Of a stretch of 64,000 nt of DNA, positions 1 through 64,000 are shown piece by piece (positions within the stretch are counted from its first letter, which is position 1; the number at the start of each line of letters is the position of its first letter). Source of the stretch: Nostoc sp. UHCC 0702 (GTDB taxonomy: Bacteria > Cyanobacteriota > Cyanobacteriia > Cyanobacteriales > Nostocaceae). The stretch is from assembly GCA_017164015.1 (NCBI GenBank), contig CP071065.1, forward strand, positions 1,491,409-1,555,408, given 5' to 3'. The notes under the pieces are model-generated. The model was not told the origin of the DNA and did no database searches. It saw only the letters and a program-made list of their open reading frames with translations. The position numbers and the translations under genes were made by a program.

Positions 1-7
1 TGAGGCT

Positions 8-160
8 ATATCATGTCCGCCTAATCACTTACATTAAGTCAATTGCGAGCGCAACGAAGGCGAGCGAAGCAACCGCAAAGACTTTGGGATTGCTTCGCTT
101 CGTACCCTGCGCTCAGGCTTCCGCCAATGCAATTAACTTCTATTTAACCGGACATGATAT
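8..160. repeat. MITE-like element with 12-bp terminal inverted repeats
   Basis: The 12-mer ATATCATGTCCG at 8-19 is matched by its exact reverse complement at 149-160. The interior is rich in GCGA/TTCGC blocks able to form hairpins. A related, diverged left end lies near 3153-3190 and a right end near 10077-10093, so this is a small dispersed non-coding element. The rest of 1-332 holds only decayed TGACTAT-type heptamers; I see no gene there. Confidence 0.55.
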
Positions 161-332
161 TACGGTCAAAAGTCAATAGTCCAAAAACCCTGATTTTTGA
201 CCCTTGACTATTGACTGCCATCGCAGAAAATATGTGTGCCAGTTGCGTAAGTCCTGAAAAAATAAGAATTAACAAGGAGTTAAGAGTTAGAAGTAATTTT
301 ATTACTGTTCCCCATTCCCTATTCCCCAAGCT

Positions 333-3005
333 ATGAGTAGCACATATGACCCGCGCCTGATAGCGCTTTCGATTGTGATTGCAGTTCTGGCCTCATACAC
401 TGCTTTTGATTTGGCTGCGCGGGTGACAGCAGCCAAATCATGGGCTAAACTCGCTTGGTGGATTGGCGGCGCCATCGTCATGGGTATCGGTATCTGGTCG
501 ATGCACTTTGTGGCCATGCTAGCCCTGAGTCTGCCGATGCAGATGGCTTATGATATGTTGACTGTGCTAATCTCTATGCTGCCTGCCATCTTCGCTTGGG
601 CGGGCGCATTTTACATTGTCAGTCGCCCAGTCTTAAATGTTTGGCAATTGCTGATTGGTGGAACCTTGATAGGTATTGGTCTGGCTGCCATGCACTACAT
701 TGGAATCCTGGCGATACGCATAGAAGCAACGATTCAATATAATCCTGTACTATTTGTACTTTGTGTTGCGATCGCTATTTGGGCATCTATTGCCAGCCTA
801 TGGATTTCCTTCCAACTACGAATGCAGACTGGCAAAACTTTGCGGTGGTCTAAAATCGGCAGTGCTATTTTAATAGGAGTAGCCATTGCTGGAATGCACT
901 ACACAGGAATGGCTAGCGTCATATTTACGCCAATTAACCCCAAAGCATTGTCTGCAAATGAGACAATTAATAGTTCCCTAAGTTGGCTGGCTGTATCCAT
1001 CGGTATTGCCAGCTTGTTCATTCTCGGTTTTGCACTGATGACTTCGTTTGTAGATCGGCGTTTGGCTGCCCAAATCAAGCTTTTAGAACAACAAGAAGCT
1101 CAAGCCAAACGCTCACATCTATTTACACAGATTACCTTGCAAATCCGGCGATCGCTAAACTTGGATAATGTGTTCAACACAACTGTCCACGAAATTCGGC
1201 AAGCATTGAAAGCTGATCGTGTGGTTATATATCGTTTCAATGCTGATTGGAGTGGTACTATTATCGCCGAGTCAGTAGCAGCGGGTTGGATGAAAACCTT
1301 GGGGACAACAGTTAATGACCCCTTCCAAGAAAATTACATTGAAATGTACAAAAATGGTAGAGTCAGAGCTACTAACAATGTTGACAAAGCCGGTTTTACA
1401 GATTGCCACAGAGAAATTCTTGAAGGTTTTCAAATCAAGGCCAATTTGATTGCACCGATTATCACCAATAATCAACTTGTCAGCTTATTGTGTGTTCATC
1501 AATGCTCTCAACCTCGGTATTGGCAAAACTTTGAAATAGATTTATTGAGACAACTAGCAATTCAAGTTGGCACTGCCTTACAACAAGCCAGTCTGCTGCA
1601 TGAACTAGAACAAGCACAGAAAAGCTTGCGAATACGCGATCGCGCCATTGCCGCAGCCAGTAAAGCCATCTTCATTACTGACCCACGTCAACCAGAAAAT
1701 CCAATTATATATTGCAATGCTGCTTTTGAAAAAATTACAGGCTACCCACCAGAAGAAGCACTAGGACGCAACTACCAATTTCTGCAAGGAACCGACACAG
1801 AAAAAGCTGCACTTGAACAATTAGATAACGCGGTGCGTGATTTAAGCGAATGCCAAGTTATACTCAAAGTTTACTGCAAGGATGAAAGCCAGTTCTGTGG
1901 TGAATTAACAATTTCTCCAGTGCGAGACACATTTGGGCAAGTCATAAATTTTATTGGTGTACTAGATGAAATTACTTCACCCCAACCAGAAGAAGAAGAA
2001 TTAAAGCGTGCTAAAGAAGACCTGCAAAGCCAGGCACTACAACTTCTGAGTGAAGTTGAACAAGCAGTTAAAGGAGATTTAACTGTTCGTCTGACAAACA
2101 GCGAAATTAACCTAGTCGCTGATGCTTTTAACAGCATCATCGACAACTTACGACAGATGATCATTCAAGTCAAAAAAACAGCCCAGCAGGTAAATGTTTC
2201 CCTTGGCAACAACTCTGATGCCATACAGCAATTGACAGATGAAACGCTCAAACAAGCCCAAGAAATTAGCTACGCCCTTGAAGAAGTAGATCAGATGAAT
2301 CACTCGATTCAAGCAGTGGCAGATAGCGCCCATCAAGCAGAGGAAGTAGTCAACACTACCTCTGATACAGCACAAATAGCCAAGGCAGCCATCGATTCTA
2401 CTGTTGAAAGTATCTTGAATTGGCAACAGACAAATACACAAATAGCGAAAAAAGTCAAAGATTTAGGTCAATCTTCTCAAAAAATTGCCCTTGTTGCCTC
2501 CTTGATTAAGGAAATTGCCGTACAAACCAACTTGTTAGCTAGCGACGCTAATGTTGAAATCGCCTGGATGGGTAATCAAGGTAGAGGTTTTGCTACCCTA
2601 GTGGAACAAATCGCTCAATTGGCTGTGCAGTCTGGAGAAGCAATACAAGAAATTCAGCACATATTAAAGAATATCGAATTGCAAACTACTGAAGTTGTCA
2701 AAATTGTCGAATTAGAAACTACCGAAGTACTAGAAAGAGCTAATGTTGTGCAAAATACCAAGCTGAGCTTAGAGAATATTATAGATGCGTCCCAGCAAAT
2801 TAATCATTTAGTGCAGTCAATTTCCACAGCCACGGCATCTCAGGCGAAAACTTCGCAAGCGATCGCATCGTTAATCAAACAAATTGCCGAAGTCTCAAAA
2901 TACACCGCAGATTCATCTGGCATTGTATCTGACTCTCTACAACAAACATTAGAATTAGCACAGCAACTACAAGCATCTGTCGATACATTTAAAATTGGGG
3001 AATAG
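333..3005 (+). CDS. MHYT-GAF-PAS-HAMP-MCP receptor, PixJ/PilJ-like
   Basis: This looks like a membrane-bound chemotaxis or phototaxis receptor that would signal to a CheA/CheW-type complex steering type IV pili. Residues 1-240 are about seven membrane helices with three MHYT-type motifs: MHFVAM at 57, MHYIGI at 120 and MHYTGM at 188. A GAF domain follows (about 262-420) with a Cys-His pair at 358-359 (TDCHREIL). That is where cyanobacteriochromes attach bilin, so light sensing is possible. PAS is about 433-545, HAMP 566-620 and the MCP signalling region to 890. The C-terminal end resembles PilJ/PixJ. The MCP hairpin tip is diverged (SDANVEIAW where NASIEAAR is usual), which may weaken kinase coupling. 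No che or pil genes lie nearby. The ATG starts the first predicted helix. MCP class is sure, bilin binding is inferred. Confidence 0.9.
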   Translation: MSSTYDPRLIALSIVIAVLASYTAFDLAARVTAAKSWAKLAWWIGGAIVMGIGIWSMHFVAMLALSLPMQMAYDMLTVLISMLPAIFAWAGAFYIVSRPVLNVWQLLIGGTLIGIGLAAMHYIGILAIRIEATIQYNPVLFVLCVAIAIWASIASLWISFQLRMQTGKTLRWSKIGSAILIGVAIAGMHYTGMASVIFTPINPKALSANETINSSLSWLAVSIGIASLFILGFALMTSFVDRRLAAQIKLLEQQEAQAKRSHLFTQITLQIRRSLNLDNVFNTTVHEIRQALKADRVVIYRFNADWSGTIIAESVAAGWMKTLGTTVNDPFQENYIEMYKNGRVRATNNVDKAGFTDCHREILEGFQIKANLIAPIITNNQLVSLLCVHQCSQPRYWQNFEIDLLRQLAIQVGTALQQASLLHELEQAQKSLRIRDRAIAAASKAIFITDPRQPENPIIYCNAAFEKITGYPPEEALGRNYQFLQGTDTEKAALEQLDNAVRDLSECQVILKVYCKDESQFCGELTISPVRDTFGQVINFIGVLDEITSPQPEEEELKRAKEDLQSQALQLLSEVEQAVKGDLTVRLTNSEINLVADAFNSIIDNLRQMIIQVKKTAQQVNVSLGNNSDAIQQLTDETLKQAQEISYALEEVDQMNHSIQAVADSAHQAEEVVNTTSDTAQIAKAAIDSTVESILNWQQTNTQIAKKVKDLGQSSQKIALVASLIKEIAVQTNLLASDANVEIAWMGNQGRGFATLVEQIAQLAVQSGEAIQEIQHILKNIELQTTEVVKIVELETTEVLERANVVQNTKLSLENIIDASQQINHLVQSISTATASQAKTSQAIASLIKQIAEVSKYTADSSGIVSDSLQQTLELAQQLQASVDTFKIGE

Positions 3006-3258
3006 GGAATTGGGAATGGGGCATGGGGCATTGGTTACTAATTATTCCCCCTCATCTCTCCTGCTCCCCTGCTTTGGTGCTTCAATTGATGAATTGGCAG
3101 ATGCTATACGAGCCAGTGCTGCTGGGCATTCATATGTTGTCTACAGAGGCAATTGAGGCTTTATATCAAGTTCGGCTAATTACTTACGATCTAGTCGGTT
3201 TGCTTGGTAATAGGTAATAGGTAATGGGTAATAGGTAATACTCAAAACCAATTACCAA

Positions 3259-3390
3259 TTACCAATACTTCGGCTTGCGAGAGTACAAGTTCCCAATTAC
3301 GCGTAAAAACATAGAAGTATCGGTATGTTGCAAGAGGAAATTTTCTAACAACACTTCATCGCCAGGTTGTAGAGTTCTCAAGTTAAGCAC
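3259..3390 (-). pseudogene. N-terminal fragment of a GNAT acetyltransferase
   Basis: Reading the minus strand from a GTG at 3390 gives 43 codons. They contain LRTLQPGDEVLLENF and QHTDTSMFLR, which resemble the first residues of GNAT N-acetyltransferases. Reading stops at 3259 inside copies of a GGTAATTG-type repeat, so the catalytic region is missing. This is a gene remnant. The stretch 3006-3258 upstream holds no convincing gene, only repeat sequence. Confidence 0.45.
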
Positions 3391-3529
3391 AAAAATTCCT
3401 CAGCAAGGGCACTACCCAATAACGTATCTTGGCTTTTTGTCTATTTAAGATATATTTTCCTTGCTCACTCATGGTATCAAACCACTCAAATCCATAAAAG
3501 CCCATATCTGTTATCAGTATAATTGTCAT
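3383..3529 (-). pseudogene. Short remnant of an IS4-like DDE transposase
   Basis: A 48-codon minus-strand frame contains ITDMGFYGFEWFDTM and GKYILNRQKAKI. This resembles the segment of IS4-type transposases around the second catalytic Asp (usual form DRGFY followed by a strand and an R-K pair), although here the Arg of DRGF is Met. Nothing of the rest of an insertion sequence is present. It overlaps the GNAT fragment by 8 bases in another frame, so this is a patch of gene debris. The AT-rich stretch 3530-3793 shows nothing else. Confidence 0.4.
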
Positions 3530-3793
3530 TCAACAAACCCCGAAACTACTATTGCTACAGCCTGTAGTTTGTAGTTATGACCACAAAGTATATGTCTAAA
3601 AAATAGACTTAAAGAATTAACTCTTCAGAAAACATCTATAAAATTAATTCGTGTCTATGGCATTTTTGCGACTAATATATAGCAGATGTGTAACATTTAT
3701 AAATTTTGTCTATTTTTTTATTGTTACAAAAATTAAATTTTTCAGTTAATATTTTATTTTGGTCAATCTCATATTATTATGAATAATCTCCCA

Positions 3794-5050
3794 TTATTCA
3801 TTACCTAACATAGTGACATCTCCTACACTTACTGCGAAGCAGTAAGTGTAGGCTTCCAAGACAATCCGGCTATCGCTTAGGAGACTCTTGGCTTTAAGAA
3901 CGGGATGCCCCACCGCTCTGTTTTTTATATTTATTGCTGCATTATGGTCACGGTCAAGACTGCATCCACAATTGGGGCAGTTATGCCATCTCTCATGCAG
4001 CTTTTTAGGAACTTTGACACCACAATTAGAACAATCTTGACTTGTACCGGATGCTTTAACAGGGATAACCAACAAACCAGCATTTTCGGCTTTGAAAGTC
4101 AGTATCGACAGAAAGCTTGACCATCCAGCATCAAGTACAGATTTTGCCAATCGGGTACGTGCAAGTCCTTTAACATTCAAATCTTCAACTGCAACAACAT
4201 CATATTTTTTCAATAAGTTGTTAGCAGTTTTGAAATGAAAATCTTTACGTTTATCAGCAACCTTTTTATGTTGTCTACCCAACTGTTTTACTGCTTTTAA
4301 TCTTCGATTACTAGCTTTTTTACGACGGTAAACACGTTTTTGAATAACCCGTAAACGTTTTTGGGCTTTGCGGTAGTGTTGGGGAATTGCAACTGTATCT
4401 CCCTCGGAAGTGGTTAAGAACTCCTTCAATCCCACGTCAATACCAGTTATCGAATTAGGATTGAAATCAAGCTTGATTTCGGGAACTGTCGCATCTTCCA
4501 GGCTGAGAGTTAAATAGTAGCCATCAGCTTTCTTAGTTACAGAAGCGGTTTTAATTTTGAAACCGTCAGGAATAGGTCGATGAACAATAACTTTTACATC
4601 TCCTATCTTGGACAGCGTAATTTTATTGTTGATAAAATGATGCTGCTTAAATTGTGAATAGGTGAACGTTTTGTATTGACCCTTGCCTTGAAATCGAGGT
4701 CTACCAGATTTTTTACCATTAACATCCCCGGACAACCATCTATCAAAAGTTTTTTCAACTCTCTTAGGGACTTCCTGTAGCACTTGAGAGTGAATATCTT
4801 TGTACCAAGGTCTATCCACTTTCAGTTGAACTAGCGAGGCTTTTTGACTGTAATAGTTAGGCTTATCCTTTAGTTCAGGTATATGGCAAATTAATGGACA
4901 TCTATCAATAGGACAGCGATTCATTTCATACCAATCAAACCTTTGAGCAAGTAGATAGTTGTACTGACAGCGCAACATCTCCAGTGTTTTATCAATCTTT
5001 TCTGCTTGCTGTTTAGTTGGCTTGATTTTGTATTGATATGAAATTCTCAT
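3794..5050 (-). CDS. tnpB: TnpB RNA-guided nuclease, IS605/IS1341 type
   Basis: TnpB proteins are RuvC-type nucleases of IS200/IS605 elements, guided by an RNA from the element's right end; they are ancestors of Cas12. This copy is 418 residues, normal length. All parts are visible: an N-terminal OrfB_IS605 domain, first RuvC Asp in GIDVGLKEF (about 204), the Glu in [10 protein letters not shown] (about 285), a four-Cys zinc ribbon (CSNCG then CPNCGCS) and the last Asp in DRDHNAA (about 365). It is therefore probably active. No tnpA partner is adjacent, so this is a tnpB-only element; a tnpA-like gene occurs far away at 27866. A divergent ribbon-helix-helix gene starts 65 bp from its start codon. 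The C-terminal tail is altered by a palindrome at 3822-3852. Confidence 0.93.
3822..3852. repeat. Perfect 14-bp-stem palindrome in the tnpB 3' end
   Basis: Arms 3822-3835 and 3839-3852 are perfectly complementary with a GAA loop. The hairpin lies in the last codons of tnpB and codes residues around YCFAVSVG. In TnpB elements the guide RNA overlaps the 3' end of the gene and the element's right end, so this hairpin and the AT-rich sequence just beyond the stop are the natural place for it. Whether this is the guide scaffold or an inserted mini-palindrome cannot be told here. Confidence 0.6.
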
Positions 5051-5115
5051 CTTTGTCCTTTGTTTTTTCGACCTTAAAGTAATATTACATAAAATGTATT
5101 CATTGTATAACCAGG

Positions 5116-5325
5116 ATGAAAAACAAACAATTACGATTAAGAATGTCTGAGCGCAGATTTAATAAGCTCAAGCAATATGCAGAGTACGCAGATAAAACAA
5201 TGACTCAAGTGATAGATGAGCTTGTTGATACGTTACCAAACATAAAAAATGGCGACTCCGACGCGGGAGTACCCGCTAACGCTTCGCTATCATCGACCAA
5301 CAACCAACTCAATCCGCAGGATTGA
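5116..5325 (+). CDS. Small ribbon-helix-helix-like protein beside tnpB
   Basis: This 69-residue protein has a short basic beta-like start ([15 protein letters not shown]) and then [15 protein letters not shown]. The pattern fits a CopG/Arc-type ribbon-helix-helix DNA-binding fold. It is divergent from tnpB and both start codons share a 65-bp AT-rich gap, so it may repress the shared promoter or belong to the element. The first 45 residues look like the real domain. The tail (from about GDSDAGVP) is coded by repeat DNA and runs into the 21-bp hairpin at 5295-5339, so it was probably added by a repeat insertion. The start is the first ATG, preceded by an AGG. Confidence 0.6.
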
Positions 5326-5339
5326 GTTGGTTGTTGGTC
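5295..5339. repeat. Perfect 21-bp-stem hairpin
   Basis: Arms 5295-5315 and 5319-5339 are exactly complementary with a GCA loop. It covers the stop codon of the ribbon-helix-helix gene. No T tract follows directly, so it is more likely an element end or a mini-palindrome than a terminator. Confidence 0.8.
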
Positions 5340-5364
5340 AATTCGTCGTCGCCCAAAAATTCAT

Positions 5365-5403
5365 CCCACACTGCCCTTCGGGTCAGATGTGGGGCTTCTT
5401 TTT
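5365..5403 (+). terminator. Likely Rho-independent terminator
   Basis: The arms CCCACA-CTG-CCC and GGG-CAG-TGTGGG pair around a TTC loop with two single-base bulges, and a T-rich stretch follows at 5396-5403. It would end transcription of the ribbon-helix-helix gene. Confidence 0.6.
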
Positions 5404-6038
5404 GATTTAGCTAAAAAATTAGCAAGAAGAATAAAAAAGTATCTTCAGTTCTAACTTGTACAAATCTGCTCACATATAAAACTAATAATTGCACGGCTGC
5501 TGGGAAACCCGTCGAACCCAGCGGCTGCACAAGACTGGACTGCCTCACTACATGACTGGCTTTTTTTGACTTTTTACTTCTAAGGCAACGGTATTAGGCT
5601 GGCTTTTAACATTATAAGTCGAGTTGCTAATCAGGCTTAATTCTCATCAGTTTGGTATAAGCAACATTACATAAAACCTTAACCTAAATTTGTACTAATT
5701 TTAACTCAACCTTTGCTTTTACTATCTGCCTTAGTAAGAAGATTGTGAAGTGTATATGATAAAATACTGTAATTCTATCGGGATTTAGATGTATAAAGAC
5801 CATCAACCTAAAGCCAGAAACCAGATTAGAAGCACTCACAAGTTGCTATTCCCTACATTAAGGATCGTAGATTCATGAAACTACAACTTCCTAAATTATT
5901 CTGAGCCGAACTAGCTGAAGCGTAGACCTACGAGACGCACAGCGGTTGCTGGCAAAGTAGAAAAACTAGGTGTCTACGTCTACACCATCATATCTGCTTT
6001 TTTCTGTGGAGTTTTGTTACTGAACGTGAGGATTATAA
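5404..6038. other. Intergenic, no gene seen
   Basis: I find no supported coding region. One clear stem-loop lies near 5492-5530: a 9-bp stem with one G-U pair (GCTGCTGGG against CCCAGCGGC) around a 12-base loop. A run of T follows about 35 bases later. It could be part of a small RNA, but there is no other support. Confidence 0.4.
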
Positions 6039-6548
6039 ATGCTTGAGGCTATCGCTGTTGCTTGGCTATTACTCTTTTTTGGAGATTTCTTGTCTACTTT
6101 TTGTTACCACGTACCTGAGCATGTTTTTGGTAGCCTCCACCTAAAAACGCACCATTCTTGGAAGAAGGATTTTCGCCACTACGCTATTTTGACATTTAAT
6201 CCCCAGGTTCTTTTGGACGGTATTTTAGGGGCTTTGCCTTATCTAATAATGGCAGTAGTTTTGTGGCCTTTCTCTCCTATTGGCGTTATTTGTGGACTAC
6301 TGCTTGGCCAGTTTCATGTGTGGTGGAGACACATAAGTGTCTTGGGTTGGCAAACTCCAAAGCTTGTGAATGTTTTGTGCCAGGTTCTATTCATCACTAC
6401 TCCTGAAAGACACTGGTTACATCATCACAAAACTAACCTTGGTTTCGGCGATATTTTCACGTTCTTTGAACAACCGGCACAAATTTGGTTACGCTGGCTT
6501 AGGCTGCTAAGGGTTCATCTGCGTTCCTCTCGCATCTCATTGGGGTGA
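6039..6548 (+). CDS. Fatty acid hydroxylase / sterol desaturase family membrane protein
   Basis: This 169-residue protein has several hydrophobic helices and histidine clusters typical of the di-iron hydroxylase family: HVPEH, HLKTHH and HWLHHHK followed by FGDIF. These patterns (HxxEH, HxxxHH, HxxHH) bind two iron atoms that use O2 to hydroxylate or desaturate lipid chains in the membrane. The substrate cannot be read from the sequence. It is shorter than many relatives (about 200-300) but carries the motifs in order. A weak ribosome site (GAGGA) lies before the ATG. It reads in the same direction as the flavoenzyme at 6857, but about 300 bp with repeats separates them. Confidence 0.75.
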   Translation: MLEAIAVAWLLLFFGDFLSTFCYHVPEHVFGSLHLKTHHSWKKDFRHYAILTFNPQVLLDGILGALPYLIMAVVLWPFSPIGVICGLLLGQFHVWWRHISVLGWQTPKLVNVLCQVLFITTPERHWLHHHKTNLGFGDIFTFFEQPAQIWLRWLRLLRVHLRSSRISLG

Positions 6549-6558
6549 AAAAAGTTAG

Positions 6559-6598
6559 CAGTTGTCAGTTGTCAGTTGTCAGTTGTCAGTTGTCAGTG
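6559..6598. repeat. Heptamer tandem repeat (GTTGTCA)
   Basis: About five copies of the 7-mer GTTGTCA in tandem, a short repeat common between genes of heterocystous cyanobacteria. The interval 6549-6856 holds no other feature I trust. A frame over 6706-6843 (starting MEIKLHFAEV) has a weak AAATGG start context and no family I recognise. Confidence 0.8.
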
Positions 6599-6856
6599 GT
6601 ATATTCTCCCCATCCCCCCATCTCCCTTGCTTCAATAAAAACTTGATTCCGTATAATCTCACATACGGTTATGAAGAAGCGTTAATTATTTACTTAGTCG
6701 GCAAAATGGAGATTAAACTACATTTTGCTGAAGTACTACTACAGGATGCGGATGAGTTCATTGACAAGCGGCTTGTAGATGGCACGAAATCCAATGCTGT
6801 AGAAGCTTCCATACCTGTTGCTGAAGCCAAAGCCTTTACCTAAAGGAGTCATCTGA

Positions 6857-8044
6857 ATGGTAACAGTTCTTAAAGAATCAACAGACTTCCTCACGATCGC
6901 TACTACCTTAGCAGAAGAATTTGCCAAAACAGCTGTTTTACGTGATGCCAAGGGAGGAACCCCCACTGAGGAACTCAAAAAGTTACGTGACAGTGGTCTG
7001 TTAAACCTGGTAATACCGAAAGAATATGGTGGAATTGGTGAAACTTGGCCTAATGTTTTCAAAGTAATCCGAGAAATTGCCAAAGCCGATGGTTCTGTGG
7101 GGCAATTGTTGGGCTATCACTATTTCAATAGTGCCATACCACGATTTTTTGGCACACCAGAACAGTATGCCGAATTTTCAACAGCTAGTGTGCGCCACAA
7201 TTGGTTTTGGTCAGATGCTGCAAATCCACGTGACCCTGATTCAATTTTGACACCAGACGGGGAAAACTTTCGTCTTAATGGGTTAAAGAACTTTGCCACA
7301 GGCACAAAATGCTCAGATGTGGTACTAGTTGGGGGAAGGCGCGAAGACTTGGGTAATGTGGTGTATGCAGTTATTCCTAGCGATCGCGAGGGTGTACAAA
7401 TCAACGATGATTGGAATTATATTGGTCAGCGTCAAACTGAAAGTGGCAGTGTCGTCTTTGACAACGTTTTGATACGTAGAGACGAGATACTAGGAAATCC
7501 CGACTCTAATGATGACCCTAGACCGTTTGCTACCTTGTTTACTCCCCTTGGTCAATTAGTTTTTGTCCATTTATATTTAGGAATTGCTCTCGGAGCATTT
7601 GCGGAAGCAAAACAGTATACACATACACACACTCGACCTTGGATAATATCTCCCGCAGAAACAGCGGCTCAAGACCCCTACATTATTGAGCAATATGGCA
7701 ATATGTGGGTTGACTTAGCAGCCACCATTAGCCATGCTGACCATGTAACATCGTTGGCGCAAGCAGCTTGGGAAAAGGGAGAAGAACTCACCGCTGCTGA
7801 ACGCGGAGAACTTGCTGTTAGTGTTGCTTCTGCTAAAGTTTTGAGTACGAGAGTAGCATTAGATGTTACTAGCAAGATTTTTGAGGTGACAGGCGCACGT
7901 TCTGCCGCGAATAAGTATCGTTTTGACCGCTACTGGCGGAATGTTCGCACACACACTTTGCATGATCCTGTGGCTTACAAGGTGTTTGAGGTTGGTAATT
8001 GGGTATTGAATGGAGAGATACCGAATTTTACACTTTATACCTAA
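6857..8044 (+). CDS. Acyl-CoA dehydrogenase-fold flavoenzyme, DszC/SfnB-like
   Basis: This 395-residue protein has the acyl-CoA dehydrogenase fold: N-terminal helices (GLLNLVIPKEYGGIG), a middle beta domain (LNGLKNFATGTKCSDVVLVG) and a C-terminal helical domain with HDPVAYKVFEVGNWVLNGE near the end. That C-terminal pattern and the lack of the usual catalytic Glu region fit the DszC/SfnB group. Those enzymes are FMNH2-dependent monooxygenases acting on organosulfur or similar substrates, not true dehydrogenases. The substrate here is unknown. A partner flavin reductase is not adjacent. A clear ribosome site (AAAGGAG) lies 8 bases before the ATG. Sulfur scavenging is the likeliest role, by family analogy only. 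Confidence 0.8.
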   Translation: MVTVLKESTDFLTIATTLAEEFAKTAVLRDAKGGTPTEELKKLRDSGLLNLVIPKEYGGIGETWPNVFKVIREIAKADGSVGQLLGYHYFNSAIPRFFGTPEQYAEFSTASVRHNWFWSDAANPRDPDSILTPDGENFRLNGLKNFATGTKCSDVVLVGGRREDLGNVVYAVIPSDREGVQINDDWNYIGQRQTESGSVVFDNVLIRRDEILGNPDSNDDPRPFATLFTPLGQLVFVHLYLGIALGAFAEAKQYTHTHTRPWIISPAETAAQDPYIIEQYGNMWVDLAATISHADHVTSLAQAAWEKGEELTAAERGELAVSVASAKVLSTRVALDVTSKIFEVTGARSAANKYRFDRYWRNVRTHTLHDPVAYKVFEVGNWVLNGEIPNFTLYT

Positions 8045-8045
8045 T

Positions 8046-8104
8046 TGAGCAGGGGGCAGGGGTGCAGGGGGGCAGGGGGGCAGGGGTGCAGGGGGGCAGG
8101 GGGA
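8046..8104. repeat. G-rich low-complexity repeat
   Basis: Runs of GGGGGCAGGGG and GGGGTGCAGGGG directly after the preceding stop codon. It could form G-quadruplexes. Its C-rich counterpart lies at 8549-8655. Confidence 0.7.
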
Positions 8105-8151
8105 GAGTTGTAAGTTGAAGTATTAGGCTCAAAGACTGATTTATCTCCCTC

Positions 8152-8393
8152 AAAGACTCATGCGCGAATATCAAAGATTCGTGCGCGAATATCAAAGATT
8201 CGTGCGCGAATATCAAAGATTCGTGCGTGAATATCAAAGATTCGTGCGCGAATATCAAAGATTCGTGCGCGAATATCAAAGATTCGTGCGTGAATATCAA
8301 AGACTCATGCGCGAATATCAAAGACTCATGCGCGAATATCAAAGATTCGTGCATGAATATCAAAGATTCGTGCGCGGATATCAAAGACTCGTT
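8152..8393. repeat. 21-bp tandem repeat, about 11.5 copies
   Basis: The unit GAATATCAAAGATTCGTGCG (+C) repeats about 11 times with few changes (ATTCG to ACTCA, GCGC to GCGT or GCAT). Because 21 is a multiple of three and the unit lacks stops, it reads open in several frames (REYQRFV and NIKDSCA on plus, HESLIFA on minus). No ribosome site or recognisable protein supports coding. Changes between copies alter amino acids in the main frame, so I treat it as non-coding. Confidence 0.9.
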
Positions 8394-8416
8394 TATATTA
8401 TTTCGATTAAATAACC

Positions 8417-8491
8417 GTCATTGCGACCGAAGGGAAGCAATCCCAAAAACCTTGCGATCGCGTCGTCTGTTTTCGTTACACTCGCAATGAC
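8417..8491. repeat. Small palindromic element with 10-bp inverted ends
   Basis: GTCATTGCGA at 8417-8426 pairs with TCGCAATGAC at 8482-8491, with a HIP1 octamer inside. It is typical of dispersed CATTGCGA elements in cyanobacteria. A C-rich low-complexity run (8549-8655) follows, and the left end of another repeat (ATACCATTTCAC) sits at 8520-8531. Confidence 0.6.
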
Positions 8492-8665
8492 ATATTAGTG
8501 ATTTGTCGGTTATCATCTGATACCATTTCACTCAATTAGTGACACAAATCCTTGCTCCCCCGCCCCCCTGCTCCCCTGCTCCCCCGCTCCGAAAGCTCCC
8601 CCGCCCCCCTGCTCCCCTGCCCCCCCGCTCCGAAAGCTCCCCCGCTCCGAAAGCTCCCTAAAAAT

Positions 8666-9856
8666 TCACTGCCGCAGTTGGTGCAACACTGACCCCAATG
8701 TGGTAATTCCTTCTACAATCTTTTCAGGTGGCTGAAAGCTAAAAGATAGCCTGATGGCGTCGTCTCCTTGGCCGTTGGCATAGCAGCGAGTTCCGGGTAG
8801 GAAGGTAACGCCGTGTTCACTGGCGGCAGTTAGGAGAGTTTTGGCGCTGATATCTGGTGGCAATTTACACCAGACGAAAAAACCACCGTCGGGACGCAAA
8901 GCAATGACATCACTGGGAAACTCACGAGCGATCGCATCTAATAACAAATCACATTTATGCTGATAGTTGGCGATTAATTTCTGGATGTGACCATCTAATT
9001 TACCTGTAGCACAGTAACGGGCAACCACATGACTGACAAACGGCCCTACAGGCCCTTCACTTTTGAACATTGCTAACCGTTCAATAATTGTCGGGTCGCC
9101 ACAAGCCCAACCTAACCGCACACCAGGAGCGATAATTTTAGAGAACGTACTGACGTATAACACCCACCCTTCATTGTCGAGGGATGCTAAAGAAGGCACA
9201 ACTTCGCCACGGAAGCGCAAATCACTGTAAGCATCATCTTCCACCACCAAAACACCATACTCAGCGGCTAATGCTACCAGCTTTTTGCGGCGAGACAACG
9301 GCATGGTAACGCCTGTGGGATTGTGAAAGGTGGGGATGGTATAAATAAATCGAGGTCTGATGCCTTGTTGTTTCAAGTCGCGTAAAGTTGCTTCTAGCGC
9401 GTCTACATCCATTCCCAATTCATCTACAGGAATGGTAATTATTTTAGCGCCAGCTTGGGCGAATCTCGTAACTACACCTAGAAAGGTAGGCCCTTCAACG
9501 ATTACCACATCACCAGGTTCGACAAAGACATCGGGGAGTAAGCCTAAGATTTGTCCAGAACCGTAGCCAATGAGAACAGAATTGCGATCGCCTGCAATTC
9601 CTTGAGCTTGCAAACGTGAGATAATCTGCTCATAAAGTAGGGCTGCGGGTGGGCCGTAGTTGAGAACTGTGGGGGCTTGTTCTGCAAGTACAGCGACAGT
9701 GGCAGCAGCTAAATCTGCGTGGGGAAACAGAGTAGGATCAGCTAGACCGTAGGCAAAGCTAACAGTGATAATCTTGGTTAACTCAGTCCCGTAGGTTGGC
9801 GGTGCTATGTCTTTTGCTCGTTCGGCGAACAAATCAGCAATTTGGTAGGCAGACAT
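8666..9856 (-). CDS. PLP-dependent class I/II aminotransferase
   Basis: This 396-residue fold-type I aminotransferase moves amino groups using pyridoxal phosphate. The PLP lysine lies in STFSKIIAPGVRLGW (about residue 240), the Asn-Pro motif in TFHNPTGVTMPLSRR, the Asp that binds the pyridine nitrogen in VVEDDAYSDLRF, and the C-terminal Arg in DDAIRLSFSF. The sequence resembles the LysN/2-aminoadipate and MocR-related group (aromatic or branched substrates) without the GntR DNA-binding part. The true substrate cannot be told. The start ATG is followed by AYQIADLFAERA, normal for the family. A heptamer repeat lies directly upstream, so its promoter may be just beyond. Confidence 0.88.
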   Translation of the reverse strand: MSAYQIADLFAERAKDIAPPTYGTELTKIITVSFAYGLADPTLFPHADLAAATVAVLAEQAPTVLNYGPPAALLYEQIISRLQAQGIAGDRNSVLIGYGSGQILGLLPDVFVEPGDVVIVEGPTFLGVVTRFAQAGAKIITIPVDELGMDVDALEATLRDLKQQGIRPRFIYTIPTFHNPTGVTMPLSRRKKLVALAAEYGVLVVEDDAYSDLRFRGEVVPSLASLDNEGWVLYVSTFSKIIAPGVRLGWACGDPTIIERLAMFKSEGPVGPFVSHVVARYCATGKLDGHIQKLIANYQHKCDLLLDAIAREFPSDVIALRPDGGFFVWCKLPPDISAKTLLTAASEHGVTFLPGTRCYANGQGDDAIRLSFSFQPPEKIVEGITTLGSVLHQLRQ

Positions 9857-9861
9857 TGATT

Positions 9862-9894
9862 TAATTCGTAATTCGTAATTCGTAATTCGTAATT
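9862..9894. repeat. Heptamer tandem repeat (AATTCGT)
   Basis: Four to five copies of AATTCGT immediately upstream of the aminotransferase start. In 9895-10117 there is a further hairpin-rich repeat (ACCCCACCCC near 9985 against GGGGTGGGGT near 10045) and a single right end of the 8-160 type element near 10077. No gene is seen. Confidence 0.75.
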
Positions 9895-10117
9895 ATTGAA
9901 TACCAATTTGGTATAAAACAGGCAATTACACTTGATTATCTAGAAAAACGTATTATAGCGGGTTTCACTAAGTTGCACTTGAAACCCCACCCCGCCAAAG
10001 CTGCGCTTTTGCTCCCCTCCCTGCAAGCGGGGAGGGGTTGGGGGTGGGGTGCAATGAATGTAGGAATCATAACTAATTAACCGGACATGGTATCTATGCC
10101 TGATATCAAATGGGTTC

Positions 10118-10254
10118 TATAGCGGTTTGCAGTTGAGTCAAATACAGACCTAACCCCCAACCCCTTCCCTACAAGGGAAGGGGAGTAAGAGTCAAAGCCT
10201 CTCTCCTTGTAGGAGAGGTTAAAACTGTAATGCACCCAACCGAGAACCGCTATA
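10118..10254. repeat. MITE-like element with TATAGCGGTT ends
   Basis: TATAGCGGTT at 10118-10127 and its exact reverse complement at 10245-10254 enclose two hairpins: CCCCTTCCCT-ACA-AGGGAAGGGG and CTCTCCT-TGT-AGGAGAG. The structure fits a miniature element or a mobile repeat of cyanobacteria. The interval 10255-10535 holds more GAGAGG/CCTCTC repeats and no gene. Confidence 0.6.
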
Positions 10255-10535
10255 TAATTACGTGAGATCGACGGTTCTAAAAACCCCACTTCCATTCCTC
10301 TCCCTGTGAGGGAGAGAGGCTTTGAAACCCTGATTTTTCGTTGAAAACTAAGAATATTTCTGCCCCTCTCCGCGTCGGAGAGGGGTTGGGGAGAGGTTCA
10401 TCGGCCTCACGTTATAATTGGGTTTTTGTCGGGTGGATTTTTGGGTGAAAAATCGGGTTATCGAGTCGATTACCATGATGGTGTACCTACTTGTGATTGT
10501 GCGTATCGACTACGTACTGATGTGGTAATGTAGGT

Positions 10536-11099
10536 ATGTTTGGTAAGCAAAAGGGAAAAGCATTGTTAAGCGAATATCATAGAAAAAAGTTACTGCATCA
10601 CTTTTACTGTCTGGATGCCGATAATTCAGGCTTCATTGGGAAAGAAGATGCTGAGATTTTTGCTGAGAGGTTCGCCAACATCCGTAGCGCAGAGGTTGGT
10701 TCAGAGATTCACAAAGATTTGTTGTTTAAGTGGCTTCATGTTTGGGAAAATTTTTGGTCTAAAGCGGATTTGGATGGAGATGGTAAGGTAAGTCCCGAAG
10801 AATTTTGTCAGGGTATAGAGCAAGTGGTTTCAAATCCAGATTACAACGACCCTTTAATAGAGACTTTGTTTGATATTGTTGATTTAGACAGTGATGGTCA
10901 CATATCACAACAAGAGCATCGTCTCTTCTTCAGTGTGTTTGAACTAGATGCTGAAAAATCAGCTTTTGTCTTCTCCAAGCTTGATATCGATAATGACGGC
11001 ATCCTCTCTAAAAAAGAGTTTGTTTCTGCTAAGAGAGAATTTCTCACTGAAAAGGAACCTGGTGCTGTAGGCAACTGGTTTTGGGGTTCTGTGGAGTAA
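10536..11099 (+). CDS. Four-EF-hand calcium-binding protein
   Basis: This 187-residue protein carries four EF-hand loops: DADNSGFIGKED (about 27-38), DLDGDGKVSPEE (about 78-89), DLDSDGHISQQE (about 116-127) and DIDNDGILSKKE (about 150-161). Acidic or oxygen ligands stand at positions 1, 3, 5 and 12 of each loop, except that loop 1 ends in Asp. All four could bind calcium. Length and spacing resemble calerythrin and sarcoplasmic calcium-binding proteins, which buffer or sense Ca2+ in the cytoplasm. No signal peptide or membrane segment is present. The gene stands alone and converges on the NACHT gene, with 44 bp between stops. The start ATG lacks a strong ribosome site. Confidence 0.9.
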   Translation: MFGKQKGKALLSEYHRKKLLHHFYCLDADNSGFIGKEDAEIFAERFANIRSAEVGSEIHKDLLFKWLHVWENFWSKADLDGDGKVSPEEFCQGIEQVVSNPDYNDPLIETLFDIVDLDSDGHISQQEHRLFFSVFELDAEKSAFVFSKLDIDNDGILSKKEFVSAKREFLTEKEPGAVGNWFWGSVE

Positions 11100-11143
11100 T
11101 GCACGCCATGATTTCGCGGGATTCCTTGCAAAGACGCAAAGAA

Positions 11144-14100
11144 TTATTTTTCAATTACTACCAAATTCCACAGCGCATCAATCCCACTGCTTACATATTC
11201 TGAATCTTGGTGTTGTGAAATCCATTCGGCGACAGCAGCAGTAATATTGCTGGAGTTTTTGCCCAACTTGCCCAATGCCTCAGCAGCAGAGTTACGTGCA
11301 TTACTGTAACTCTCATTTTTGAGTAAAGCCAGGAGTGCTTCAACTACCTGCGGCGACGCGTTGCCCAACTTGCCTAATGCCTTAGCAGCAGAGTCACGCA
11401 CATGACTGTCACTCTCATCTTTGAGTAAACCCAGCACTGCTTCAACTACCTGCGGCGAGGCATTGCCCAACTTGCCCAATGCCTCAGCAGCAGAGTAACG
11501 CACTCCGTAACTCTCATCTTTGAGTGAAGCCAGCACTGCTTCAACTACCTGCGGCGAGGCGTTGCCCAACTTGCCTAATGCCTCAGCAGCAGAGTTACGC
11601 ACTCTGTAACTCTCATCTTTGAGTGAAGCCAGCAGTGCTTCAACTACCTGCGGCGAGGCGTTGCCCAACTTGCCTAATGCCTTAGCAGCAGAGTCACGCA
11701 CTCTGTAACTCTCATTTTTGAGTAAAGCCAGCAGTGCTGCAACTACCTGCGGCAAGGCGTTGCCCAAGTTGCCCAATTCCCAAGCAGCAGAGTAACGCAC
11801 AATCTCACTCTCATCTTTGAGTGAAGCCAGCAGTGCTTCAATTACCTGCGGCGAGGCGTTGCCCAACTTGCCCAATGCCTCAACAGCAGAGTCACGCACT
11901 CTGTAACTCTCATTTTTGAGTAAAACTAGCAGTGCTTCAACTACCTGGGGCGAGGCCTTGCCCAACTTGCCTAATGCCCAAGCAGCAGAGTTACGCACAA
12001 TCAGACTCTCATCTTTGAGTAAAGCCAGCAGTGCTTCAACTACCTGCGGCGAGGCGTTGCCCAACTTGCCCAATGCCCAAACAGCAGAGTAACGCACAAT
12101 CTCACTCTCATCTTTGAGTAAAGCCAGCAGTTCTCGCAATGCTTCCTCTTCTTCACCTAAAGCCGCCAGATATTCTAGCAGTCGGGTTTTATTTATCAAA
12201 TCTGCTGATGCTTTCAACAATTGTAATGCTTGAGCTTGAAATTTGGTTTCATTTAAATTGCAAAGAATTTGAAAAACCTGTGATTTAACTTTGTCACCTA
12301 CTCGTTGTTTATCGCTAACTTCAAGCTTAACTAATCGCTGCAAAATATCTGTAATCAATTTGCTATCAGATAATTCTAAATCTTCAGCTAAACAAGTACC
12401 CGCAAATAAAAGATTACGGTGCAGCCATTCTTCATAAGGAGTCTCTTGTTGCAGAATTGCTTCAATCACTTTTTTCGGGTTGCTACGTTTTTGTTGAGCT
12501 ATTAACAACAGCAACACCTCTCGCCAGTGAGAATTGTGTAAATAGTCTCCAATATGATTTAGTACTTCATTAAAGTCTTCTTCTTGGCGATCGCGTATTT
12601 CTTGAGCAGTCAAATATTCTTGAAATGTCTTATGCACAAAGCCATATCTATCTTGACCTTGTTCGTTTAATAAACCACAGCGTTCTGTAATATGCTCAAC
12701 TAAGCGTTTTGCTTCAGCTTGAGCTTGATGTTTCTCAACCTGATATTTTAATTCACGAATATATTTGCTTAATTGCATAATTAACTCATCTCTATCAATC
12801 AGTGTACCACCTTCTTGATTACCAGCTTCCCCTTGAGAATGAATCCAGTAAGCCAGGCGTTGCATCAATGTTTTAATATCATCCAATTGAATATAATTGA
12901 ACTTCCTAGACTCAATGTCTTTGCTTGCATCCCAGTTAATCAATAGCGTATCTACTGCCTGTTCATAGAGTTTATATCGCTGTCTAGGCAAATGTGCATC
13001 ATAGCGATGAATTAAAGCAATGATTGTTAGTAATAAAGGATTACGTGCTAACAACTTGATGCGTTCTTGTGTTGCTAATGCTTTTTTTAAGCTTTCTTGA
13101 CGCTCTTTTGCTTCCTCTGGCTTGTTTGGCAATCTGCTGTTGTACCACTGCTGAATAAATAAATCAATTTGACTGTCATCAAATTTTTCTAGCTGGTAAT
13201 GAGGAAATTCATCAGTACCAAAAAACTCTCGGCTATAACCTGCTGGACGCGAAGTTATAATGACCCTATTTTGAGAATATTGTCCTATAAAGCTGTGAAT
13301 TATCTTTACGAATTCAGAGCGATCGCTTGGTTTAGCAATCTCATCTAAACCATCAAGTAAAATTAACGCTTTGCCATCTTCTAGCCAATGTTCAAAAAAA
13401 CCTTTAGGCAATTCTTTCACATGAATACTATTTGCAAAATTGCGTATATATTCTAAAATATTCTTCTTGGAAGCTTTGCCTAAATCTCTAATTTTAATCA
13501 AAATAGGCAACAAATCTAAATCTGCTGATAAACCAAGTTTTTCAGCCTGCTGTTCAGCCAGCATCACAGCAAAATAACTCATCAAAGTTGTTTTACCAAT
13601 TCCTGGTTCACCCAAGACAACAAACTTATTACGTGAACTTTCTTTCAGCAATTCTTGGGCTGAAAATCTCTTGCCACTACTTTGTTGTTCCCAAAATAGA
13701 TTTTGCTGCTGGCGTTCCTGATTGGCTGTCTCTTCTAAAGCCAAATCTCGATTTAATTTTAAACGAATGCTTTCGCTAACTTCCACCTGTTCAGCCACAT
13801 TAGGCATCACAAAAATTTGTGGTAATTTAACAAATTTTTCTTCTTCTTTAGTTTTTACCTTCAAGCCTACATATTCAACACCATCAAAATAGCGTGACAG
13901 TTGTTTGAGATAATCTGTTTTAGCTATTTTGAATTTCAAATATGTATTTGTATGTTCAAAATAAGCATCTACAAACTTTTTCAGCCAATGTTCAATACTC
14001 TCATTGGGAAACCTTAACTTTGGCTTTTCTGATTTGATTTTCTGGAATATTTGAATTAAAATTTCTAAATTAGGGTTTGTTTTCTCTGTAAAAGGCTTCT

Positions 14101-14350
14101 GTAATTCTTCTTGAACTCCTGTATCTTTGAAAAACTGCTCTAAAAATTCTTTCGCTGGCTTTTCTTCACAATGATAAAATAACTGCTGTTCATAAGGTTG
14201 CTTATTATCCCATTCATCAGCAGATTTAACACCCGCTTTCAAAGCTTTTTCTAAGTCTGTAGGATTTAATGCACTATTAATTTTTTTAACAACTTCTGGA
14301 AATACTGCTTTCCCTACTGAGCCGGCAATGGTTAATAATTCTGCACTCAT
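11144..14350 (-). CDS. NACHT-family STAND NTPase with HEAT-repeat array
   Basis: This 1068-residue protein has an N-terminal helical region (1-240) of unknown function. A NACHT NTPase follows with Walker A GEPGIGKTT (about 248), Walker B ALILLDGLDE (about 330) and VIITSRPAGYS. A helical linker comes next, then from about 733 nine HEAT-like units of 33 residues (core VRDSAAEALGKLGNASPQVV). STAND proteins of this design act as switches: repeats sense a ligand, the NTPase oligomerises and the N-terminal domain acts. Bacterial NACHT proteins are often antiphage. The N-terminus shows no nuclease or TIR motif, so the output is unknown. The near-identical units point to recent expansion or gene conversion, as expected for a sensor under changing selection. 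No partner gene is adjacent. Confidence 0.9.
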   Translation of the reverse strand: MSAELLTIAGSVGKAVFPEVVKKINSALNPTDLEKALKAGVKSADEWDNKQPYEQQLFYHCEEKPAKEFLEQFFKDTGVQEELQKPFTEKTNPNLEILIQIFQKIKSEKPKLRFPNESIEHWLKKFVDAYFEHTNTYLKFKIAKTDYLKQLSRYFDGVEYVGLKVKTKEEEKFVKLPQIFVMPNVAEQVEVSESIRLKLNRDLALEETANQERQQQNLFWEQQSSGKRFSAQELLKESSRNKFVVLGEPGIGKTTLMSYFAVMLAEQQAEKLGLSADLDLLPILIKIRDLGKASKKNILEYIRNFANSIHVKELPKGFFEHWLEDGKALILLDGLDEIAKPSDRSEFVKIIHSFIGQYSQNRVIITSRPAGYSREFFGTDEFPHYQLEKFDDSQIDLFIQQWYNSRLPNKPEEAKERQESLKKALATQERIKLLARNPLLLTIIALIHRYDAHLPRQRYKLYEQAVDTLLINWDASKDIESRKFNYIQLDDIKTLMQRLAYWIHSQGEAGNQEGGTLIDRDELIMQLSKYIRELKYQVEKHQAQAEAKRLVEHITERCGLLNEQGQDRYGFVHKTFQEYLTAQEIRDRQEEDFNEVLNHIGDYLHNSHWREVLLLLIAQQKRSNPKKVIEAILQQETPYEEWLHRNLLFAGTCLAEDLELSDSKLITDILQRLVKLEVSDKQRVGDKVKSQVFQILCNLNETKFQAQALQLLKASADLINKTRLLEYLAALGEEEEALRELLALLKDESEIVRYSAVWALGKLGNASPQVVEALLALLKDESLIVRNSAAWALGKLGKASPQVVEALLVLLKNESYRVRDSAVEALGKLGNASPQVIEALLASLKDESEIVRYSAAWELGNLGNALPQVVAALLALLKNESYRVRDSAAKALGKLGNASPQVVEALLASLKDESYRVRNSAAEALGKLGNASPQVVEAVLASLKDESYGVRYSAAEALGKLGNASPQVVEAVLGLLKDESDSHVRDSAAKALGKLGNASPQVVEALLALLKNESYSNARNSAAEALGKLGKNSSNITAAVAEWISQHQDSEYVSSGIDALWNLVVIEK
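11240..12150. repeat. 99-bp tandem repeat coding HEAT units
   Basis: About nine 99-bp units inside the NACHT gene share long identical blocks, for example GCGTTGCCCAACTTGCC and CTTCAACTACCTGCGGCG. The DNA is more alike than the fold requires, which marks young duplication. Confidence 0.85.
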
Positions 14351-14400
14351 ATTGCTTGGGATACATAGTTTTTATATATACTACACCTTTGCTAAGGTTA

Positions 14401-14503
14401 ATACCATTTCACGAAATACATAATACAGATACATGGGTAGGGGCGTACAGCTGTACGCCCCTACAGTCGATTTATATATTGCAAATATTTTTGGAAATGG
14501 TAT
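14401..14503. repeat. 103-bp MITE with 10-bp ends and a central 28-bp palindrome
   Basis: ATACCATTTC (14401-14410) pairs with GAAATGGTAT (14494-14503). The middle holds a perfect 28-bp palindrome at 14437-14464 (half-site GTAGGGGCGTACAG). Lone left ends occur at 8520, 36162 and 39516. The rest of the gap to 14732 carries CCCTTCCCT/AGGGAAAGGGG-type hairpins and no gene. Confidence 0.75.
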
Positions 14504-14732
14504 AAGAGGTTGTTTGAAAAGTTATTGAAGAATTATGAAACCTAACCCCCTACCCCCTTCCCTGCGAGGGAAAGGGGAAATTTCAAAGCCTCTCTCCCTT
14601 TGGGGGATAGGTTTGGAGAGGGGTTTCCTAGATACTTTGGAAACCAATAAGTATATATAATAATGCGTTCTCTATGAATTATTAGAGAACTTCAGTATTC
14701 TTTAAATAAAGTGTTTTGTTTAAAAAATAGGT

Positions 14733-15584
14733 GTGTCTGTGAAATTGCTAAAATTCAAGTGGCAGCAAATAATTCTTGGTTTAGGCTGTTTGCTACTGAT
14801 TATTGCTTGTCAAAGTTCTCGCCCATCTACCAATGCAGGTGCTAAACTTCTCAAAGTAGCCACAGACCCTACTTTTATTCCTTTTGAAATTCAGAAGGCT
14901 GACGGGAAGCTAGAAGGCTTTGATATTGATTTGATGAATGCGATCGCAGCGAGTGCAGGTTTTACGGTACAGTTTGAAAGTCTACCCTTTGACGGCATGA
15001 TTTCCACTTTGCAAGCTGGCAATGTTGATGCTGCAATTAGTGGAATCAGTATTACTGCTGAACGCTTGAAAACAATTTCTTTTTCACGACCTTATTTTAA
15101 AGCCGGACTAGCGATCGCAGTTCGAGAAAACAACCAAGATATTCAAAATCTTAACAGTCTTAAAGGCAGAAAAATTGGTGTACAAATTGGTTCAACAGGT
15201 GCAGATTTGGCTAAAACTATCCCTAATGCCAAAATTACTACCTTTAATTCTGGGCCAGAATTTTTCCAAGATTTGCTTAATGGCAATGTTGATGCTGTCA
15301 TTAACGATGCTTTCGCTACTTTGTATGCAATTAACAATGGCCAGCTAAAAGGTATCAAAGTGGTTGCAGATCTACTTACCGAAGAATACTACGGAATTGC
15401 TACACCGAAAAATTCTCCCCACCTGGATGCAATTAATAATGCTATAGCTACTTTGTTAGCCAATGGCACTTACAAGCAAATTTACCAAAAATGGTTTAAA
15501 GCTGAGCCTCCGCAATTACCTGATTCTCCACCATTAGGCAAAGTCAAGCACTTAAATGCAGCAACGGCTTTTTACCAGTCTTGA
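14733..15584 (+). CDS. Lipoprotein amino-acid-type solute-binding protein (family 3)
   Basis: This is a 283-residue periplasmic receptor of an ABC importer, family 3 (polar amino acids). A lipoprotein signal ends in LLIIAC with lipid Cys26. The two-lobe fold begins LKVATDPTFIPFE, followed by GFDIDLMNAIA, VDAAISGISIT and the second-lobe segment IGVQIGSTGADLA. These match GlnH/HisJ-type receptors. No permease or ATPase genes are adjacent, so it must serve a transporter coded elsewhere or act as a sensor. The start is taken as the GTG at 14733; a GTG six bases later (14739) is an alternative. A long heptamer repeat follows the stop codon. Confidence 0.88.
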   Translation: MSVKLLKFKWQQIILGLGCLLLIIACQSSRPSTNAGAKLLKVATDPTFIPFEIQKADGKLEGFDIDLMNAIAASAGFTVQFESLPFDGMISTLQAGNVDAAISGISITAERLKTISFSRPYFKAGLAIAVRENNQDIQNLNSLKGRKIGVQIGSTGADLAKTIPNAKITTFNSGPEFFQDLLNGNVDAVINDAFATLYAINNGQLKGIKVVADLLTEEYYGIATPKNSPHLDAINNAIATLLANGTYKQIYQKWFKAEPPQLPDSPPLGKVKHLNAATAFYQS

Positions 15585-15612
15585 AGAATTGATGACTGAT
15601 GACTGATGGCTG

Positions 15613-15745
15613 ATGACTATTGACTATTGACTATTGACTATTGACTATTGACTGATGACTATTGACTATTGACTATTGACTATTGACTATTGACTATTGA
15701 CTGATGACTATTGACTATTGACTATTGACTGATGACTATTGACTG
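15613..15745. repeat. Heptamer tandem repeat (TGACTAT)
   Basis: About eighteen units of TGACTAT, some changed to TGACTGA, in the gap after the solute-binding gene. Such arrays vary in copy number between strains by slippage. Confidence 0.9.
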
Positions 15746-15900
15746 ATTACTGTTTGTAAAAAACGATTCTTATTCTCTTTATTGTATCATTCAGCACTTG
15801 AGACATAGCCTTGCGATGTCCAAATCTATTTCTTCAGAAATTTGCCGTTTGGAAATTGATGATTTAAAGTAGTGCTGAGTTTTTAAAGGATAATTCATCA

Positions 15901-16065
15901 ATGACAACGACACAGACTAGTACAATTACACAAGACAAAAGATCAGCTAAGAAGAAACTGTCTTTTCCTGCTATGGATATTGGTACTCCAAAAGTACCAC
16001 TCCGCAAACACAAAAAAATCAAACAAGAGTATGAGTTACTGAGTGATTGGGATCATGCAAGTTAA
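15901..16065 (+). CDS. Small basic orphan protein, 54 residues
   Basis: The ATG at 15901 is preceded by an AAAGGA ribosome site at 8-9 bases and opens a 54-codon frame. The product starts MTTTQTSTITQDKRSAKKKL, continues with a Lys/Arg-rich centre (VPLRKHKKIKQ) and ends with an acidic-aromatic tail (LLSDWDHAS). There is no signal peptide or membrane helix. I do not recognise a family. The layout (Thr-rich start, basic middle, short C-terminal tail) could fit a small regulator or a peptide precursor, but no modification enzyme lies nearby. Confidence that it is a gene rests on the ribosome site and the long clean gap around it. Confidence 0.5.
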   Translation: MTTTQTSTITQDKRSAKKKLSFPAMDIGTPKVPLRKHKKIKQEYELLSDWDHAS

Positions 16066-16111
16066 TTTAGAACTTATACCTTAGATATAATGTGATCTCG
16101 TTTGCTGCTTT

Positions 16112-16687
16112 TTACTGACTGGGATTGAGAAGAACGATAATTTCTGCTAGCCTGATTCCCAAAGGTTGCCAGTGAGGATTGCTAGCATAAAAAGTGCGAT
16201 CGCCTGATACTGCTTTATAATCATTAGGATATTTCTGGGCAGCATTAGCAGCAGCGTTAACTCGCAAGATGAGTTTGCCTTGATAGCGGGATAATCGGCT
16301 ACTTTCCAACAAAATAGTACCGCCATAGTCCCAAGCCAACCCAAAGAGTTTAAAGTTGCCTAATTTCTTGCGTAACTCACTTAATGAAGTTCCCACACCA
16401 ATACCTTCACGGGTTTTCCAAGCAGAACCCAAGTTACGCACATCTGAGGGTTTAGTACGAGTATTATCACTCCAGACTACCGTTAGCGCTCGCCCTTGAT
16501 TCAAATTTACTTGGGTAGCAGCAAAACTACCTATTCCTTCAGCACCTGCAATAGTTTTATCAACTAGGCGAGACTTACCAAATAACTTTACTAAATCTTG
16601 TCTTGTGGTGTTGCGTGTCACTGGCCCAACTCGTTCGCCAGGAACAATTAAACTATCTGTCAACGGTTGTGATTTAGCTACAGTCAC
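16112..16687 (-). CDS. Conserved hypothetical protein without signal peptide
   Basis: This 191-residue frame starts at a GTG (16687); an in-frame stop lies five codons upstream, so no longer start is possible. It has repeated beta-like segments: LIVPGERVGPVTRNTTRQDL, IGVGTSLSELRKKLGNF and LRVNAAANAAQKYP. The two VG(P/V)-T-xxL units look like an internal duplication, as in small periplasmic beta proteins of cyanobacteria and Bacteroidota. Such relatives normally carry a signal peptide, and none is found here in any upstream frame. The gene may have lost its export signal or act in the cytoplasm. I cannot name a function. Confidence 0.55.
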   Translation of the reverse strand: MTVAKSQPLTDSLIVPGERVGPVTRNTTRQDLVKLFGKSRLVDKTIAGAEGIGSFAATQVNLNQGRALTVVWSDNTRTKPSDVRNLGSAWKTREGIGVGTSLSELRKKLGNFKLFGLAWDYGGTILLESSRLSRYQGKLILRVNAAANAAQKYPNDYKAVSGDRTFYASNPHWQPLGIRLAEIIVLLNPSQ

Positions 16688-16877
16688 TGGGTAATCAGCT
16701 AATCAAGTTATTTATTGGCTGAAAGCACAAGATAGTTATAGCTGTGTTTTTTTCACAAAAAAAGTGTAATTTTTACAAAAAAACTCATCAATTTTGGTAT
16801 TCAATTCAAAAAATAACTTGACCTGTAACAACTAATCGGTTAGCCTTAGCAATCAGATATGTTTGGTTAGGAAACCA

Positions 16878-17261
16878 ATGAACAAAAAACTAATTCTGAA
16901 TTTGCTTTCCAGTTCTGCGATTTTTACCTCTATGATGTCTACGCTAGCAGTAGTAAATCCAGCCCATGCTGGTGTCACCACTACTCAGCGATTAATGCAC
17001 ACAGACGATGGTCGTACCTGTATCACTAATCCCCACGGTAACAATAACTTTATCTGTATCCGAGATTCAGAGAGAAATCCTCAAGCTGCTCCTGCACCTA
17101 AATCAACAGTGATTACCAATCAGCCATCAGATAGCACTCTTGTAGCACTGAATTTTACTGATGCAGAAAGCGATGCTGCAATTAAGTTATTTGGATGTGA
17201 CTGTCCATATTGCATCAATTCTTTACGTCAGCTAACTGGTACTGGCAGCTTAGTTTACTAA
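16878..17261 (+). CDS. Small secreted protein with a CDCPYC motif
   Basis: From ATG 16878 (AGGAAA upstream) the product has 127 residues. A TTG five codons earlier also reads open but is less likely. A Sec signal peptide (KKLILNLLSS to AVVNPAHA) ends near PAHA-GV. The mature part has two Cys in TCITNPHGNNNFICI and, near the end, FGCDCPYCINSLRQL. Four Cys in this spacing suggest disulfides or a metal site in the periplasm. I recognise no family. The last segment after CPYC is like the helix after a CXXC pair in thioredoxin-like proteins, but the protein is too short for that fold. Confidence 0.65.
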   Translation: MNKKLILNLLSSSAIFTSMMSTLAVVNPAHAGVTTTQRLMHTDDGRTCITNPHGNNNFICIRDSERNPQAAPAPKSTVITNQPSDSTLVALNFTDAESDAAIKLFGCDCPYCINSLRQLTGTGSLVY

Positions 17262-17367
17262 GATTCGCTAGCATTTACAATTGACAGTTTTAGAGCATAT
17301 TTGTTTTAGCCCAATTTTTGCATCAAGGGGCAAATACCTGTATAGATAAAATCTGCCCCAAGTGAAT

Positions 17368-20049
17368 TTATTCAACCACTTCATTAACTGGAAATCGATC
17401 AATTAATTGCATCGCTCGATAGGCATTGCGCTGCAAGGAATTGGGTAGATTGGGAACGTGGGGTATCTGGGATAATAAATCCAAACTGCGGCGTAAAATT
17501 CTTACTACATCACCTTCATCTAAGGTAGTGTTATCGCACAGTTCTGGCCACTCTTTTCCTAATGCCCACTGTTCCACAAGAGCAATTAAATTGATATATC
17601 GATTCTCTAAGCCTACAGGCAATGCTACACCATGTCTGTACTGCACCTTCAATACTGAACGGCGGATTGGTTGTAATCTAGTCCAAGCTTGATCTATTTC
17701 CGAGGAAAGGTCAAAGTTAACCTTGGTATCGGGACGCGGTGTTTCTGTAACTAAAGCGGCGATAACTGCTGCAAGATGGTGGGGATCTAACTGGTCTAAT
17801 TCTCCACTAGCAAGTGCTAAACCTAGCCACAATTCATTTTCTCCGCGAATCGCGGCGGCAATTTGTCCTAAGTGTGTTGGCACTAAGTTATCCAAACAGC
17901 CAAATTGTTGCAAAATTGTGATTAAATTAAGAAATTCTTCCCAATGACGTTGTGACTGTTGTTCTACTTGAGCTTGTATCTGTTCGAGTTCAGCTTCTAG
18001 TTCTACATAACGCGCCCTGCGCTTGAAAAGCGTTGCAGCATTACCTGATTGATGTAAGGGATGAGATTCTAATTGCTCTTGTACAGCGGTTAAACGACTG
18101 AGTTGTTCTGCCACTTCCGGTGACATGTACCCAGATTCTGGTGTATCAGGAATGCATTGAGCGATCGCAAATGTTTGTTCATTGCCACGGCGTGACTGCC
18201 CTGGTTTGATGGGCATCTCTGGCGGTGGGAAAATATCCTCTGGCACTTCTACGCGCGGCAATTCGGCGTGCAATTCAACGACATCTGAGGTAGTTGCCAC
18301 ATACCAACGATTATCACTACCTAAGCATACCAAGTAAGGCGCTTCACCGGAACCTGGTGATTTGCCTACCAACACCGCTGTTACAGGTGAAGGAACTGTA
18401 ATATTTTTACCCTTAAGACTTAACAGCGTTCCCGAAACAGCAAAGCTCAACATCATCACCAATTGTTCTTGTTTGTCGTCCTGCGCTTGCTCTTGCAGGG
18501 TTTTCAACAATTGGCGTTCTACTTTCAAGCGTTGCCGCAACTTCTCATAAATTAACAATTCATTTTCATCAACTGCGGCGATTTGCTCCTGGAGTTGGGC
18601 TAATTGTGCCTGAATTTCGGCTATCTCATCATAATTTGGTCTTAGATGCAACGTTGCCATGTATTGCCCAAAACTGCGTTCGATCAGTTCTTGGGTTTGC
18701 TCCAGGGTATGGGTTTGTAGTAAGTTCAAAACCATACCGTAGCTGGGCGTAAACTGACTAACTAACGGGTCTGGTTTAGATGTAGCCAAATACGCTGCTT
18801 CTTTAGCTCCTTCAAAGGGAGTTTGTAGTGTCACCACATGACCTTGTTTATCCATCCCCCTACGCCCTGCGCGTCCTGCCATTTGCAGAAATTCGGAAGC
18901 GTTCAGCAAGCGGTGTCCGGTGTCGGTACGTTTGGAAAGGGTGGAGATGACGGTTGTCCGAGCAGGCATATTAATTCCTGCGGCTAGAGTTTCCGTGGCG
19001 AATACTACTTTAATTAGTCCCTGTTGAAACAATTCTTCTACCAGTACTTTCCAAGCTGGTAAAATGCCGGCATGGTGGGCAGCAATTCCTCGGTAGAGGG
19101 GGGCAATTTGTCCAGAACGCCCTGCTTCAGGATTGCGGCTTAAAAATTCATCAATTTGTCGCCGTAAAATCTGAGACTCATCATTATCTACCAGCCATAA
19201 ATCGCCTACTTCCTCTACTGCTTTATCACATCCCCGGCGGCTGAAGATAAAGTAAATTGCCGGTAGCATATCCCGTTGCTGGAGGTGGCTGAGGGTATAA
19301 CTTAAACTGGGGGCTTCTGGTCTACCAGCTTTACCTCTGTCTCCTTGTCTCCTTTTTCCCCTGTTAGATAGGCGGGCGTTAATTTTGGTTTTGTCATCAT
19401 TGAGCAGGGGAAACAGCCCTTTAGGATTACAAAAGTGAAATTCTAAGGGTACTGGGCGAAAATCAGAATAAATTAAATCAGTCGGGCCGTGAACGCGGTT
19501 TAACCAATCGGTAAGTTGATCGCTATTGGCAACTGTTGCCGAAAGGGCTGCCAGTTGAACTTCACGAGGACAATAGATAATTGATTCTTCCCAGACTGTA
19601 CCTCGTTGGCGATCGTTCATGTAGTGGCACTCATCCAGTACCACCGCTTCCACGTCTACAAGTGAGATACCAACTTGCCCAATGGGTGTGCCATAGAGCA
19701 TATTCCGAAAAATTTCTGTGGTCATCACCAAAATTGGTGCATCCCTGTTAATGGAGGCATCTCCAGTTAACAGTCCCACTTGCTCAAAGCCAAATTTCTC
19801 TCGAAAGTCGCGTAATTTTTGATTGGACAGCGCCTTCAAGGGAGTGGTGTAAAACACACGTTTCCCTCGCGAGAGAGCGCGATAAATGGCGTATTCGCCT
19901 ACCAATGTTTTGCCCGAACCAGTGGGGGCACATACAACTACAGAGCGTCCAGCGTTCAGGGACGCGATCGCTTCTTTTTGGAATTGATCCAGTTCAAAGG
20001 GAAATATCAACCCTAAGTCAAGTTCTGGAGACGGCGCGGGATAATTCAC
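17368..20049 (-). CDS. Ski2/Mtr4-like DExH RNA helicase with DSHCT domain
   Basis: This 893-residue helicase of superfamily 2 has motif I PTGSGKTLVGEYA, motif II DECHYM, motif III LSATVAN and motif VI QMAGRAGRRGMD. After the two RecA domains comes a long insertion and helical region, and the C-terminus (DEGDVVRILRRSLDLLSQIP) matches the DSHCT domain of Ski2/Mtr4/Dob1 proteins. Such enzymes unwind RNA for decay or rRNA processing. The plant chloroplast homologue is ISE2. Length and domain order are normal. A gap with heptamer repeats separates it from proC, so it is probably transcribed alone. Confidence 0.92.
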   Translation of the reverse strand: MNYPAPSPELDLGLIFPFELDQFQKEAIASLNAGRSVVVCAPTGSGKTLVGEYAIYRALSRGKRVFYTTPLKALSNQKLRDFREKFGFEQVGLLTGDASINRDAPILVMTTEIFRNMLYGTPIGQVGISLVDVEAVVLDECHYMNDRQRGTVWEESIIYCPREVQLAALSATVANSDQLTDWLNRVHGPTDLIYSDFRPVPLEFHFCNPKGLFPLLNDDKTKINARLSNRGKRRQGDRGKAGRPEAPSLSYTLSHLQQRDMLPAIYFIFSRRGCDKAVEEVGDLWLVDNDESQILRRQIDEFLSRNPEAGRSGQIAPLYRGIAAHHAGILPAWKVLVEELFQQGLIKVVFATETLAAGINMPARTTVISTLSKRTDTGHRLLNASEFLQMAGRAGRRGMDKQGHVVTLQTPFEGAKEAAYLATSKPDPLVSQFTPSYGMVLNLLQTHTLEQTQELIERSFGQYMATLHLRPNYDEIAEIQAQLAQLQEQIAAVDENELLIYEKLRQRLKVERQLLKTLQEQAQDDKQEQLVMMLSFAVSGTLLSLKGKNITVPSPVTAVLVGKSPGSGEAPYLVCLGSDNRWYVATTSDVVELHAELPRVEVPEDIFPPPEMPIKPGQSRRGNEQTFAIAQCIPDTPESGYMSPEVAEQLSRLTAVQEQLESHPLHQSGNAATLFKRRARYVELEAELEQIQAQVEQQSQRHWEEFLNLITILQQFGCLDNLVPTHLGQIAAAIRGENELWLGLALASGELDQLDPHHLAAVIAALVTETPRPDTKVNFDLSSEIDQAWTRLQPIRRSVLKVQYRHGVALPVGLENRYINLIALVEQWALGKEWPELCDNTTLDEGDVVRILRRSLDLLSQIPHVPNLPNSLQRNAYRAMQLIDRFPVNEVVE

Positions 20050-20114
20050 TCAATCACATTTGCAACCAGACTGTTTACTATATTAACGGGTCTTTTGTCA
20101 ACTTCGTTAAGAAT

Positions 20115-20265
20115 GGGGATTGGGTATTGGGTATTGGGTGTTGGGTATTGGGTATTGGGTATTAAGAAGAAATACTAATTTTGTGTAAATTCAATTACTT
20201 CCCAGTCCCCAGTCCCCAGTCCCCAGTCCCTAGTCCCTAGTCCCCAGTCCCTAGTCCCCAGTCCC
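20115..20265. repeat. Two heptamer arrays (GGGTATT and CCCCAGT)
   Basis: GGGTATT-type units occupy 20115-20162 and CCCCAGT/CCCTAGT units 20201-20265, between the helicase start and the proC stop. Confidence 0.9.
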
Positions 20266-21078
20266 TCATTTTCCCAGTTCTTGAGAGCGTTGTGCAGCAG
20301 CTTTGACTGCTTCTATTAAAGCTGAACGAAATCCTGCCCGTTCTAGCTGGGCAATGCCGGCAATTGTTGTGCCGCCAGGACTGGTAACGCGGTCTTTGAG
20401 TTCTGCGGGGTGCATTTTGCTTTCCTCTAACAGTCTGGCTGTTCCTAGTACTGTTTGCAGGGCTAGTTGGTTGGCAATTGCTCTAGGTAAACCTGCTGCT
20501 ACTCCTCCATCAGCTAGTGCTTCCACCATCAAGGCTACATAAGCGGGGCCACTACCAGATAGTCCTGTCACCGCATCCATCAAGGTTTCTGAAACTTCTA
20601 CAACTTCACCCACCGCCGAAAAAATTTGCTGTGCTGTTTGCTGGTGCTTGCTGTTGGTGTATGCACCTAAACACATGGCGGTCATTCCTGCCCCTACGGT
20701 TGCTGGGGTGTTGGGCATGGCTCTGATGATTGGGAATTGGGGAAAAGCTGCTTCTAGCTGACTTAAGGGCACTCCCGCTAAAATAGAAATTACTAAGGGT
20801 GAGTGTTCTATCTCGATAATACTTGCTAATTCTTGAGCGATCGCGGTGAACACCTGCGGTTTCACTGCCAAAAATACTACTTCACTGGCTTGGCTGAAAA
20901 CCAGGCTATTATCTGAAGTGACAGTCACATCATATTGCCGCTGTAAAAAACCCTGCCGTGTTGATAAGGGTTCACTGACTATAACTTCCGATGGTTGATA
21001 AATTCCGTGGGCAAGCAAGCGGGATAACAACGCTTCTCCCATTACCCCACCACCAATTAAGCCAAATTTAATAGTCAT
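20266..21078 (-). CDS. proC: Pyrroline-5-carboxylate reductase
   Basis: ProC reduces 1-pyrroline-5-carboxylate to L-proline with NAD(P)H, the last step of proline synthesis, in the cytoplasm. The 270-residue product has the Rossmann start KFGLIGGGVMGEALL, the family segment VISILAGVPLSQLE, PNTPATVGAGMTAM and the C-terminal signature GLSGSGPAYVALMVEAL to SPGGTTIAG. Length is normal and all key regions are present. It lies downstream of sepF on the same strand with a 92-bp gap that holds a decayed heptamer repeat. The order pipX-pipY-sepF-proC is common in cyanobacteria. Confidence 0.96.
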   Translation of the reverse strand: MTIKFGLIGGGVMGEALLSRLLAHGIYQPSEVIVSEPLSTRQGFLQRQYDVTVTSDNSLVFSQASEVVFLAVKPQVFTAIAQELASIIEIEHSPLVISILAGVPLSQLEAAFPQFPIIRAMPNTPATVGAGMTAMCLGAYTNSKHQQTAQQIFSAVGEVVEVSETLMDAVTGLSGSGPAYVALMVEALADGGVAAGLPRAIANQLALQTVLGTARLLEESKMHPAELKDRVTSPGGTTIAGIAQLERAGFRSALIEAVKAAAQRSQELGK

Positions 21079-21170
21079 TAATTATATAGTCAATGGTCAA
21101 TAGTCAATAGTCAATAGTCAAAAGTATTTGACTTTGGACTATTGACTGTGGACTAACAACTAATTTAACT

Positions 21171-21770
21171 TTATTGTGCCATCCGGTTGGGTTCGTTGCC
21201 CCAAGTTGGGGTGGTATTAGTTGCAGCAGGACGTGAAGGACGAGCCGGTGGTTGTGGTACTTCATGAATAACTCCACCTTGGGTGCTAACTTGCACGCAA
21301 CTGGGTGTAAACAAAAAGATGCTTTCTCCAATCCGCTCTTGATGTCCATCTAATGCGTAAGTCCCACCTGCGACAAAATCTACTGCCCGTTGTGCTTGGT
21401 CGGGATCCATTATAGTTAAATTTAATACTACTGACTTACGCTCACGCAATGCTTGAATTGCCTGGGGCATTTCTTCAAATGTACGTGGTTCAAGTACTAA
21501 TACTTCTGAAATTCCGTTAATTGCGCCTGGCATACCTATTACATTCCCCATTGTAGACTTTGTTCCGTTTGCTACATCATCACCCATTGTAGGCGCGGGT
21601 TCTCGCCAACGTCGATTCTGAGCAGCGGCTTCTGCTGGTGCTGGCTGGGGATTTTCTTGTTGATACAGATTTTGGTAGTTATCTGTATCTGGCTCTTCCT
21701 CGTAATATTCGTATTCGACCTGTTCGTTCAGACCTACAAAGTCTCTGAGCTTGGAAAATATATTGTTCAT
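21171..21770 (-). CDS. sepF: Cell division protein SepF
   Basis: SepF (Cdv2 in cyanobacteria) binds FtsZ and helps anchor and arrange the division ring at the membrane. The product is 199 residues. It has an N-terminal amphipathic start ([14 protein letters not shown]), an acidic and Gln/Pro-rich linker, and the conserved core [40 protein letters not shown] and [14 protein letters not shown] to IFLFTPSCV. The C-terminal tail is rich in Pro. A GGAG lies 8 bases before the ATG. The 364-bp gap to pipY suggests its own promoter. Confidence 0.95.
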
Positions 21771-22134
21771 TGTTTACGCTCCTAGTACAAATTACCTTAT
21801 TGATGTGGTTATTAATTGATGTAGCCAGCTGCTGACGCTACAAAGGGCGGACAATTTAGTAATTTTATCGTTGTTTGTAGCCTCTATTACAGCTATTGGT
21901 GATGAAATGACGCTTTTGGGAACGCCTGTAGATTAACCTAGATACAATAATGAGTCAAGATTATATCTTAATGATTGTCCGAAACCAAGACTACTTTAGC
22001 GCCTTATTTCTGACTATTTATTTTTATTGATACTAAAATAAATAGTCTTTTAAAGCACCAGTATTTTGGCTTATTTCTCCGTATGCAATCCCTAGCTGTA
22101 TTAATACCACAACCAAAATCAAAGGACTTCTACA
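21771..22134. other. Intergenic between sepF and pipY
   Basis: No gene or strong repeat is visible. It is AT-rich and presumably holds the sepF promoter; I cannot fix a precise site. Confidence 0.4.
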
Positions 22135-22803
22135 CTAAGTGCGCTCGCCGAACAATATAGTTCCTAATCGTACCATCGTTGCCCCAGCTTGCACTGCCAG
22201 TTGGTAGTCGCCGGACATTCCCATTGACAATTGCTGGATTTTAATATGAGACCAATTCTGTTCATTGATTTCTTTAGCAAGCTGAAAGGTGCTATTAAAT
22301 ACACTGAAATTTGCCGCATCATTTAATCCTAAAGGCGGAATTGTCATCAAACCTTGAATTTGTAAAGTTTTACACTGGTTGAGTGCAGATAAATCAGCTA
22401 ATAGTTCTGACACACTCCAACCCGACTTATTGGGGTCTGGGAGAATTTTCACTTGTAGACAAACTTGGGGATGCACTCCTAACTCTTGTGCTAATTGATT
22501 TAAGCGCTGTGCGAGCTTTAAATTATCTACAGAGTGAATCCACTGAAATAGTTCAATGGCTTTTTTGGCTTTATTACTTTGCAAATGTCCAATGAAGTGC
22601 CAGGTAATATCCGATAAGTCATGCAACTCGGCTTGTTTACTGGCAGCATCTTGGATACGATTTTCGCCGAAATCACGAATTCCGGCGGCATAAGCAGACC
22701 GAATGACTTCAGCAGAAACTTGTTTGCTAATAGCAATCAATCGTACTGAAGGCGGAAGTGAGGCGCGAATGGTAGTAATACGTTCGCTAATGGGACTGGT
22801 CAT
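22135..22803 (-). CDS. pipY: YggS/PLPBP-family PLP homeostasis protein (PipY)
   Basis: PipY is a single-domain PLP-binding protein, a TIM barrel without known catalysis, that helps balance vitamin B6 and amino/keto acid pools. The 222-residue product shows the PLP lysine in RLIAISKQVSAE, then DFGENRIQDA, WHFIGHLQSNKAK and the C-terminal QLSMGMSGDYQLAVQAG to VRLGTILFG, all family signatures. It overlaps pipX by four bases (ATGA), so the two are translationally coupled. In cyanobacteria the pair is functionally linked through nitrogen signalling. Confidence 0.96.
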   Translation of the reverse strand: MTSPISERITTIRASLPPSVRLIAISKQVSAEVIRSAYAAGIRDFGENRIQDAASKQAELHDLSDITWHFIGHLQSNKAKKAIELFQWIHSVDNLKLAQRLNQLAQELGVHPQVCLQVKILPDPNKSGWSVSELLADLSALNQCKTLQIQGLMTIPPLGLNDAANFSVFNSTFQLAKEINEQNWSHIKIQQLSMGMSGDYQLAVQAGATMVRLGTILFGERT

Positions 22804-23078
22804 TGGAAGGTGCGTTGGAAAACACTCTGAAGCTGATCGTACTCCTGAGATTGACCACTGCGACGCAGGGTACGTAAACGATTTTCCAACAACATTCGAG
22901 CTTCTGTACGTCCTATGGGTTGAAATTTAATACCTTTAACATCATTTGCCACCAAAAAAAACAAACGTTGGGCATAAAGTGTAGTGAACAAATCCTGGTT
23001 TTCGTCAACCATACAGATTCTATAAAGCAAACCCCAAGTTGGATGATTTATGTAAGTCTCTGAGTTCTCTGGATTCAT
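22800..23078 (-). CDS. pipX: PipX, coactivator of NtcA and partner of PII
   Basis: PipX is a small cyanobacterial protein that binds either the PII protein (GlnB) or the transcription factor NtcA, and so carries nitrogen status to gene expression. The 92-residue product begins with the Tudor-like domain (ETYINHPTWGLLYRICMV, then DLFTTLYAQRLFFLV) and ends with two helices (RTEARMLLENRLRTLRRSG). Length and sequence are typical. The ATG at 23078 is the usual start. The 638-bp gap upstream holds its promoter; I did not find a confident NtcA box by eye. Confidence 0.96.
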   Translation of the reverse strand: MNPENSETYINHPTWGLLYRICMVDENQDLFTTLYAQRLFFLVANDVKGIKFQPIGRTEARMLLENRLRTLRRSGQSQEYDQLQSVFQRTFQ

Positions 23079-23716
23079 TTAATAGTCAAGGTAGGAGTAT
23101 ATATCTCTTTTCGCAGTTAAGGGCACATATTCAGACGATAATACCTTTCTTTCGCTGGAATATTTGTGCAAAGTTGTGCGAAATTCAGCAATTTTTGCCG
23201 TTTAATAGTGGTTACGAAGACCTTGATCTAGTTCTTAATGGGCAGATGAGGCTAGCAGTGAGGAAAGCGACGGTTTGTATCTTGCCAAGTTTTTTCTTCT
23301 ACAAAGGGTTTTCCTACTGCAAAAGAACTGGTTCGACAACCGCAGCTGCAAAGCGTGGAGGCATACTGTAAAGCAGAACTCGCAGAGTAGCGGCTTGTCG
23401 ATAGATATCCCGATTTAGCCTTGGTGATTCATACTCAGTTGCCATTGATGATACAGAAAAATTTCTATACTCTTGCTTGAAGTTCTCAGTGGCAACGAGA
23501 TATACCTTTTTAAATTTTCCAGGCCAAAAGCCGACTATCATACTTGTTGTTTGCTCTAACTTCTCTCCATGTTGCCATAATTATCGCTTTGTGGAGCAAA
23601 ATAGCTAAGTTTGTCAGTTGTCAGTTGTCAGTTGTCATTAGTTTTTCTCCTTGTCCCCCATCTCCTCATCCCCCCATCTCCTCATCCCCCCATCTCCCAT
23701 TCCCTATGCCCAATCT
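23079..23716. other. Intergenic, possible weak ORF and heptamers
   Basis: A 75-codon minus-strand frame at 23314-23541 (tail VLLYSMPPRFAAAVVEPVLL) has only a distant GGAGAG, about 20 bases upstream, and no family I know. I leave it as a possibility only. GTTGTCA heptamers lie at 23611-23640 and a C-rich repeat at 23650-23700. Confidence 0.35.
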
Positions 23717-24643
23717 TTAAAATTGATTGCCTAAAACTACCCGCGCTCCCCAAAATAGAGTTAGACTGGCGATCGCTAGCCAGTCCCACGCTTTTAGACG
23801 TAATTCATGCCATTTGACTCGATGTTCGTTGGGACTGGTAAAACCACGCACCATCATGGCACTAGCCATTTGTTCTGCTCTTAATAGCAGATTCTCTAAC
23901 AGTCGCTCTGCTATTATCATCCAAACTTTCACCGCTCCTTTCAACCCTAGCTTTTTCCAGTTAATTGCCCTTGTCATCACAGAACGAATTAAATTTTGCA
24001 CTTCTTCTAAAACTAGGGGAATAAACCGCAAGGACAAAGTTAAAGTCAGAATAATTTCAGTTATAGGTAACTTCAACCGTCGCAAGGGCTGCATTAAAGT
24101 TTCAATGGCAGAAGTAATTTCTTCTGGTGCAGTTGTCAGTAGATAAAGGTTAGTACTGTAAATCACGGTGAACAAAACTGTACTCAGGCGCACCGCTAAA
24201 TCTAAAGAACCGCGAGTGACTTTGACTGGCCCTTTGTGAAACAAAATATAACTGTACTTTTTATGATCACTTGCTGTCTCTGGGACAATTTGAGAATTCT
24301 TAGGGTTTGCTGGCTGAGTCAAGACTTGCTCGCTAGCAGGTAAGCGCGGCTGATAATCTATACCTAGTCCATCAGGACTAATTGCACCAATAATCAAAAC
24401 TAAAAATGAGAGTGTTAACAGCCACCCCATTTGTTGCTGCCACACTCGCCTGGGTATTCTGGCAAATAAGGTAAAAATAATCAACAGTGCTACCAGTAAT
24501 ATGCGCCATTCGTTGCTGGCGAAACTGTAGCTAGTCAAAAAACTCATCAACCAAGCAATCTTGACTCGTGGGTCTAGTTTATGTAGCCAAGTTTGCGGTT
24601 GTTCTAAGTAAAGTCCCAGAGGTAGCGATCGCAGTAAATCCAT
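23717..24643 (-). CDS. EcfT/CbiQ transmembrane subunit of an ECF importer
   Basis: EcfT is the coupling membrane subunit of energy-coupling-factor importers, which take up vitamins or metal ions. The 308-residue product has about five to six membrane helices, the start LGLYLEQPQTWLHKLDPRVK and the coupling motif MASAMMVRGF near the C-terminus, where the Ala-Arg-Gly touches the ATPases. A cytoplasmic insertion near residues 100-140 is variable. No ATPase or S-component gene is nearby, so it would work with partners elsewhere, as in many cyanobacteria. It lies downstream of der on the same strand. The 210-bp gap holds two inverted TTTTAGA/ATCCAAA heptamer arrays (24654-24680, 24822-24852). Confidence 0.88.
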   Translation of the reverse strand: MDLLRSLPLGLYLEQPQTWLHKLDPRVKIAWLMSFLTSYSFASNEWRILLVALLIIFTLFARIPRRVWQQQMGWLLTLSFLVLIIGAISPDGLGIDYQPRLPASEQVLTQPANPKNSQIVPETASDHKKYSYILFHKGPVKVTRGSLDLAVRLSTVLFTVIYSTNLYLLTTAPEEITSAIETLMQPLRRLKLPITEIILTLTLSLRFIPLVLEEVQNLIRSVMTRAINWKKLGLKGAVKVWMIIAERLLENLLLRAEQMASAMMVRGFTSPNEHRVKWHELRLKAWDWLAIASLTLFWGARVVLGNQF

Positions 24644-24853
24644 GTTTTAATTTTAGATTTTAGATTTCGGATTTTGGATTATTGAACTAAACTTTGTCCA
24701 CGTTGAAAACTGTTGTTTTGGTGTAAGTAGTTCATAATGGCTACTTAAAAGCTACAGCTTTCAGAATGAATAGAGTTTAATTTTAATTATCAAGAATTAG
24801 GATTTGAAGCTAGTTTGCCCCAATCTAAAATCTAAAATCCAAAATCCAAAATT

Positions 24854-26215
24854 CTAGACGCGAGTTGCTCGGTTGACGCTACCACTTTCCACGTCTCGGA
24901 CTTTTTTGCTACGCCAGAGTAAACGTATGGGAGTACCTTTAAATCCTAGTTGTTGACGAAATTGCCTTTCTATGTATCGGCGGTAGTTATCGTTGAAGCG
25001 TTTGGCCTCGTTGACAAATAAAGCGATCGTTGGTGGTTGCGTACTCACTTGCGTGCCATAATAAATTCTACCTTGGCGACCACCGCGCGAGGTTGGGGGT
25101 GAGTGCCAACTGACGGCATCCTCCAACACTTCGTTAATCACTGATGTAGTCACACGGCGCTTGTGTGACTCAGCCGCTTGATTGACTAGTTCTAAAATCT
25201 TTTCTACCCGTTGTCCTGTTAAGGCACTGACAAAAATGCTTTCTGCCCATTCGGTAAAATGTAGGCGTTCTTGGAGACTTTTTTCGTAATCGTAGATTGT
25301 GTAGGAGTCTTTTTCGACTGCATCCCACTTGTTGACAACGATGATACAGGCTCGACCTTCTTCGATAATCCGCCCTGCTAATTTTTGGTCTTGCTCGGTG
25401 ACTCCATCGAGGGCATCTAATACTAATAAAACCACATCGGCGCGGCGAATCGCTTTGAAGGCACGGTTAATGCTAAAGAATTCTGGGCCGTAGTCTACGT
25501 TTTTCTTTTTACGAATGCCTGCGGTGTCAATCAAGCGATAGGTTTGTCCTTCTCGTTCTACTACGGTATCAATTGCATCACGAGTTGTACCAGAAATGGG
25601 GCTAACAATGACCCTTTCTTCTCCCACAAAAGTATTTAATAAACTTGATTTGCCGACATTTGGGCGGCCGACAATGGCGACTTTAATTTCATTGGTTTCT
25701 GGTATTTCCCCGACGGTGGGAATGTGCTTGATTAACTCGTCGAGTATTTCTCCTGTACCGTTACCATGAATGGCGGAGACAGGGAAAGGTTCACCTAATC
25801 CCAGTTCCCAAAATTCGGCGGCTTGAATTAAACCTTGTTCTGGAGATTCACATTTATTCACAACCAGTAAAACGGGTACTGGTTGTTGGCGTAACCATTC
25901 GGCTATTTCTAAATCAGCCGAATTGGGGCCAGCTTGACCGTCTACTACAAAAATAGCAGCACAGGCTTCTGCGAGGGCGGCTAATGCTTGTTGACGAATC
26001 AGTGGCAGGAATTCGGTATCATCGTTAAATACCAAGCCACCTGTATCTACTACTAAAAATTCGCGATCGCTCCAATAAGCTGGCATGTAAGTGCGATCGC
26101 GTGTCACACCCGGTTCATCGTGGACAATCGCCGTTTGTTCCCCGGCGAGACGATTAACCAGGGTGGATTTGCCCACATTCGGGCGTCCGATAATTGCAAC
26201 AATTGGCAGTCCCAT
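24854..26215 (-). CDS. der: GTPase Der (EngA), ribosome assembly
   Basis: Der is an essential GTPase for 50S ribosome assembly. The 453-residue product has two GTP-binding domains with P-loops [14 protein letters not shown] (near 9) and [14 protein letters not shown] (near 183), DTGG and DTAG motifs, NKCE and NKWD, and a C-terminal KH-like domain rich in basic residues ([19 protein letters not shown]). Both P-loops look functional. The start [13 protein letters not shown] is standard. Confidence 0.97.
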
Positions 26216-26372
26216 AAACTCAGGATAAGTAAGAGATGTACTATATCACATCTCTTTATTTTAGCGACTTTAATTCTTTATTTAATTTTTAAACTTCCAA
26301 GACGATTGTCCGTCAAAGTTAAAGAAATAGCATAACGGAAAACCTGGCAGTCACGTCGAAGGAGATTGTGCC

Positions 26373-27233
26373 TTGATAAATCGTAAGTGGCTTGAAAAAG
26401 CCAGTAAGTCAGCCTGGCGATTTTTAGGATGGTGTCTTCTGTTAGGCTGTTGTACCTTACTATACGCCAAGTTAATTGAACCGAATTGGATTGAGGTTAA
26501 ATCTTTACAACTGACTCTACCGCACCTTGCACCAGAATTTAATGGCTATCGCATTGTGCAAATCAGCGATATTCATCGAGATAAATGGATGACTCCACAG
26601 CGCCTAGGGCGTATTGTTAACTTAGTCAATCGCCAAAAACCCGATTTAGTAGCAATTACAGGCGATTTTATTACTCGTAATTTGCCTAATTTAATTCCTT
26701 CTGTTGGGGTTCCCTTAGCTCAATTCACACCCAAAGATAAAACTGTGGCTGTATTAGGCAATCACGATCACGCTAACAACACTGAAGCAATTATACAAGT
26801 ACTGACGCAAAGCAGTGTATACCCTCTTAATAATCAGGTTTACACACTACAGCGGGGTAGTGCAATGCTGCATATCGCTGGGGTAGATGATGTGGGGGTG
26901 GGTAAAGACCGTTTGGATTTAGTTATGCAGCAGTTACCTGATGAAGGAGAAGCTATTTTATTAGCGCACGAACCAGACTTTGCTAATACCAGTGCTGCGA
27001 CAGAACGGTTTGGCTTACAGTTATCGGGACATTCTCACGGTGGACAAATACGTCTACCTTTTTTCAAGCCGCTGATTTTACCGCCTTTGGGTAAAAAGTA
27101 TTACGGGGGAAAATATCAAATAGGAAACATGCTTTTGTATACGAATCGTGGGTTAGGAATGACAGGACTGCATTTACGATTTTTTGCGCGTCCTGAAATT
27201 ACAGTGTTTACCTTGGTTGCACCTACGAAATAG
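26373..27233 (+). CDS. Membrane-anchored metallophosphoesterase, YaeI/LpxG-like
   Basis: This 286-residue calcineurin-type phosphoesterase uses two metal ions to cleave phosphate esters. Motifs in order: SDIHRDKW, AITGDFIT, LGNHDHAN and SGHSHGGQIRL. An N-terminal membrane anchor (FLGWCLLLGCCTLLYAKL) precedes the catalytic domain. This fits the YaeI/LpxG group, some of which act on UDP-diacylglucosamine in lipid A synthesis. The substrate here is not known. The start is a TTG at 26373, chosen because AAGGAG lies about 9 bases upstream and no in-frame ATG gives the anchor. Confidence 0.85.
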   Translation: MINRKWLEKASKSAWRFLGWCLLLGCCTLLYAKLIEPNWIEVKSLQLTLPHLAPEFNGYRIVQISDIHRDKWMTPQRLGRIVNLVNRQKPDLVAITGDFITRNLPNLIPSVGVPLAQFTPKDKTVAVLGNHDHANNTEAIIQVLTQSSVYPLNNQVYTLQRGSAMLHIAGVDDVGVGKDRLDLVMQQLPDEGEAILLAHEPDFANTSAATERFGLQLSGHSHGGQIRLPFFKPLILPPLGKKYYGGKYQIGNMLLYTNRGLGMTGLHLRFFARPEITVFTLVAPTK

Positions 27234-27271
27234 TAGGTATTTGCCAATTGATTTTAGACATCTTCAGTAGT

Positions 27272-27840
27272 GAGGCTAATAGTCAAACTCAGCTAAAGCT
27301 GAATGCAATTGTTGTTTAGTCATCTTCAAGATGACTTTTGCTATTAGCCATAGGTTTCTAACCTATGGCGGGTAATCAGATGAAGGGCGAGATTCCAAAT
27401 TTAATTGCCGAATCTTAGCTTTTGTGACAAGTCCCGCCTCAGAATTAATTCTGAGGCTAATAGCTAAACTCAGCTAAAGCTGAATGTAATTGTTGTTTAG
27501 TCATCTTGAAGATGACTTTTGCTATTAGCCATAGGTTTCTAACCTATGGCGGGTAATCGGTTGAGGCGCGAGATTCTAAATTTAATTGCCGAATCTTGGC
27601 TTTTGTGACAAGTCCCGCCTCAGAATTAATTCTGAGGCTAATAGCTAAACTCAGCTAAAGCTGAATGTAATTGTTGTTTAGTCATCTTCAAGATGACTTT
27701 TGCTATTAGCCATAGGTTTCTAACCTATGGCGGGTAATCGGTAGAGGCGCGAGATTCTAAATTTAATTGCCGAATCTTGGCTTTTGTGACAAGTCCCGCC
27801 TCAGAATGAATTCTGAGGCTAATAGCTAAAGTCAGCTTTA
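27272..27840. repeat. 181-bp tandem repeat, three copies plus a partial one, each with several hairpins
   Basis: The phrase GAGGCTAATAG recurs at 27272, 27453, 27634 and 27815, exactly 181 bp apart. Each unit contains a 22-bp perfect palindrome at the junction (27436-27457 in copy 1/2), AGTCATCT-loop-AGATGACT, CCATAGGTT-TCT-AACCTATGG, TCAGCT-AA-AGCTGA, and a long-range pair GGCTAATAGC with GCTATTAGCC enclosing two of them. Such a branched structure is unusual. It ends 26 bp from the stop of a Y1 transposase gene, so it may be that enzyme's substrate. Confidence 0.92.
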
Positions 27841-27865
27841 GCTGACTCTAATGAACTAAGTCTTA

Positions 27866-28306
27866 TTAGTTTATATGAGTGGTTTTTGGTGCATCATCTT
27901 CGTGATTATAACTTTCCAAAGATGCGATTGTTGTTCCATTTAAATGATGCACTTTTTGATTTTTTACATACATAACAGCTTGTTCAAGTTGTTTGCTTCC
28001 TAGAGAAAAAACACCATATCCGCGTTGCCAGCCAAATAAATCTTGTGAAGGCGAGAGATGATTCAGATAATGAGTGCTACTGCCTTTAATATTTTGCACA
28101 AAATCAGAGATAGAAAGTTTAGGTGGAATAGAAGCAACTAAATGAATGTGGTTGTCTGTGCCACCGATTGCATGGATAATACAACCAAGTGCATCAGCTT
28201 TGCCAATGATATAATTGTAAAGCTGGCTTTCACGTTCGGATATAATTAGTGGCTGACGTTCTTTTGTAGCCCAGATAAGATGATAATAAAGTCGCCACAA
28301 AGCCAT
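27866..28306 (-). CDS. IS200-like Y1 (HUH) transposase, possibly RAYT-type
   Basis: This 146-residue single-domain transposase nicks and rejoins single-stranded hairpin DNA. The metal-binding HUH motif is DNHIHLV (about 51-57) and the catalytic Tyr is in VMYVKNQKVHH (about 112). No tnpB follows it. A domesticated relative of IS200 (RAYT) typically lies beside palindromic repeats that it spreads, and here the 181-bp structured array begins 26 bp past the stop codon. The start MALWRLYYHLIWATK is normal for the family. Activity is likely from the intact motifs. The assignment as RAYT rather than plain IS200 is inferred from the repeats. Confidence 0.85.
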   Translation of the reverse strand: MALWRLYYHLIWATKERQPLIISERESQLYNYIIGKADALGCIIHAIGGTDNHIHLVASIPPKLSISDFVQNIKGSSTHYLNHLSPSQDLFGWQRGYGVFSLGSKQLEQAVMYVKNQKVHHLNGTTIASLESYNHEDDAPKTTHIN

Positions 28307-28428
28307 TAAAGTAACTTCTGTTAGGGATTGCTTGCTTTTAGTATTCCCAAAATTGCTAGAAATATTAAAATTGACTTGAGCTTAGTTGCTGTACAAATAA
28401 TTGAGTAAAACATGTTGGATTTTTGAAT

Positions 28429-28665
28429 ATGCTAGGATTAAAAGATTTGCTGAGACAAGAAATCGAACATCTGAATGAAGAACAAGTAAAACAAGTTAGT
28501 GATTTTATTGCTTTTTTGAAATTTCGTCATCAAACAATGCGCTGGCAAATAGATAAAAGTCAGATAGCTTCTCTCTACAGTGAATTTGCTGAAGAAGACT
28601 GTCAACTAGCCGAAGAAGGTTTAGATGAATATACAGAACTCTTAAGCCAAGAAGATTTCAAATGA
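28429..28665 (+). CDS. Antitoxin of a MazF-type module
   Basis: This small protein (78 residues from the ATG at 28429; a TTG at 28423 would add two) has a helical N-terminus (LKDLLRQEIEHLNEEQVKQV) and an acidic C-terminus. It overlaps the toxin gene by four bases (ATGA), as in toxin-antitoxin pairs where the upstream gene is the antitoxin. It resembles the DUF2281-like antitoxins common in cyanobacteria. It would bind and silence the toxin and may repress the pair. Confidence 0.75.
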   Translation: MLGLKDLLRQEIEHLNEEQVKQVSDFIAFLKFRHQTMRWQIDKSQIASLYSEFAEEDCQLAEEGLDEYTELLSQEDFK

Positions 28666-29009
28666 AACTTGAGAGAGGGGAGATTTGGTTAGCAGATTTA
28701 AACCCAACCAAAGGTTCTGAACAAGGAGGTACTCGACCTGTAATTATTTTTCAGAATGAAGTTGTTTCGCAATTTTCTACAACTGTCATTACTATTCCCT
28801 TAACTACTAATTTGCGCCGTGCTTCCTTGCCGACATGTCTCTTAATTCCGGCTAACGAAGGGGGGTTAGAACGAGATTCAGTAGCTTTATGTTATCAATT
28901 ACGAGTGATTGATCAATCAAGATTGCAGAGAAAGCTGGGAAAATTGAGTCTAGAAATCATGACAATTTTAGAGGGTAAGGTATTATTGACATTGGGATAT
29001 CAGTTTTAA
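28662..29009 (+). CDS. mazF: MazF/PemK-family endoribonuclease toxin
   Basis: This 115-residue toxin cleaves RNA at short sequences when not bound by its antitoxin. Family motifs are LERGEIWLADLNPTKGSEQG at the start, TRPVIIFQNE, and TTVITIPLTTNLRR. The Arg and Thr of the active site (RGEIW and PLTT) are present. Length is typical. Translation is coupled to the antitoxin gene by a four-base overlap. The pair could stabilise this mobile-element-rich stretch. Confidence 0.9.
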   Translation: MKLERGEIWLADLNPTKGSEQGGTRPVIIFQNEVVSQFSTTVITIPLTTNLRRASLPTCLLIPANEGGLERDSVALCYQLRVIDQSRLQRKLGKLSLEIMTILEGKVLLTLGYQF

Positions 29010-29092
29010 AATGATTGCTGCCTGAAATGATAGTAATCATGTAGGAATAAAAGCGAAAGCTACACAAATATCTGAAGCTTATATTTTCAGCT

Positions 29093-29560
29093 TTACTCAT
29101 TAACTGGAACTAATACTGTTCCGTGATCAATTACTTGATATCTGGCTTCTTTGGTGAAAATTACTCGACAATTTACACCACCATAATTTTTGCAGGTTTG
29201 TAAAGCATACCGTGCTGCGATCGCTCTCCCTTTTCTTGGCTGTGTGGTATTATATCCCCAGCCTGTACCATAAACACCGTTAGAACCAACTGCTAAAGCT
29301 CCCCAAGCATTTTTAAACCATAATGGCACTGAGCAATCTTGAGCGCGAGATTGTTGTCTACAATTATCAAGCGCACCTCGTTCAGCCCGGGTGCGTGATA
29401 CACCTGTTGCCGAGGCGTAAACTTTTGTTGAGCGAGAGTAAGCGATCGCTCCATACAAATCTGGGGTAGACTCAGCTTGAGCAACCTGTATCAACCCAGG
29501 CAAAATTGATAATGCTGTGGCTGCTGCTAATAAAGTTTTTTGTAATGTATTTGCCAACAT
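29093..29560 (-). CDS. Secreted DUF4189 protein
   Basis: This 155-residue protein has a Sec signal peptide (TALSILPGLIQVAQA, cleavage near AQA-ES), then the DUF4189 domain: LYGAIAYSRSTKVYASATG, a Cys in ALDNCRQQS, another in AQDCSVPLWF, and YALQTCKNYGGVNCRVIF. Four conserved Cys probably form two disulfides in the periplasm. The function of DUF4189 is not known. A hairpin lies just upstream of its start. Confidence 0.85.
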   Translation of the reverse strand: MLANTLQKTLLAAATALSILPGLIQVAQAESTPDLYGAIAYSRSTKVYASATGVSRTRAERGALDNCRQQSRAQDCSVPLWFKNAWGALAVGSNGVYGTGWGYNTTQPRKGRAIAARYALQTCKNYGGVNCRVIFTKEARYQVIDHGTVLVPVNE

Positions 29561-29572
29561 AATTTTTGTTAA

Positions 29573-29593
29573 CCTCTAGTTCGCTACTAGAGG
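29573..29593 (-). terminator. Hairpin between plsY stop and the DUF4189 start
   Basis: CCTCTAGT and ACTAGAGG form an 8-bp stem with a 5-base loop, followed on the minus strand by a short AT stretch (TTAACAAAAATT). It could end plsY transcription or act in the 5' leader of the next gene. Confidence 0.4.
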
Positions 29594-29616
29594 TCTATAT
29601 GTAGGCATGTCAGATT

Positions 29617-30297
29617 TTATGCAGTTTGTTCTGGTTCCGTCGCTAACTTCTGTCCAATTTTTGGTTCTGTTCCAGCAAGTAGCCGCTCAATGTTGGCACT
29701 GTGGCGCAAAATCACATACAAACCACCGACAACACCAAACAGCACATAGGGTAATGGTAAATGGAAGAATACCATGAAAATGGAAACAGCGATCGCACCT
29801 GCAATGGAACTTAAAGAGACAATCCGCGATATGGCTACTACCACAGCAAACACACCCGCTGTTGCTAAACCCACCTGCCAACTCATTGCTAACAAAATCC
29901 CCAAACTGGTAGCAACAGATTTACCGCCAGTAAAGCCCAAAAAAATCGATTTACTGTGTCCAAGGATGGCAGCTAAACCAGCTAAAATTACCAACCAAGG
30001 ATGCCACAGTTTGACATGTACCGTAGGGGGGATTAAATTTTGACTCTCAGCAAAGTTAAATAACCAGTAAACGAGAGCGATCGCTAATACTCCCTTCAAG
30101 CAATCAAGTACTAAAACGAATGCTCCCGGCCCTTTTCCCAAAGTTCTTAACACATTAGTTGCCCCAGTTGAACCAGAACCAACTTCTCGAATATCAATAC
30201 CTTTTAACAGCTTGACAGCAATATAGCCAGTAGGAAAAGAACCCAGCAAGTAAGTTACAAGCAATATTGCACCAGATAAAGTTAACCAAATAGCCAT
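29617..30297 (-). CDS. plsY: Glycerol-3-phosphate acyltransferase PlsY
   Basis: PlsY moves an acyl chain from acyl phosphate to glycerol-3-phosphate, the first step of phospholipid synthesis, in the inner membrane. The 226-residue product has five or more membrane helices and the three PlsY motifs: LGSFPTGYI (motif 1), GSGSTGATNVLRTLG (motif 2) and GHSKSIFLGFTGGKSVATS (motif 3). Length is slightly above the usual 200 owing to a C-terminal tail. It lies on the minus strand with DUF3086 upstream. Confidence 0.95.
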   Translation of the reverse strand: MAIWLTLSGAILLVTYLLGSFPTGYIAVKLLKGIDIREVGSGSTGATNVLRTLGKGPGAFVLVLDCLKGVLAIALVYWLFNFAESQNLIPPTVHVKLWHPWLVILAGLAAILGHSKSIFLGFTGGKSVATSLGILLAMSWQVGLATAGVFAVVVAISRIVSLSSIAGAIAVSIFMVFFHLPLPYVLFGVVGGLYVILRHSANIERLLAGTEPKIGQKLATEPEQTA

Positions 30298-30301
30298 AAA
30301 A

Positions 30302-30380
30302 ATTTGACTGATGACTGTTGACTATTGACTATTGACTATTGACTATTGACTATTGACCAATGACTATTGACCAATGACTA
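30302..30380. repeat. Heptamer tandem repeat (TGACTAT)
   Basis: TGACTAT and TGACCAA units between plsY and DUF3086, same type as at 15613. Confidence 0.85.
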
Positions 30381-30381
30381 A

Positions 30382-31677
30382 TCAAAAATCATTATCATAA
30401 TTTCTCACTGTTTTGGGGTCTGGGGCAAAGGCTAACCACAAAGGAAATTGCAGCAGTGCTAAACTGATTTGCTCTTCCGAATCGTCAATTAGAATCAAAG
30501 GTAATTGATTGGCTTTTACTAAGCGGTCTGCTTTCTGCGCTACAGCTTCTGGAGTTTCAAATAATACTACTCCTCGGTCGGGGCCAAAATCTGGGCGACC
30601 AATTCCTAGGCAGTCTTGCAAACCGCGTCGCCATTCACCTAAACGTTCTGGCGTATTAGCTAAAACCAGTGTACGGAGGCGATCGCCATACAATTTGTGT
30701 AGGATTGAAATTGCTGCTGAAGCAATCAAAATATTCTGTAAGCGGCTACCCATCGTCCGTAAAGCACCGCGTCCACCTTGGCTAAAAAACCAATTAGATA
30801 CCCGTTCAGCGTGGACTGGTTCAAAGGTGCGGCGTAGTTGCCACGCGGGGCCGTAATAATCTGGTTGGCTGCGATATTGCTCGATTAAACGGCGAATTTG
30901 CTTCGTGGTATCTTGAAACTGCTGTGGGGCAAACTGTGGTATTCCTGGCTGGGGTTCAGCTTGCTTGGTTTCTTTGACAGTTGGTTTTTCTCGTTCTGTT
31001 ACAGGAGGAATTAGTTGCAACTGCTCTGCTGCTGCTGCCAAATCCTGTAAACTACCTGTGAGATAATCTTTAAAACCCTGTACGCGAATAGCTAAGTCTT
31101 GCGATGCTCCTGCAAAAGTGGTACGCATTTCGTTGCGAATACGTTCTTGACGGCGTTCTAGCTGTTCTACAGAAATTTGCAGCGTCTGTTTGCGTTGTTC
31201 TAACTGCACCAAGGACTCTTGTACAAGTCGTCCCAGTGAGGTTTGAGTTTCACTCACTTGTGCCTGAAGAGTTTTGTAGGAACTTTGTAAATTGACTATT
31301 TCTTCTTTGAGGGCTGCTTCAGTGCGTTGTAACTCTGCCACACGCTGTGCAGCTTCTGCGTAGACTGAATTATTATCTGATTGTAATTCTATTTGTGACC
31401 CTAAGGGGGCAGTTTCTGCTTCCGACTGCACAGTAAACTCGGCATCTGGCTCTTGTGTTGGTTCATTACCAGAATTTGCCACTTCTGCATTGGAGATGGG
31501 CGGCTGAGAATTTGTGTAATTTAGTTGTGTCTTAATTGATGAAGTTGGCGCTTGTGTTTGCAGCACTAATTCTCCAGATGAGTTTTCTGAAGGATTTTTA
31601 CCTGTAGAGTTTTGTTCTTGTGCTTGTTCTAGCCACTCATCAATTGGTTCTGGGGTTTGAGATTCCTCGGAGTTCAT
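30382..31677 (-). CDS. DUF3086 protein with coiled coil
   Basis: From the ATG at 31677 the product has 431 residues; a longer frame upstream adds 39 residues with no ribosome site. The N-terminal third is acidic and low complexity. A coiled coil follows (EAALKEEIVNLQSSYKTLQA to ERRQERIRNEM), then the DUF3086 domain (QIRRLIEQYRSQPDYYGPAW to FDPDRGV-type end VVLFETPEAV and LPLILIDDSEEQISLALLQ). DUF3086 is a cyanobacterial family of unknown function. It often neighbours DUF3119 and the MlaE permease, as here, so a link to lipid transport is possible. Confidence 0.85.
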   Translation of the reverse strand: MNSEESQTPEPIDEWLEQAQEQNSTGKNPSENSSGELVLQTQAPTSSIKTQLNYTNSQPPISNAEVANSGNEPTQEPDAEFTVQSEAETAPLGSQIELQSDNNSVYAEAAQRVAELQRTEAALKEEIVNLQSSYKTLQAQVSETQTSLGRLVQESLVQLEQRKQTLQISVEQLERRQERIRNEMRTTFAGASQDLAIRVQGFKDYLTGSLQDLAAAAEQLQLIPPVTEREKPTVKETKQAEPQPGIPQFAPQQFQDTTKQIRRLIEQYRSQPDYYGPAWQLRRTFEPVHAERVSNWFFSQGGRGALRTMGSRLQNILIASAAISILHKLYGDRLRTLVLANTPERLGEWRRGLQDCLGIGRPDFGPDRGVVLFETPEAVAQKADRLVKANQLPLILIDDSEEQISLALLQFPLWLAFAPDPKTVRNYDNDF

Positions 31678-31841
31678 AAATAATAGTGCAATTCCTATGA
31701 CGCGAATAAATAGCTTTGGGCAATATACAACTGACTTGCCTATAAAGTGCTGAGTAGCCACTATGAAGAGCGCACTTTGCCGACAGCCGCACACGTGGCT
31801 TTACTAAGCTTAATGAATAAAATTTTACCTAGTATTCATTA

Positions 31842-32258
31842 CTATATGCGTGGGCAACGTTGTTCTAGGCAAGTTTTCAGGGTGTTGGGGTCGAACAAAA
31901 TTGGTAAAAAATGAATACTTTTGATTTCTTTGAAGTAAAACAGGACAGGAAATCCATCCCAAAAGATACGCCAGTTTTGCCATTCTTGGTAGGGAAAGCG
32001 CCGGATTAATTTTTCGCCTCTGTAAAGATCTAAGTCTGTGGCGGTAAATTGCAAACGCAACGTTACAGTTTGAAACAAAAGAAATAACCCAAGGAATGCG
32101 ATCGCGCCTCCTACTAAAGGTTGCACAATCAGTAGTGGAATAGCACCAATCACCAACACTATAGGGATATTGTAGCTAGGTTTGAGTTCCACGGTTGATG
32201 CCAAGTTAGGCGCAAATGAACTGCTCACAGCTGCAAATCCTACTTTATTACTAAACAT
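31842..32258 (-). CDS. DUF3119 membrane protein
   Basis: This 138-residue protein of the cyanobacterial DUF3119 family has two hydrophobic segments (YNIPIVLVIGAIPLLIV and GGAIAFLGLFLLFQTVTL). A cytoplasmic domain follows (LDLYRGEKLIRRFPYQEWQN, WDGFPVLFYFKE). The fold of the second half resembles PH-like membrane-associated domains. It sits between DUF3086 and the MlaE-type permease on one strand, and this gene neighbourhood is conserved in cyanobacteria. Function is unknown. Confidence 0.85.
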   Translation of the reverse strand: MFSNKVGFAAVSSSFAPNLASTVELKPSYNIPIVLVIGAIPLLIVQPLVGGAIAFLGLFLLFQTVTLRLQFTATDLDLYRGEKLIRRFPYQEWQNWRIFWDGFPVLFYFKEIKSIHFLPILFDPNTLKTCLEQRCPRI

Positions 32259-32424
32259 CTTTCTTATTTTAGGAGTTAGGGGGCAGGAGGCGCGAAGTTA
32301 GAAGTTAGGAGTTAGTTGTCAGTTGTCAATTGTCAGTTGTCAGTGGTAATTCTCCTTGTCTCCCCATCCCCCCATCCCCCCTGCTCCCCTGCTCCCCTGC
32401 TCCCCTGCTCAAAAACTCCCTGTT

Positions 32425-33222
32425 CTAAAATCCTTGCAAAAGTGCGCTACCAGTTCCCTGAAACATTAACCATGAAAGAAAGAAGTTGCTAATAAATATA
32501 ATTAGCAAAGCTGTAACAACAGCAGTTGTAGTTGATTGTCCTACGCCTTTGGCTCCTCCTGTGGTCGTCAAGCCCCAACTGCAACCAATTACGGCAATTA
32601 ACAAGCCAAAGCAACATGCTTTCACCATTGCACTACATATATCCCAGACACCCACCAGGTTACGAGCTGAATCTAGAAATACTGTGTCCGAGAGATTATA
32701 AATATTTGTTGCAATGATCAATCCTCCCGCCATACCTGTGATTAGAGAGAGCAGGGTTAAAATTGGCAACATGAGACAACAAGCAAGTAAGCGCGGGATA
32801 ACCAGGTAATCGATTGGATCGGTTCTTAAGATCAACATCGCATCAATTTGTTCTGTCACCCGCATAGTACCTATTTCCGCTGCAAAAGCAGAACCAACTC
32901 GTCCTGCTAAAACAACCGCAGTCAGCACGGGTGAAAGTTCTCGTGTCAATGCTACTGCTAGGACTCCGCCGACAAGATTGCCAGCACCAAAATTGATAAA
33001 TTCCCGTGCCACCTGAATAGTAAATACTGCGCCGACAAAAACAGCTGTCAATAAGGCTATAAAGACGGAATCTGGCCCAACTGTTGCCATTTGCTCTAAG
33101 GTGTTGCGCCAGTTGATTTTGCCCTTGAATAAGTGGACTATCACTTGTCCACCTAAAAAAATCGCTGCCAGCAGCCGCTGACTCCATGCCCCTAAACTGG
33201 ATTTGGATGTAGTCTCGCTCAA
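32425..33222 (-). CDS. MlaE/TGD1-type lipid ABC transporter permease
   Basis: This permease of the MlaE family (DUF140) moves lipids between membranes; the chloroplast homologue is TGD1. The 265-residue product has about five membrane helices and the family signature VALTRELSPVLTAVVLAGRV followed by GSAFAAEIGTMRVTEQIDAM. The C-terminal helices (GVGQSTTTAVVTALLIIFIS) also match. ATPase and MCE partners are not in the window. Repeats upstream (33292-33350) separate it from the next gene. Confidence 0.93.
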   Translation of the reverse strand: MSETTSKSSLGAWSQRLLAAIFLGGQVIVHLFKGKINWRNTLEQMATVGPDSVFIALLTAVFVGAVFTIQVAREFINFGAGNLVGGVLAVALTRELSPVLTAVVLAGRVGSAFAAEIGTMRVTEQIDAMLILRTDPIDYLVIPRLLACCLMLPILTLLSLITGMAGGLIIATNIYNLSDTVFLDSARNLVGVWDICSAMVKACCFGLLIAVIGCSWGLTTTGGAKGVGQSTTTAVVTALLIIFISNFFLSWLMFQGTGSALLQGF

Positions 33223-33654
33223 TGTTCTTTAGCTAACTCGGTAACTGCTTTTAAGGATAGCGGAATTTATTAGTCAGTTGTTAGTGGTTAGTTGTCAGTG
33301 GTCATTTGTCAGTTGTCAGTTGTCAGTTGTCAGTGGTCATTTGTCAGTTCCCCCCATCTCCCTGCCAAAACATTAACTTAAATTAAAGTTGCTCTCAGAA
33401 AATACAGCTGGGCTGAGATTATGTTTTCATGGCTTGCTGCAAAATCACTTAGAAACTCAGCACGATTTTGCAAGGGTTTGATAGATTTTTCAACTGATTT
33501 TAACTAAAAGCATCTTGTGTCATAAGTAACCAGTTATTTTAAGGAAAACTTAAGATTTTTGACATCTTGGTTGCGATGGAGCGATCGCACGTATTGTAGA
33601 AGATGAAGTAAAACGATTCGGCTGTTGTTGAGTTAATTCCCGGAGTCTGCCTGT
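33223..33654. other. Intergenic with heptamers
   Basis: GTTGTCAGT and GTGGTCATTT units lie at 33270-33350. No gene is seen; the AT-rich part after 33400 probably holds the promoter of the 97-residue protein. Confidence 0.5.
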
Positions 33655-33948
33655 ATGAGCATTTTTACTAACTTCCTCCGTTCCCTACTGCTCACAATTA
33701 TTTTCAGCTTTGCCGCCCCCATGTTCTTAGTCGGCGGTTTATTGCTTGTTTTAACCCTCATGGGTCACTTGCCTGGGTTGCAAGCAGCAAGTGAAATCAG
33801 CGCTACTCGTATACTACATTTTCTTGCTATCTTTGGCAGCGGCAATGCCTTTGGTGGCATAGGGGTGATTAGTTTGACTTGTAGTTTCGTAGGTGCATTG
33901 TTTGATACTTATGCATACTATCGGTGTCAAATTTTACGTATAGATTAA
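33655..33948 (+). CDS. Small two-helix membrane protein
   Basis: This 97-residue product has two clear hydrophobic helices (LLLTIIFSFAAPMFLVGGLL and ILHFLAIFGSGNAFGGIGVI). The C-terminus (YAYYRCQILRID) is short and polar. It begins with MSIFTNFLRS. I do not recognise a named family, but the composition is normal for a conserved membrane protein. Confidence 0.65.
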   Translation: MSIFTNFLRSLLLTIIFSFAAPMFLVGGLLLVLTLMGHLPGLQAASEISATRILHFLAIFGSGNAFGGIGVISLTCSFVGALFDTYAYYRCQILRID

Positions 33949-34648
33949 TAAGCGAGTCAAAAGCGATCGCTTGGATGTTAACCAATTGATCAAGAGTCTA
34001 AGATACTGCTAGCCGCAACCTCAATAGGGATTGGCATTTTTGAACTTTTATATAAATGCATTGATTAAATAAGAATTTATAAATATAATCATCTGTTGCT
34101 TAAGACTACAGTCAATCATGTTGCAGTATGGGTTGAGGAAACTGTAACTCTGGAGGCGATGCCTCACCAAGTGGAGCATGTGGCGTTGGGGAAAGAGTTT
34201 TTTCCTTTTCTCACATTTACTTATTCCCGGCAAAGTTGGTGTGACAGAGTACTAGGGTTATTTTCTTTGCTCTCAAAACCTGAGAGGTTGTTTATTTAAG
34301 TATCAAGAATTTTGTTTGAGGGCATAATCAAGAGCAAAATCAGTGTCAGAACAAAGCTTAAAACCTTATATTTTTTGTTTGTGTTTGACACTATTCCCAA
34401 CTCCCAATTCCCTACTCCCCTCAAGCGAGTAGAGGAGTATTCAAAACGACTTTTCTAACATCCTCTCAAGGATTCGATGAGTAGTTAGTTGATAATGGCA
34501 AATCAACTGACACGCAAAAACTAAAAATTTCATTAAAATTCGGAATAGCACAATGCCTGCTGATTTTTCTGAATAGAACAAACAAAAGTAGGTCATTTAG
34601 CCGCTGGGCATTTTATATTGAGTTTATTACGAGGTTTTTTAACTGCTC
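33949..34648. other. Intergenic of 700 bases, nothing clear
   Basis: A 67-codon plus frame at 34096-34299 and its minus counterpart lack ribosome sites and family likeness. I see no RNA gene or strong repeat. The last 100 bases should contain the sppA promoter. Confidence 0.4.
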
Positions 34649-35470
34649 ATGGTTTGGCCTTTTAAGTCCAAGTTTCGTAAACAAATTGCCCGGATTGAAA
34701 TTACTGGTGCGATCGCAGGTTCTACTCGCAAACGCGTATTAGAAGCCTTGAAAACCGTAGAAGAAAAAAAGTTTCCTGCTTTACTTCTACGCATTGATAG
34801 TCCTGGGGGAACAGTTGGAGATTCTCAAGAAATCTACAGCGCCCTGAAGAGTTTGCGTAAAAAAACCAAAATCGTTGCCAGCTTTGGCAATATTTCAGCT
34901 TCTGGTGGTGTCTACATCGGTATGGGAGCTGAACACATCATGGCTAACCCAGGTACAATCACGGGTAGCATTGGTGTAATTCTGCGGGGGAATAACTTAG
35001 AACGCCTATTAGAAAAAATTGGTGTTTCTTTCAAAGTGATTAAATCCGGCCCTTACAAAGATATTTTGGCATTCGACCGACAATTGACCGAGCCAGAAGA
35101 AAATATTCTGCAAGAGTTGATTGACACAAGTTATCAGCAATTTGTGCAAACAGTAGCTGAAGCACGTTCTTTGGCTGTAGAAACGGTGAAAAGTTTTGCT
35201 GATGGTCGGATTTTTACCGGACAACAAGCTCTAGAATTGGGTGTTATAGACCGTCTGGGAACAGAAGAAGATGCACGTCGCTGGACGGCAGAATTAGTTA
35301 ATCTTGATCCTGACAAAACACCTTGTTATACGCTAGAAGAACCAAAACCTTTATTGAGTCGTGTGCTACCTGGGAGTCGTCAGGTTTCATCAAGACTAGG
35401 CGCAGGTGTTGACTGGCTTGAATTTGAAATGTCTACCAGTGGTCTACCACTGTGGTTATATCGACCATAA
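34649..35470 (+). CDS. sppA: Signal peptide peptidase SppA, short form
   Basis: SppA digests cleaved signal peptides at the membrane. This 273-residue short form has one protease domain. The nucleophile Ser is in ISASGGVYIGMG and the catalytic Lys in IKSGPYKDILAF; LLRIDSPGGTVGDSQ and GRIFTGQQALELGVID are also family marks. There is no clear N-terminal membrane helix; it begins MVWPFKSKFRKQ, so it may be cytoplasmic or peripheral. Heptamer repeats (35463-35560) separate it from aroH. Confidence 0.94.
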   Translation: MVWPFKSKFRKQIARIEITGAIAGSTRKRVLEALKTVEEKKFPALLLRIDSPGGTVGDSQEIYSALKSLRKKTKIVASFGNISASGGVYIGMGAEHIMANPGTITGSIGVILRGNNLERLLEKIGVSFKVIKSGPYKDILAFDRQLTEPEENILQELIDTSYQQFVQTVAEARSLAVETVKSFADGRIFTGQQALELGVIDRLGTEEDARRWTAELVNLDPDKTPCYTLEEPKPLLSRVLPGSRQVSSRLGAGVDWLEFEMSTSGLPLWLYRP

Positions 35471-35579
35471 ATGGTCAGTTGTCAATTGTCAGTTGTTAGT
35501 TGTTTTTTACTACTAACCACTGACTAATGACCACTGACTATTGACTATTGACTATTGACTAATTAAGGAGGATTTTGGC

Positions 35580-36017
35580 GTGGAGTGGCAAATGCGGGCT
35601 ATTCGCGGAGCAACAACAGTTTCAGAGAATACCATTGAAGCAATGCGAGAATCTGTAACAGAACTATTAGATGAATTAGAAAGCCGAAATCAACTCCAGC
35701 CAGAGGAGATGATTAGTGTCACTTTCTCGGTGACACGAGATCTCGATGCAATTTTTCCAGCTGCGATCGCTAGAGCGCGTCCTGGTTGGGATAATGTGGC
35801 CATGTTGGATGTGCAGCAAATGCACGTCGAGGGGAGTTTACAGCGCTGCATTCGGTTCTTAATCCATGCTTATCTGCCAACTTCCACCCCAATACAACAT
35901 ACATATTTACGTAACGCTGCCAGTTTGCGTCCAGACTGGAGTTTGCCCCAGTCATTACAAGCATCACAACCAGCAGTTAAGTCAAAAGTGGAGAATACCC
36001 ATGCAAATTACATGTAA
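35580..36017 (+). CDS. aroH: Monofunctional chorismate mutase, AroH class
   Basis: AroH converts chorismate to prephenate on the way to Phe and Tyr. The 145-residue product is of the trimeric Bacillus type: MRAIRGATTVSENT (Arg of the active site), EMISVTFSVTRDLDAIFPA, QQMHVEGSLQRCIRFLIHAY and TYLRNAASLRPDW. Length is slightly over the usual 120-130 owing to a tail. The start is the GTG at 35580, supported by AAGGAGG 9 bases upstream; the ATG four codons later is an alternative. Confidence 0.93.
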   Translation: MEWQMRAIRGATTVSENTIEAMRESVTELLDELESRNQLQPEEMISVTFSVTRDLDAIFPAAIARARPGWDNVAMLDVQQMHVEGSLQRCIRFLIHAYLPTSTPIQHTYLRNAASLRPDWSLPQSLQASQPAVKSKVENTHANYM

Positions 36018-36247
36018 AAATTCATAACACATAGCAAGCACAGACTGGATAATTGCGAACTCTAAGAAATAAATTATCCTGGTAGAAGTTGCTGATTGGT
36101 GACTATTAACTGTTGACTTTTGACTGTGAACAGTAGTATATTTTGTGTTTAGAAGTCCTTCATACCATTTCACGAAAAACTTGATACAAATTTTTTCACC
36201 CCTGCCCCCCTGCTACCTATTTGTATCCAGATTAAAGTAAAACCGTA
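36018..36247. repeat. Repeat-rich gap with a lone MITE end
   Basis: The left end ATACCATTTCACGAAAA of the 14401 element occurs at 36162, without its right end. TGACTAT-like words lie before it. No gene is seen. Confidence 0.55.
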
Positions 36248-37357
36248 TTACTGCCGATGATTCCAGGCTACTGGCTTCTGAATTTTTTCTGGCACAAAGC
36301 CAGTTTGCTGAATTGCTTTTTGTCCTTGTTCGGTCTCTAAAAATCGAGTGTAAGCTTCTCCAACTTGCTGTTCACGACCTTTGTTTTGCTTAATAATTAC
36401 AAATAATTTCGTGGTAATTGGATAACTACCATCTTTGATCACTTCAGTGTTGAACTGATTACGTTTTTGCGGACACTGGTTTGCTGGTACTAGGGGTTCA
36501 CGGTACGGGGGAATTAGCTGACCAGAAGTAAAACCAAGGGGTAGAGGCTTGACCATACATTGATGCACTATTCCTCTGGCAGAAGCATAATACACACCAC
36601 CAGGAGTTTGGTTGACACGCCGCAGTGCTTCTGTGGAGGAATAGACATACTGAACATCAGGGCCAAGGGCTTGCTTGTCCAAAACTTGCTTACCAGAAAC
36701 TAATAGCACGTCAGCATTTTCTGGATGCTGGGAAAAGGGGGTGATAGGTAGGTCTGGGCCATTCACTTGCTTCCAGTTAGTAATCTGTCCCAGATAAATC
36801 TGCTGTAATTGTTCTACAGTTAAGCCTGCCACTTCTAGGGCTGGATGAACTACTACTGCTATGCCGTCAATACCAATCTGGCGTTGCTCAAGTGTAAACC
36901 CTCGCTGGCGAGCTATTTCTTGTTCTTCAGATGTCAGGGGACGAGAAGACCCTGTGAAATCCAATTTACCATCGAGCAGCATCCGAATACCCGAACCGGA
37001 ACCAGGGCTATCCTTTGCAGGATTTACGTAGCGTAACTGTAGCTCCGGGCGGGTAAACTGGATCTGAGAATCTACGAGTTGCCTAATCGGTGCCCAGGCA
37101 GTACTTCCACCGTAGTTAAATGAGCCGCTGGGTACATTTGTAACAGATTTAAAGCTGGAACCAGCAGTAAACGAAGCCGTTTCTAGACGTTGACTTGAGG
37201 AAGAAAAAGCATTCTTATCGACCTGGAGGCGGGGTCTGAGCCATAACCAAAGTCCGCCAATGATTGCAATTGTAACTAGTTCGCCAATTACCAAACCTCT
37301 GATCATCTGTATGGCATCTTGGCTAAGTGACATGCTTTTTCTGCTATCATTAGTCAT
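36248..37357 (-). CDS. PstS/SphX-like phosphate-binding protein, membrane-anchored
   Basis: This 369-residue protein has an N-terminal membrane helix (GLVIGELVTIAIIGGLWLWL) instead of a cleaved signal. A periplasmic PstS-like domain follows: TNVPSGSFNYGGSTAWAPI, FTGSSRPLTSEEQEIA, GIDGIAVVVHPALEVAGLT and LQQIYLGQITNWKQV. These segments bind phosphate. No pst transporter genes are adjacent. It is divergent from the Ser/Thr kinase gene across 251 bp, so the two might be co-regulated and a role in sensing is possible. No clear Pho box was found. Confidence 0.85.
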   Translation of the reverse strand: MTNDSRKSMSLSQDAIQMIRGLVIGELVTIAIIGGLWLWLRPRLQVDKNAFSSSSQRLETASFTAGSSFKSVTNVPSGSFNYGGSTAWAPIRQLVDSQIQFTRPELQLRYVNPAKDSPGSGSGIRMLLDGKLDFTGSSRPLTSEEQEIARQRGFTLEQRQIGIDGIAVVVHPALEVAGLTVEQLQQIYLGQITNWKQVNGPDLPITPFSQHPENADVLLVSGKQVLDKQALGPDVQYVYSSTEALRRVNQTPGGVYYASARGIVHQCMVKPLPLGFTSGQLIPPYREPLVPANQCPQKRNQFNTEVIKDGSYPITTKLFVIIKQNKGREQQVGEAYTRFLETEQGQKAIQQTGFVPEKIQKPVAWNHRQ

Positions 37358-37608
37358 CTTTAATCTTCCTGATTATGAAATCGGTCTCAAACAAGATACA
37401 ATCAGCACTAACAGGAACTGTTTGATCTGCTGGTCATTTCACCTTTTGTCTAAACCTCCTGCAACTGCTTAAGGCACTCTTGATGAAGTTCAGATGAAGT
37501 TTTGAGCAATTTTCAACTAGCTTCCTGATTAAAAAACATATAGTAGTTAGGACGCACAGAAGTTTTTTAAGCAAAGTTACTTAATGCAGCCGTTAGGGAC
37601 AATGTAAC

Positions 37609-38913
37609 ATGTTAGGCAGCAAGTTACTAGGAGAGCGCTTCCAGGTTGTTAGTGTTTTAAGTGAAGGTGCGTTTTGTCATACGTACATGGTTGAAGACAC
37701 TTACCTCTCCCATCGTCCTATCCGCGTTATCAAACATTTCTTGCCAAGCAATAAATATTCTATACCAGTAAAAGTCCGGAGAAAGTTATTTAACCGCGAA
37801 GTAGAAGCCTTAAAGCAACTCAGCAACTCTGACTTAGTTCCTCATCTTTTAGCTGATTTTGAAGATAACCTTGAGTTCTACTTGGTGCAAGAGTTCATTG
37901 AAGGGCATCCCCTCAGCGAGGAACTGTCCCGTGGTCGTTGCTGGTCTGAAAGCAAAGTTTTTCAACTACTGCAAGAGATTTTGAGCATCCTAGATTTTGT
38001 TCACAGTTATGGGCTAATTCATCGAGATGTCAAGCCGAGCAATATCATTAGACGCAAGCAGGACAATCGCTTAGTACTGATTGATTTTGGTGCTGTCAAG
38101 CCAATTTGGAATCAATTGGTCACAGGTCAAAGAAAAACTCCAATGTTTACTTCTGTTGAACAACACACTACGATCGCGATCGGTACACCAGGGTATATGC
38201 CTAATGAGCAACAGCGAGGCAAACCGCACCCCAATAGTGATATTTATGCTTTGGGGATGATTGGCATCCAAGCGTTAACAGGTGTACACCCAACACAACT
38301 ACCAGAAGATCCCAATACAGGTGAAGTTATTTGGCAAAACTTGGTGCAAGTTAGTCCTGGGCTAGCCTCGCTACTCAACAAAATGGTGCGCTATCACTTT
38401 CAAGACCGATATAAATCGGCAAAAGAAGCACTGGAAGCACTTTTTTCAATCAGTAATTTCTACCAAGCAAAACAGGAGTTCAACTCTACTACATTCAAGC
38501 CTCAAACCTTCTCATACAGGCAGGACAATAATAAATTTTTCCAGAGCAATGTATCATCAATTTTAGGCGACCAGACCAGTGAGACTACCCTACCAGACAC
38601 GCTCTTACCAGTAACCAATCTCTACCCGCCAATGCAGGAGTTAGCTCCTAATATATTACCGTTTCAAACTGCAACACAAGGAAAAGATACCAATCAAATT
38701 TTTGGCGAGAATCTCTCATCAGTCTTGGATGACCAAACAAGCAATACTGCAATTTCGATTGTTTCTCAGAAATCACCTTTGCTGATTGGCTTGATAGTAG
38801 GTGCGGTATCTGGGTTAGTTCTAATGGTTGTGAGTTATTGGTTTGTACAAATTATTTCCCCTGATCCTCAAATTGAAAATTTGCCAATTCAACCACAAAA
38901 AGAGTCACTTTAG
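37609..38913 (+). CDS. Hanks-type Ser/Thr protein kinase with C-terminal membrane helix
   Basis: This 434-residue kinase has a glycine-loop region (VLSEGAFCHTYMVED), the ATP lysine in RVIKHFLP, the catalytic HRDVKPSNI, the metal-binding DFGAVK and GTPGYMPNEQ, so it looks active. The catalytic domain covers about 1-285. A linker of about 110 residues rich in Asn/Thr follows and then a single membrane helix (LLIGLIVGAVSGLVLMVVSY) with a short tail outside. There is no sensory domain. It starts MLGSKLLGERFQVV, typical of cyanobacterial kinases. Confidence 0.93.
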   Translation: MLGSKLLGERFQVVSVLSEGAFCHTYMVEDTYLSHRPIRVIKHFLPSNKYSIPVKVRRKLFNREVEALKQLSNSDLVPHLLADFEDNLEFYLVQEFIEGHPLSEELSRGRCWSESKVFQLLQEILSILDFVHSYGLIHRDVKPSNIIRRKQDNRLVLIDFGAVKPIWNQLVTGQRKTPMFTSVEQHTTIAIGTPGYMPNEQQRGKPHPNSDIYALGMIGIQALTGVHPTQLPEDPNTGEVIWQNLVQVSPGLASLLNKMVRYHFQDRYKSAKEALEALFSISNFYQAKQEFNSTTFKPQTFSYRQDNNKFFQSNVSSILGDQTSETTLPDTLLPVTNLYPPMQELAPNILPFQTATQGKDTNQIFGENLSSVLDDQTSNTAISIVSQKSPLLIGLIVGAVSGLVLMVVSYWFVQIISPDPQIENLPIQPQKESL

Positions 38914-39053
38914 AGACTGACAAATCAAAAATATCTCATTGTAATTGTTCTAGCTTCCTGTTCATGTTTGACAGTTATCAGTCATCAGTCAACAGTCATC
39001 AGTGAACAACTTCAACCAGGATAATTGATTTCTCAGAGTTATCTGACTTGTAG

Positions 39054-39260
39054 TTATAGTTGCCTTTGTTGGGTTGTTGATTGATGAGGCTGAGATTGTA
39101 CACTATCTCTGTGGATTAAAAACGCTACAATCCCTACTACAACTAGGTTAGTCATGATAAGTGCAACGGCACTCCAGACCCACAGTTTTACCTTTGATTT
39201 CTCTGTGAGATTATCTGCTGGCTTATCTGTTAATTCAGTTGAGTAGGGTTTGCGGTTCAT
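39054..39260 (-). CDS. Small single-helix membrane protein
   Basis: From ATG 39260 (GGAGA about 7 bases upstream) the product has 68 residues: a polar N-terminus, one membrane helix (LWVWSAVALIMTNLVVVGIV) and a Gln/Ser/Thr-rich tail. An upstream in-frame start adds six residues but lacks a ribosome site. I know no family. Confidence 0.55.
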   Translation of the reverse strand: MNRKPYSTELTDKPADNLTEKSKVKLWVWSAVALIMTNLVVVGIVAFLIHRDSVQSQPHQSTTQQRQL

Positions 39261-39428
39261 AAGTGTTCTCCACAACAACCTAGTTGATATTACCTTATTC
39301 TACGGCCACTTGAGAGATATGCTCTGTGTTTATACTCATTCGTAAGTAAGACACACTTCAAAAAGCCAAGATGCAGGGGTTTTCCACTACGTTATCTTGT
39401 GAAAGTGAAAATTTAGGGTATTTAGAGC

Positions 39429-39513
39429 GCGATCGCACTCTACAAAGGGACAATGCGGGAAATAATCAAAAAATAAGCCAAGTGCTATCCCCACTAAAAA
39501 TGCCAAAATGAAC
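39429..39513 (-). pseudogene. Decayed fragment of crtR
   Basis: These 85 bp match the middle of the intact crtR gene (about 52951-53035) with about 11 changes. On the minus strand the frame is still open for 28 codons (FLVGIALGLFFDY and PFVE survive). It is cut at its upstream side by the repeat end at 39516. It is evidence of an old second crtR copy or of a duplication across the neighbouring island. Confidence 0.8.
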
Positions 39514-39536
39514 TTATACCATTTCACGAAAAGCCT

Positions 39537-40112
39537 GATGCAATTGCTACTGACTTAAAATACCAGAAAGTAAACTTGGTTGAGTTACATATCGACCGTG
39601 CTTACTTAAGTAGTTCTTTGGTTCAAAACAGAAGCGATGAACTGACTATTTACTGTAAAGCCTGGCAAGTAAAAAACGGTAAGTGATTTACTAAAACTGC
39701 TTTTATCCTGGATTGGGACAATCAGACTATTTGCTGCCCTAATCAAGTCACTTTACCTTTTAGTGTCGGTGGCAAAGTTCAGTTCCCCAAAAATATTTGT
39801 GCAACTTGTCCGTTCAGGGAACGCTGTACTACTTCCAAAACTGGGCGCAGTGTTTCTATTCATCCTGATGAACCATTATTTCGGGAACTACAACAACGTC
39901 AACTCAGCCCTGTTGGTCGTGCCAAGCTCCGTGAACGTGTTGCTGTTGAGCATTCCTTATCCCACATTGGTCGATGGCAGGGGGATGAAGCTCGTTACGT
40001 TGGTTCTCGCAAAAATCTCTTCGATCTTCGCCGTACCGCCGTTGTTCATAATCTTCATGTTCTTGCCAAAATTTTTACTCACACCACTGAGCAGTCTGCT
40101 ACTTCATCCTGA
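39537..40112 (+). pseudogene. Truncated IS1182-family transposase (C-terminal part)
   Basis: A 192-codon frame, broken only by TGA at 39684-39686, codes the C-terminal third of the transposase found whole at 50828-52390. Matching parts include VNLVELHIDRAYLSSSLVQN, CCPNQVTLPF and RYVGSRKNLFDLRRTAVVHN. Where the large copy has an in-frame TGA after DRAY, this one has Leu (TTA). The N-terminal two thirds are absent. Confidence 0.9.
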
Positions 40113-40133
40113 TTACTGAATCGGTGTTCTAGG
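39537..40133 (+). mobile_element. 5'-truncated IS1182-family copy
   Basis: This remnant keeps the transposase 3' end and the right terminal inverted repeat (40111-40133, core GATTACTGAATCGGTGTT). The left end is lost at a repeat end (ATACCATTTCACGAAA). Its 3' end points toward the STAND island and mirrors the orientation of the complete copy at 50789-52604. Confidence 0.85.
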
Positions 40134-40144
40134 TCGTGGCGCAA

Positions 40145-40263
40145 CTCTTAACCGCTTCGCTCAAATAGGCGGTGTCTGCCACTGCCACGAATCAATTTGT
40201 TAAGCTACCCAGATAGTTATAGGCAGCGGCAGACACTCCGCTACGCCGCCTATTTGTTAAGAG
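40145..40263. repeat. Imperfect palindrome, MITE-like
   Basis: CTCTTAAC (40145-40152) and GTTAAGAG (40256-40263) frame inverted blocks AAATAGGCGG and TGTCTGCC-CTGCC. The two arms carry GC-rich inserts in different order. It lies just past the 3' end of the STAND gene and could also end its transcript. Confidence 0.55.
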
Positions 40264-40295
40264 CTGCTTGGGTTATGGACACGAAATTTTTGTGT

Positions 40296-43200
40296 TTACC
40301 GCCACTGTTTACACACTTCCTGAATAGCATGGACAGTTGCAGCTAAAGCTTCAGTACTACCCAATGGAATAATAGCATCACTCAACTTAGGAACATCTTG
40401 CAATAGTTCGTAACGATTGCGGTGGGACAAATTGTGGAGAATTTCACACCATAAATAAAATTTGATAGAGGCAAGGTTGAGTACTGATAATAAACTACTG
40501 AAAACATCAGCACGATTTGAGTCAGATTGAATATCACGGGTTATATTGAGGGCTTGCTGTACCTGTTGCGGTGACAGGTATGGCGCTAATCCACTTAGAG
40601 CTTTGGCGCGGCTTGAGTCAGATTGAATATCACGGGTTATATTGAGAGCTTGCTGTAGCTGTTGCGGTGACAGATGGGGTGCTAGCCCTCTCAGATCATA
40701 GGCACGGCTTGAGTCATCTTTAATACCGCCTACTATACTGAGAGTTTCCTGTAGCTGTTGCGGTGACAGGTATGGTGCTAGTCCACTTAGAGTAGAAGCA
40801 CGGTAATCGTCATCTTGAATACCACGAGCTATATCGAGGGCTTGCTGTAACTGTTGCGGTGACAAGTATGGTGCTAGTTCTTTCAGTCCATAGGCACGAA
40901 AATACTCAGTAATATTAATTAGACCATTTAGAGTATTTTGTAGCAATTCTTGCGATAGGTGAGGTGCTAGTCGACTCAGGGCTTTGGCACGGGAATCGTC
41001 ATCTCGAATACCACGGGCTATGTCGAGGGCTTGCTGTAGTAGTTCCTGTGACAGGTGAGGTGCTAGTCCACTTAGAGTAGAGGCACGGCTTGAGTCAGAT
41101 TGAATATTACGGGTTATATTGAGGGCTTGCTGTAGTAGTTCCTGTGACAGGTGAGGTGCTAGTCCACTTAGAGTAGAGGCACGGTAATCGTCATCTCGAA
41201 TACCACGGGTTATATTGAGGGCTTGCTGTAGTAGTTCCTGTGGCAGGTGTGGCGCTAGTCCACTTAAAGATTTGGCGCGGCTTAAGTCATTTTTAATACC
41301 ACTAGCTATATTAAGGGCTTGCTGTAGCTGTTGCGGTGACAGGTGAGGTGCTAGTTTACTTAAGTATTTAGCACAGCTTAAGTCATATTTAATACTATTG
41401 ACTATATTAAGGGCTTGCTGTAGCTGTTGCGGTGACAGGTGAGGTGCTAGTTTACTTAAGTATTTAGCGCAGATTGAGTCATATTTAATACCGTCTATTA
41501 TATCGAGGGCTTGCTGTAGCTGTTGCGATGACAGGTGAGGTGCTAGTCCACTTAGAGTAGAGGCACGGTAATCGTCATCTCGAATACCACGGGTTATATC
41601 GAGGGCTTGCTGTAGCTGTTGCGATGACAGGTGAGGTGCTAGTCCACTTAGAGTAGAGGCACGGTAATCGTCATCTCGAATACCACGGGTTATATCGAGG
41701 GCTTGCTGTAGCTGTTGCGATGACAGGTATGGAGCTAGTTCATTCAGGGCTTTGGCGCGGCTTGAGTTATCTTGAATACCACGGGCTAATTCAAGGGCTT
41801 GCTGTAACATCTCCTGTGGCAGGTGTATCGCTAGTTCACTCAGAGCAGAGGTACGGTTTGAGCCAGATTGAAGACCACTGGTTATATCGAGGGCTTGCTG
41901 TAACTGTTGCGATGACAGGTGTGGCGCTAGTCGATTGAGAGCTTTGGCGCGGTAAGAGTCAGATTGAAGACCACTGGTTATATCGAGGGCTTGCTGTAGC
42001 AGTTCCTGTGGCAGGTGTGGCGCTAGTTCATTCAGGGCTTTGGCGCAGCTTGAGTTATCTTTAATATCACGGGTTATATCGAGGGCTTGCTGTAGCAGTT
42101 CCTGTGGCAGGTGTGGCGCTAGCCCACTCAGAGCTTTGGCACGGATTGAGTCAGATTCAATCCCACAGATGGCATCAAGGGCTTGCTGTAGCAGTTCCTG
42201 TGGCAGGTGTGGCGCTAGCCCACTCAGAGCTTTGGCACGGATTGAGTCAGATTCAATCCCACAGATGGCTTTGAAGACTTCTTGTAGTACCTGCGGTGGT
42301 AGGCGTGGCGCTAGTCCACTCATGGCTATGGCGTGGTCTGACTCATATTGAAGATCACGGGCTATATCGAAGGCTTGCTCTACCAGTGATGGAGGCAGGT
42401 GAGGAGCTAGTCCACTCAGAGCTTTGGCGCGGTAAGAGTCAGATTGAATACCACGGACGGCATCAAGGGCTTGCTGTAGCAGTGACGAAGGCAGGCGTGG
42501 AGCTAGTTCATTTAGGACTTCGGCACGGATTGAGTCACATTGAATACTACGGGCGGCATCAAGGGCTTGCTGTAACAGTTCCTGTGATAGGTGTGGAGCT
42601 AGTTCATTTAGGACTTCGGCACGGATTGAGTCAGATTGAATACCACGGGCGGCATCAAGGGCTTGCTGTAGCAGTTCCTGTGACAGGTGTGGTGCTAGTT
42701 CATTCAGGGCTTTGGCACGGATTGAGTCAGATTCAATCCCACAGATGGCTTTGAAGACTTCTTGTAGTACCTGCGGTGGTAGGCGTGGCGCTAGTCCACT
42801 CATGGCTATGGCGTGGTCTGACTCATATTGAAGATCACGGGCTATATCGAAGGCTTGCTCTACCAGTGATGGAGGCAGGTGAGGAGCTAGTCCACTCAGA
42901 GCTTTGGCGCGGTAAGAGTCAGATTGAATACCACGGACGGCATCAAGGGCTTGCTGTAGCAGTGACGAAGGCAGGTATGGCGCTAGTTTACTCAGAGCAA
43001 AGGCGCGGTAAGAGTCAGATTCAATCCCACAGATGGCATCAAGGGCTTGCTGTAACAGTTCCTGTGGCAGGTATGGCGCTAATTTACTCAGAGCAAAGGC
43101 GCGGTAAGAGTCAGATTCAATCCTACAGATGGCATCAAGGGCTTGCTGTAGCAGTTCCTGTGGCAGGTATGGCGCTAATTTACTCAGAGCAAAGGCGCGG

Positions 43201-45155
43201 TAAGAGTCAGATTCAATCCCACAGATGGCATCAAGGGCTTGCTGTAGCAGTTCCTGTGGCAGGTATGGTGCTAGTCCCATAAGAGCAAAGGCGCGGTAAG
43301 AGTCAGATTGAAGACCATAGGCTATATCGAGAGCAACAGGAAGTAGAGATTCTGGTAAGTAAGGAGCTAATTTTCCTATAGCTGTTGCTCGCTTCTCAGA
43401 TTCTTTCGCTTGTTGGACATAAGCTAATCCCTGTGCAGGTGTCCACGAATTATTCTTTACTAGTGCTGCCAACAGGGAGGCGGGGATATTTTTTGCCAAA
43501 CTATTCAGAGAAGTTGTAATCAGAGCATAGCGGCACTGTAATGCAATTGACTGTGACGAGTTTTTCTCAAACATCTCCTCTGCCAATTGCCAAGCACGGG
43601 TAACATCAGTTACAAAATTCGCAGTTTGTCCCAAGCGTTCACATGCCTCATACCAGCCATTGCCTCCCGTTTTTGAATCTTCCTGCAACAACTGGTGGAT
43701 CTCTTCTACTTGCTCAGCTTTTTCTAAATGCCAGACTAGACGTTGATGGATGTAACCGTCATTTGGCAAGGTATGCCATAAACGATTTTGGGTTTTTTCG
43801 CGGTATTTCTCTAAGAAAGTAGCGTGAGCATGAGTAAGGGTCATACCTAACCCTGGTAAATCACCTTCATGCTTTGGCGTTGGTGAAGCAGTTAACAAAT
43901 TGCGTGCTAGATCATAGAAAAGGTCATGCAAACGATAAGTTTTTGTTCCGTCAACTAAAGGCACACCAGCTAATAGCAGTGCTTTACTCCGCAGATATTC
44001 TAGCGTATCAGAAGCATCACGCTCGTTCTCCATACTCCAAAGTGTTGCTGTCATTTTAGGAGTAATAGTTACATCTTCAGGTAAGATACCCAGCCAAGTA
44101 AAATTTTGTTTTTCCTTTTCTGACAATCGCTGTATACTCAAATTCAATGATGCAGTTAAGCTAAAGCTTTTTAAAATTGCTTCATCATTTTTAATGTCTC
44201 TAGTTGATGGGTTATCAAATGTTTTTAAGCGAGCAATTTCTCGTTGAATATCTTGCAAAAAAACTGCCCACGAAGTACCGTCTAAAACATGTGCTGCTGC
44301 TAGTTCTAATGCTAAGGGAAGATAGCCAACCGCTTTTGCTAGGGCTTCAGCCTCCTGGCTTTCTGTGTCAGTGAGGTTACGTCCTAGTTTATTGGTCAGC
44401 AGTTTCATCGCCTGTTCTGGGTTCATGACATCCAGAGAATATGTTTTGGCTCGAAACACTTTAGCGATCGCCTCGTCGCGAGTTGTTACCAGAAATTGAC
44501 AACCTGCTCCACCAACCTTAAATGCTTTTGCATCTTTTTGATCCCAAGCATCGTCTACTACTAACAAAACTGCTTTGTCACAGAGCAAATTATGCAGATG
44601 ATTGGAGCTAGCTTCTATACTGGTGGCTTGAAAGCTATAGTCTCCCAGTTTTTGTATCCAGCCGCTCAACAAAGAGAGAACATCGGGGTCTTGACCTAAA
44701 GTTGCCCAAAGGATACCGTCACTAAAGCGAGCTTGTACCTCTTTATCAGATGCTAAAGCTATTGCTAGCGTAGATTTCCCTACAGAAGCTAAGCCATGAA
44801 TGGCAGTAACTACTAAAGTATGCACATCTGATGACTCTGTAAGCAAACGTTTTTTTAAGTCTTGACTGTATTCTGGGCGTTCTACATAGTAAGTTGGTAT
44901 GGGTGGTACTTTGAATGATACTTGGAAAGGTTTGCCTACTTGCTGTGCAGTACCAAAATTAACTGTATTTGCTATTATGTTGTGCGTTCCTTGAATCACT
45001 TGACTCTGTTCGTGGGCAGTTGCTTCAAGGTTGATGACATCACTTCTAATTTTAATACTTAGGTCATCACCAGAGTAAATCTTGTTATCAGTTGCTTGAC
45101 CACCTAATGCTATACTCCGCTCACCTTCAGCGATGACATTTTCTTCCTCTGGCAT
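40296..45155 (-). CDS. NB-ARC STAND NTPase with about 30 helical repeats
   Basis: This 1619-residue protein is the likely receptor of the island. Residues 1-90 hold a Gly/Asn-rich motif (G11 to D30, with RSIALGGQATDN) that also ends the small helical protein at 45521. NB-ARC follows: Walker A GLASVGKST (121-129), Walker B VLLVVDDAWD (196-205), TTRD (224-227) and GYLPLALE (277-284). A winged-helix and linker region reaches about 588. Then come about 30 units of 32 residues (core LAPHLPQELLQQALD), a superhelix suited to ligand sensing. Proteins of this plan oligomerise on ligand binding and pass the signal through the N-terminal motif. There is no enzymatic effector domain, so it must act through a partner. 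Repeat units are young. Defence is inferred. Confidence 0.92.
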   Translation of the reverse strand: MPEEENVIAEGERSIALGGQATDNKIYSGDDLSIKIRSDVINLEATAHEQSQVIQGTHNIIANTVNFGTAQQVGKPFQVSFKVPPIPTYYVERPEYSQDLKKRLLTESSDVHTLVVTAIHGLASVGKSTLAIALASDKEVQARFSDGILWATLGQDPDVLSLLSGWIQKLGDYSFQATSIEASSNHLHNLLCDKAVLLVVDDAWDQKDAKAFKVGGAGCQFLVTTRDEAIAKVFRAKTYSLDVMNPEQAMKLLTNKLGRNLTDTESQEAEALAKAVGYLPLALELAAAHVLDGTSWAVFLQDIQREIARLKTFDNPSTRDIKNDEAILKSFSLTASLNLSIQRLSEKEKQNFTWLGILPEDVTITPKMTATLWSMENERDASDTLEYLRSKALLLAGVPLVDGTKTYRLHDLFYDLARNLLTASPTPKHEGDLPGLGMTLTHAHATFLEKYREKTQNRLWHTLPNDGYIHQRLVWHLEKAEQVEEIHQLLQEDSKTGGNGWYEACERLGQTANFVTDVTRAWQLAEEMFEKNSSQSIALQCRYALITTSLNSLAKNIPASLLAALVKNNSWTPAQGLAYVQQAKESEKRATAIGKLAPYLPESLLPVALDIAYGLQSDSYRAFALMGLAPYLPQELLQQALDAICGIESDSYRAFALSKLAPYLPQELLQQALDAICRIESDSYRAFALSKLAPYLPQELLQQALDAICGIESDSYRAFALSKLAPYLPSSLLQQALDAVRGIQSDSYRAKALSGLAPHLPPSLVEQAFDIARDLQYESDHAIAMSGLAPRLPPQVLQEVFKAICGIESDSIRAKALNELAPHLSQELLQQALDAARGIQSDSIRAEVLNELAPHLSQELLQQALDAARSIQCDSIRAEVLNELAPRLPSSLLQQALDAVRGIQSDSYRAKALSGLAPHLPPSLVEQAFDIARDLQYESDHAIAMSGLAPRLPPQVLQEVFKAICGIESDSIRAKALSGLAPHLPQELLQQALDAICGIESDSIRAKALSGLAPHLPQELLQQALDITRDIKDNSSCAKALNELAPHLPQELLQQALDITSGLQSDSYRAKALNRLAPHLSSQQLQQALDITSGLQSGSNRTSALSELAIHLPQEMLQQALELARGIQDNSSRAKALNELAPYLSSQQLQQALDITRGIRDDDYRASTLSGLAPHLSSQQLQQALDITRGIRDDDYRASTLSGLAPHLSSQQLQQALDIIDGIKYDSICAKYLSKLAPHLSPQQLQQALNIVNSIKYDLSCAKYLSKLAPHLSPQQLQQALNIASGIKNDLSRAKSLSGLAPHLPQELLQQALNITRGIRDDDYRASTLSGLAPHLSQELLQQALNITRNIQSDSSRASTLSGLAPHLSQELLQQALDIARGIRDDDSRAKALSRLAPHLSQELLQNTLNGLINITEYFRAYGLKELAPYLSPQQLQQALDIARGIQDDDYRASTLSGLAPYLSPQQLQETLSIVGGIKDDSSRAYDLRGLAPHLSPQQLQQALNITRDIQSDSSRAKALSGLAPYLSPQQVQQALNITRDIQSDSNRADVFSSLLSVLNLASIKFYLWCEILHNLSHRNRYELLQDVPKLSDAIIPLGSTEALAATVHAIQEVCKQWR
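40496..43390. repeat. 96-bp tandem repeat array inside the STAND gene
   Basis: About 30 units of 96 bp. A block of about 266 bp at 42230-42495 is identical to 42710-42975, exactly 480 bp (five units) later, which shows a recent duplication or conversion. The opposite strand reads open for long stretches because of the repeat; I do not consider those coding. Confidence 0.9.
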
Positions 45156-45221
45156 GAGCCGTTACTTTTCTCCCTGATAAGGTTGACTAAGATAATTGCT
45201 TGATTGCATCCTAGCAATCTT

Positions 45222-45496
45222 GGCATCACCGTGCCGATTTGGGAAAATTGTACGCTAAGAAAAATTTGAAGCTACGACCGCGCAGAGTGGTTGCGCGGTA
45301 TTGGCTCTCCAAATGCTTTCTACAACTGGCTTTGAGATGCAAAGTAAGAAACGTAATCATCAACGTTTCTTAAACCGAACTTCTAGTTGCTTCTCTATCT
45401 AATGAAATATTACCTCAGAAAGGCAGGGCAGAAACTATTGCTGTACAAGGATTACAGCCTTAGCGTACAATTTTCCCGTTTTGGCACGGTGATGCC
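45222..45496. mobile_element. 275-bp MITE with 38-bp inverted ends and 5-bp target duplication
   Basis: Ends at 45222-45259 and 45459-45496 are inverted copies with four mismatches (outer part GGCATCACCGTGCC, inner GGGAAAATTGTACGCTAAG). ATCTT flanks both sides (45217-45221, 45497-45501). No frame is coded; two small hairpins lie inside. It sits between the helical-protein gene and the STAND gene. Without it their gap would be about 85 bp, so they were probably one operon. Confidence 0.88.
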
Positions 45497-45520
45497 ATCT
45501 TGATCAAATCAATCTTGATG

Positions 45521-45988
45521 TTATGGGTTAGTAGCTTTCGACTCATTATTATGAGTCACAGTATCACCCGTGCTGATAGTATTACCACTGGCATTACCAC
45601 CAATAGCGACAGCACGAACACCGCTAGCAATCACATTTGATACACTCCCCGTTTGTTTTGCTTCCTCGAAAAGACGAGAAATCTCGTTTGCTAGAGTTGG
45701 ATCATTTTCCATTAAGGTCTTAATTTGAAACTGTAAAGTGCTTTTAGCTATTTCATCAGCAGGATTCTTTTCTAAAGCATTTGCTACATTTTGAACCAAT
45801 GCCTTTGTTCCCGGATCTGACTCTACCTTGGGGCTAAGTTTCGCCCACAGGGATTTAGCTCTCTCCCATGTATCGCCACCAAATTTTTCCCCCAGCTTTT
45901 TACCAGCCTCTTCAATCGCCTTTTCACCCGCCTTAAGCAAGTAAGGGAGGAAGGGAGCCAGAAATGTCGTTAGAATTGATACATCCAT
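45521..45988 (-). CDS. Small helical protein with C-terminal signalling motif, putative effector
   Basis: The product has 155 residues from the ATG at 45988; a TTG 36 bases earlier would add 12. The N-terminus is a hydrophobic then amphipathic helical stretch (ILTTFLAPFLPYLLKAGEKA, EEAGKKLGEKFGG), and more helices follow to about 115. The C-terminus, G123-D142, has RAVAIGGNASGNT and matches the STAND N-terminus at 10 of 20 residues. In fungi and some bacteria, effector genes with a membrane-acting N-terminal domain and a C-terminal amyloid-type motif lie beside NLR-like genes with the same motif at the N-terminus. This pair shows that exact layout. Membrane damage as the output is inferred, not shown. 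Confidence 0.72.
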   Translation of the reverse strand: MDVSILTTFLAPFLPYLLKAGEKAIEEAGKKLGEKFGGDTWERAKSLWAKLSPKVESDPGTKALVQNVANALEKNPADEIAKSTLQFQIKTLMENDPTLANEISRLFEEAKQTGSVSNVIASGVRAVAIGGNASGNTISTGDTVTHNNESKATNP

Positions 45989-46298
45989 TTTTTTAGTTCT
46001 CAGTAAACAGAGCAAGATTTTCAAATAACTCCCTACAGCCCAATTTTTGGTATTTTGTTGGAGCCTTAAGGTCTGTCATAGTAAATTGAGTTTTTTACTT
46101 CTTCATACTTCATCAATCTTTCGATATAGCTCAATTCTGTCAGAGTACGTTATCATAACTACAAACAAGAATTGCAGCTTTCCAGATTACTTCACGCGGA
46201 TCTTGGCTCAATCTCTGAATGATTTTTATCACTTGTGAGCAACCCAAGTTTTAAGGCTTCTTATTTTTTTCTTGCTACCACAATTTCTTCACCCGATA

Positions 46299-47579
46299 TC
46301 AATCAAACAGTTTACCTAGGAAATTAATAGCATTTTCTAAAATACTAGGGCTATTAGAAGATGAACTATAAGTGTTATTTATTTCCTGAGCTTTTTGTTC
46401 TATTTCATCGTAAAATTCTCGATTGAGCTTATATACTGCATAGTAATTTGATTTCAATCTACTAGCAGAAACAATAATAAAACTATTAGGAAATGAAAAT
46501 ATATTATTTAGAGATTGACTATATAATGTTTTTATTTCTTCATCTGAATGTTCTATATCTAAATATTGAGAAAGAAATAGAGAAGCAAGTACTTTATAAC
46601 CACCAATAATATAGGAATCATCGTTTAAATTCTCCATTGTTTGAAAAGCACTGACAAGATTATCAACATGGTCATGAAATTTTTTGATGTCTTCGTTATT
46701 TGGGTCTAACCTCTTTGCAGAAGCTAAGAATGATAAGCAAGGTGTAAACATAGCTGATTTGTAGAGCGTCGTTCCAAAAATCGCAAACTTATAAGATGCA
46801 TAACTGCGAGCATCTTCATTATTAGGTAATACAGCGTTTATTCTTTGTGCGGTTTGTTCTACTTCTTGTAATTCTCCACTGTAGAAATGTACCGAAGCGA
46901 TGAAAAATAGTGCATCAAAGTCTTGAAAATCAACTTGACCATCTGCATTGATTGCACATTCAGCCCAAGCAATTGCTTTAGAATATCTACCTTCTTTTAA
47001 ATATATCTCAGCTATTTTTAGATAACCTTCTGAATTATATTGTTGTAATTGAATTGCCTTCTCAAAGTAATTTCGAGCATTTTGATAAAGTTGTCCTCGC
47101 CTGGAATCTTCGTCTGACAAAGAATCAGCCTGTTCGTTATAAACTTCAGCGAAATTTATCCAGTAAAGTGGTACTTCAGGACTTTTTTGAGTCAGTTTTA
47201 AATATGTTTTAACCGCATTCTCCCACTCCTGGTTATAAATGTAGCATAAACCCAAGCGATTACGGACAGAATTTTGGTCAGGCATCAACACCAAAATACG
47301 TTTTAATAGTCTAATTGCTTCTGACCATTTTTCCTTGGTAATTTTATCTTCAGACAATCTCAAAAGCTCACCAATCTGCTCCCCATGCAGTTGAAGTGCA
47401 TCATAACTTTTCTTTGCTTCTGGATCAGACAGTGTTTTGTATGCTTCATTAATGCGCTTAACTTGCTCTGGATATTTTTCAGGAGGATACTCACGAATTT
47501 TACCATAGTAAGCTTTTTTTATGTCGTTTGCTGATGATTGAGTCGATACTTCAAGGATTTGATAAAAATCATTAGCCAT
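46299..47579 (-). CDS. J-domain-like protein with TPR repeats, HPD motif lost
   Basis: This 426-residue protein starts with a J-like domain (DFYQILEVSTQSSANDIKKA, then NEAYKTLSDPEAKKSYDAL). Where J proteins have His-Pro-Asp, it reads REYPPEKYPE. The HPD is normally needed to stimulate Hsp70 ATPase, so it may dock without the standard trigger. Residues about 80-300 form TPR-like helix pairs (WSEAIRLLKRILVLMPDQNS, NRLGLCYIYNQEWENAVKTY, EGYLKIAEIYLKEGRYSKAI), which usually bind client or chaperone tails. The C-terminal 130 residues are unassigned. It is transcribed after the Hsp70 gene and before the helical protein. Confidence 0.85.
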   Translation of the reverse strand: MANDFYQILEVSTQSSANDIKKAYYGKIREYPPEKYPEQVKRINEAYKTLSDPEAKKSYDALQLHGEQIGELLRLSEDKITKEKWSEAIRLLKRILVLMPDQNSVRNRLGLCYIYNQEWENAVKTYLKLTQKSPEVPLYWINFAEVYNEQADSLSDEDSRRGQLYQNARNYFEKAIQLQQYNSEGYLKIAEIYLKEGRYSKAIAWAECAINADGQVDFQDFDALFFIASVHFYSGELQEVEQTAQRINAVLPNNEDARSYASYKFAIFGTTLYKSAMFTPCLSFLASAKRLDPNNEDIKKFHDHVDNLVSAFQTMENLNDDSYIIGGYKVLASLFLSQYLDIEHSDEEIKTLYSQSLNNIFSFPNSFIIVSASRLKSNYYAVYKLNREFYDEIEQKAQEINNTYSSSSNSPSILENAINFLGKLFD

Positions 47580-47742
47580 TTTCTATTTCCCCTCTATGAA
47601 GTAAAATAAAAAAACAATATTTTTACTTAAGTAAAATTAGAAAAATACCCAAAAAAAAGCAAACAATTAGTAATTCTAACTAATCAGATAAACTTGGTTT
47701 CAAAATACATGAAAATTCTGAAACCAAATCAAGGATTTCTGC

Positions 47743-49500
47743 TTAATCATCTAGATCAAATAGTAGGTCGGTTAATTTATCTCCAGCTTCTTGAATTTCT
47801 TCGCTATTATTACTTTCTAATGCCTGCTTTAATCGCGTGATCTCTTGAGAAAGACTTGTTCTTTGTTCTGAGGATACCTCTGTCAGCTTTCGCTCTGCTT
47901 TATTAATAATTGGTTCATATTCATTTGCTCTGGCACTTTGCTTCCATAAATCGGGACTTTGCTTCCAGAAATTGGCACCTTCTTGCCATAAGTTTGCCAA
48001 TCGCTTAGCCGCCACAGATTTATCTATCTCATCCATGCGTTTTGCCGATTTGTCATAGGCAATTTCTACACTTCTGCTAATTGCGGGAATATTTGCTGTT
48101 AGTCTAGCTATACCATTTATGTCATAGGAAAACTCTATTTCGAGAGGATAGGGAATGCCTGTAGGAGAGGGAGGAATGTCAATAATTTTACCTACTATTC
48201 CAGTATTTACAGCGTCACTGGGTAGTTGTGCTTTTCCTGTCTTGTCTTGGTAAAGACAAATTTCTACCTCCCTTTGTTCAGCATGTACGAGAGTATAAGT
48301 TTTTTTAAATGAGTAGGGAATTTTTTCATTGGGCTGAATTAGAGCTTCATAGGTTAATACATGTTGTCCACCAACATCACTATATATATCAATACCCAAA
48401 CCAATTGGAGCAACATCTAGCAGAATAATTGCCTTGTCTCCTTCAAGTAAACCTTGTTCCAAAGCAGCTTGAACGGATGTTCCTATTGATACAGCAAGAT
48501 CAGGGTTAACATCTGCTTTCGGCTCTTTACCAAACACCTCCATAACTAATCGGCGAACAGCAGGAATGTATGTAGTACCGCCTACAAGTAGCACTCGATC
48601 AATTGCACTGGGGCGTATTTTTTTTCCATTTAATGCTTGACGAACGCAATTACGAGCTCGTTCTAAAAGATGTTCAATTGCTTTTTCAAATTCCTGACGA
48701 GTAACTTCTACCTCTAAATTAATTGGTATACCATCTTTAACAGCAAAGTTTGAAATACGCACATCAGTAGAATCGACCGTTGAAAGATTTTTTTTTGCCT
48801 TTTCTGCAACTTCTTTTAGAGCAGAGACATCAACCTGAATACCAGGATATTCAGCGTTAAATTTTTTAGAAACTAACTCAATTAATGCTTCATCAAAGTC
48901 TTTCCCTCCTAAATAAGGGTCGCCAAAGCTGCACTTGACATCAAGTACACCATTAAACATCTCCAGAACAGTAATATCTAGAGTCCCTCCTCCAAAATCA
49001 AAAATAACAAGCTGTTCCTCAGAGCCGATATTCTTAATGCCAAATGCTAGGGCTGCTGCTGTAGGCTCATTGATCAAGCGAGTAATTTTAAGACCTGCTA
49101 ATTCACCAGCTGTCAAAGTAGCCGTCTTAGCAGCATCATCAAAGTTGGCAGGAACAGAAAGGACGACTTCTTGAATGTTATATCCTAGTGCCGCTTCGGC
49201 ATTTTCTTTTAGCTTACGAAGAATTAGAGCTGAAATTTCTTCTGGTCGGTACTGTTTACCGCCAAGTTCTACCATCTCCTCAGTTCCCATCTTCCGCTTA
49301 ATTTCTCGGATAGCGTCTAAAAAGCTTCGGGCTGGGTCACCAACTACAACTTGACCCTTTCGGTTCATTGCGACAATTGAGGGAATAATAGGAATTTTTG
49401 TGCTGGGATCGGAAATAGGAAATGGTTCGCCATCTTGAAAGGCGCAAATTACAGATGTGGAAGTTCCCAAATCAATTCCAACAGCAATTCTATTTTTCAT
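47743..49500 (-). CDS. Hsp70 (DnaK-like) chaperone of the STAND island
   Basis: This 585-residue Hsp70 has all ATPase motifs: GIDLGTSTSVICAF, LINEPTAAALAFG, IFDFGGGTLDITVLEMF and VLLVGGTTYIPAVRRL. The substrate-binding domain follows (ILLDVAPIGLGI). The lid is short and ends in LTDLLFDLDD, without the EEVD tail. It is shorter than housekeeping DnaK (about 610-640), so it is a dedicated paralogue. A GrpE-like gene lies 138 bp before it and a J-like/TPR gene 163 bp after it, giving a complete nucleotide-cycle set. It may fold or disassemble the STAND oligomer. Confidence 0.93.
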   Translation of the reverse strand: MKNRIAVGIDLGTSTSVICAFQDGEPFPISDPSTKIPIIPSIVAMNRKGQVVVGDPARSFLDAIREIKRKMGTEEMVELGGKQYRPEEISALILRKLKENAEAALGYNIQEVVLSVPANFDDAAKTATLTAGELAGLKITRLINEPTAAALAFGIKNIGSEEQLVIFDFGGGTLDITVLEMFNGVLDVKCSFGDPYLGGKDFDEALIELVSKKFNAEYPGIQVDVSALKEVAEKAKKNLSTVDSTDVRISNFAVKDGIPINLEVEVTRQEFEKAIEHLLERARNCVRQALNGKKIRPSAIDRVLLVGGTTYIPAVRRLVMEVFGKEPKADVNPDLAVSIGTSVQAALEQGLLEGDKAIILLDVAPIGLGIDIYSDVGGQHVLTYEALIQPNEKIPYSFKKTYTLVHAEQREVEICLYQDKTGKAQLPSDAVNTGIVGKIIDIPPSPTGIPYPLEIEFSYDINGIARLTANIPAISRSVEIAYDKSAKRMDEIDKSVAAKRLANLWQEGANFWKQSPDLWKQSARANEYEPIINKAERKLTEVSSEQRTSLSQEITRLKQALESNNSEEIQEAGDKLTDLLFDLDD

Positions 49501-49637
49501 AATTTTGATTCATTCTTTACTGTTTATTGTTAGTTTCTATCCAACAATGATGTTGGAATTTATATGCAGGAAATAAACTCAGTTTTAGAGTATGTTTGAA
49601 AAGTCTTGTTCGTAACAAATACTAACAACCTCGACAC

Positions 49638-50468
49638 CTAACTCCCATCGCCTTCTATGGAAGATGGTGTCAAATAATCGTCTATGGTAGAAGATAATTT
49701 TTGGGAGAGGTTTATAACATTTTTCTGATTTTCAGTCATTAAAGATTTCGCAACAACAACTTTTGCTTTTTTAAGAACCTTACCCTCTAATTTATACCCC
49801 CATTTTTTGCATATAACTATTTTTCCTTCCTCCACATCAGGTGATAATTCATTATCAACTTCCGGAGCAACCTCTAAATATAAATATTCATCAAAATCGC
49901 TACCTCTATCTGGAACTATACGGTCTAATCCTACATGTGAACTTCTAACAGAAAATTCATCTAAAAACTTGTTCGTTGCTTTTAGATAATCTTCGTTAAT
50001 ATTCGTCAAATTTATAGTTCTTTCAAATAATTCAAAAATTTCTATAGAAGACTTTGCCCAATCCATAATCTTTTCTCTAAGCTCTACATTGTCCTGAAGA
50101 TTATCAATCAAAGATTGGGAAGTTTTGCGTAAATTAATCAACTCTCCGTTAAATTCATTCAAATGTTCGTTGAAACTCTTTAGCTGAATAGATGTTTTCT
50201 TTAAAGGTTTTATTTCTTCAGCAAGTTCTTCTTTGAAAGCTTTCATTTCTTCAGCAAGTTCTTCTTTGAAAGCTTTCATTTCTTCAGAAATTGGCTTAGA
50301 AAATTCTTCTTTGAAAGCTTTCATTTCTTCAGAGATTGAGTTAAAAAGCTCTTCTTTGAAAGCTTTTATTTCTTCAGAGATTGAGTTAAAAAGCTCTTCT
50401 TTAAAAGCGTTCATCTCTTCAGAGATTGGCTTAGAAAATTTTTGAATACTTTCGCTATCTTCTTGCAT
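49638..50468 (-). CDS. GrpE-like nucleotide exchange factor with long coiled coil
   Basis: From ATG 50468 (AAGGA about 10 bases upstream) the product has 276 residues; a longer frame starts at 50546. The first third is repeats of SISEEMKAFKEELFN (15 residues) and AEEMKAFKEEL (11), a coiled coil far more regular than in normal GrpE. The C-terminal part has the GrpE pattern: FDEYLYLEVAPEV, EEGKIVICKKWGYKLEGKVL and KAKVVVA (usual form: FD-HEAV, GY-grvLRpA-V-V). GrpE frees ADP from Hsp70. Position next to the Hsp70 gene supports that. The repeated coding DNA suggests length variation between strains. Confidence 0.8.
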   Translation of the reverse strand: MQEDSESIQKFSKPISEEMNAFKEELFNSISEEIKAFKEELFNSISEEMKAFKEEFSKPISEEMKAFKEELAEEMKAFKEELAEEIKPLKKTSIQLKSFNEHLNEFNGELINLRKTSQSLIDNLQDNVELREKIMDWAKSSIEIFELFERTINLTNINEDYLKATNKFLDEFSVRSSHVGLDRIVPDRGSDFDEYLYLEVAPEVDNELSPDVEEGKIVICKKWGYKLEGKVLKKAKVVVAKSLMTENQKNVINLSQKLSSTIDDYLTPSSIEGDGS

Positions 50469-50788
50469 AAAAATCAAATCCTTCAATATATTGAATATTT
50501 TTACAAACATCTCGGTGTAATATGCAATCTCCTTATAAGCTGTCAAAAATATATTTTCATGTACTCACAAAAAACATTGTTACATGAAAAATGATTAAAG
50601 TTTTTCTAAAAAAAGTAAATCTAAAACATATCTATCAAAAGATAGATATGTTTTAGATTATTTTTTAATATGCAAACTATCTAACTACAAGAAAATAAAA
50701 ACAATTTCCGCACTTCTGTAATAAATTTATTGACAGCACTCTCATTCCTTACTCCCACTCCATTTCCCCGCCTTCCTAATCCCTCACT

Positions 50789-52604
50789 CCTATAACACCG
50801 ATTCAGTAATCAGGATAAAGTAGCAGACTACTCAGTAGTGTTAGTAAAAATTTTGGCAAGGACATGAAGATTATGAACAACGGCGGTACGGCGGAGGTCA
50901 AATAAGTTTTTGCGAGTTCCAACGTAACGAGCTTGATCTCCTTGCCAGCGACCAATGTGAGATAAAGAATGCTCGACAGCTACCCGTTCTCGGAGCTTGG
51001 TGCGACCAGCAGGAGTTAATTGACGTTGTTTTAATTCCTGGAACAATGGCTCATCAGGATGAATGGAAACACTTCGTCCAGTTCGGGAAGTAGTACAACT
51101 CTCCCTTAACGGACAACTCGCACAGATATGCTTGGGAAACTGGACTTTGCCGCCAACGGCGAAAGGTAAAGTGACTTGATTAGGACAACAAATAGTCTGA
51201 TTGTCCCAGTCTAAAGTAAAAGCGGTTTTAGTGAACAGCTTACCATTTCTTACTTGCCAAGCTTTACAGTAAACAGTCAGTTCCTGGGTTCTGTTTTGAA
51301 CCAAAGAACTACCTCAGTAGGCGCGGTCGATGTGTAACTCAACCAGGTTCACTTTCTGGCATTTTAAGTCGATGGCGATCGCATCAGTAACAGATGCCTC
51401 AGGGATATTTGCTCTTGTGACCCCAACGGCGCGAACCAGCCCATTGTCTAAATCTCGTAAGACATGACGTTTATAGCCATCAAATAGCTGAGTTTTGCTT
51501 TTACGCCCATGTCTCATTTCTTCGTCTTCAATGGAGATACGTCGTTCTTTGGCAACACCTGTTCGTAGTTTTATCTCACCATGAGCATCCACTTCCACAT
51601 CTTGGGCTTCAATTAACCTTGCAGTCTCCAAAGCCGAACGAACTTGAGGGTGTTCGGTATTTTCTGGTTGTACTTGTACAAAAGTCTCAAGTCGCTCTAA
51701 AGCGTCTAATACGATACCTATTGCCAAATTTTTCTGGTCTGGGTCATCCCAGTTTAAGTCTAAAGCGGCTTTCAAGCTCGAACCCGCAACGATGTCTAAC
51801 CCAATGTCATTGGCAACTTCTGCCAGCCCCCGCCCCTGCTGGTTAGCTATCACGCCAATCGCTTTTTTGAGCGCGTGACCCAACAAATTATATGTATCCT
51901 CGACCTTCGATGCTCCCCACAAGGGACTGGAATCAAGTGCTGCCCGTAACTGTCTTGAGCCAAAACCCTTCGTTCGCTCTGCTAGTTCTACTGTTCTCTC
52001 AATCAGCCTACGGTCAAGACCTTGGATAATTAGCGCCGTGCGAAATCTGACCAATGTCGCCTGGGAAAAAGGCGCATTTTCACAATCTATGCAATCTAGC
52101 ACTAACTGCCAACGCCTATCCATGATCAGTGCTTCAATTGCTTCAGCATCTGAAGCTCCTGTGTAAGCTTGCAAAATTGTCGCTAATGCCAGCTGTGCTG
52201 GTGCTACTGGTGGATGCCCTTTGGCAGAATCTGCATAAAGCTTGTTCAGGTCTTCTTGAAATTCATCATCAAATATTTGATGGCGATATTGCCGTAAGAA
52301 CGTAAACAGCTTTGCCCGTTTAATGCGCTTAATGATACTTTGCTCTGGTGCTGATAGCTCTATTAGTGGTTGCCAATTTCTGGGTCGCATACGTACATCT
52401 CAGGTTGTACTAGCACATTTATTACCTGAATCTACCTCAATTCAGGCTACACCTCTCCTTGAGACTTTGTTAAATATCGCTCAAGGCTTACTTATCGCTA
52501 TAAACGTTGGCTGGCAAGTATTTGCTCTATTGTCTTCTCTATTATTTACTTCACGCTCAACTGAATTTTCTTTTATCCCCCGATTACTGAATCGGTGTTC
52601 TAGG
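50789..52604 (-). mobile_element. Complete IS1182-family insertion sequence
   Basis: Inverted ends of 23 bp with one mismatch lie at 50789-50811 and 52582-52604 (shared core AACACCGATTCAGTAATC). Length is about 1.8 kb with one transposase reading frame on the minus strand. No clear target duplication is seen. A truncated sister copy in the opposite orientation is at 39537-40133, so the two bracket the STAND island. Confidence 0.9.
50828..52390 (-). pseudogene. IS1182-family DDE transposase interrupted by one in-frame stop
   Basis: Two frames join in phase: 51314-52390 (358 residues) and 50828-51304 (158 residues). The first has the DUF772 N-terminal domain (PPVAPAQLALATILQAYTGA) and the first part of the DDE core (LFDGYKRHVLRD, LVELHIDRAY). 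The second has the Cys-rich insert (HICASCPLRESC) and RVAVEHSLSHIGRWQGDQAR, with the Glu of the triad. TGA at 51314-51316 separates them where the truncated copy has TTA (Leu), so the stop is a nonsense change. Unless the TGA is read through, this copy is inactive. Confidence 0.88.
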
Positions 52605-52702
52605 CGCTATCACAACTCTCGAATCTCGTCGTGCCCTCTCTCGTCCAGTTCGCAGTAGACCTGAAAATCGAATTGGTTGAGTCTGATAATCAATAATTTG
52701 GG

Positions 52703-53593
52703 TTATTCTTTGTGGTGATGAAACCTAATTCCTAAAAAAATGTCGTAAACAAACTCAAAGAAGTCTTTTTTCTGTAATAGTCCTGAAGTTTGGTAACATC
52801 CTTTTTCATCCAAAAGAGGCTTCATCATATAGTATGCAGGTTGGTAATTATACCAAGGTATGGAAGGCCACAAATGATGAATTAAGTGGTAATTTTGACC
52901 CATAATCAGGATATTCAGAATTGGATTAGGATAAACGCGGGCATTTTTCCAGCGATCGCGCTCCACAAAGGGACGATGTGGTAAATAATCGAAAAATAAG
53001 CCCAGTGCTATCCCCACTAAAAACGCCGGGATGAACCAAAAATTGAGTATGTATCCCAAAAAGTGATATTGAACTGAGATATAAACAATCACACCAACTA
53101 TCAAGCGGCTGATGAACCATTCCAATAGCTCATATTTGCGCCACAGTCGCCGCTGAAAGAAAAATACCTCATGGTATAAAAAGCGCACCGCAATCAACCA
53201 CAGCGGCCCCCCTGTAGAGACGTAATGATCTGGGTCGTCTTTGGGATGATTCACATGGCCGTGATGCTGTAAATGCACTCGCGTAAACACTGGAAAGGCA
53301 AAAGCCAATATCAAGGCGCTGCCATGACCTAGCATTGCATTCATCACTCGGTTGCGATGGGCAGATTGATGACAGGCATCATGAATCACTGTCCCCGCAC
53401 AATGTAAGGCAATAGTGTTTATACTAAAACACAACCAGTGCGGCCATTGCCAAAGCCAATAACCAAAGTTAGATATTACCAGCATTGCTACGACTGCTAA
53501 AAACAGTAACAATGTGGGATTGAAATCACCAGGAGGCGCTAAAAATTCCTTGGGCGGGCTTTTGGGTGACTTCTGTGCCTCCAATGTGAACAT
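52703..53593 (-). CDS. crtR: Beta-carotene hydroxylase CrtR
   Basis: CrtR adds hydroxyl groups to beta-carotene rings, giving zeaxanthin in the membrane. It is of the desaturase type with two irons. The 296-residue product (ATG 53593, AAGGAG 6 bases upstream) has histidine boxes HDACHQSAH, HLQHHGHVNHP and YHLIHHLWPSIPWY, several membrane helices and the family end. An upstream frame adds seven residues and is less likely. A decayed fragment of the gene is at 39429-39513. IS1182 ends 99 bp past its stop. Confidence 0.93.
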   Translation of the reverse strand: MFTLEAQKSPKSPPKEFLAPPGDFNPTLLLFLAVVAMLVISNFGYWLWQWPHWLCFSINTIALHCAGTVIHDACHQSAHRNRVMNAMLGHGSALILAFAFPVFTRVHLQHHGHVNHPKDDPDHYVSTGGPLWLIAVRFLYHEVFFFQRRLWRKYELLEWFISRLIVGVIVYISVQYHFLGYILNFWFIPAFLVGIALGLFFDYLPHRPFVERDRWKNARVYPNPILNILIMGQNYHLIHHLWPSIPWYNYQPAYYMMKPLLDEKGCYQTSGLLQKKDFFEFVYDIFLGIRFHHHKE

Positions 53594-54143
53594 TCGTAAC
53601 TCCTTCTTTATCAAACATTACGAATATACGATAAATATTAGGGATAAATAAAGTTTTGTAAAGTTTTGTATAGCAAGATTTATCTACATCTTAACTTATC
53701 GGTAGATGAATAGCGCTATGATTCCAGACGAGAGCTAAGTCGTTGCTGCTCGGTCAGGTGTGCGAAATTGTCACCAAATAGTTGATCGGAAAAACTCCCT
53801 CTCAGGGAGGATGGAACCCAGTTTGGTGTACGATATCTACTCTATCCCAAAGCTTCTAGGGAGAATGAGAACAAACAATTTTAACTTCAAAATTACTCCC
53901 CCAGTCCTAAGCCTTTGCTGCCTTGATATAACTGTTTGAGTCACAAACATAATATGTGACTGAATATCAATTACCCCTTGTTTCTTGACTATGACTTTCT
54001 AGATAGACGGCTTTGCCCATTTGGGCATAACAAAGAACGAAAATCCTTTTTCGACTCAGCACCCAGGAGTACGGCGGGTGCAAGGTATTGCGCCCGTACA
54101 CATTCAGCACTATTTCCCAGACAGTTCCCCAGAACCAGCCCTT
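53594..54143. other. Intergenic between crtR and pyk
   Basis: The two genes diverge here. No other gene is convincing. A 41-codon extension of the pyk frame from a TTG at 54021 reads through this stretch but has no ribosome site; I treat it as leader. Confidence 0.5.
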
Positions 54144-55910
54144 ATGCAATTAAGAGATTCTCTACGCCGAACAAAAATTGTCGCTACCATTGGCCCCGCC
54201 ACTAGCAGCCCTGAAATGCTGAAGGCGATTATTGAAGCGGGTGCAACGACGCTGCGGTTAAACTTCTCTCATGGTACTCATGCCGACCATCAGCGCAGTA
54301 TTCGCCTCATTCGACAAACTGCCTTTGAATTAAATCAGCCAGTGGCAATTCTCCAAGACTTGCAAGGGCCAAAAATTCGCTTGGGGCGGTTTGAAGATGG
54401 GTCTATAGTTGTGGCAAAAGGCGATCGCTTCACCTTGACAAATCGCCCAGTTATCGGTACACAAGAAATTAGCTGCGTCACCTACGATTATTTAGCAGAA
54501 GAAGTTCCCGTGGGTGCAAAAATCCTCCTCGATGATGGACGAGTTGAAATGCTGGTGGAGGAAATTAACCGGGACAAAGGTGATTTGCATTGTCGTATCA
54601 CTGTAGCTGGTAAACTATCTAACAACAAAGGCGTAAACTTTCCGGGAGTTTACTTATCGATTAAAGCCATGACCGACAAAGACCGTGAGGATTTGATGTT
54701 CGGTCTAGACCAAGGCGTAGATTGGGTAGCGCTTTCCTTTGTTCGCAATCCCCAAGATATCATCGAAATTAAAGAGTTAATTTCCAGCACAGGCAAACAA
54801 GTACCAGTAGTTGCCAAAATTGAAAAGCATGAAGCTATTGAACAAATGGAAGCAGTTCTGGCTTTGTGCGATGGCGTGATGGTTGCTAGAGGCGATTTAG
54901 GAGTAGAATTGCCGGCGGAGGATGTTCCCGTATTGCAAAAGCGGCTGATTGCCACGGCAAACCGCTTGGGGATTCCCATCATCACGGCTACCCAGATGTT
55001 AGACAGCATGGTGAGTAACCCCCGTCCCACTCGTGCGGAAGTGTCAGATGTGGCAAACGCCATTTTAGACGGAACGGATGCGGTAATGCTCTCCAATGAA
55101 ACTGCTGTAGGCAACTACCCAGTGGAAGCGGTGGCGACGATGGCACGCATTGCCGAACGCATTGAGCAAGAAGAGGCGCACTCTACAACACGTCAAATGA
55201 GAGATTCAAGGCGTTCTATTCCCAATGCTATTAGCCAAGCAGTGAGCCAAATTGCTGAACAACTGGGAGCGGCGGCAATCATGACCCTAACACAAACAGG
55301 GGCAACAGCTCGCAATGTCTCTAAATTCCGTCCCCACACACCGATATTGGCAATTACGCCCCATGTAAATGTAGCACGGCAGCTACAGATGGTCTGGGGA
55401 GTAAAACCGCTGTTGGTACTGGGACTACCTTCTACCGGACAGACCTTTCAAGCTGCGATTAACGTTGCTCAGGAAAATCAGTTATTGTCTGAGGGTGATT
55501 TGGTAGTAATGACTGCTGGTACACTGCAAGGAATTTCTGGCTCAACAGATTTGATTAAAGTTGAGGTAGTGACAGCAGTGCTAGGACAAGGAATCGGACT
55601 AGGACAAGGTTTGGTGAGTGGTCGCGCCAGAGTCGTTTCCACTGGGTTGGAAGCGAGTAACTTTAATCCTGGAGATATTTTAGTTGCTCCCCGCACTGGT
55701 GCTGATTTTGTCGAGGCGATTCGCAAAGCATCTGGGATTATCACAGAAGAAGAGAGTCTGACAAGTCATGCAGCGGTGATTGGTTTGCGTCTCGGTGTAC
55801 CTGTGATTGTCGGTGTGAAGAAGGCGACACAAGTTATTCGAGATGGAGCGATTCTGACATTGGATCTACAACGGGGTTTAGTATACTCTGGGGCGGTGGG
55901 AACACCGTAA
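54144..55910 (+). CDS. pyk: Pyruvate kinase with C-terminal PEP-utiliser domain
   Basis: Pyruvate kinase makes ATP and pyruvate from ADP and phosphoenolpyruvate at the end of glycolysis. From ATG 54144 the product has 588 residues. It has TKIVATIGPATSSPEMLKAI at the start, LNFSHGTHADH, ILQDLQGPKIRLG, VVAKIEKHEAIEQM (catalytic Lys) and MVARGDLGVELPAEDVP. After the regulatory C domain comes an extra segment of about 90 residues (GDILVAPRTGADFVEAIRKA, TSHAAVIGLRLGVPVIVGV). That is the PEP-utilising mobile domain seen in Bacillus and cyanobacterial forms. It has the Thr-Ser-His-Ala pattern of phosphohistidine domains, so it is intact. Confidence 0.95.
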   Translation: MQLRDSLRRTKIVATIGPATSSPEMLKAIIEAGATTLRLNFSHGTHADHQRSIRLIRQTAFELNQPVAILQDLQGPKIRLGRFEDGSIVVAKGDRFTLTNRPVIGTQEISCVTYDYLAEEVPVGAKILLDDGRVEMLVEEINRDKGDLHCRITVAGKLSNNKGVNFPGVYLSIKAMTDKDREDLMFGLDQGVDWVALSFVRNPQDIIEIKELISSTGKQVPVVAKIEKHEAIEQMEAVLALCDGVMVARGDLGVELPAEDVPVLQKRLIATANRLGIPIITATQMLDSMVSNPRPTRAEVSDVANAILDGTDAVMLSNETAVGNYPVEAVATMARIAERIEQEEAHSTTRQMRDSRRSIPNAISQAVSQIAEQLGAAAIMTLTQTGATARNVSKFRPHTPILAITPHVNVARQLQMVWGVKPLLVLGLPSTGQTFQAAINVAQENQLLSEGDLVVMTAGTLQGISGSTDLIKVEVVTAVLGQGIGLGQGLVSGRARVVSTGLEASNFNPGDILVAPRTGADFVEAIRKASGIITEEESLTSHAAVIGLRLGVPVIVGVKKATQVIRDGAILTLDLQRGLVYSGAVGTP

Positions 55911-55913
55911 AGT

Positions 55914-56048
55914 TGGGGATTGGGGATTGGGGATTGGGGATTGGGGATTGGTAATTGGTAATTGGTAATTGGTAATTGGTAATTGGGAAAACTCTTCCCC
56001 AGTCCCCAGTCCCCAGTCCCTAGTCCCCAGTCCCCAGTCCCCAGTCCC
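55914..56048. repeat. Three heptamer arrays (GGGGATT, GGTAATT, CCCCAGT)
   Basis: GGGGATT units (55914-55950), GGTAATT units (55951-55986) and CCCCAGT units (55998-56048) follow one another between pyk and the convergent glycosyltransferase gene. Confidence 0.9.
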
Positions 56049-57143
56049 CTAAAGAAATTTTTGGAGAACTTCAGCGGTGGCTTGTCCTGTTTTTTCCCAA
56101 CTAAATTGATCTGCTCTGGCAATGCTTTGGCTGGAAAGGCGCGATCGCAATTGTGTATATGTAGCAATTGTTGCCATTGCTTCAGTAATTTCGCCTGTGT
56201 TATGGGGATTGATGAGTATGGCTGCATCGCCAGCAACTTCTGGTAAAGAGGAGATATTTGAGGTGATAACGGGAGTACCACAAGCCATTGCTTCTAAGAC
56301 GGGAAAACCAAAGCCTTCCCAAAGACTGGGGAAAACGAGAGCGATCGCGCGATTGATGATTGCTGGCAATTCGCTGTAAGGTACATAGTTGAGGAATTTT
56401 ACCTGATTGATTATCCCCAGTTTTTTAACTTGCGCCTGTAAAACTGGGGTATAACGCGCATCGCTGGGGCCTGCGAACCACAGTTGGTAGTCGCTTCTGT
56501 TTGGTAGTGCAGCAAAGGCGGCTATTAGTCGGTGTAAATTTTTATAGGGGTCTTGCCGTCCAATGTAAAGAAAGTAGTTGCCTTGGGGTAGATTGAGAAA
56601 GCGAAAGTGAGTGCGATCGTGGGCTAGGTGGATGGGGGTAATTTTGCTGTCTGGAATTTTATAAAAGTTGATGATGTCCTTAGCTGTGGCGTCGGAATTA
56701 CAAATGATGTGTTGCGCTTGCTTGAGAACTTGGGGAATGTAGTAGCGATGGTAGGGTGTTAACGGTGAAAAACGTTTAGGAAAGCGCAACGGTATCAGGT
56801 CGTGTGACATCACCACAAAACGACATTTGGTGTATAGAGGTGCTTCTGGTAGTGGGGAAAATAATAGGCGCGATCGTAAATTTTTATAAATTTTTGGTAA
56901 TTGAAATTGCGTCCAAAAAAGGCGGTAAAAATGCCCTTTAGTACCATGAGCAGGAGTAAGATTATGGGGAACTGTATAGCAGTTAAATTCAGGATAGTTT
57001 TGAGATGTTAGTAAAGTAGGTTGGAGAAAATTTAAATAAGGAAAAATATTTTTTGCATAGTTGCTTATGCCAGTAGGTTGAGATAACACAACTGATAGGT
57101 TAATAATTAATTCATTAGAGCAGGCATTATCTAAAATTTTCAT
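56049..57143 (-). CDS. Family 4 glycosyltransferase (GT-B)
   Basis: This 364-residue retaining glycosyltransferase transfers a sugar from a nucleotide sugar to a growing glycan at the cytoplasmic face. The C-terminal Rossmann domain has the donor-binding segment VFPSLWEGFGFPVLEAMACG followed by TPVITSNISSLPEVAGDAA, where the E-x7-E pair lies. YIGRQDPYKNLHRLIAAFA opens the domain. It overlaps the next gene upstream by four bases (ATGA), so it is the last gene of the operon. Confidence 0.92.
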   Translation of the reverse strand: MKILDNACSNELIINLSVVLSQPTGISNYAKNIFPYLNFLQPTLLTSQNYPEFNCYTVPHNLTPAHGTKGHFYRLFWTQFQLPKIYKNLRSRLLFSPLPEAPLYTKCRFVVMSHDLIPLRFPKRFSPLTPYHRYYIPQVLKQAQHIICNSDATAKDIINFYKIPDSKITPIHLAHDRTHFRFLNLPQGNYFLYIGRQDPYKNLHRLIAAFAALPNRSDYQLWFAGPSDARYTPVLQAQVKKLGIINQVKFLNYVPYSELPAIINRAIALVFPSLWEGFGFPVLEAMACGTPVITSNISSLPEVAGDAAILINPHNTGEITEAMATIATYTQLRSRLSSQSIARADQFSWEKTGQATAEVLQKFL

Positions 57144-58303
57144 TTCATAATAGTTCTATAAGCGTTCAATGTTTCTCTAGCAGTTCTTTCCCACGAAAAT
57201 AATTTTGCTCTCTCTTTTCCTCGATTAATTAACTTTTGGCGTAACTGCGAATCATTAATTATGTTCAGTATAGCTTCAGCCAGTTGAATATGTTCATTGG
57301 GGTCTATCAGTATAGCTGCATCTCCTGTAACCTCTGGAATTGATGAAGTATTACTAGCAACAACAGGTGTACCTAAGGTCATCGCTTCCAATACAGGTAG
57401 CCCAAATCCTTCGTAATGAGATGGATAAACGAAAACATCAGCTTTTGAATAAAATAATGCAACTAATTCATCAGATAAGTAGTCAAGATGATGAATTTCT
57501 TTTTGCCAAGGAGAAGCTTCAATAGCTGTAAATACTGGTTCGTATTTCCATCCTTTTTTACCAATTAATACTAAATGATGTTCAATTTTATAGTTTTGCT
57601 TTAAGTAATTAAATGCTGAAATTATAGCGGTAATATTTTTCCTCGGTTCTATTGTGCTGACAAAAAGGAGATATGGATTAGAAAAATTATAGTTAATTTG
57701 TTGTTCTAGCTGTTGAGCGATTTCTTCAGATAGGTAATTAGGATGATAACGACTAGCTAGAGGTGTAACATAAATTTTTTTTGGTTCTACTTGCAAATAC
57801 TCAATAATATCTTTTTTAGAACTTTCTGAAATTGTCAAAATTAAATCTGTCCACTGTAAGCAGCGCTTTACTTTTATGTTATAAGTTTTAACAACTGAGT
57901 CTATGTAGTTAGGATATTTAATAAAAGTTAAATCATATATATTCATTACTTTTAAACTTTTATTACACGGATATACTGAGAAATTTGTCCCATGTAATAT
58001 ATCTGGAAAACCGAAATACTTTTCAAAGTAAGACAAAACAGGTTTAAATGCTGATGCTAATAATAAATCTGAAATTCTTACAGGTAAAGGTAGTAAATGC
58101 TTTCGAGTATAATTTTCTACGCAATCAGGAAAACTTAAGTCACCGACTAACCAATTTTTAAGGCGTGGTTGATAAACTATCCCTAACTGAAAGTTATTTT
58201 CTTCTTGTAATGCCTGAAGCGAATGTATTAAATTAATAGTATAAAATCCTACTCCATTTTGCTTGGGAGTTAACGGTGTTGCATCAACTACAACTTTTAG
58301 CAT
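57140..58303 (-). CDS. Family 4 glycosyltransferase
   Basis: This 387-residue GT-B enzyme begins VVVDATPLTPKQNGVGFYTI and has the donor site VFVYPSHYEGFGLPVLEAMT then PVVASNTSSIPEVTGDAAIL, with VSTIEPRKNITAIISAFNYL between the domains. It is closely related in plan to the previous gene but diverged in sequence. The acceptor sugar cannot be read. Confidence 0.93.
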   Translation of the reverse strand: MLKVVVDATPLTPKQNGVGFYTINLIHSLQALQEENNFQLGIVYQPRLKNWLVGDLSFPDCVENYTRKHLLPLPVRISDLLLASAFKPVLSYFEKYFGFPDILHGTNFSVYPCNKSLKVMNIYDLTFIKYPNYIDSVVKTYNIKVKRCLQWTDLILTISESSKKDIIEYLQVEPKKIYVTPLASRYHPNYLSEEIAQQLEQQINYNFSNPYLLFVSTIEPRKNITAIISAFNYLKQNYKIEHHLVLIGKKGWKYEPVFTAIEASPWQKEIHHLDYLSDELVALFYSKADVFVYPSHYEGFGLPVLEAMTLGTPVVASNTSSIPEVTGDAAILIDPNEHIQLAEAILNIINDSQLRQKLINRGKERAKLFSWERTARETLNAYRTIMK

Positions 58304-58337
58304 AGTATGATGATTTGATAAAATTTTGCACTTTAAC

Positions 58338-59819
58338 TTAAAGGTTGTTTCTGCGATTTCGGATTAAATTTGTAACGGTCTTCTGCAATATATTTCCAAT
58401 TATAGGACGGCGATACAATGAATCAACAACCTTATCTATGAATTTATACCTTGCACCAGCTAAATGGTTTTTGATTCCTAGTTCAAAGTATGGATATTTA
58501 AGAGTTTCACATGTAGCTAGTACAAAATCAAATGAATAACCATCACTGATTGGGGTACTTTGTATAAATTCATTTAAAGCAGGTACAGTTACTAAATCTA
58601 AATCACAATTTAACTGTATGGTTTTGACTGCATTTTGCCTTATTTCTTCCAGGCTATTTTTATTTTCAAAACACCAAGTTATTTTTTTATATAATTGAGG
58701 TATATTATTCCTATCGTTTATGAAAATTGAATCATACCCATCTGTAAGGATTTCACTTACTCCAGTCTTGCTGGTGATCATAACTGGAACTCCTCTGAGC
58801 ATAGCTTCAATTGGTGCATATCCGAATGGTTCGTCGTCACTTAATGGGAAAACTGCCATATCATATTGATTAATATTTTGTAATAACAACTCTTTAGGCA
58901 TAAATCCTTTCAAGATAAATATTTTGGATAAACTTTCATCCTGAGAGATTTGCATTTTTAACCAGTCAACAAAATTATTTTCCCCACTTCCGTACAAATC
59001 TATTGTAATTTGATTTTTATATTGTGTTCTTGCTATGTATTTTGCTAAGTTACACAGTATCCCGACACCTTTCTTTTCTGCCAATTGCCCAAAATAAACT
59101 AATTTTAGTTTTTCTTGGTTTCTCTCCAATTTAGATTTTGAAGACAAACTATATTGATTAGTTTTTATATCTTCTAAATATTTGTAATATTTATCTAACT
59201 TCACCCAGTTGTATATAACTTTGTTAGAATAATATTCACCCAATAATTTACTTGATTCAAATATTTTTTGAGAACATGAAATTGCTGTTATTTGTGATTT
59301 GAGGTATTTCCATTTAGAAGTCAAATCAATTATTCTGCTATAATCTTGTATGACGCCATCCACATGTTCCATCAGATGGATAATAACTTTGACGTTACAA
59401 GAAATCGCTGTATCAAGTATACCTATAGGGCCTATTCCCAGAGGGTTGAATATCCAGACTATATCTGGTTGTTCAATTTCTATTAATCTTTTCAAAGCAA
59501 TACAGTTATGTTCCAGATAGCCAGCAAAAGCTAGTACTTTTTCATATAAGTATATAGAATTATTTTGGAAATGATAATTGTAATTGTCATCATAATACTT
59601 TACAGGAGAAAATATACGCCTAACATCAATATGCTTAGGTTCTGGATATTTTTGCAAATCAGCAGTATTTTCAGATGAAGCAACAATAACTGAATGTCCT
59701 AATTCTATATACTTTTCTGCTAATTCTAAGCAACCAAGTTCATACCCACCTCTAACATGGGGTGGAAATATATTTGATATAAATATGATCTTACTTTTTT
59801 TCATATGCTTCTGCTTCAT
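58338..59819 (-). CDS. Family 4-like glycosyltransferase, long form
   Basis: This 493-residue enzyme has an N-terminal domain IIFISNIFPPHVRGGYELGC and the C-terminal domain with KLVYFGQLAEKKGVGILCNL, VFPLSDDEPFGYAPIEAMLR and VMITSKTGVSEILTDG. The Glu pair typical of GT4 donors is present. A basic tail (TVTNLIRNRRNN) ends it. The start may be the ATG at 59804 (MKKSKII), five codons in; either way it overlaps the gene upstream slightly. Confidence 0.88.
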   Translation of the reverse strand: MKQKHMKKSKIIFISNIFPPHVRGGYELGCLELAEKYIELGHSVIVASSENTADLQKYPEPKHIDVRRIFSPVKYYDDNYNYHFQNNSIYLYEKVLAFAGYLEHNCIALKRLIEIEQPDIVWIFNPLGIGPIGILDTAISCNVKVIIHLMEHVDGVIQDYSRIIDLTSKWKYLKSQITAISCSQKIFESSKLLGEYYSNKVIYNWVKLDKYYKYLEDIKTNQYSLSSKSKLERNQEKLKLVYFGQLAEKKGVGILCNLAKYIARTQYKNQITIDLYGSGENNFVDWLKMQISQDESLSKIFILKGFMPKELLLQNINQYDMAVFPLSDDEPFGYAPIEAMLRGVPVMITSKTGVSEILTDGYDSIFINDRNNIPQLYKKITWCFENKNSLEEIRQNAVKTIQLNCDLDLVTVPALNEFIQSTPISDGYSFDFVLATCETLKYPYFELGIKNHLAGARYKFIDKVVDSLYRRPIIGNILQKTVTNLIRNRRNNL

Positions 59820-60960
59820 GCAAAGTATTTTTATGATTTATGATATCTTTAACGCTTAGCCAATAATTATCCCACAAGAATTGCTCCATTATTATTTCTT
59901 TCGCCTTATCGAGAAGTAGCTGATATTTAGCATCAGGTAGAGAATGAATAAACAGCATTTTACTTTTCAGAGATTTAAAATCTCTTTCTGTATAAACTAA
60001 TTCATTAAGTTTTAAGACAGTCATAATTTCTTTTAAAGCAGGCTGACTAGAAGTAATTGGTAATGTATTATTTAAGATTGACTCTATCACTACTAACCCC
60101 AAAAGCTCACTTTGTTCAAACGTACGCTGATGATAAGTAACAGATGACGAGTTAGCAATCAAAGCAACCGATTCAGAAATAATTTTATCTTTATCAGTTA
60201 ATAAAATTTCACCTGTAAAATGTACATTTTTACCCTTAGCTTTCATTTGTAAGAATTTTTTATAGGAATCATCTTCTGAGTCGGGCCCTATAATTACTAA
60301 AGTATCATCTTTAGATAATGCATCAATAGCTACTTCAAATCCTTTATGAGGTAACAGTCTACCAACACAAACAAATTGTTTCTTTTTTTCTAACGATGTA
60401 GTTGATAATTTTGCTAATTTACTTTTCCATGCGCCTCCATAAACATAGCTCACATTGCTGGTGTACTTTTTAGTTCTGCGAGCAGAATATTGAGATACTT
60501 CTAAAAAGAAATGGTTTGGTAACTTAATGTATCTAATCCAAAAATCATGATAATTTTCCTCAAAACCATGATTAGTAAACAAAATAATTTGTTTATTATG
60601 GGTTAATACAAGTAAATCAAATACTAATGAGCTAGCCAGATATTGATGTATCCATATATATTTATAATTGGGTATATTAGATAATATATCTCTATATTTT
60701 TCGTGAAAGTTAGAGAATGAAGATTGCCTTCCAATAAAACGTTTTATTTCAAATAAACTTTCAAATCTGCTATTATCTTTAATTCTGATAAAGTTTCCTT
60801 CTACTGGTGCTACTAAATCACAGTCTATTCCTGAAGTAGATATAGAATTAGCACAATTGAAAGTATAACTTTCACCTCCCCCAGTTTTTTTAAGTGGTAA
60901 TAAACTAAAAACTAAAGTTCTAGGATTATTTTGATTTATATACATTTTTTTTAATTTCAC
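59791..60960 (-). CDS. Glycosyltransferase, GT4-like
   Basis: This 389-residue enzyme starts with LVFSLLPLKKTGGGESYTFN, typical of GT4 acceptor domains with a Gly-rich loop. The donor half has FVCVGRLLPHKGFEVAIDAL and QSELLGLVVIESILNNTLPI, with the usual Glu pair. It overlaps the next gene by 29 bp. Base content is AT-rich, as for the other genes of this cluster. Confidence 0.85.
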   Translation of the reverse strand: MKLKKMYINQNNPRTLVFSLLPLKKTGGGESYTFNCANSISTSGIDCDLVAPVEGNFIRIKDNSRFESLFEIKRFIGRQSSFSNFHEKYRDILSNIPNYKYIWIHQYLASSLVFDLLVLTHNKQIILFTNHGFEENYHDFWIRYIKLPNHFFLEVSQYSARRTKKYTSNVSYVYGGAWKSKLAKLSTTSLEKKKQFVCVGRLLPHKGFEVAIDALSKDDTLVIIGPDSEDDSYKKFLQMKAKGKNVHFTGEILLTDKDKIISESVALIANSSSVTYHQRTFEQSELLGLVVIESILNNTLPITSSQPALKEIMTVLKLNELVYTERDFKSLKSKMLFIHSLPDAKYQLLLDKAKEIIMEQFLWDNYWLSVKDIINHKNTLHEAEAYEKK

Positions 60961-61114
60961 TATCAGTAATTATTTGATTGATGAGGTACTAATTTTTAAA
61001 ATTGCAGTGTGACTATGCGACTAATTAGACATAAATATTTTTTTTAATCTAAACCATTTTTCTCTCATCTTCCAAAATTTAGATGTTTTCATAGCTAATA
61101 TTTCGTTAACTAGT

Positions 61115-62512
61115 TCAGGAAATTTTTTTTTGAAGTTCCGTTATTTCTGTTTTTAATTTATAGTTTTCCCTTTGAAGATCAAGCACTTGCTCTTCACGAG
61201 ACTCCATCCAAACTGCCCAATAGATATTTTCTGCATAATCCATTCCTTGAAAAGGAGCTAGTTTTAATTCCTTCATGATTTGGGGTATTTGATGTTCAAA
61301 AATATTATGGACTAGTATAACTGAATATTTTGCTAATTTTATCTTCCATATATTTAGAATTTGCTCTAGAGCATTATAATCAGGTAAGTCTAAATAAAAA
61401 AAACGAATTGGTAGAGATTGCCAAGATTGAGCAGCCTGCTCGATTTGACTTATCCAATTCTGTTCCGAGAGTTGTATTTCTTGAATATGTCCACCAGAAA
61501 TAAATTGTGTAGCCTCTGTCAATATAGCTAGGCTTTCGCTAGTGTTTTGTGCAATTATTAATCCTGTAAGAGCAAGACTACGATTGTAAATGTAAAAGTT
61601 ACGAATTAATTCACGCTCTGAAGTAGATAATAAGTTTGTTTCAATGGGAAAATTAATGATATTGTCGTTGGTGCGATTGTTTAAAGGTGTGCTTAGTTCA
61701 GATGTATTATCAGATTTATTAGCATAAAATTTTTGCAAGGCTATTTCACGCTGCGAACGTTCATTCCATAAAGCCGTATAGTCTAACTCATCTTTTAAAC
61801 ACTCTTGGAGATGATTCAAATGGCCTAAAAATCCAAGGTCTTTTTTGATAGCCGCCAGTATACCATCAATAATTGTAATTTCAGCAAAAGCTTCATGAGT
61901 GATTACTGTTTCCACGAAGCGAATGATACCTGGAAGGTAGATAGGATCATCAACATCATCAATCAGCAACACACCGCCTACTACTAATTTTTCAATCCAT
62001 TGCTCATAATCAGCTAAAAGACCTTCAAAAGAATGGTCTCCGTCCAAAAAAAGTACTCTTACAGGTAATGCAGACCAAATTCTTGCTGCTTGAAAACTAT
62101 CGGTGACAAAAGTAGTTACATTATGGTCAACATCAGCTATGTTTAAGTTATTTTCAAATTCCTTCAATGTGAATGAAGAGGGAATTGCAGGAAACCAAGG
62201 AGGAGCACCAGTGTGTGGATCAATTGCAACAACACCTTCTCGGTTTCCATCTTTTACACCTTTAGCAAAACATATAGTTGAACGTCCCTTAAAACTACCA
62301 ATTTCTACTATTACTCCTGCTTGATCTCCCCACCTGCCAAGGGCATATTGGAGTAAACATTCTCTATCAGTACCCCAACCAAATATATTTTTCGTTCTTA
62401 TTAAATTGAGTAAATCATTAGATTCTGGAGTAGAAGAAGCCATCTCGATAAGATTTGTAAAATACTCACTTGTTGTCAAATGTTCATTTAATTTAATTCT
62501 GGAAATAGACAT
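61115..62512 (-). CDS. SAM-dependent methyltransferase of the glycan cluster, tail frameshifted
   Basis: This 465-residue protein has a class I methyltransferase domain at the start: GVIVEIGSFKGRSTICFAKG (SAM-binding), VRVLFLDGDHSFEGLLADYE and GGVLLIDDVDDP. The second part looks like a second Rossmann-type unit (RFFYLDLPDYNALEQIL). It ends in a short coiled coil. Downstream of the stop, another frame continues to 61021 with ELVNEILAMKTSKFWKMREK and RLKKIF, the common tail of such glycan enzymes. Nine A's (61123-61131 on the minus strand) join the frames; eight would restore them. So the tail was lost by slippage, is made by transcript slippage, or a base was miscalled. Confidence 0.85.
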   Translation of the reverse strand: MSISRIKLNEHLTTSEYFTNLIEMASSTPESNDLLNLIRTKNIFGWGTDRECLLQYALGRWGDQAGVIVEIGSFKGRSTICFAKGVKDGNREGVVAIDPHTGAPPWFPAIPSSFTLKEFENNLNIADVDHNVTTFVTDSFQAARIWSALPVRVLFLDGDHSFEGLLADYEQWIEKLVVGGVLLIDDVDDPIYLPGIIRFVETVITHEAFAEITIIDGILAAIKKDLGFLGHLNHLQECLKDELDYTALWNERSQREIALQKFYANKSDNTSELSTPLNNRTNDNIINFPIETNLLSTSERELIRNFYIYNRSLALTGLIIAQNTSESLAILTEATQFISGGHIQEIQLSEQNWISQIEQAAQSWQSLPIRFFYLDLPDYNALEQILNIWKIKLAKYSVILVHNIFEHQIPQIMKELKLAPFQGMDYAENIYWAVWMESREEQVLDLQRENYKLKTEITELQKKIS

Positions 62513-62665
62513 ATTATTTTACCTTGCTATTCAATTGAAACTAGTTACATCACGTTTTGAAAAGTTATTACTTAAAATCAATTAAAAAACATATCAAATT
62601 TAGCTTTCAAGAAATATCTAACAACTATCGATCTCTGATTTCAAAAGGACTTACTGAGTATATTT

Positions 62666-63415
62666 TTAAAAATTATTGGACTCATTGACTGTTTTCAGGT
62701 AATATTCTACAACTTTATCTGCATTTCCAATTAATTTAATTTGACCTTTATCTAACCATACTGCTTGAGTACAAGTTTTTGCTATAAACTCCAAATCATG
62801 AGACACAACTAGAATTGTTGTATCATCATTCCAAAACTTTTCTATTCTCTGCTGGCTTTTGTGCTTAAAACTCTCATCACCTACTGATAATACTTCATCC
62901 AGCACAAGGATATCTGGTTGAGTCTCTGTTGCGATCGCAAATCCCAAACGTGCTACCATACCTGAAGACAAAGCTTTGACTGGCATGAATGCATAGTCTT
63001 CCAACTCTGCAAACTCTAAAATTGAGTTTACTCTTTCTAACATATAGGTTCTGGAAAACCCTAGTAAAACACCATAGAGCAGAATATTGTCCATAACCGA
63101 AATTTCTGGATCAAACCCTGCGCCTAGTTCAATTAATGGTGCAATTTTTCCATGAACTCGCACCAAGCCACTAGTTGGTTTAAGAATACCACAAATGACT
63201 TTGAGTACCGTTGACTTACCAGAACCATTTGCACCAATAATTCCTATTTTTTCACCTGAATTTACATTTAAATCAATTTTATCTAATACTAACTTTTTTG
63301 CCGGTTTACGATACTTACCCTCTAAAATCGACAAAAAAGTTTTCTTGAGGTCGTAAGAAAATTCTTCCTGTGTACGCCGCCAAAGAGATACTTTATCTAG
63401 ACGAATTACTTCCAT
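62666..63415 (-). CDS. ATPase of a polysaccharide ABC exporter (Wzt/TagH-like)
   Basis: This 249-residue ATPase drives export of a lipid-linked glycan. Motifs: Walker A IIGANGSGKSTVLKVICG, signature LSSGMVARLGFAIATE, Walker B PDILVLDEVLSVGD and the switch His in LVVSHDLEF. It begins MEVIRLDKVSLWRRTQEEFS, typical of the Wzt/TagH group. It ends soon after the ATPase core and lacks the Wzt C-terminal glycan-binding domain. Its start follows the permease stop with no gap. Confidence 0.93.
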   Translation of the reverse strand: MEVIRLDKVSLWRRTQEEFSYDLKKTFLSILEGKYRKPAKKLVLDKIDLNVNSGEKIGIIGANGSGKSTVLKVICGILKPTSGLVRVHGKIAPLIELGAGFDPEISVMDNILLYGVLLGFSRTYMLERVNSILEFAELEDYAFMPVKALSSGMVARLGFAIATETQPDILVLDEVLSVGDESFKHKSQQRIEKFWNDDTTILVVSHDLEFIAKTCTQAVWLDKGQIKLIGNADKVVEYYLKTVNESNNF

Positions 63416-64000
63416 TTACAGCAAATCCATAAATTGATCTTGCCACAACTTAAAACAAACCCATCCTAATAAGAATATAATAATGCCACTAAGTAATGCG
63501 CTCAAAATTAAACTCAAATCAGGTAAAGCGCCTGATAAAGAAATCTGACGCAGGCTTTCAATTATCGGCGATAACGGATTCAATCTTAAAATAGGCTTAA
63601 CTTGTGTTGGAACAATCGCTGCTGGATAAAATACAGGACTAGTAATCCACAACACAAATACAACTAATTCATAGAAGTAAGGTAAATCTCTAAAAAACAC
63701 ATACAAAGCGCTTACTAAAAAACCAACCCCAATGGAAACTAATACCAGCGCCAAAGATGGAAAAAATAGTGCTAATACATTCACTAGATTCCTAGAGTTG
63801 AATAAAGTCATCACTGCTAGCAACGGAAACACTCCAACAGCAAACTGAAATACATTTGCAGCAACCATTGATACTGGAAATATACTTATAGGTAGCTGAA
63901 TTTTATTTAACAAAGGCCCATTTGCGACCACGCTACTCAAAGCTTGGGATGTAGAAGCTGAGAAAAAATTGATTACTACCAAGGCCGTAAACGCTGCCAA
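63416..64000 (-). CDS. ABC-2 permease of a polysaccharide exporter, partial
   Basis: The C-terminal 194 residues lie in the window; the N-terminus lies beyond its right end. Five or so membrane helices are visible, with KIQLPISIFPVSMVAANVFQ, FFRDLPYFYELVVFVLWITS and PVFYPAAIVPTQVKPILRLN. These match ABC-2 (Wzm/TagG) permeases, which pass glycans through the inner membrane. It pairs with the ATPase downstream. Confidence 0.93.
   Translation of the reverse strand: MAAFTALVVINFFSASTSQALSSVVANGPLLNKIQLPISIFPVSMVAANVFQFAVGVFPLLAVMTLFNSRNLVNVLALFFPSLALVLVSIGVGFLVSALYVFFRDLPYFYELVVFVLWITSPVFYPAAIVPTQVKPILRLNPLSPIIESLRQISLSGALPDLSLILSALLSGIIIFLLGWVCFKLWQDQFMDLL

Follow-up and report, generated by a model that had tools for sequence, protein, structure and literature searches.

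Is a tandem array of hairpins that ends beside a Y1 transposase gene that enzyme's own repeat? The question is raised by a locus in the window, the stretch of 64,000 nucleotides of Nostoc sp. UHCC 0702 DNA that we analysed, which sits in a single-contig genome of 8.59 Mb (G000). The 181-bp multi-hairpin array of three full units that the original prediction had described there proved to be real. Tandem Repeats Finder reported a period of 181 and 3.2 copies at 27271-27852 (95% matches, score 1045), and pairwise comparison of the three full units gave 10, 3 and 11 differences over 181 positions. Folded as single-stranded DNA, the region 27432-27650 reached -50.9 kcal/mol, against -20.7 (sd 3.3) for shuffled sequences; since this corresponds to a z of -9.2 and 0 of 200 shuffles folded as well, chance is excluded for the folding of the array. 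The announced neighbour is a Y1/HUH transposase gene indeed: the product of 27866-28306 matches Y1_Tnp (PF01797, E 1.4e-27). Some details needed correction. Of the 22-bp palindromes said to be perfect at each junction, those at 27436-27457 and 27617-27638 are indeed so, whereas a 2-nt loop interrupts the one at 27798-27819, and the distance from the array to the stop of the gene, given as 26 bp, is 13 bp (array end 27852, stop codon 27866-27868). Elsewhere in the window, further large tandem repeats occupy 8150-8392 (21 bp x 11.6), 11259-12131 (99 bp x 8.8) and 40510-43331 (96 bp x 29.4), and many 7-bp repeats are found across it as well.

Each 181-bp unit contains two inverted double-hairpin (DH) modules of 50-52 bp. 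One inverted pair in the array measures 115 bp (for example 27436-27550, with a spacer of 13 bp); the remaining 66 bp of the unit are a linker. By eye only, the ends of this linker (GCGCGAGATT / AATCTTGGC) resemble worn ends of TIR1, one of the terminal inverted repeats (TIRs) described below. Modules were detected with two models, R1 for clade I (35 rows) and R2 for clade II (10 rows). Within the 64-kb window no R2 module was present, and an Rfam search of the window matched no family. The parts of the locus are as follows.

27271..27852, no strand: tandem array, 181-bp unit, 3.2 copies (Tandem Repeats Finder)
27243..27304, minus strand: truncated module at the far end of the array (R1 32.4 bits)
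27318..27369, plus strand: DH module (R1 51.7 bits)
27436..27485, minus strand: DH module (R1 68.8 bits), inverted pair with 27499-27550 across a 13-bp spacer
27499..27550, plus strand: DH module (R1 51.5 bits), paired with 27436-27485
27551..27616, no strand: 66-bp linker between inverted pairs (coordinates from the R1 module positions)
27617..27666, minus strand: DH module (R1 68.8 bits), inverted pair with 27680-27731 across a 13-bp spacer
27680..27731, plus strand: DH module (R1 51.7 bits), paired with 27617-27666
27798..27847, minus strand: DH module closest to tnpA, hp1 facing the gene (R1 73.5 bits)
27866..28306, minus strand: Y1/HUH transposase gene (tnpA), assigned by its motifs (HIH, WQ, YVKNQKVHH) to TnpAY1 subclass 1.2, clade I, 146 aa

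Comparison of the array with its dispersed relatives in the same genome yielded a module consensus of nearly fixed length. A clade I DH comprises, in this order, hp1 AGTCNNCTnnAGNNGACT (18), the linker TTnGCTATTA (10) and hp2 GCCNNNGAATnnATTCNNNGGC (22), usually followed by GG, and a clade II DH comprises hp1 AACCCGCgcagGCGGGTT, the linker TCGTCTGTGTAGCC and hp2 GCGATTtctAATCGC. Many of the dispersed elements in G000 are two inverted DHs with the order hp2-hp1-spacer-hp1-hp2. At its 5' foot, hp2 carries TAG in 33 of the 35 modules of clade I and in all 10 of clade II; in clade I the foot usually reads TTAG and not GT[AG]G, and in clade II it reads GTAG in 8 of 10 cases. Shortly before this TAG, the linker contains CT (33 of 35 clade I and 6 of 10 clade II modules). 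The pairing of the DH was maintained through compensatory change: among the 35 clade I modules, 12 of 18 pairs were altered on both sides with 97.8% of the cells paired, and sliding the partners by one column lowered pairing to 39-52%. All cells (100%) were paired in the 10 clade II modules. G-U pairs were nearly absent (4 of 630 cells in clade I, 2 of 130 in clade II), which points to selection acting on DNA. The measure 'further pair types' was no better than in shuffles in either module alignment (35 clade I, 10 clade II), nor was 'pairs changed on both sides' for A2, the clade II alignment.

We then turn to the enzyme, whose 146 residues include NHIH, then WQ, and YVKNQKVHH. In the accessible part of Quentin et al. 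2018 (PMC6006769), TnpAY1 subclass 1.2 is characterised by Y---Q--HH and also has the HUH consensus DH[IV]H followed by WQ and a length of about 148 aa, and class 2 (RAYT) is characterised by Y---NP; Table 1 of that article records REP as 'no' for subclass 1.2. Judged by Y---Q--HH, HUH and WQ, size and tree position, the enzyme of the window is a TnpAY1 of subclass 1.2. Y, NQ and HH were invariant among 11 aligned relatives. In the tree, 30 subclass-1.2 rows fell together on one side of a branch with moderate support (83/71), and nine rows of subclass 1.1 (84/43) and three of class 2, the latter on long branches, stood apart from them. A profile of the 11 relatives matched eight distinct chains in the PDB, including TnpA of ISHp608, with E-values from 4e-15 to 1.5e-12; the core of the enzyme is intact and related to ISHp608 TnpA. 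Nostoc and other cyanobacteria provided the nearest named records encoding the protein among the best 80 of 551 relatives. The identity as a RAYT is ruled out by the Y motif, YVKNQKVHH instead of Y---NP. A multi-copy insertion sequence of the IS200/IS605 type (subclass 1.1) is likewise ruled out, as the next best tnpA match in the genome (626129-626512) is only 38% identical. This match is a second subclass-1.2 gene, flanked by tandem copies of the clade II DH. Thus, the original prediction of a RAYT-type palindromic-repeat system stands as regards a Y1 gene beside a dispersed palindromic repeat in inverted pairs, but not as regards the class of the enzyme. Instead of a one-hairpin REP, the unit comprises two DH modules in inverted orientation, and clusters of such modules recur beside other subclass-1.2 genes.

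To what extent do the modules accompany such genes? Loci in G000 and its relatives were searched with R1 and R2 at E-values up to 1e-4; they comprised a first set of 28, some of which had fed model building, and 11 gene copies added later. DH modules of the matching kind adjoined 38 of the 39 subclass-1.2 gene loci, with R1 matches at 26 of 27 clade I loci and R2 matches at 12 of 12 clade II loci. The sole clade I miss was an 80-residue gene fragment (L276 in G003). Cross matches were found at 0 of 12 clade II loci for R1 and at 1 of 27 clade I loci for R2 (L094, 34.5 bits). Among loci outside model building, matches were found at 15 of 16 in clade I and at 5 of 5 in clade II. As controls served 33 other Y1 loci that all lack Y---Q--HH (25 with Y---Q without HH, 8 with YIEDPHH): none had an R1 match and one had an R2 match, about 1 kb from the gene (L060). 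Three class 2 loci were matched by neither model. Within the first set, a module was located at most 250 bp from the gene in 28 of 28 loci, and at least four modules were located within about 1.5 kb in 15 of 28. At several loci, a module follows the stop codon by 13-22 bp. In clade II, hp1 of the nearest module faced the gene in 13 of 14 cases; in clade I the picture was mixed, with 15 of 28 (L084, L094 and L097 left out). Beside many subclass-1.2 genes, tnpA occupies the position of the spacer of a DH pair.

Similar flanks were observed in other phyla. A protein-profile search of genome contigs provided the best 80 of 551 relatives, of which 72 were used and 8 dropped (motif pattern not located or flanks short). 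We looked for two perfect hairpins 6-26 nt apart at most 250 bp from the gene, with the region at 1.0-1.25 kb as the far control. Such sets were present near 39 of 72 loci versus 3 of 72 at the far distance, before which some contigs end. For the 52 non-cyanobacterial subclass-1.2 loci, the figures were 27 near and 3 far (discordant pairs 25 versus 1, p 8e-7), leaving 25 of 52 without a two-hairpin set; the background was 0.9% in two-base-word shuffles and 0 of 33 at other Y1 loci. Near the gene, 39 of these 52 loci have one or more hairpins with stems of at least 8 (versus 2 of 52 far). Examples of two-hairpin flanks come from Chloroflexota, Acidobacteriota, Bacteroidota and Ignavibacteriota. 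Since the paired-hairpin design also flanks related transposases in several phyla, the repeats may be the DNA on which the enzyme acts. Dispersal outside the cyanobacteria was examined in two genomes only. The flanking DH of a Blastocatellia genome (G060) was matched 26 times; 23 of these matches lie elsewhere than at the gene, and four sets form inverted pairs. In Salinimicrobium, the flanking repeat is not dispersed, with one further match 0.8 kb away.

In Nostoc sp. UHCC 0702 itself, units and hairpins do occur elsewhere, as the original prediction had implied: we found 34 BLAST matches at 32 places outside the array, and 84 model matches among 100 candidates scored in the genome. Inverted DH pairs are scattered through G000 and its relatives. 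Whether repeat number follows the transposase was a further check suggested at the outset, and across 60 genomes, with about 100 candidates scored per genome so that high counts are lower bounds, it did so in part. The median number of R1 modules was 83 in the 21 genomes with a clade I tnpA (two with fragments only) versus 7 in the 39 without (p 2.3e-6, kinship ignored), and for R2 it was 87.5 in 12 genomes with a clade II gene versus 3.5 in 48 without (p 4.7e-5, kinship ignored). Within one family, the corresponding values were p 4.6e-5 (R1) and 2.6e-4 (R2). However, G007, G036, G034 and G058 carry 91-100 R1 matches (about 100 scored) without a clade I gene. Confinement to genomes with the transposase held only in part: of the 21 genomes with a clade I gene, 20 contained at least 10 R1 modules, but so did 17 of the 39 without. 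The cross-tests (R1 in clade-II-only genomes, p 0.027; R2 in clade-I-only genomes, p 0.11) are weaker than the flank test. That is, DH copy number tracks the enzyme, albeit imperfectly.

Many of the dispersed DH pairs are located within longer inverted repeats, or shells, of at least three unrelated kinds: TIR1 (TATCTTGCA...), TIR2 (CATTGGTGTCAACTTAA) and TIR3 (CAGGGCTATTTC...). Among the loci examined, 10 of 11 TIR2 pairs measured 205-206 bp and 6 of 11 had at least 8 of 9 bp duplicated. A 3-bp duplication was seen in 4 of 14 TIR1 rows (one locus counted twice) and a 10-bp duplication, by eye, in one of three TIR3 elements. In the whole of G000 no TIR2 shell was free of a core, all 7 pairs of 205-206 bp containing one. 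In G007, one of the genomes rich in modules without a clade I gene, 3 of 5 loci examined sit in TIR shells. Because shells can spread the core without the enzyme, they may explain part of the modules in genomes that lack the clade I gene, and in genomes such as G007 they may sustain the core. The TIR2 elements at L016, L018, L023, L024 and L029 are inserted in palindromic targets such as GGGGCGTACAGCTGTACGCCCC, and palindromes are therefore nested within palindromes.

When the joined flanks of 10 G000 elements were compared with the sister genome G001, three sites were empty (L022, L011, L029) and two occupied (L014, L026), with no call for the other five (L015, L017, L018, L019, L023). At L022, 173 bp were missing without a visible duplication; at L011 (TIR1), TCAA stood at both sides; and at L029 (TIR2), the flanks overlapped by 10 bp. 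The shell was absent together with the core in all three empty sites, and none of them recorded movement of a bare DH pair (10 elements tried). The recent dispersal of these copies is thus best ascribed to transposition of the shell. Because core and shell are absent together, we infer rather than observe that the Y1 enzyme itself moves the repeat, and the case for its putative role is built on the evidence from flanks, clades and other phyla.

This raises the possibility that the dispersed elements are DDE-type MITEs with hairpins inside, that the Y1 enzyme had no part in their spread and that the modules beside tnpA are landing sites or relics. The shells speak for it: unrelated kinds surround the cores, TIR2 has a constant length and duplications and TIR1 a duplication in some rows, every TIR2 pair of that length in G000 has its core, and the empty sites of G001 lack both. 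We nevertheless regard this account as unlikely. It leaves unexplained why modules matched to the clade stand at 38 of 39 subclass-1.2 loci and beside no other Y1 genes, why similar flanks exist in other phyla, and why one core recurs in three unrelated shells. An RNA-level role, in which the hairpins would terminate transcription or be kept beside genes as conserved RNA elements, appears highly improbable: the short distance of modules from the stop codon at several loci would fit, but the scarcity of G-U pairs favours DNA, modules are also dispersed, inverted and located upstream of genes, and the window matched no Rfam family.

For the growth of the array, the balance is closer. Ordinary slippage or unequal recombination between palindromic repeats could have multiplied the 181-bp unit without any transposase, for which we see a real chance, if somewhat short of an even one. 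The units are alike at all but 3 to 11 of 181 positions, and where G000 contains seven modules, its sister genome G001 contains two at the corresponding place. Against this stands the recurrence of clusters beside the genes, with at least four modules at 15 of the 28 first loci, in different genomes and with different units. Such growth could hold alongside the explanation that we prefer, namely that the array is made up of clustered copies of the repeat cognate to the transposase beside it, within a REP/BIME-like system of subclass 1.2 with two hairpins per module. Given the anatomy, the compensatory upkeep, the dispersal, the clade-matched presence beside subclass-1.2 genes and the similar flanks in other phyla that we observed, we assign this explanation a probability of roughly 0.6. 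Several observations weigh against it: no bare DH pair was seen to move at the empty sites, four genomes rich in R1 modules have no clade I gene, the copy-number comparison ignores kinship, a clade I gene fragment is without a module, 25 of 52 non-cyanobacterial loci lack a two-hairpin set, the Salinimicrobium repeat is not dispersed, and module orientation beside clade I genes is mixed.

In this cognate-repeat explanation, the basic module is the double hairpin, hp1, linker and hp2 with TAG at its 5' foot, and two inverted DHs form a BIME/REPIN-like element, hp2-hp1-spacer-hp1-hp2. TnpA is predicted to bind the DH as single-stranded DNA and, by analogy with REP, to cut near the TAG foot, with the CT of the linker as a possible site. 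In REP systems, as described in the accessible part of PMC8266576, GTAG contributes to recognition, and cleavage at CT is consistent with pairing between CT and this motif. TnpA would copy or move DH pairs; extra units beside the gene might arise by rejoining through TnpA or by ordinary recombination; and many dispersed pairs would have spread further as the core of other MITEs. More tentatively, and at odds that we would place a little under even, the subclass-1.2 Y1 enzymes might represent a third, cross-phylum single-strand hairpin recombinase, next to IS200/IS605 and REP/RAYT, that recognises two consecutive hairpins per end and whose non-autonomous DH pairs repeatedly became the cores of unrelated DDE-type MITEs. 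If so, two unrelated transposition chemistries would serve to spread a single repeat.

The system resembles REP/BIME (REPIN) sequences and their TnpAREP (RAYT, class 2) in several respects: a Y1 gene of low copy number is flanked by its own dispersed palindromic repeat, the repeats form inverted pairs and tandem clusters, and the DH has TAG at the 5' foot of hp2 where REPs carry GTAG. The present system differs in having Y---Q--HH and not Y---NP, two hairpins per module, and, in clade I, TTAG in place of GT[AG]G (most clade II modules do have GTAG). With the IS200/IS605 elements of subclass 1.1 (ISHp608, ISDra2) it shares a related catalytic domain, but the gene is without near-identical copies in its genome, and the perfect double hairpins of its flanks were absent at the 33 other Y1 loci. 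Subclass 1.2 as published agrees in Y---Q--HH, WQ, HIH, size, low copy number and occurrence in Cyanobacteria and Bacteroidetes; it differs in the entry 'no' for REP in the accessible part of PMC6006769, versus a cognate repeat here, and in the further phyla in which we found members. A search of the open literature, with subscription papers mostly outside it, returned no description of the DH repeat or of any subclass-1.2 repeat.

Nezha is a MITE of filamentous cyanobacteria, and small dispersed repeats of Nostoc were reportedly the subject of Elhai 2008. GTAG-12, -15 and -16, as far as the accessible part of PMC3733652 presents them, resemble our elements and Nezha in being palindromic repeats or MITEs of filamentous cyanobacteria, and the many GTAG-15 dimers that A. 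variabilis carries inside long palindromes (PMC3733652) resemble DH pairs inside TIR shells. The clade II repeats may overlap the GTAG families of that article.

What is new is a REP/BIME-like repeat whose modules have two hairpins each and which is linked with an enzyme branch listed as lacking REP. It illustrates in what form a REP-like system can occur outside the RAYT branch. Neither a substrate nor a repeat was given for subclass 1.2 in the accessible part of PMC6006769, the single classification describing it that we found, and the clade-specific DH is a testable candidate substrate. Two enzyme clades and two repeat families, sometimes in one genome, also offer a natural comparison for the choice of hairpins by Y1 enzymes. 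In addition, an abundant repeat family of filamentous cyanobacteria is hereby described, of which we found no earlier account in the open literature.

The neighbourhoods of the genes deserve a last remark. At 7 of 8 clade II loci, the gene adjoins dndC, dndD or both, which belong to DNA phosphorothioation operons (L070, L096, L098, L100, L101, L102 and L103, with L099 as the exception and L097 left out), and at L096 and L098, where both neighbours were confirmed, tnpA sits between dndC and dndD. Type I restriction-modification genes adjoin 2 of 5 clade I loci (L085, hsdR/hsdM-like; L095, hsdR/hsdS-like). Defence operons may possibly be favoured by subclass-1.2 genes. In the window, the other strand just upstream of tnpA (28423-29009) carries a small gene and then a PemK/MazF-like toxin gene (PF02452, E 7.5e-28).
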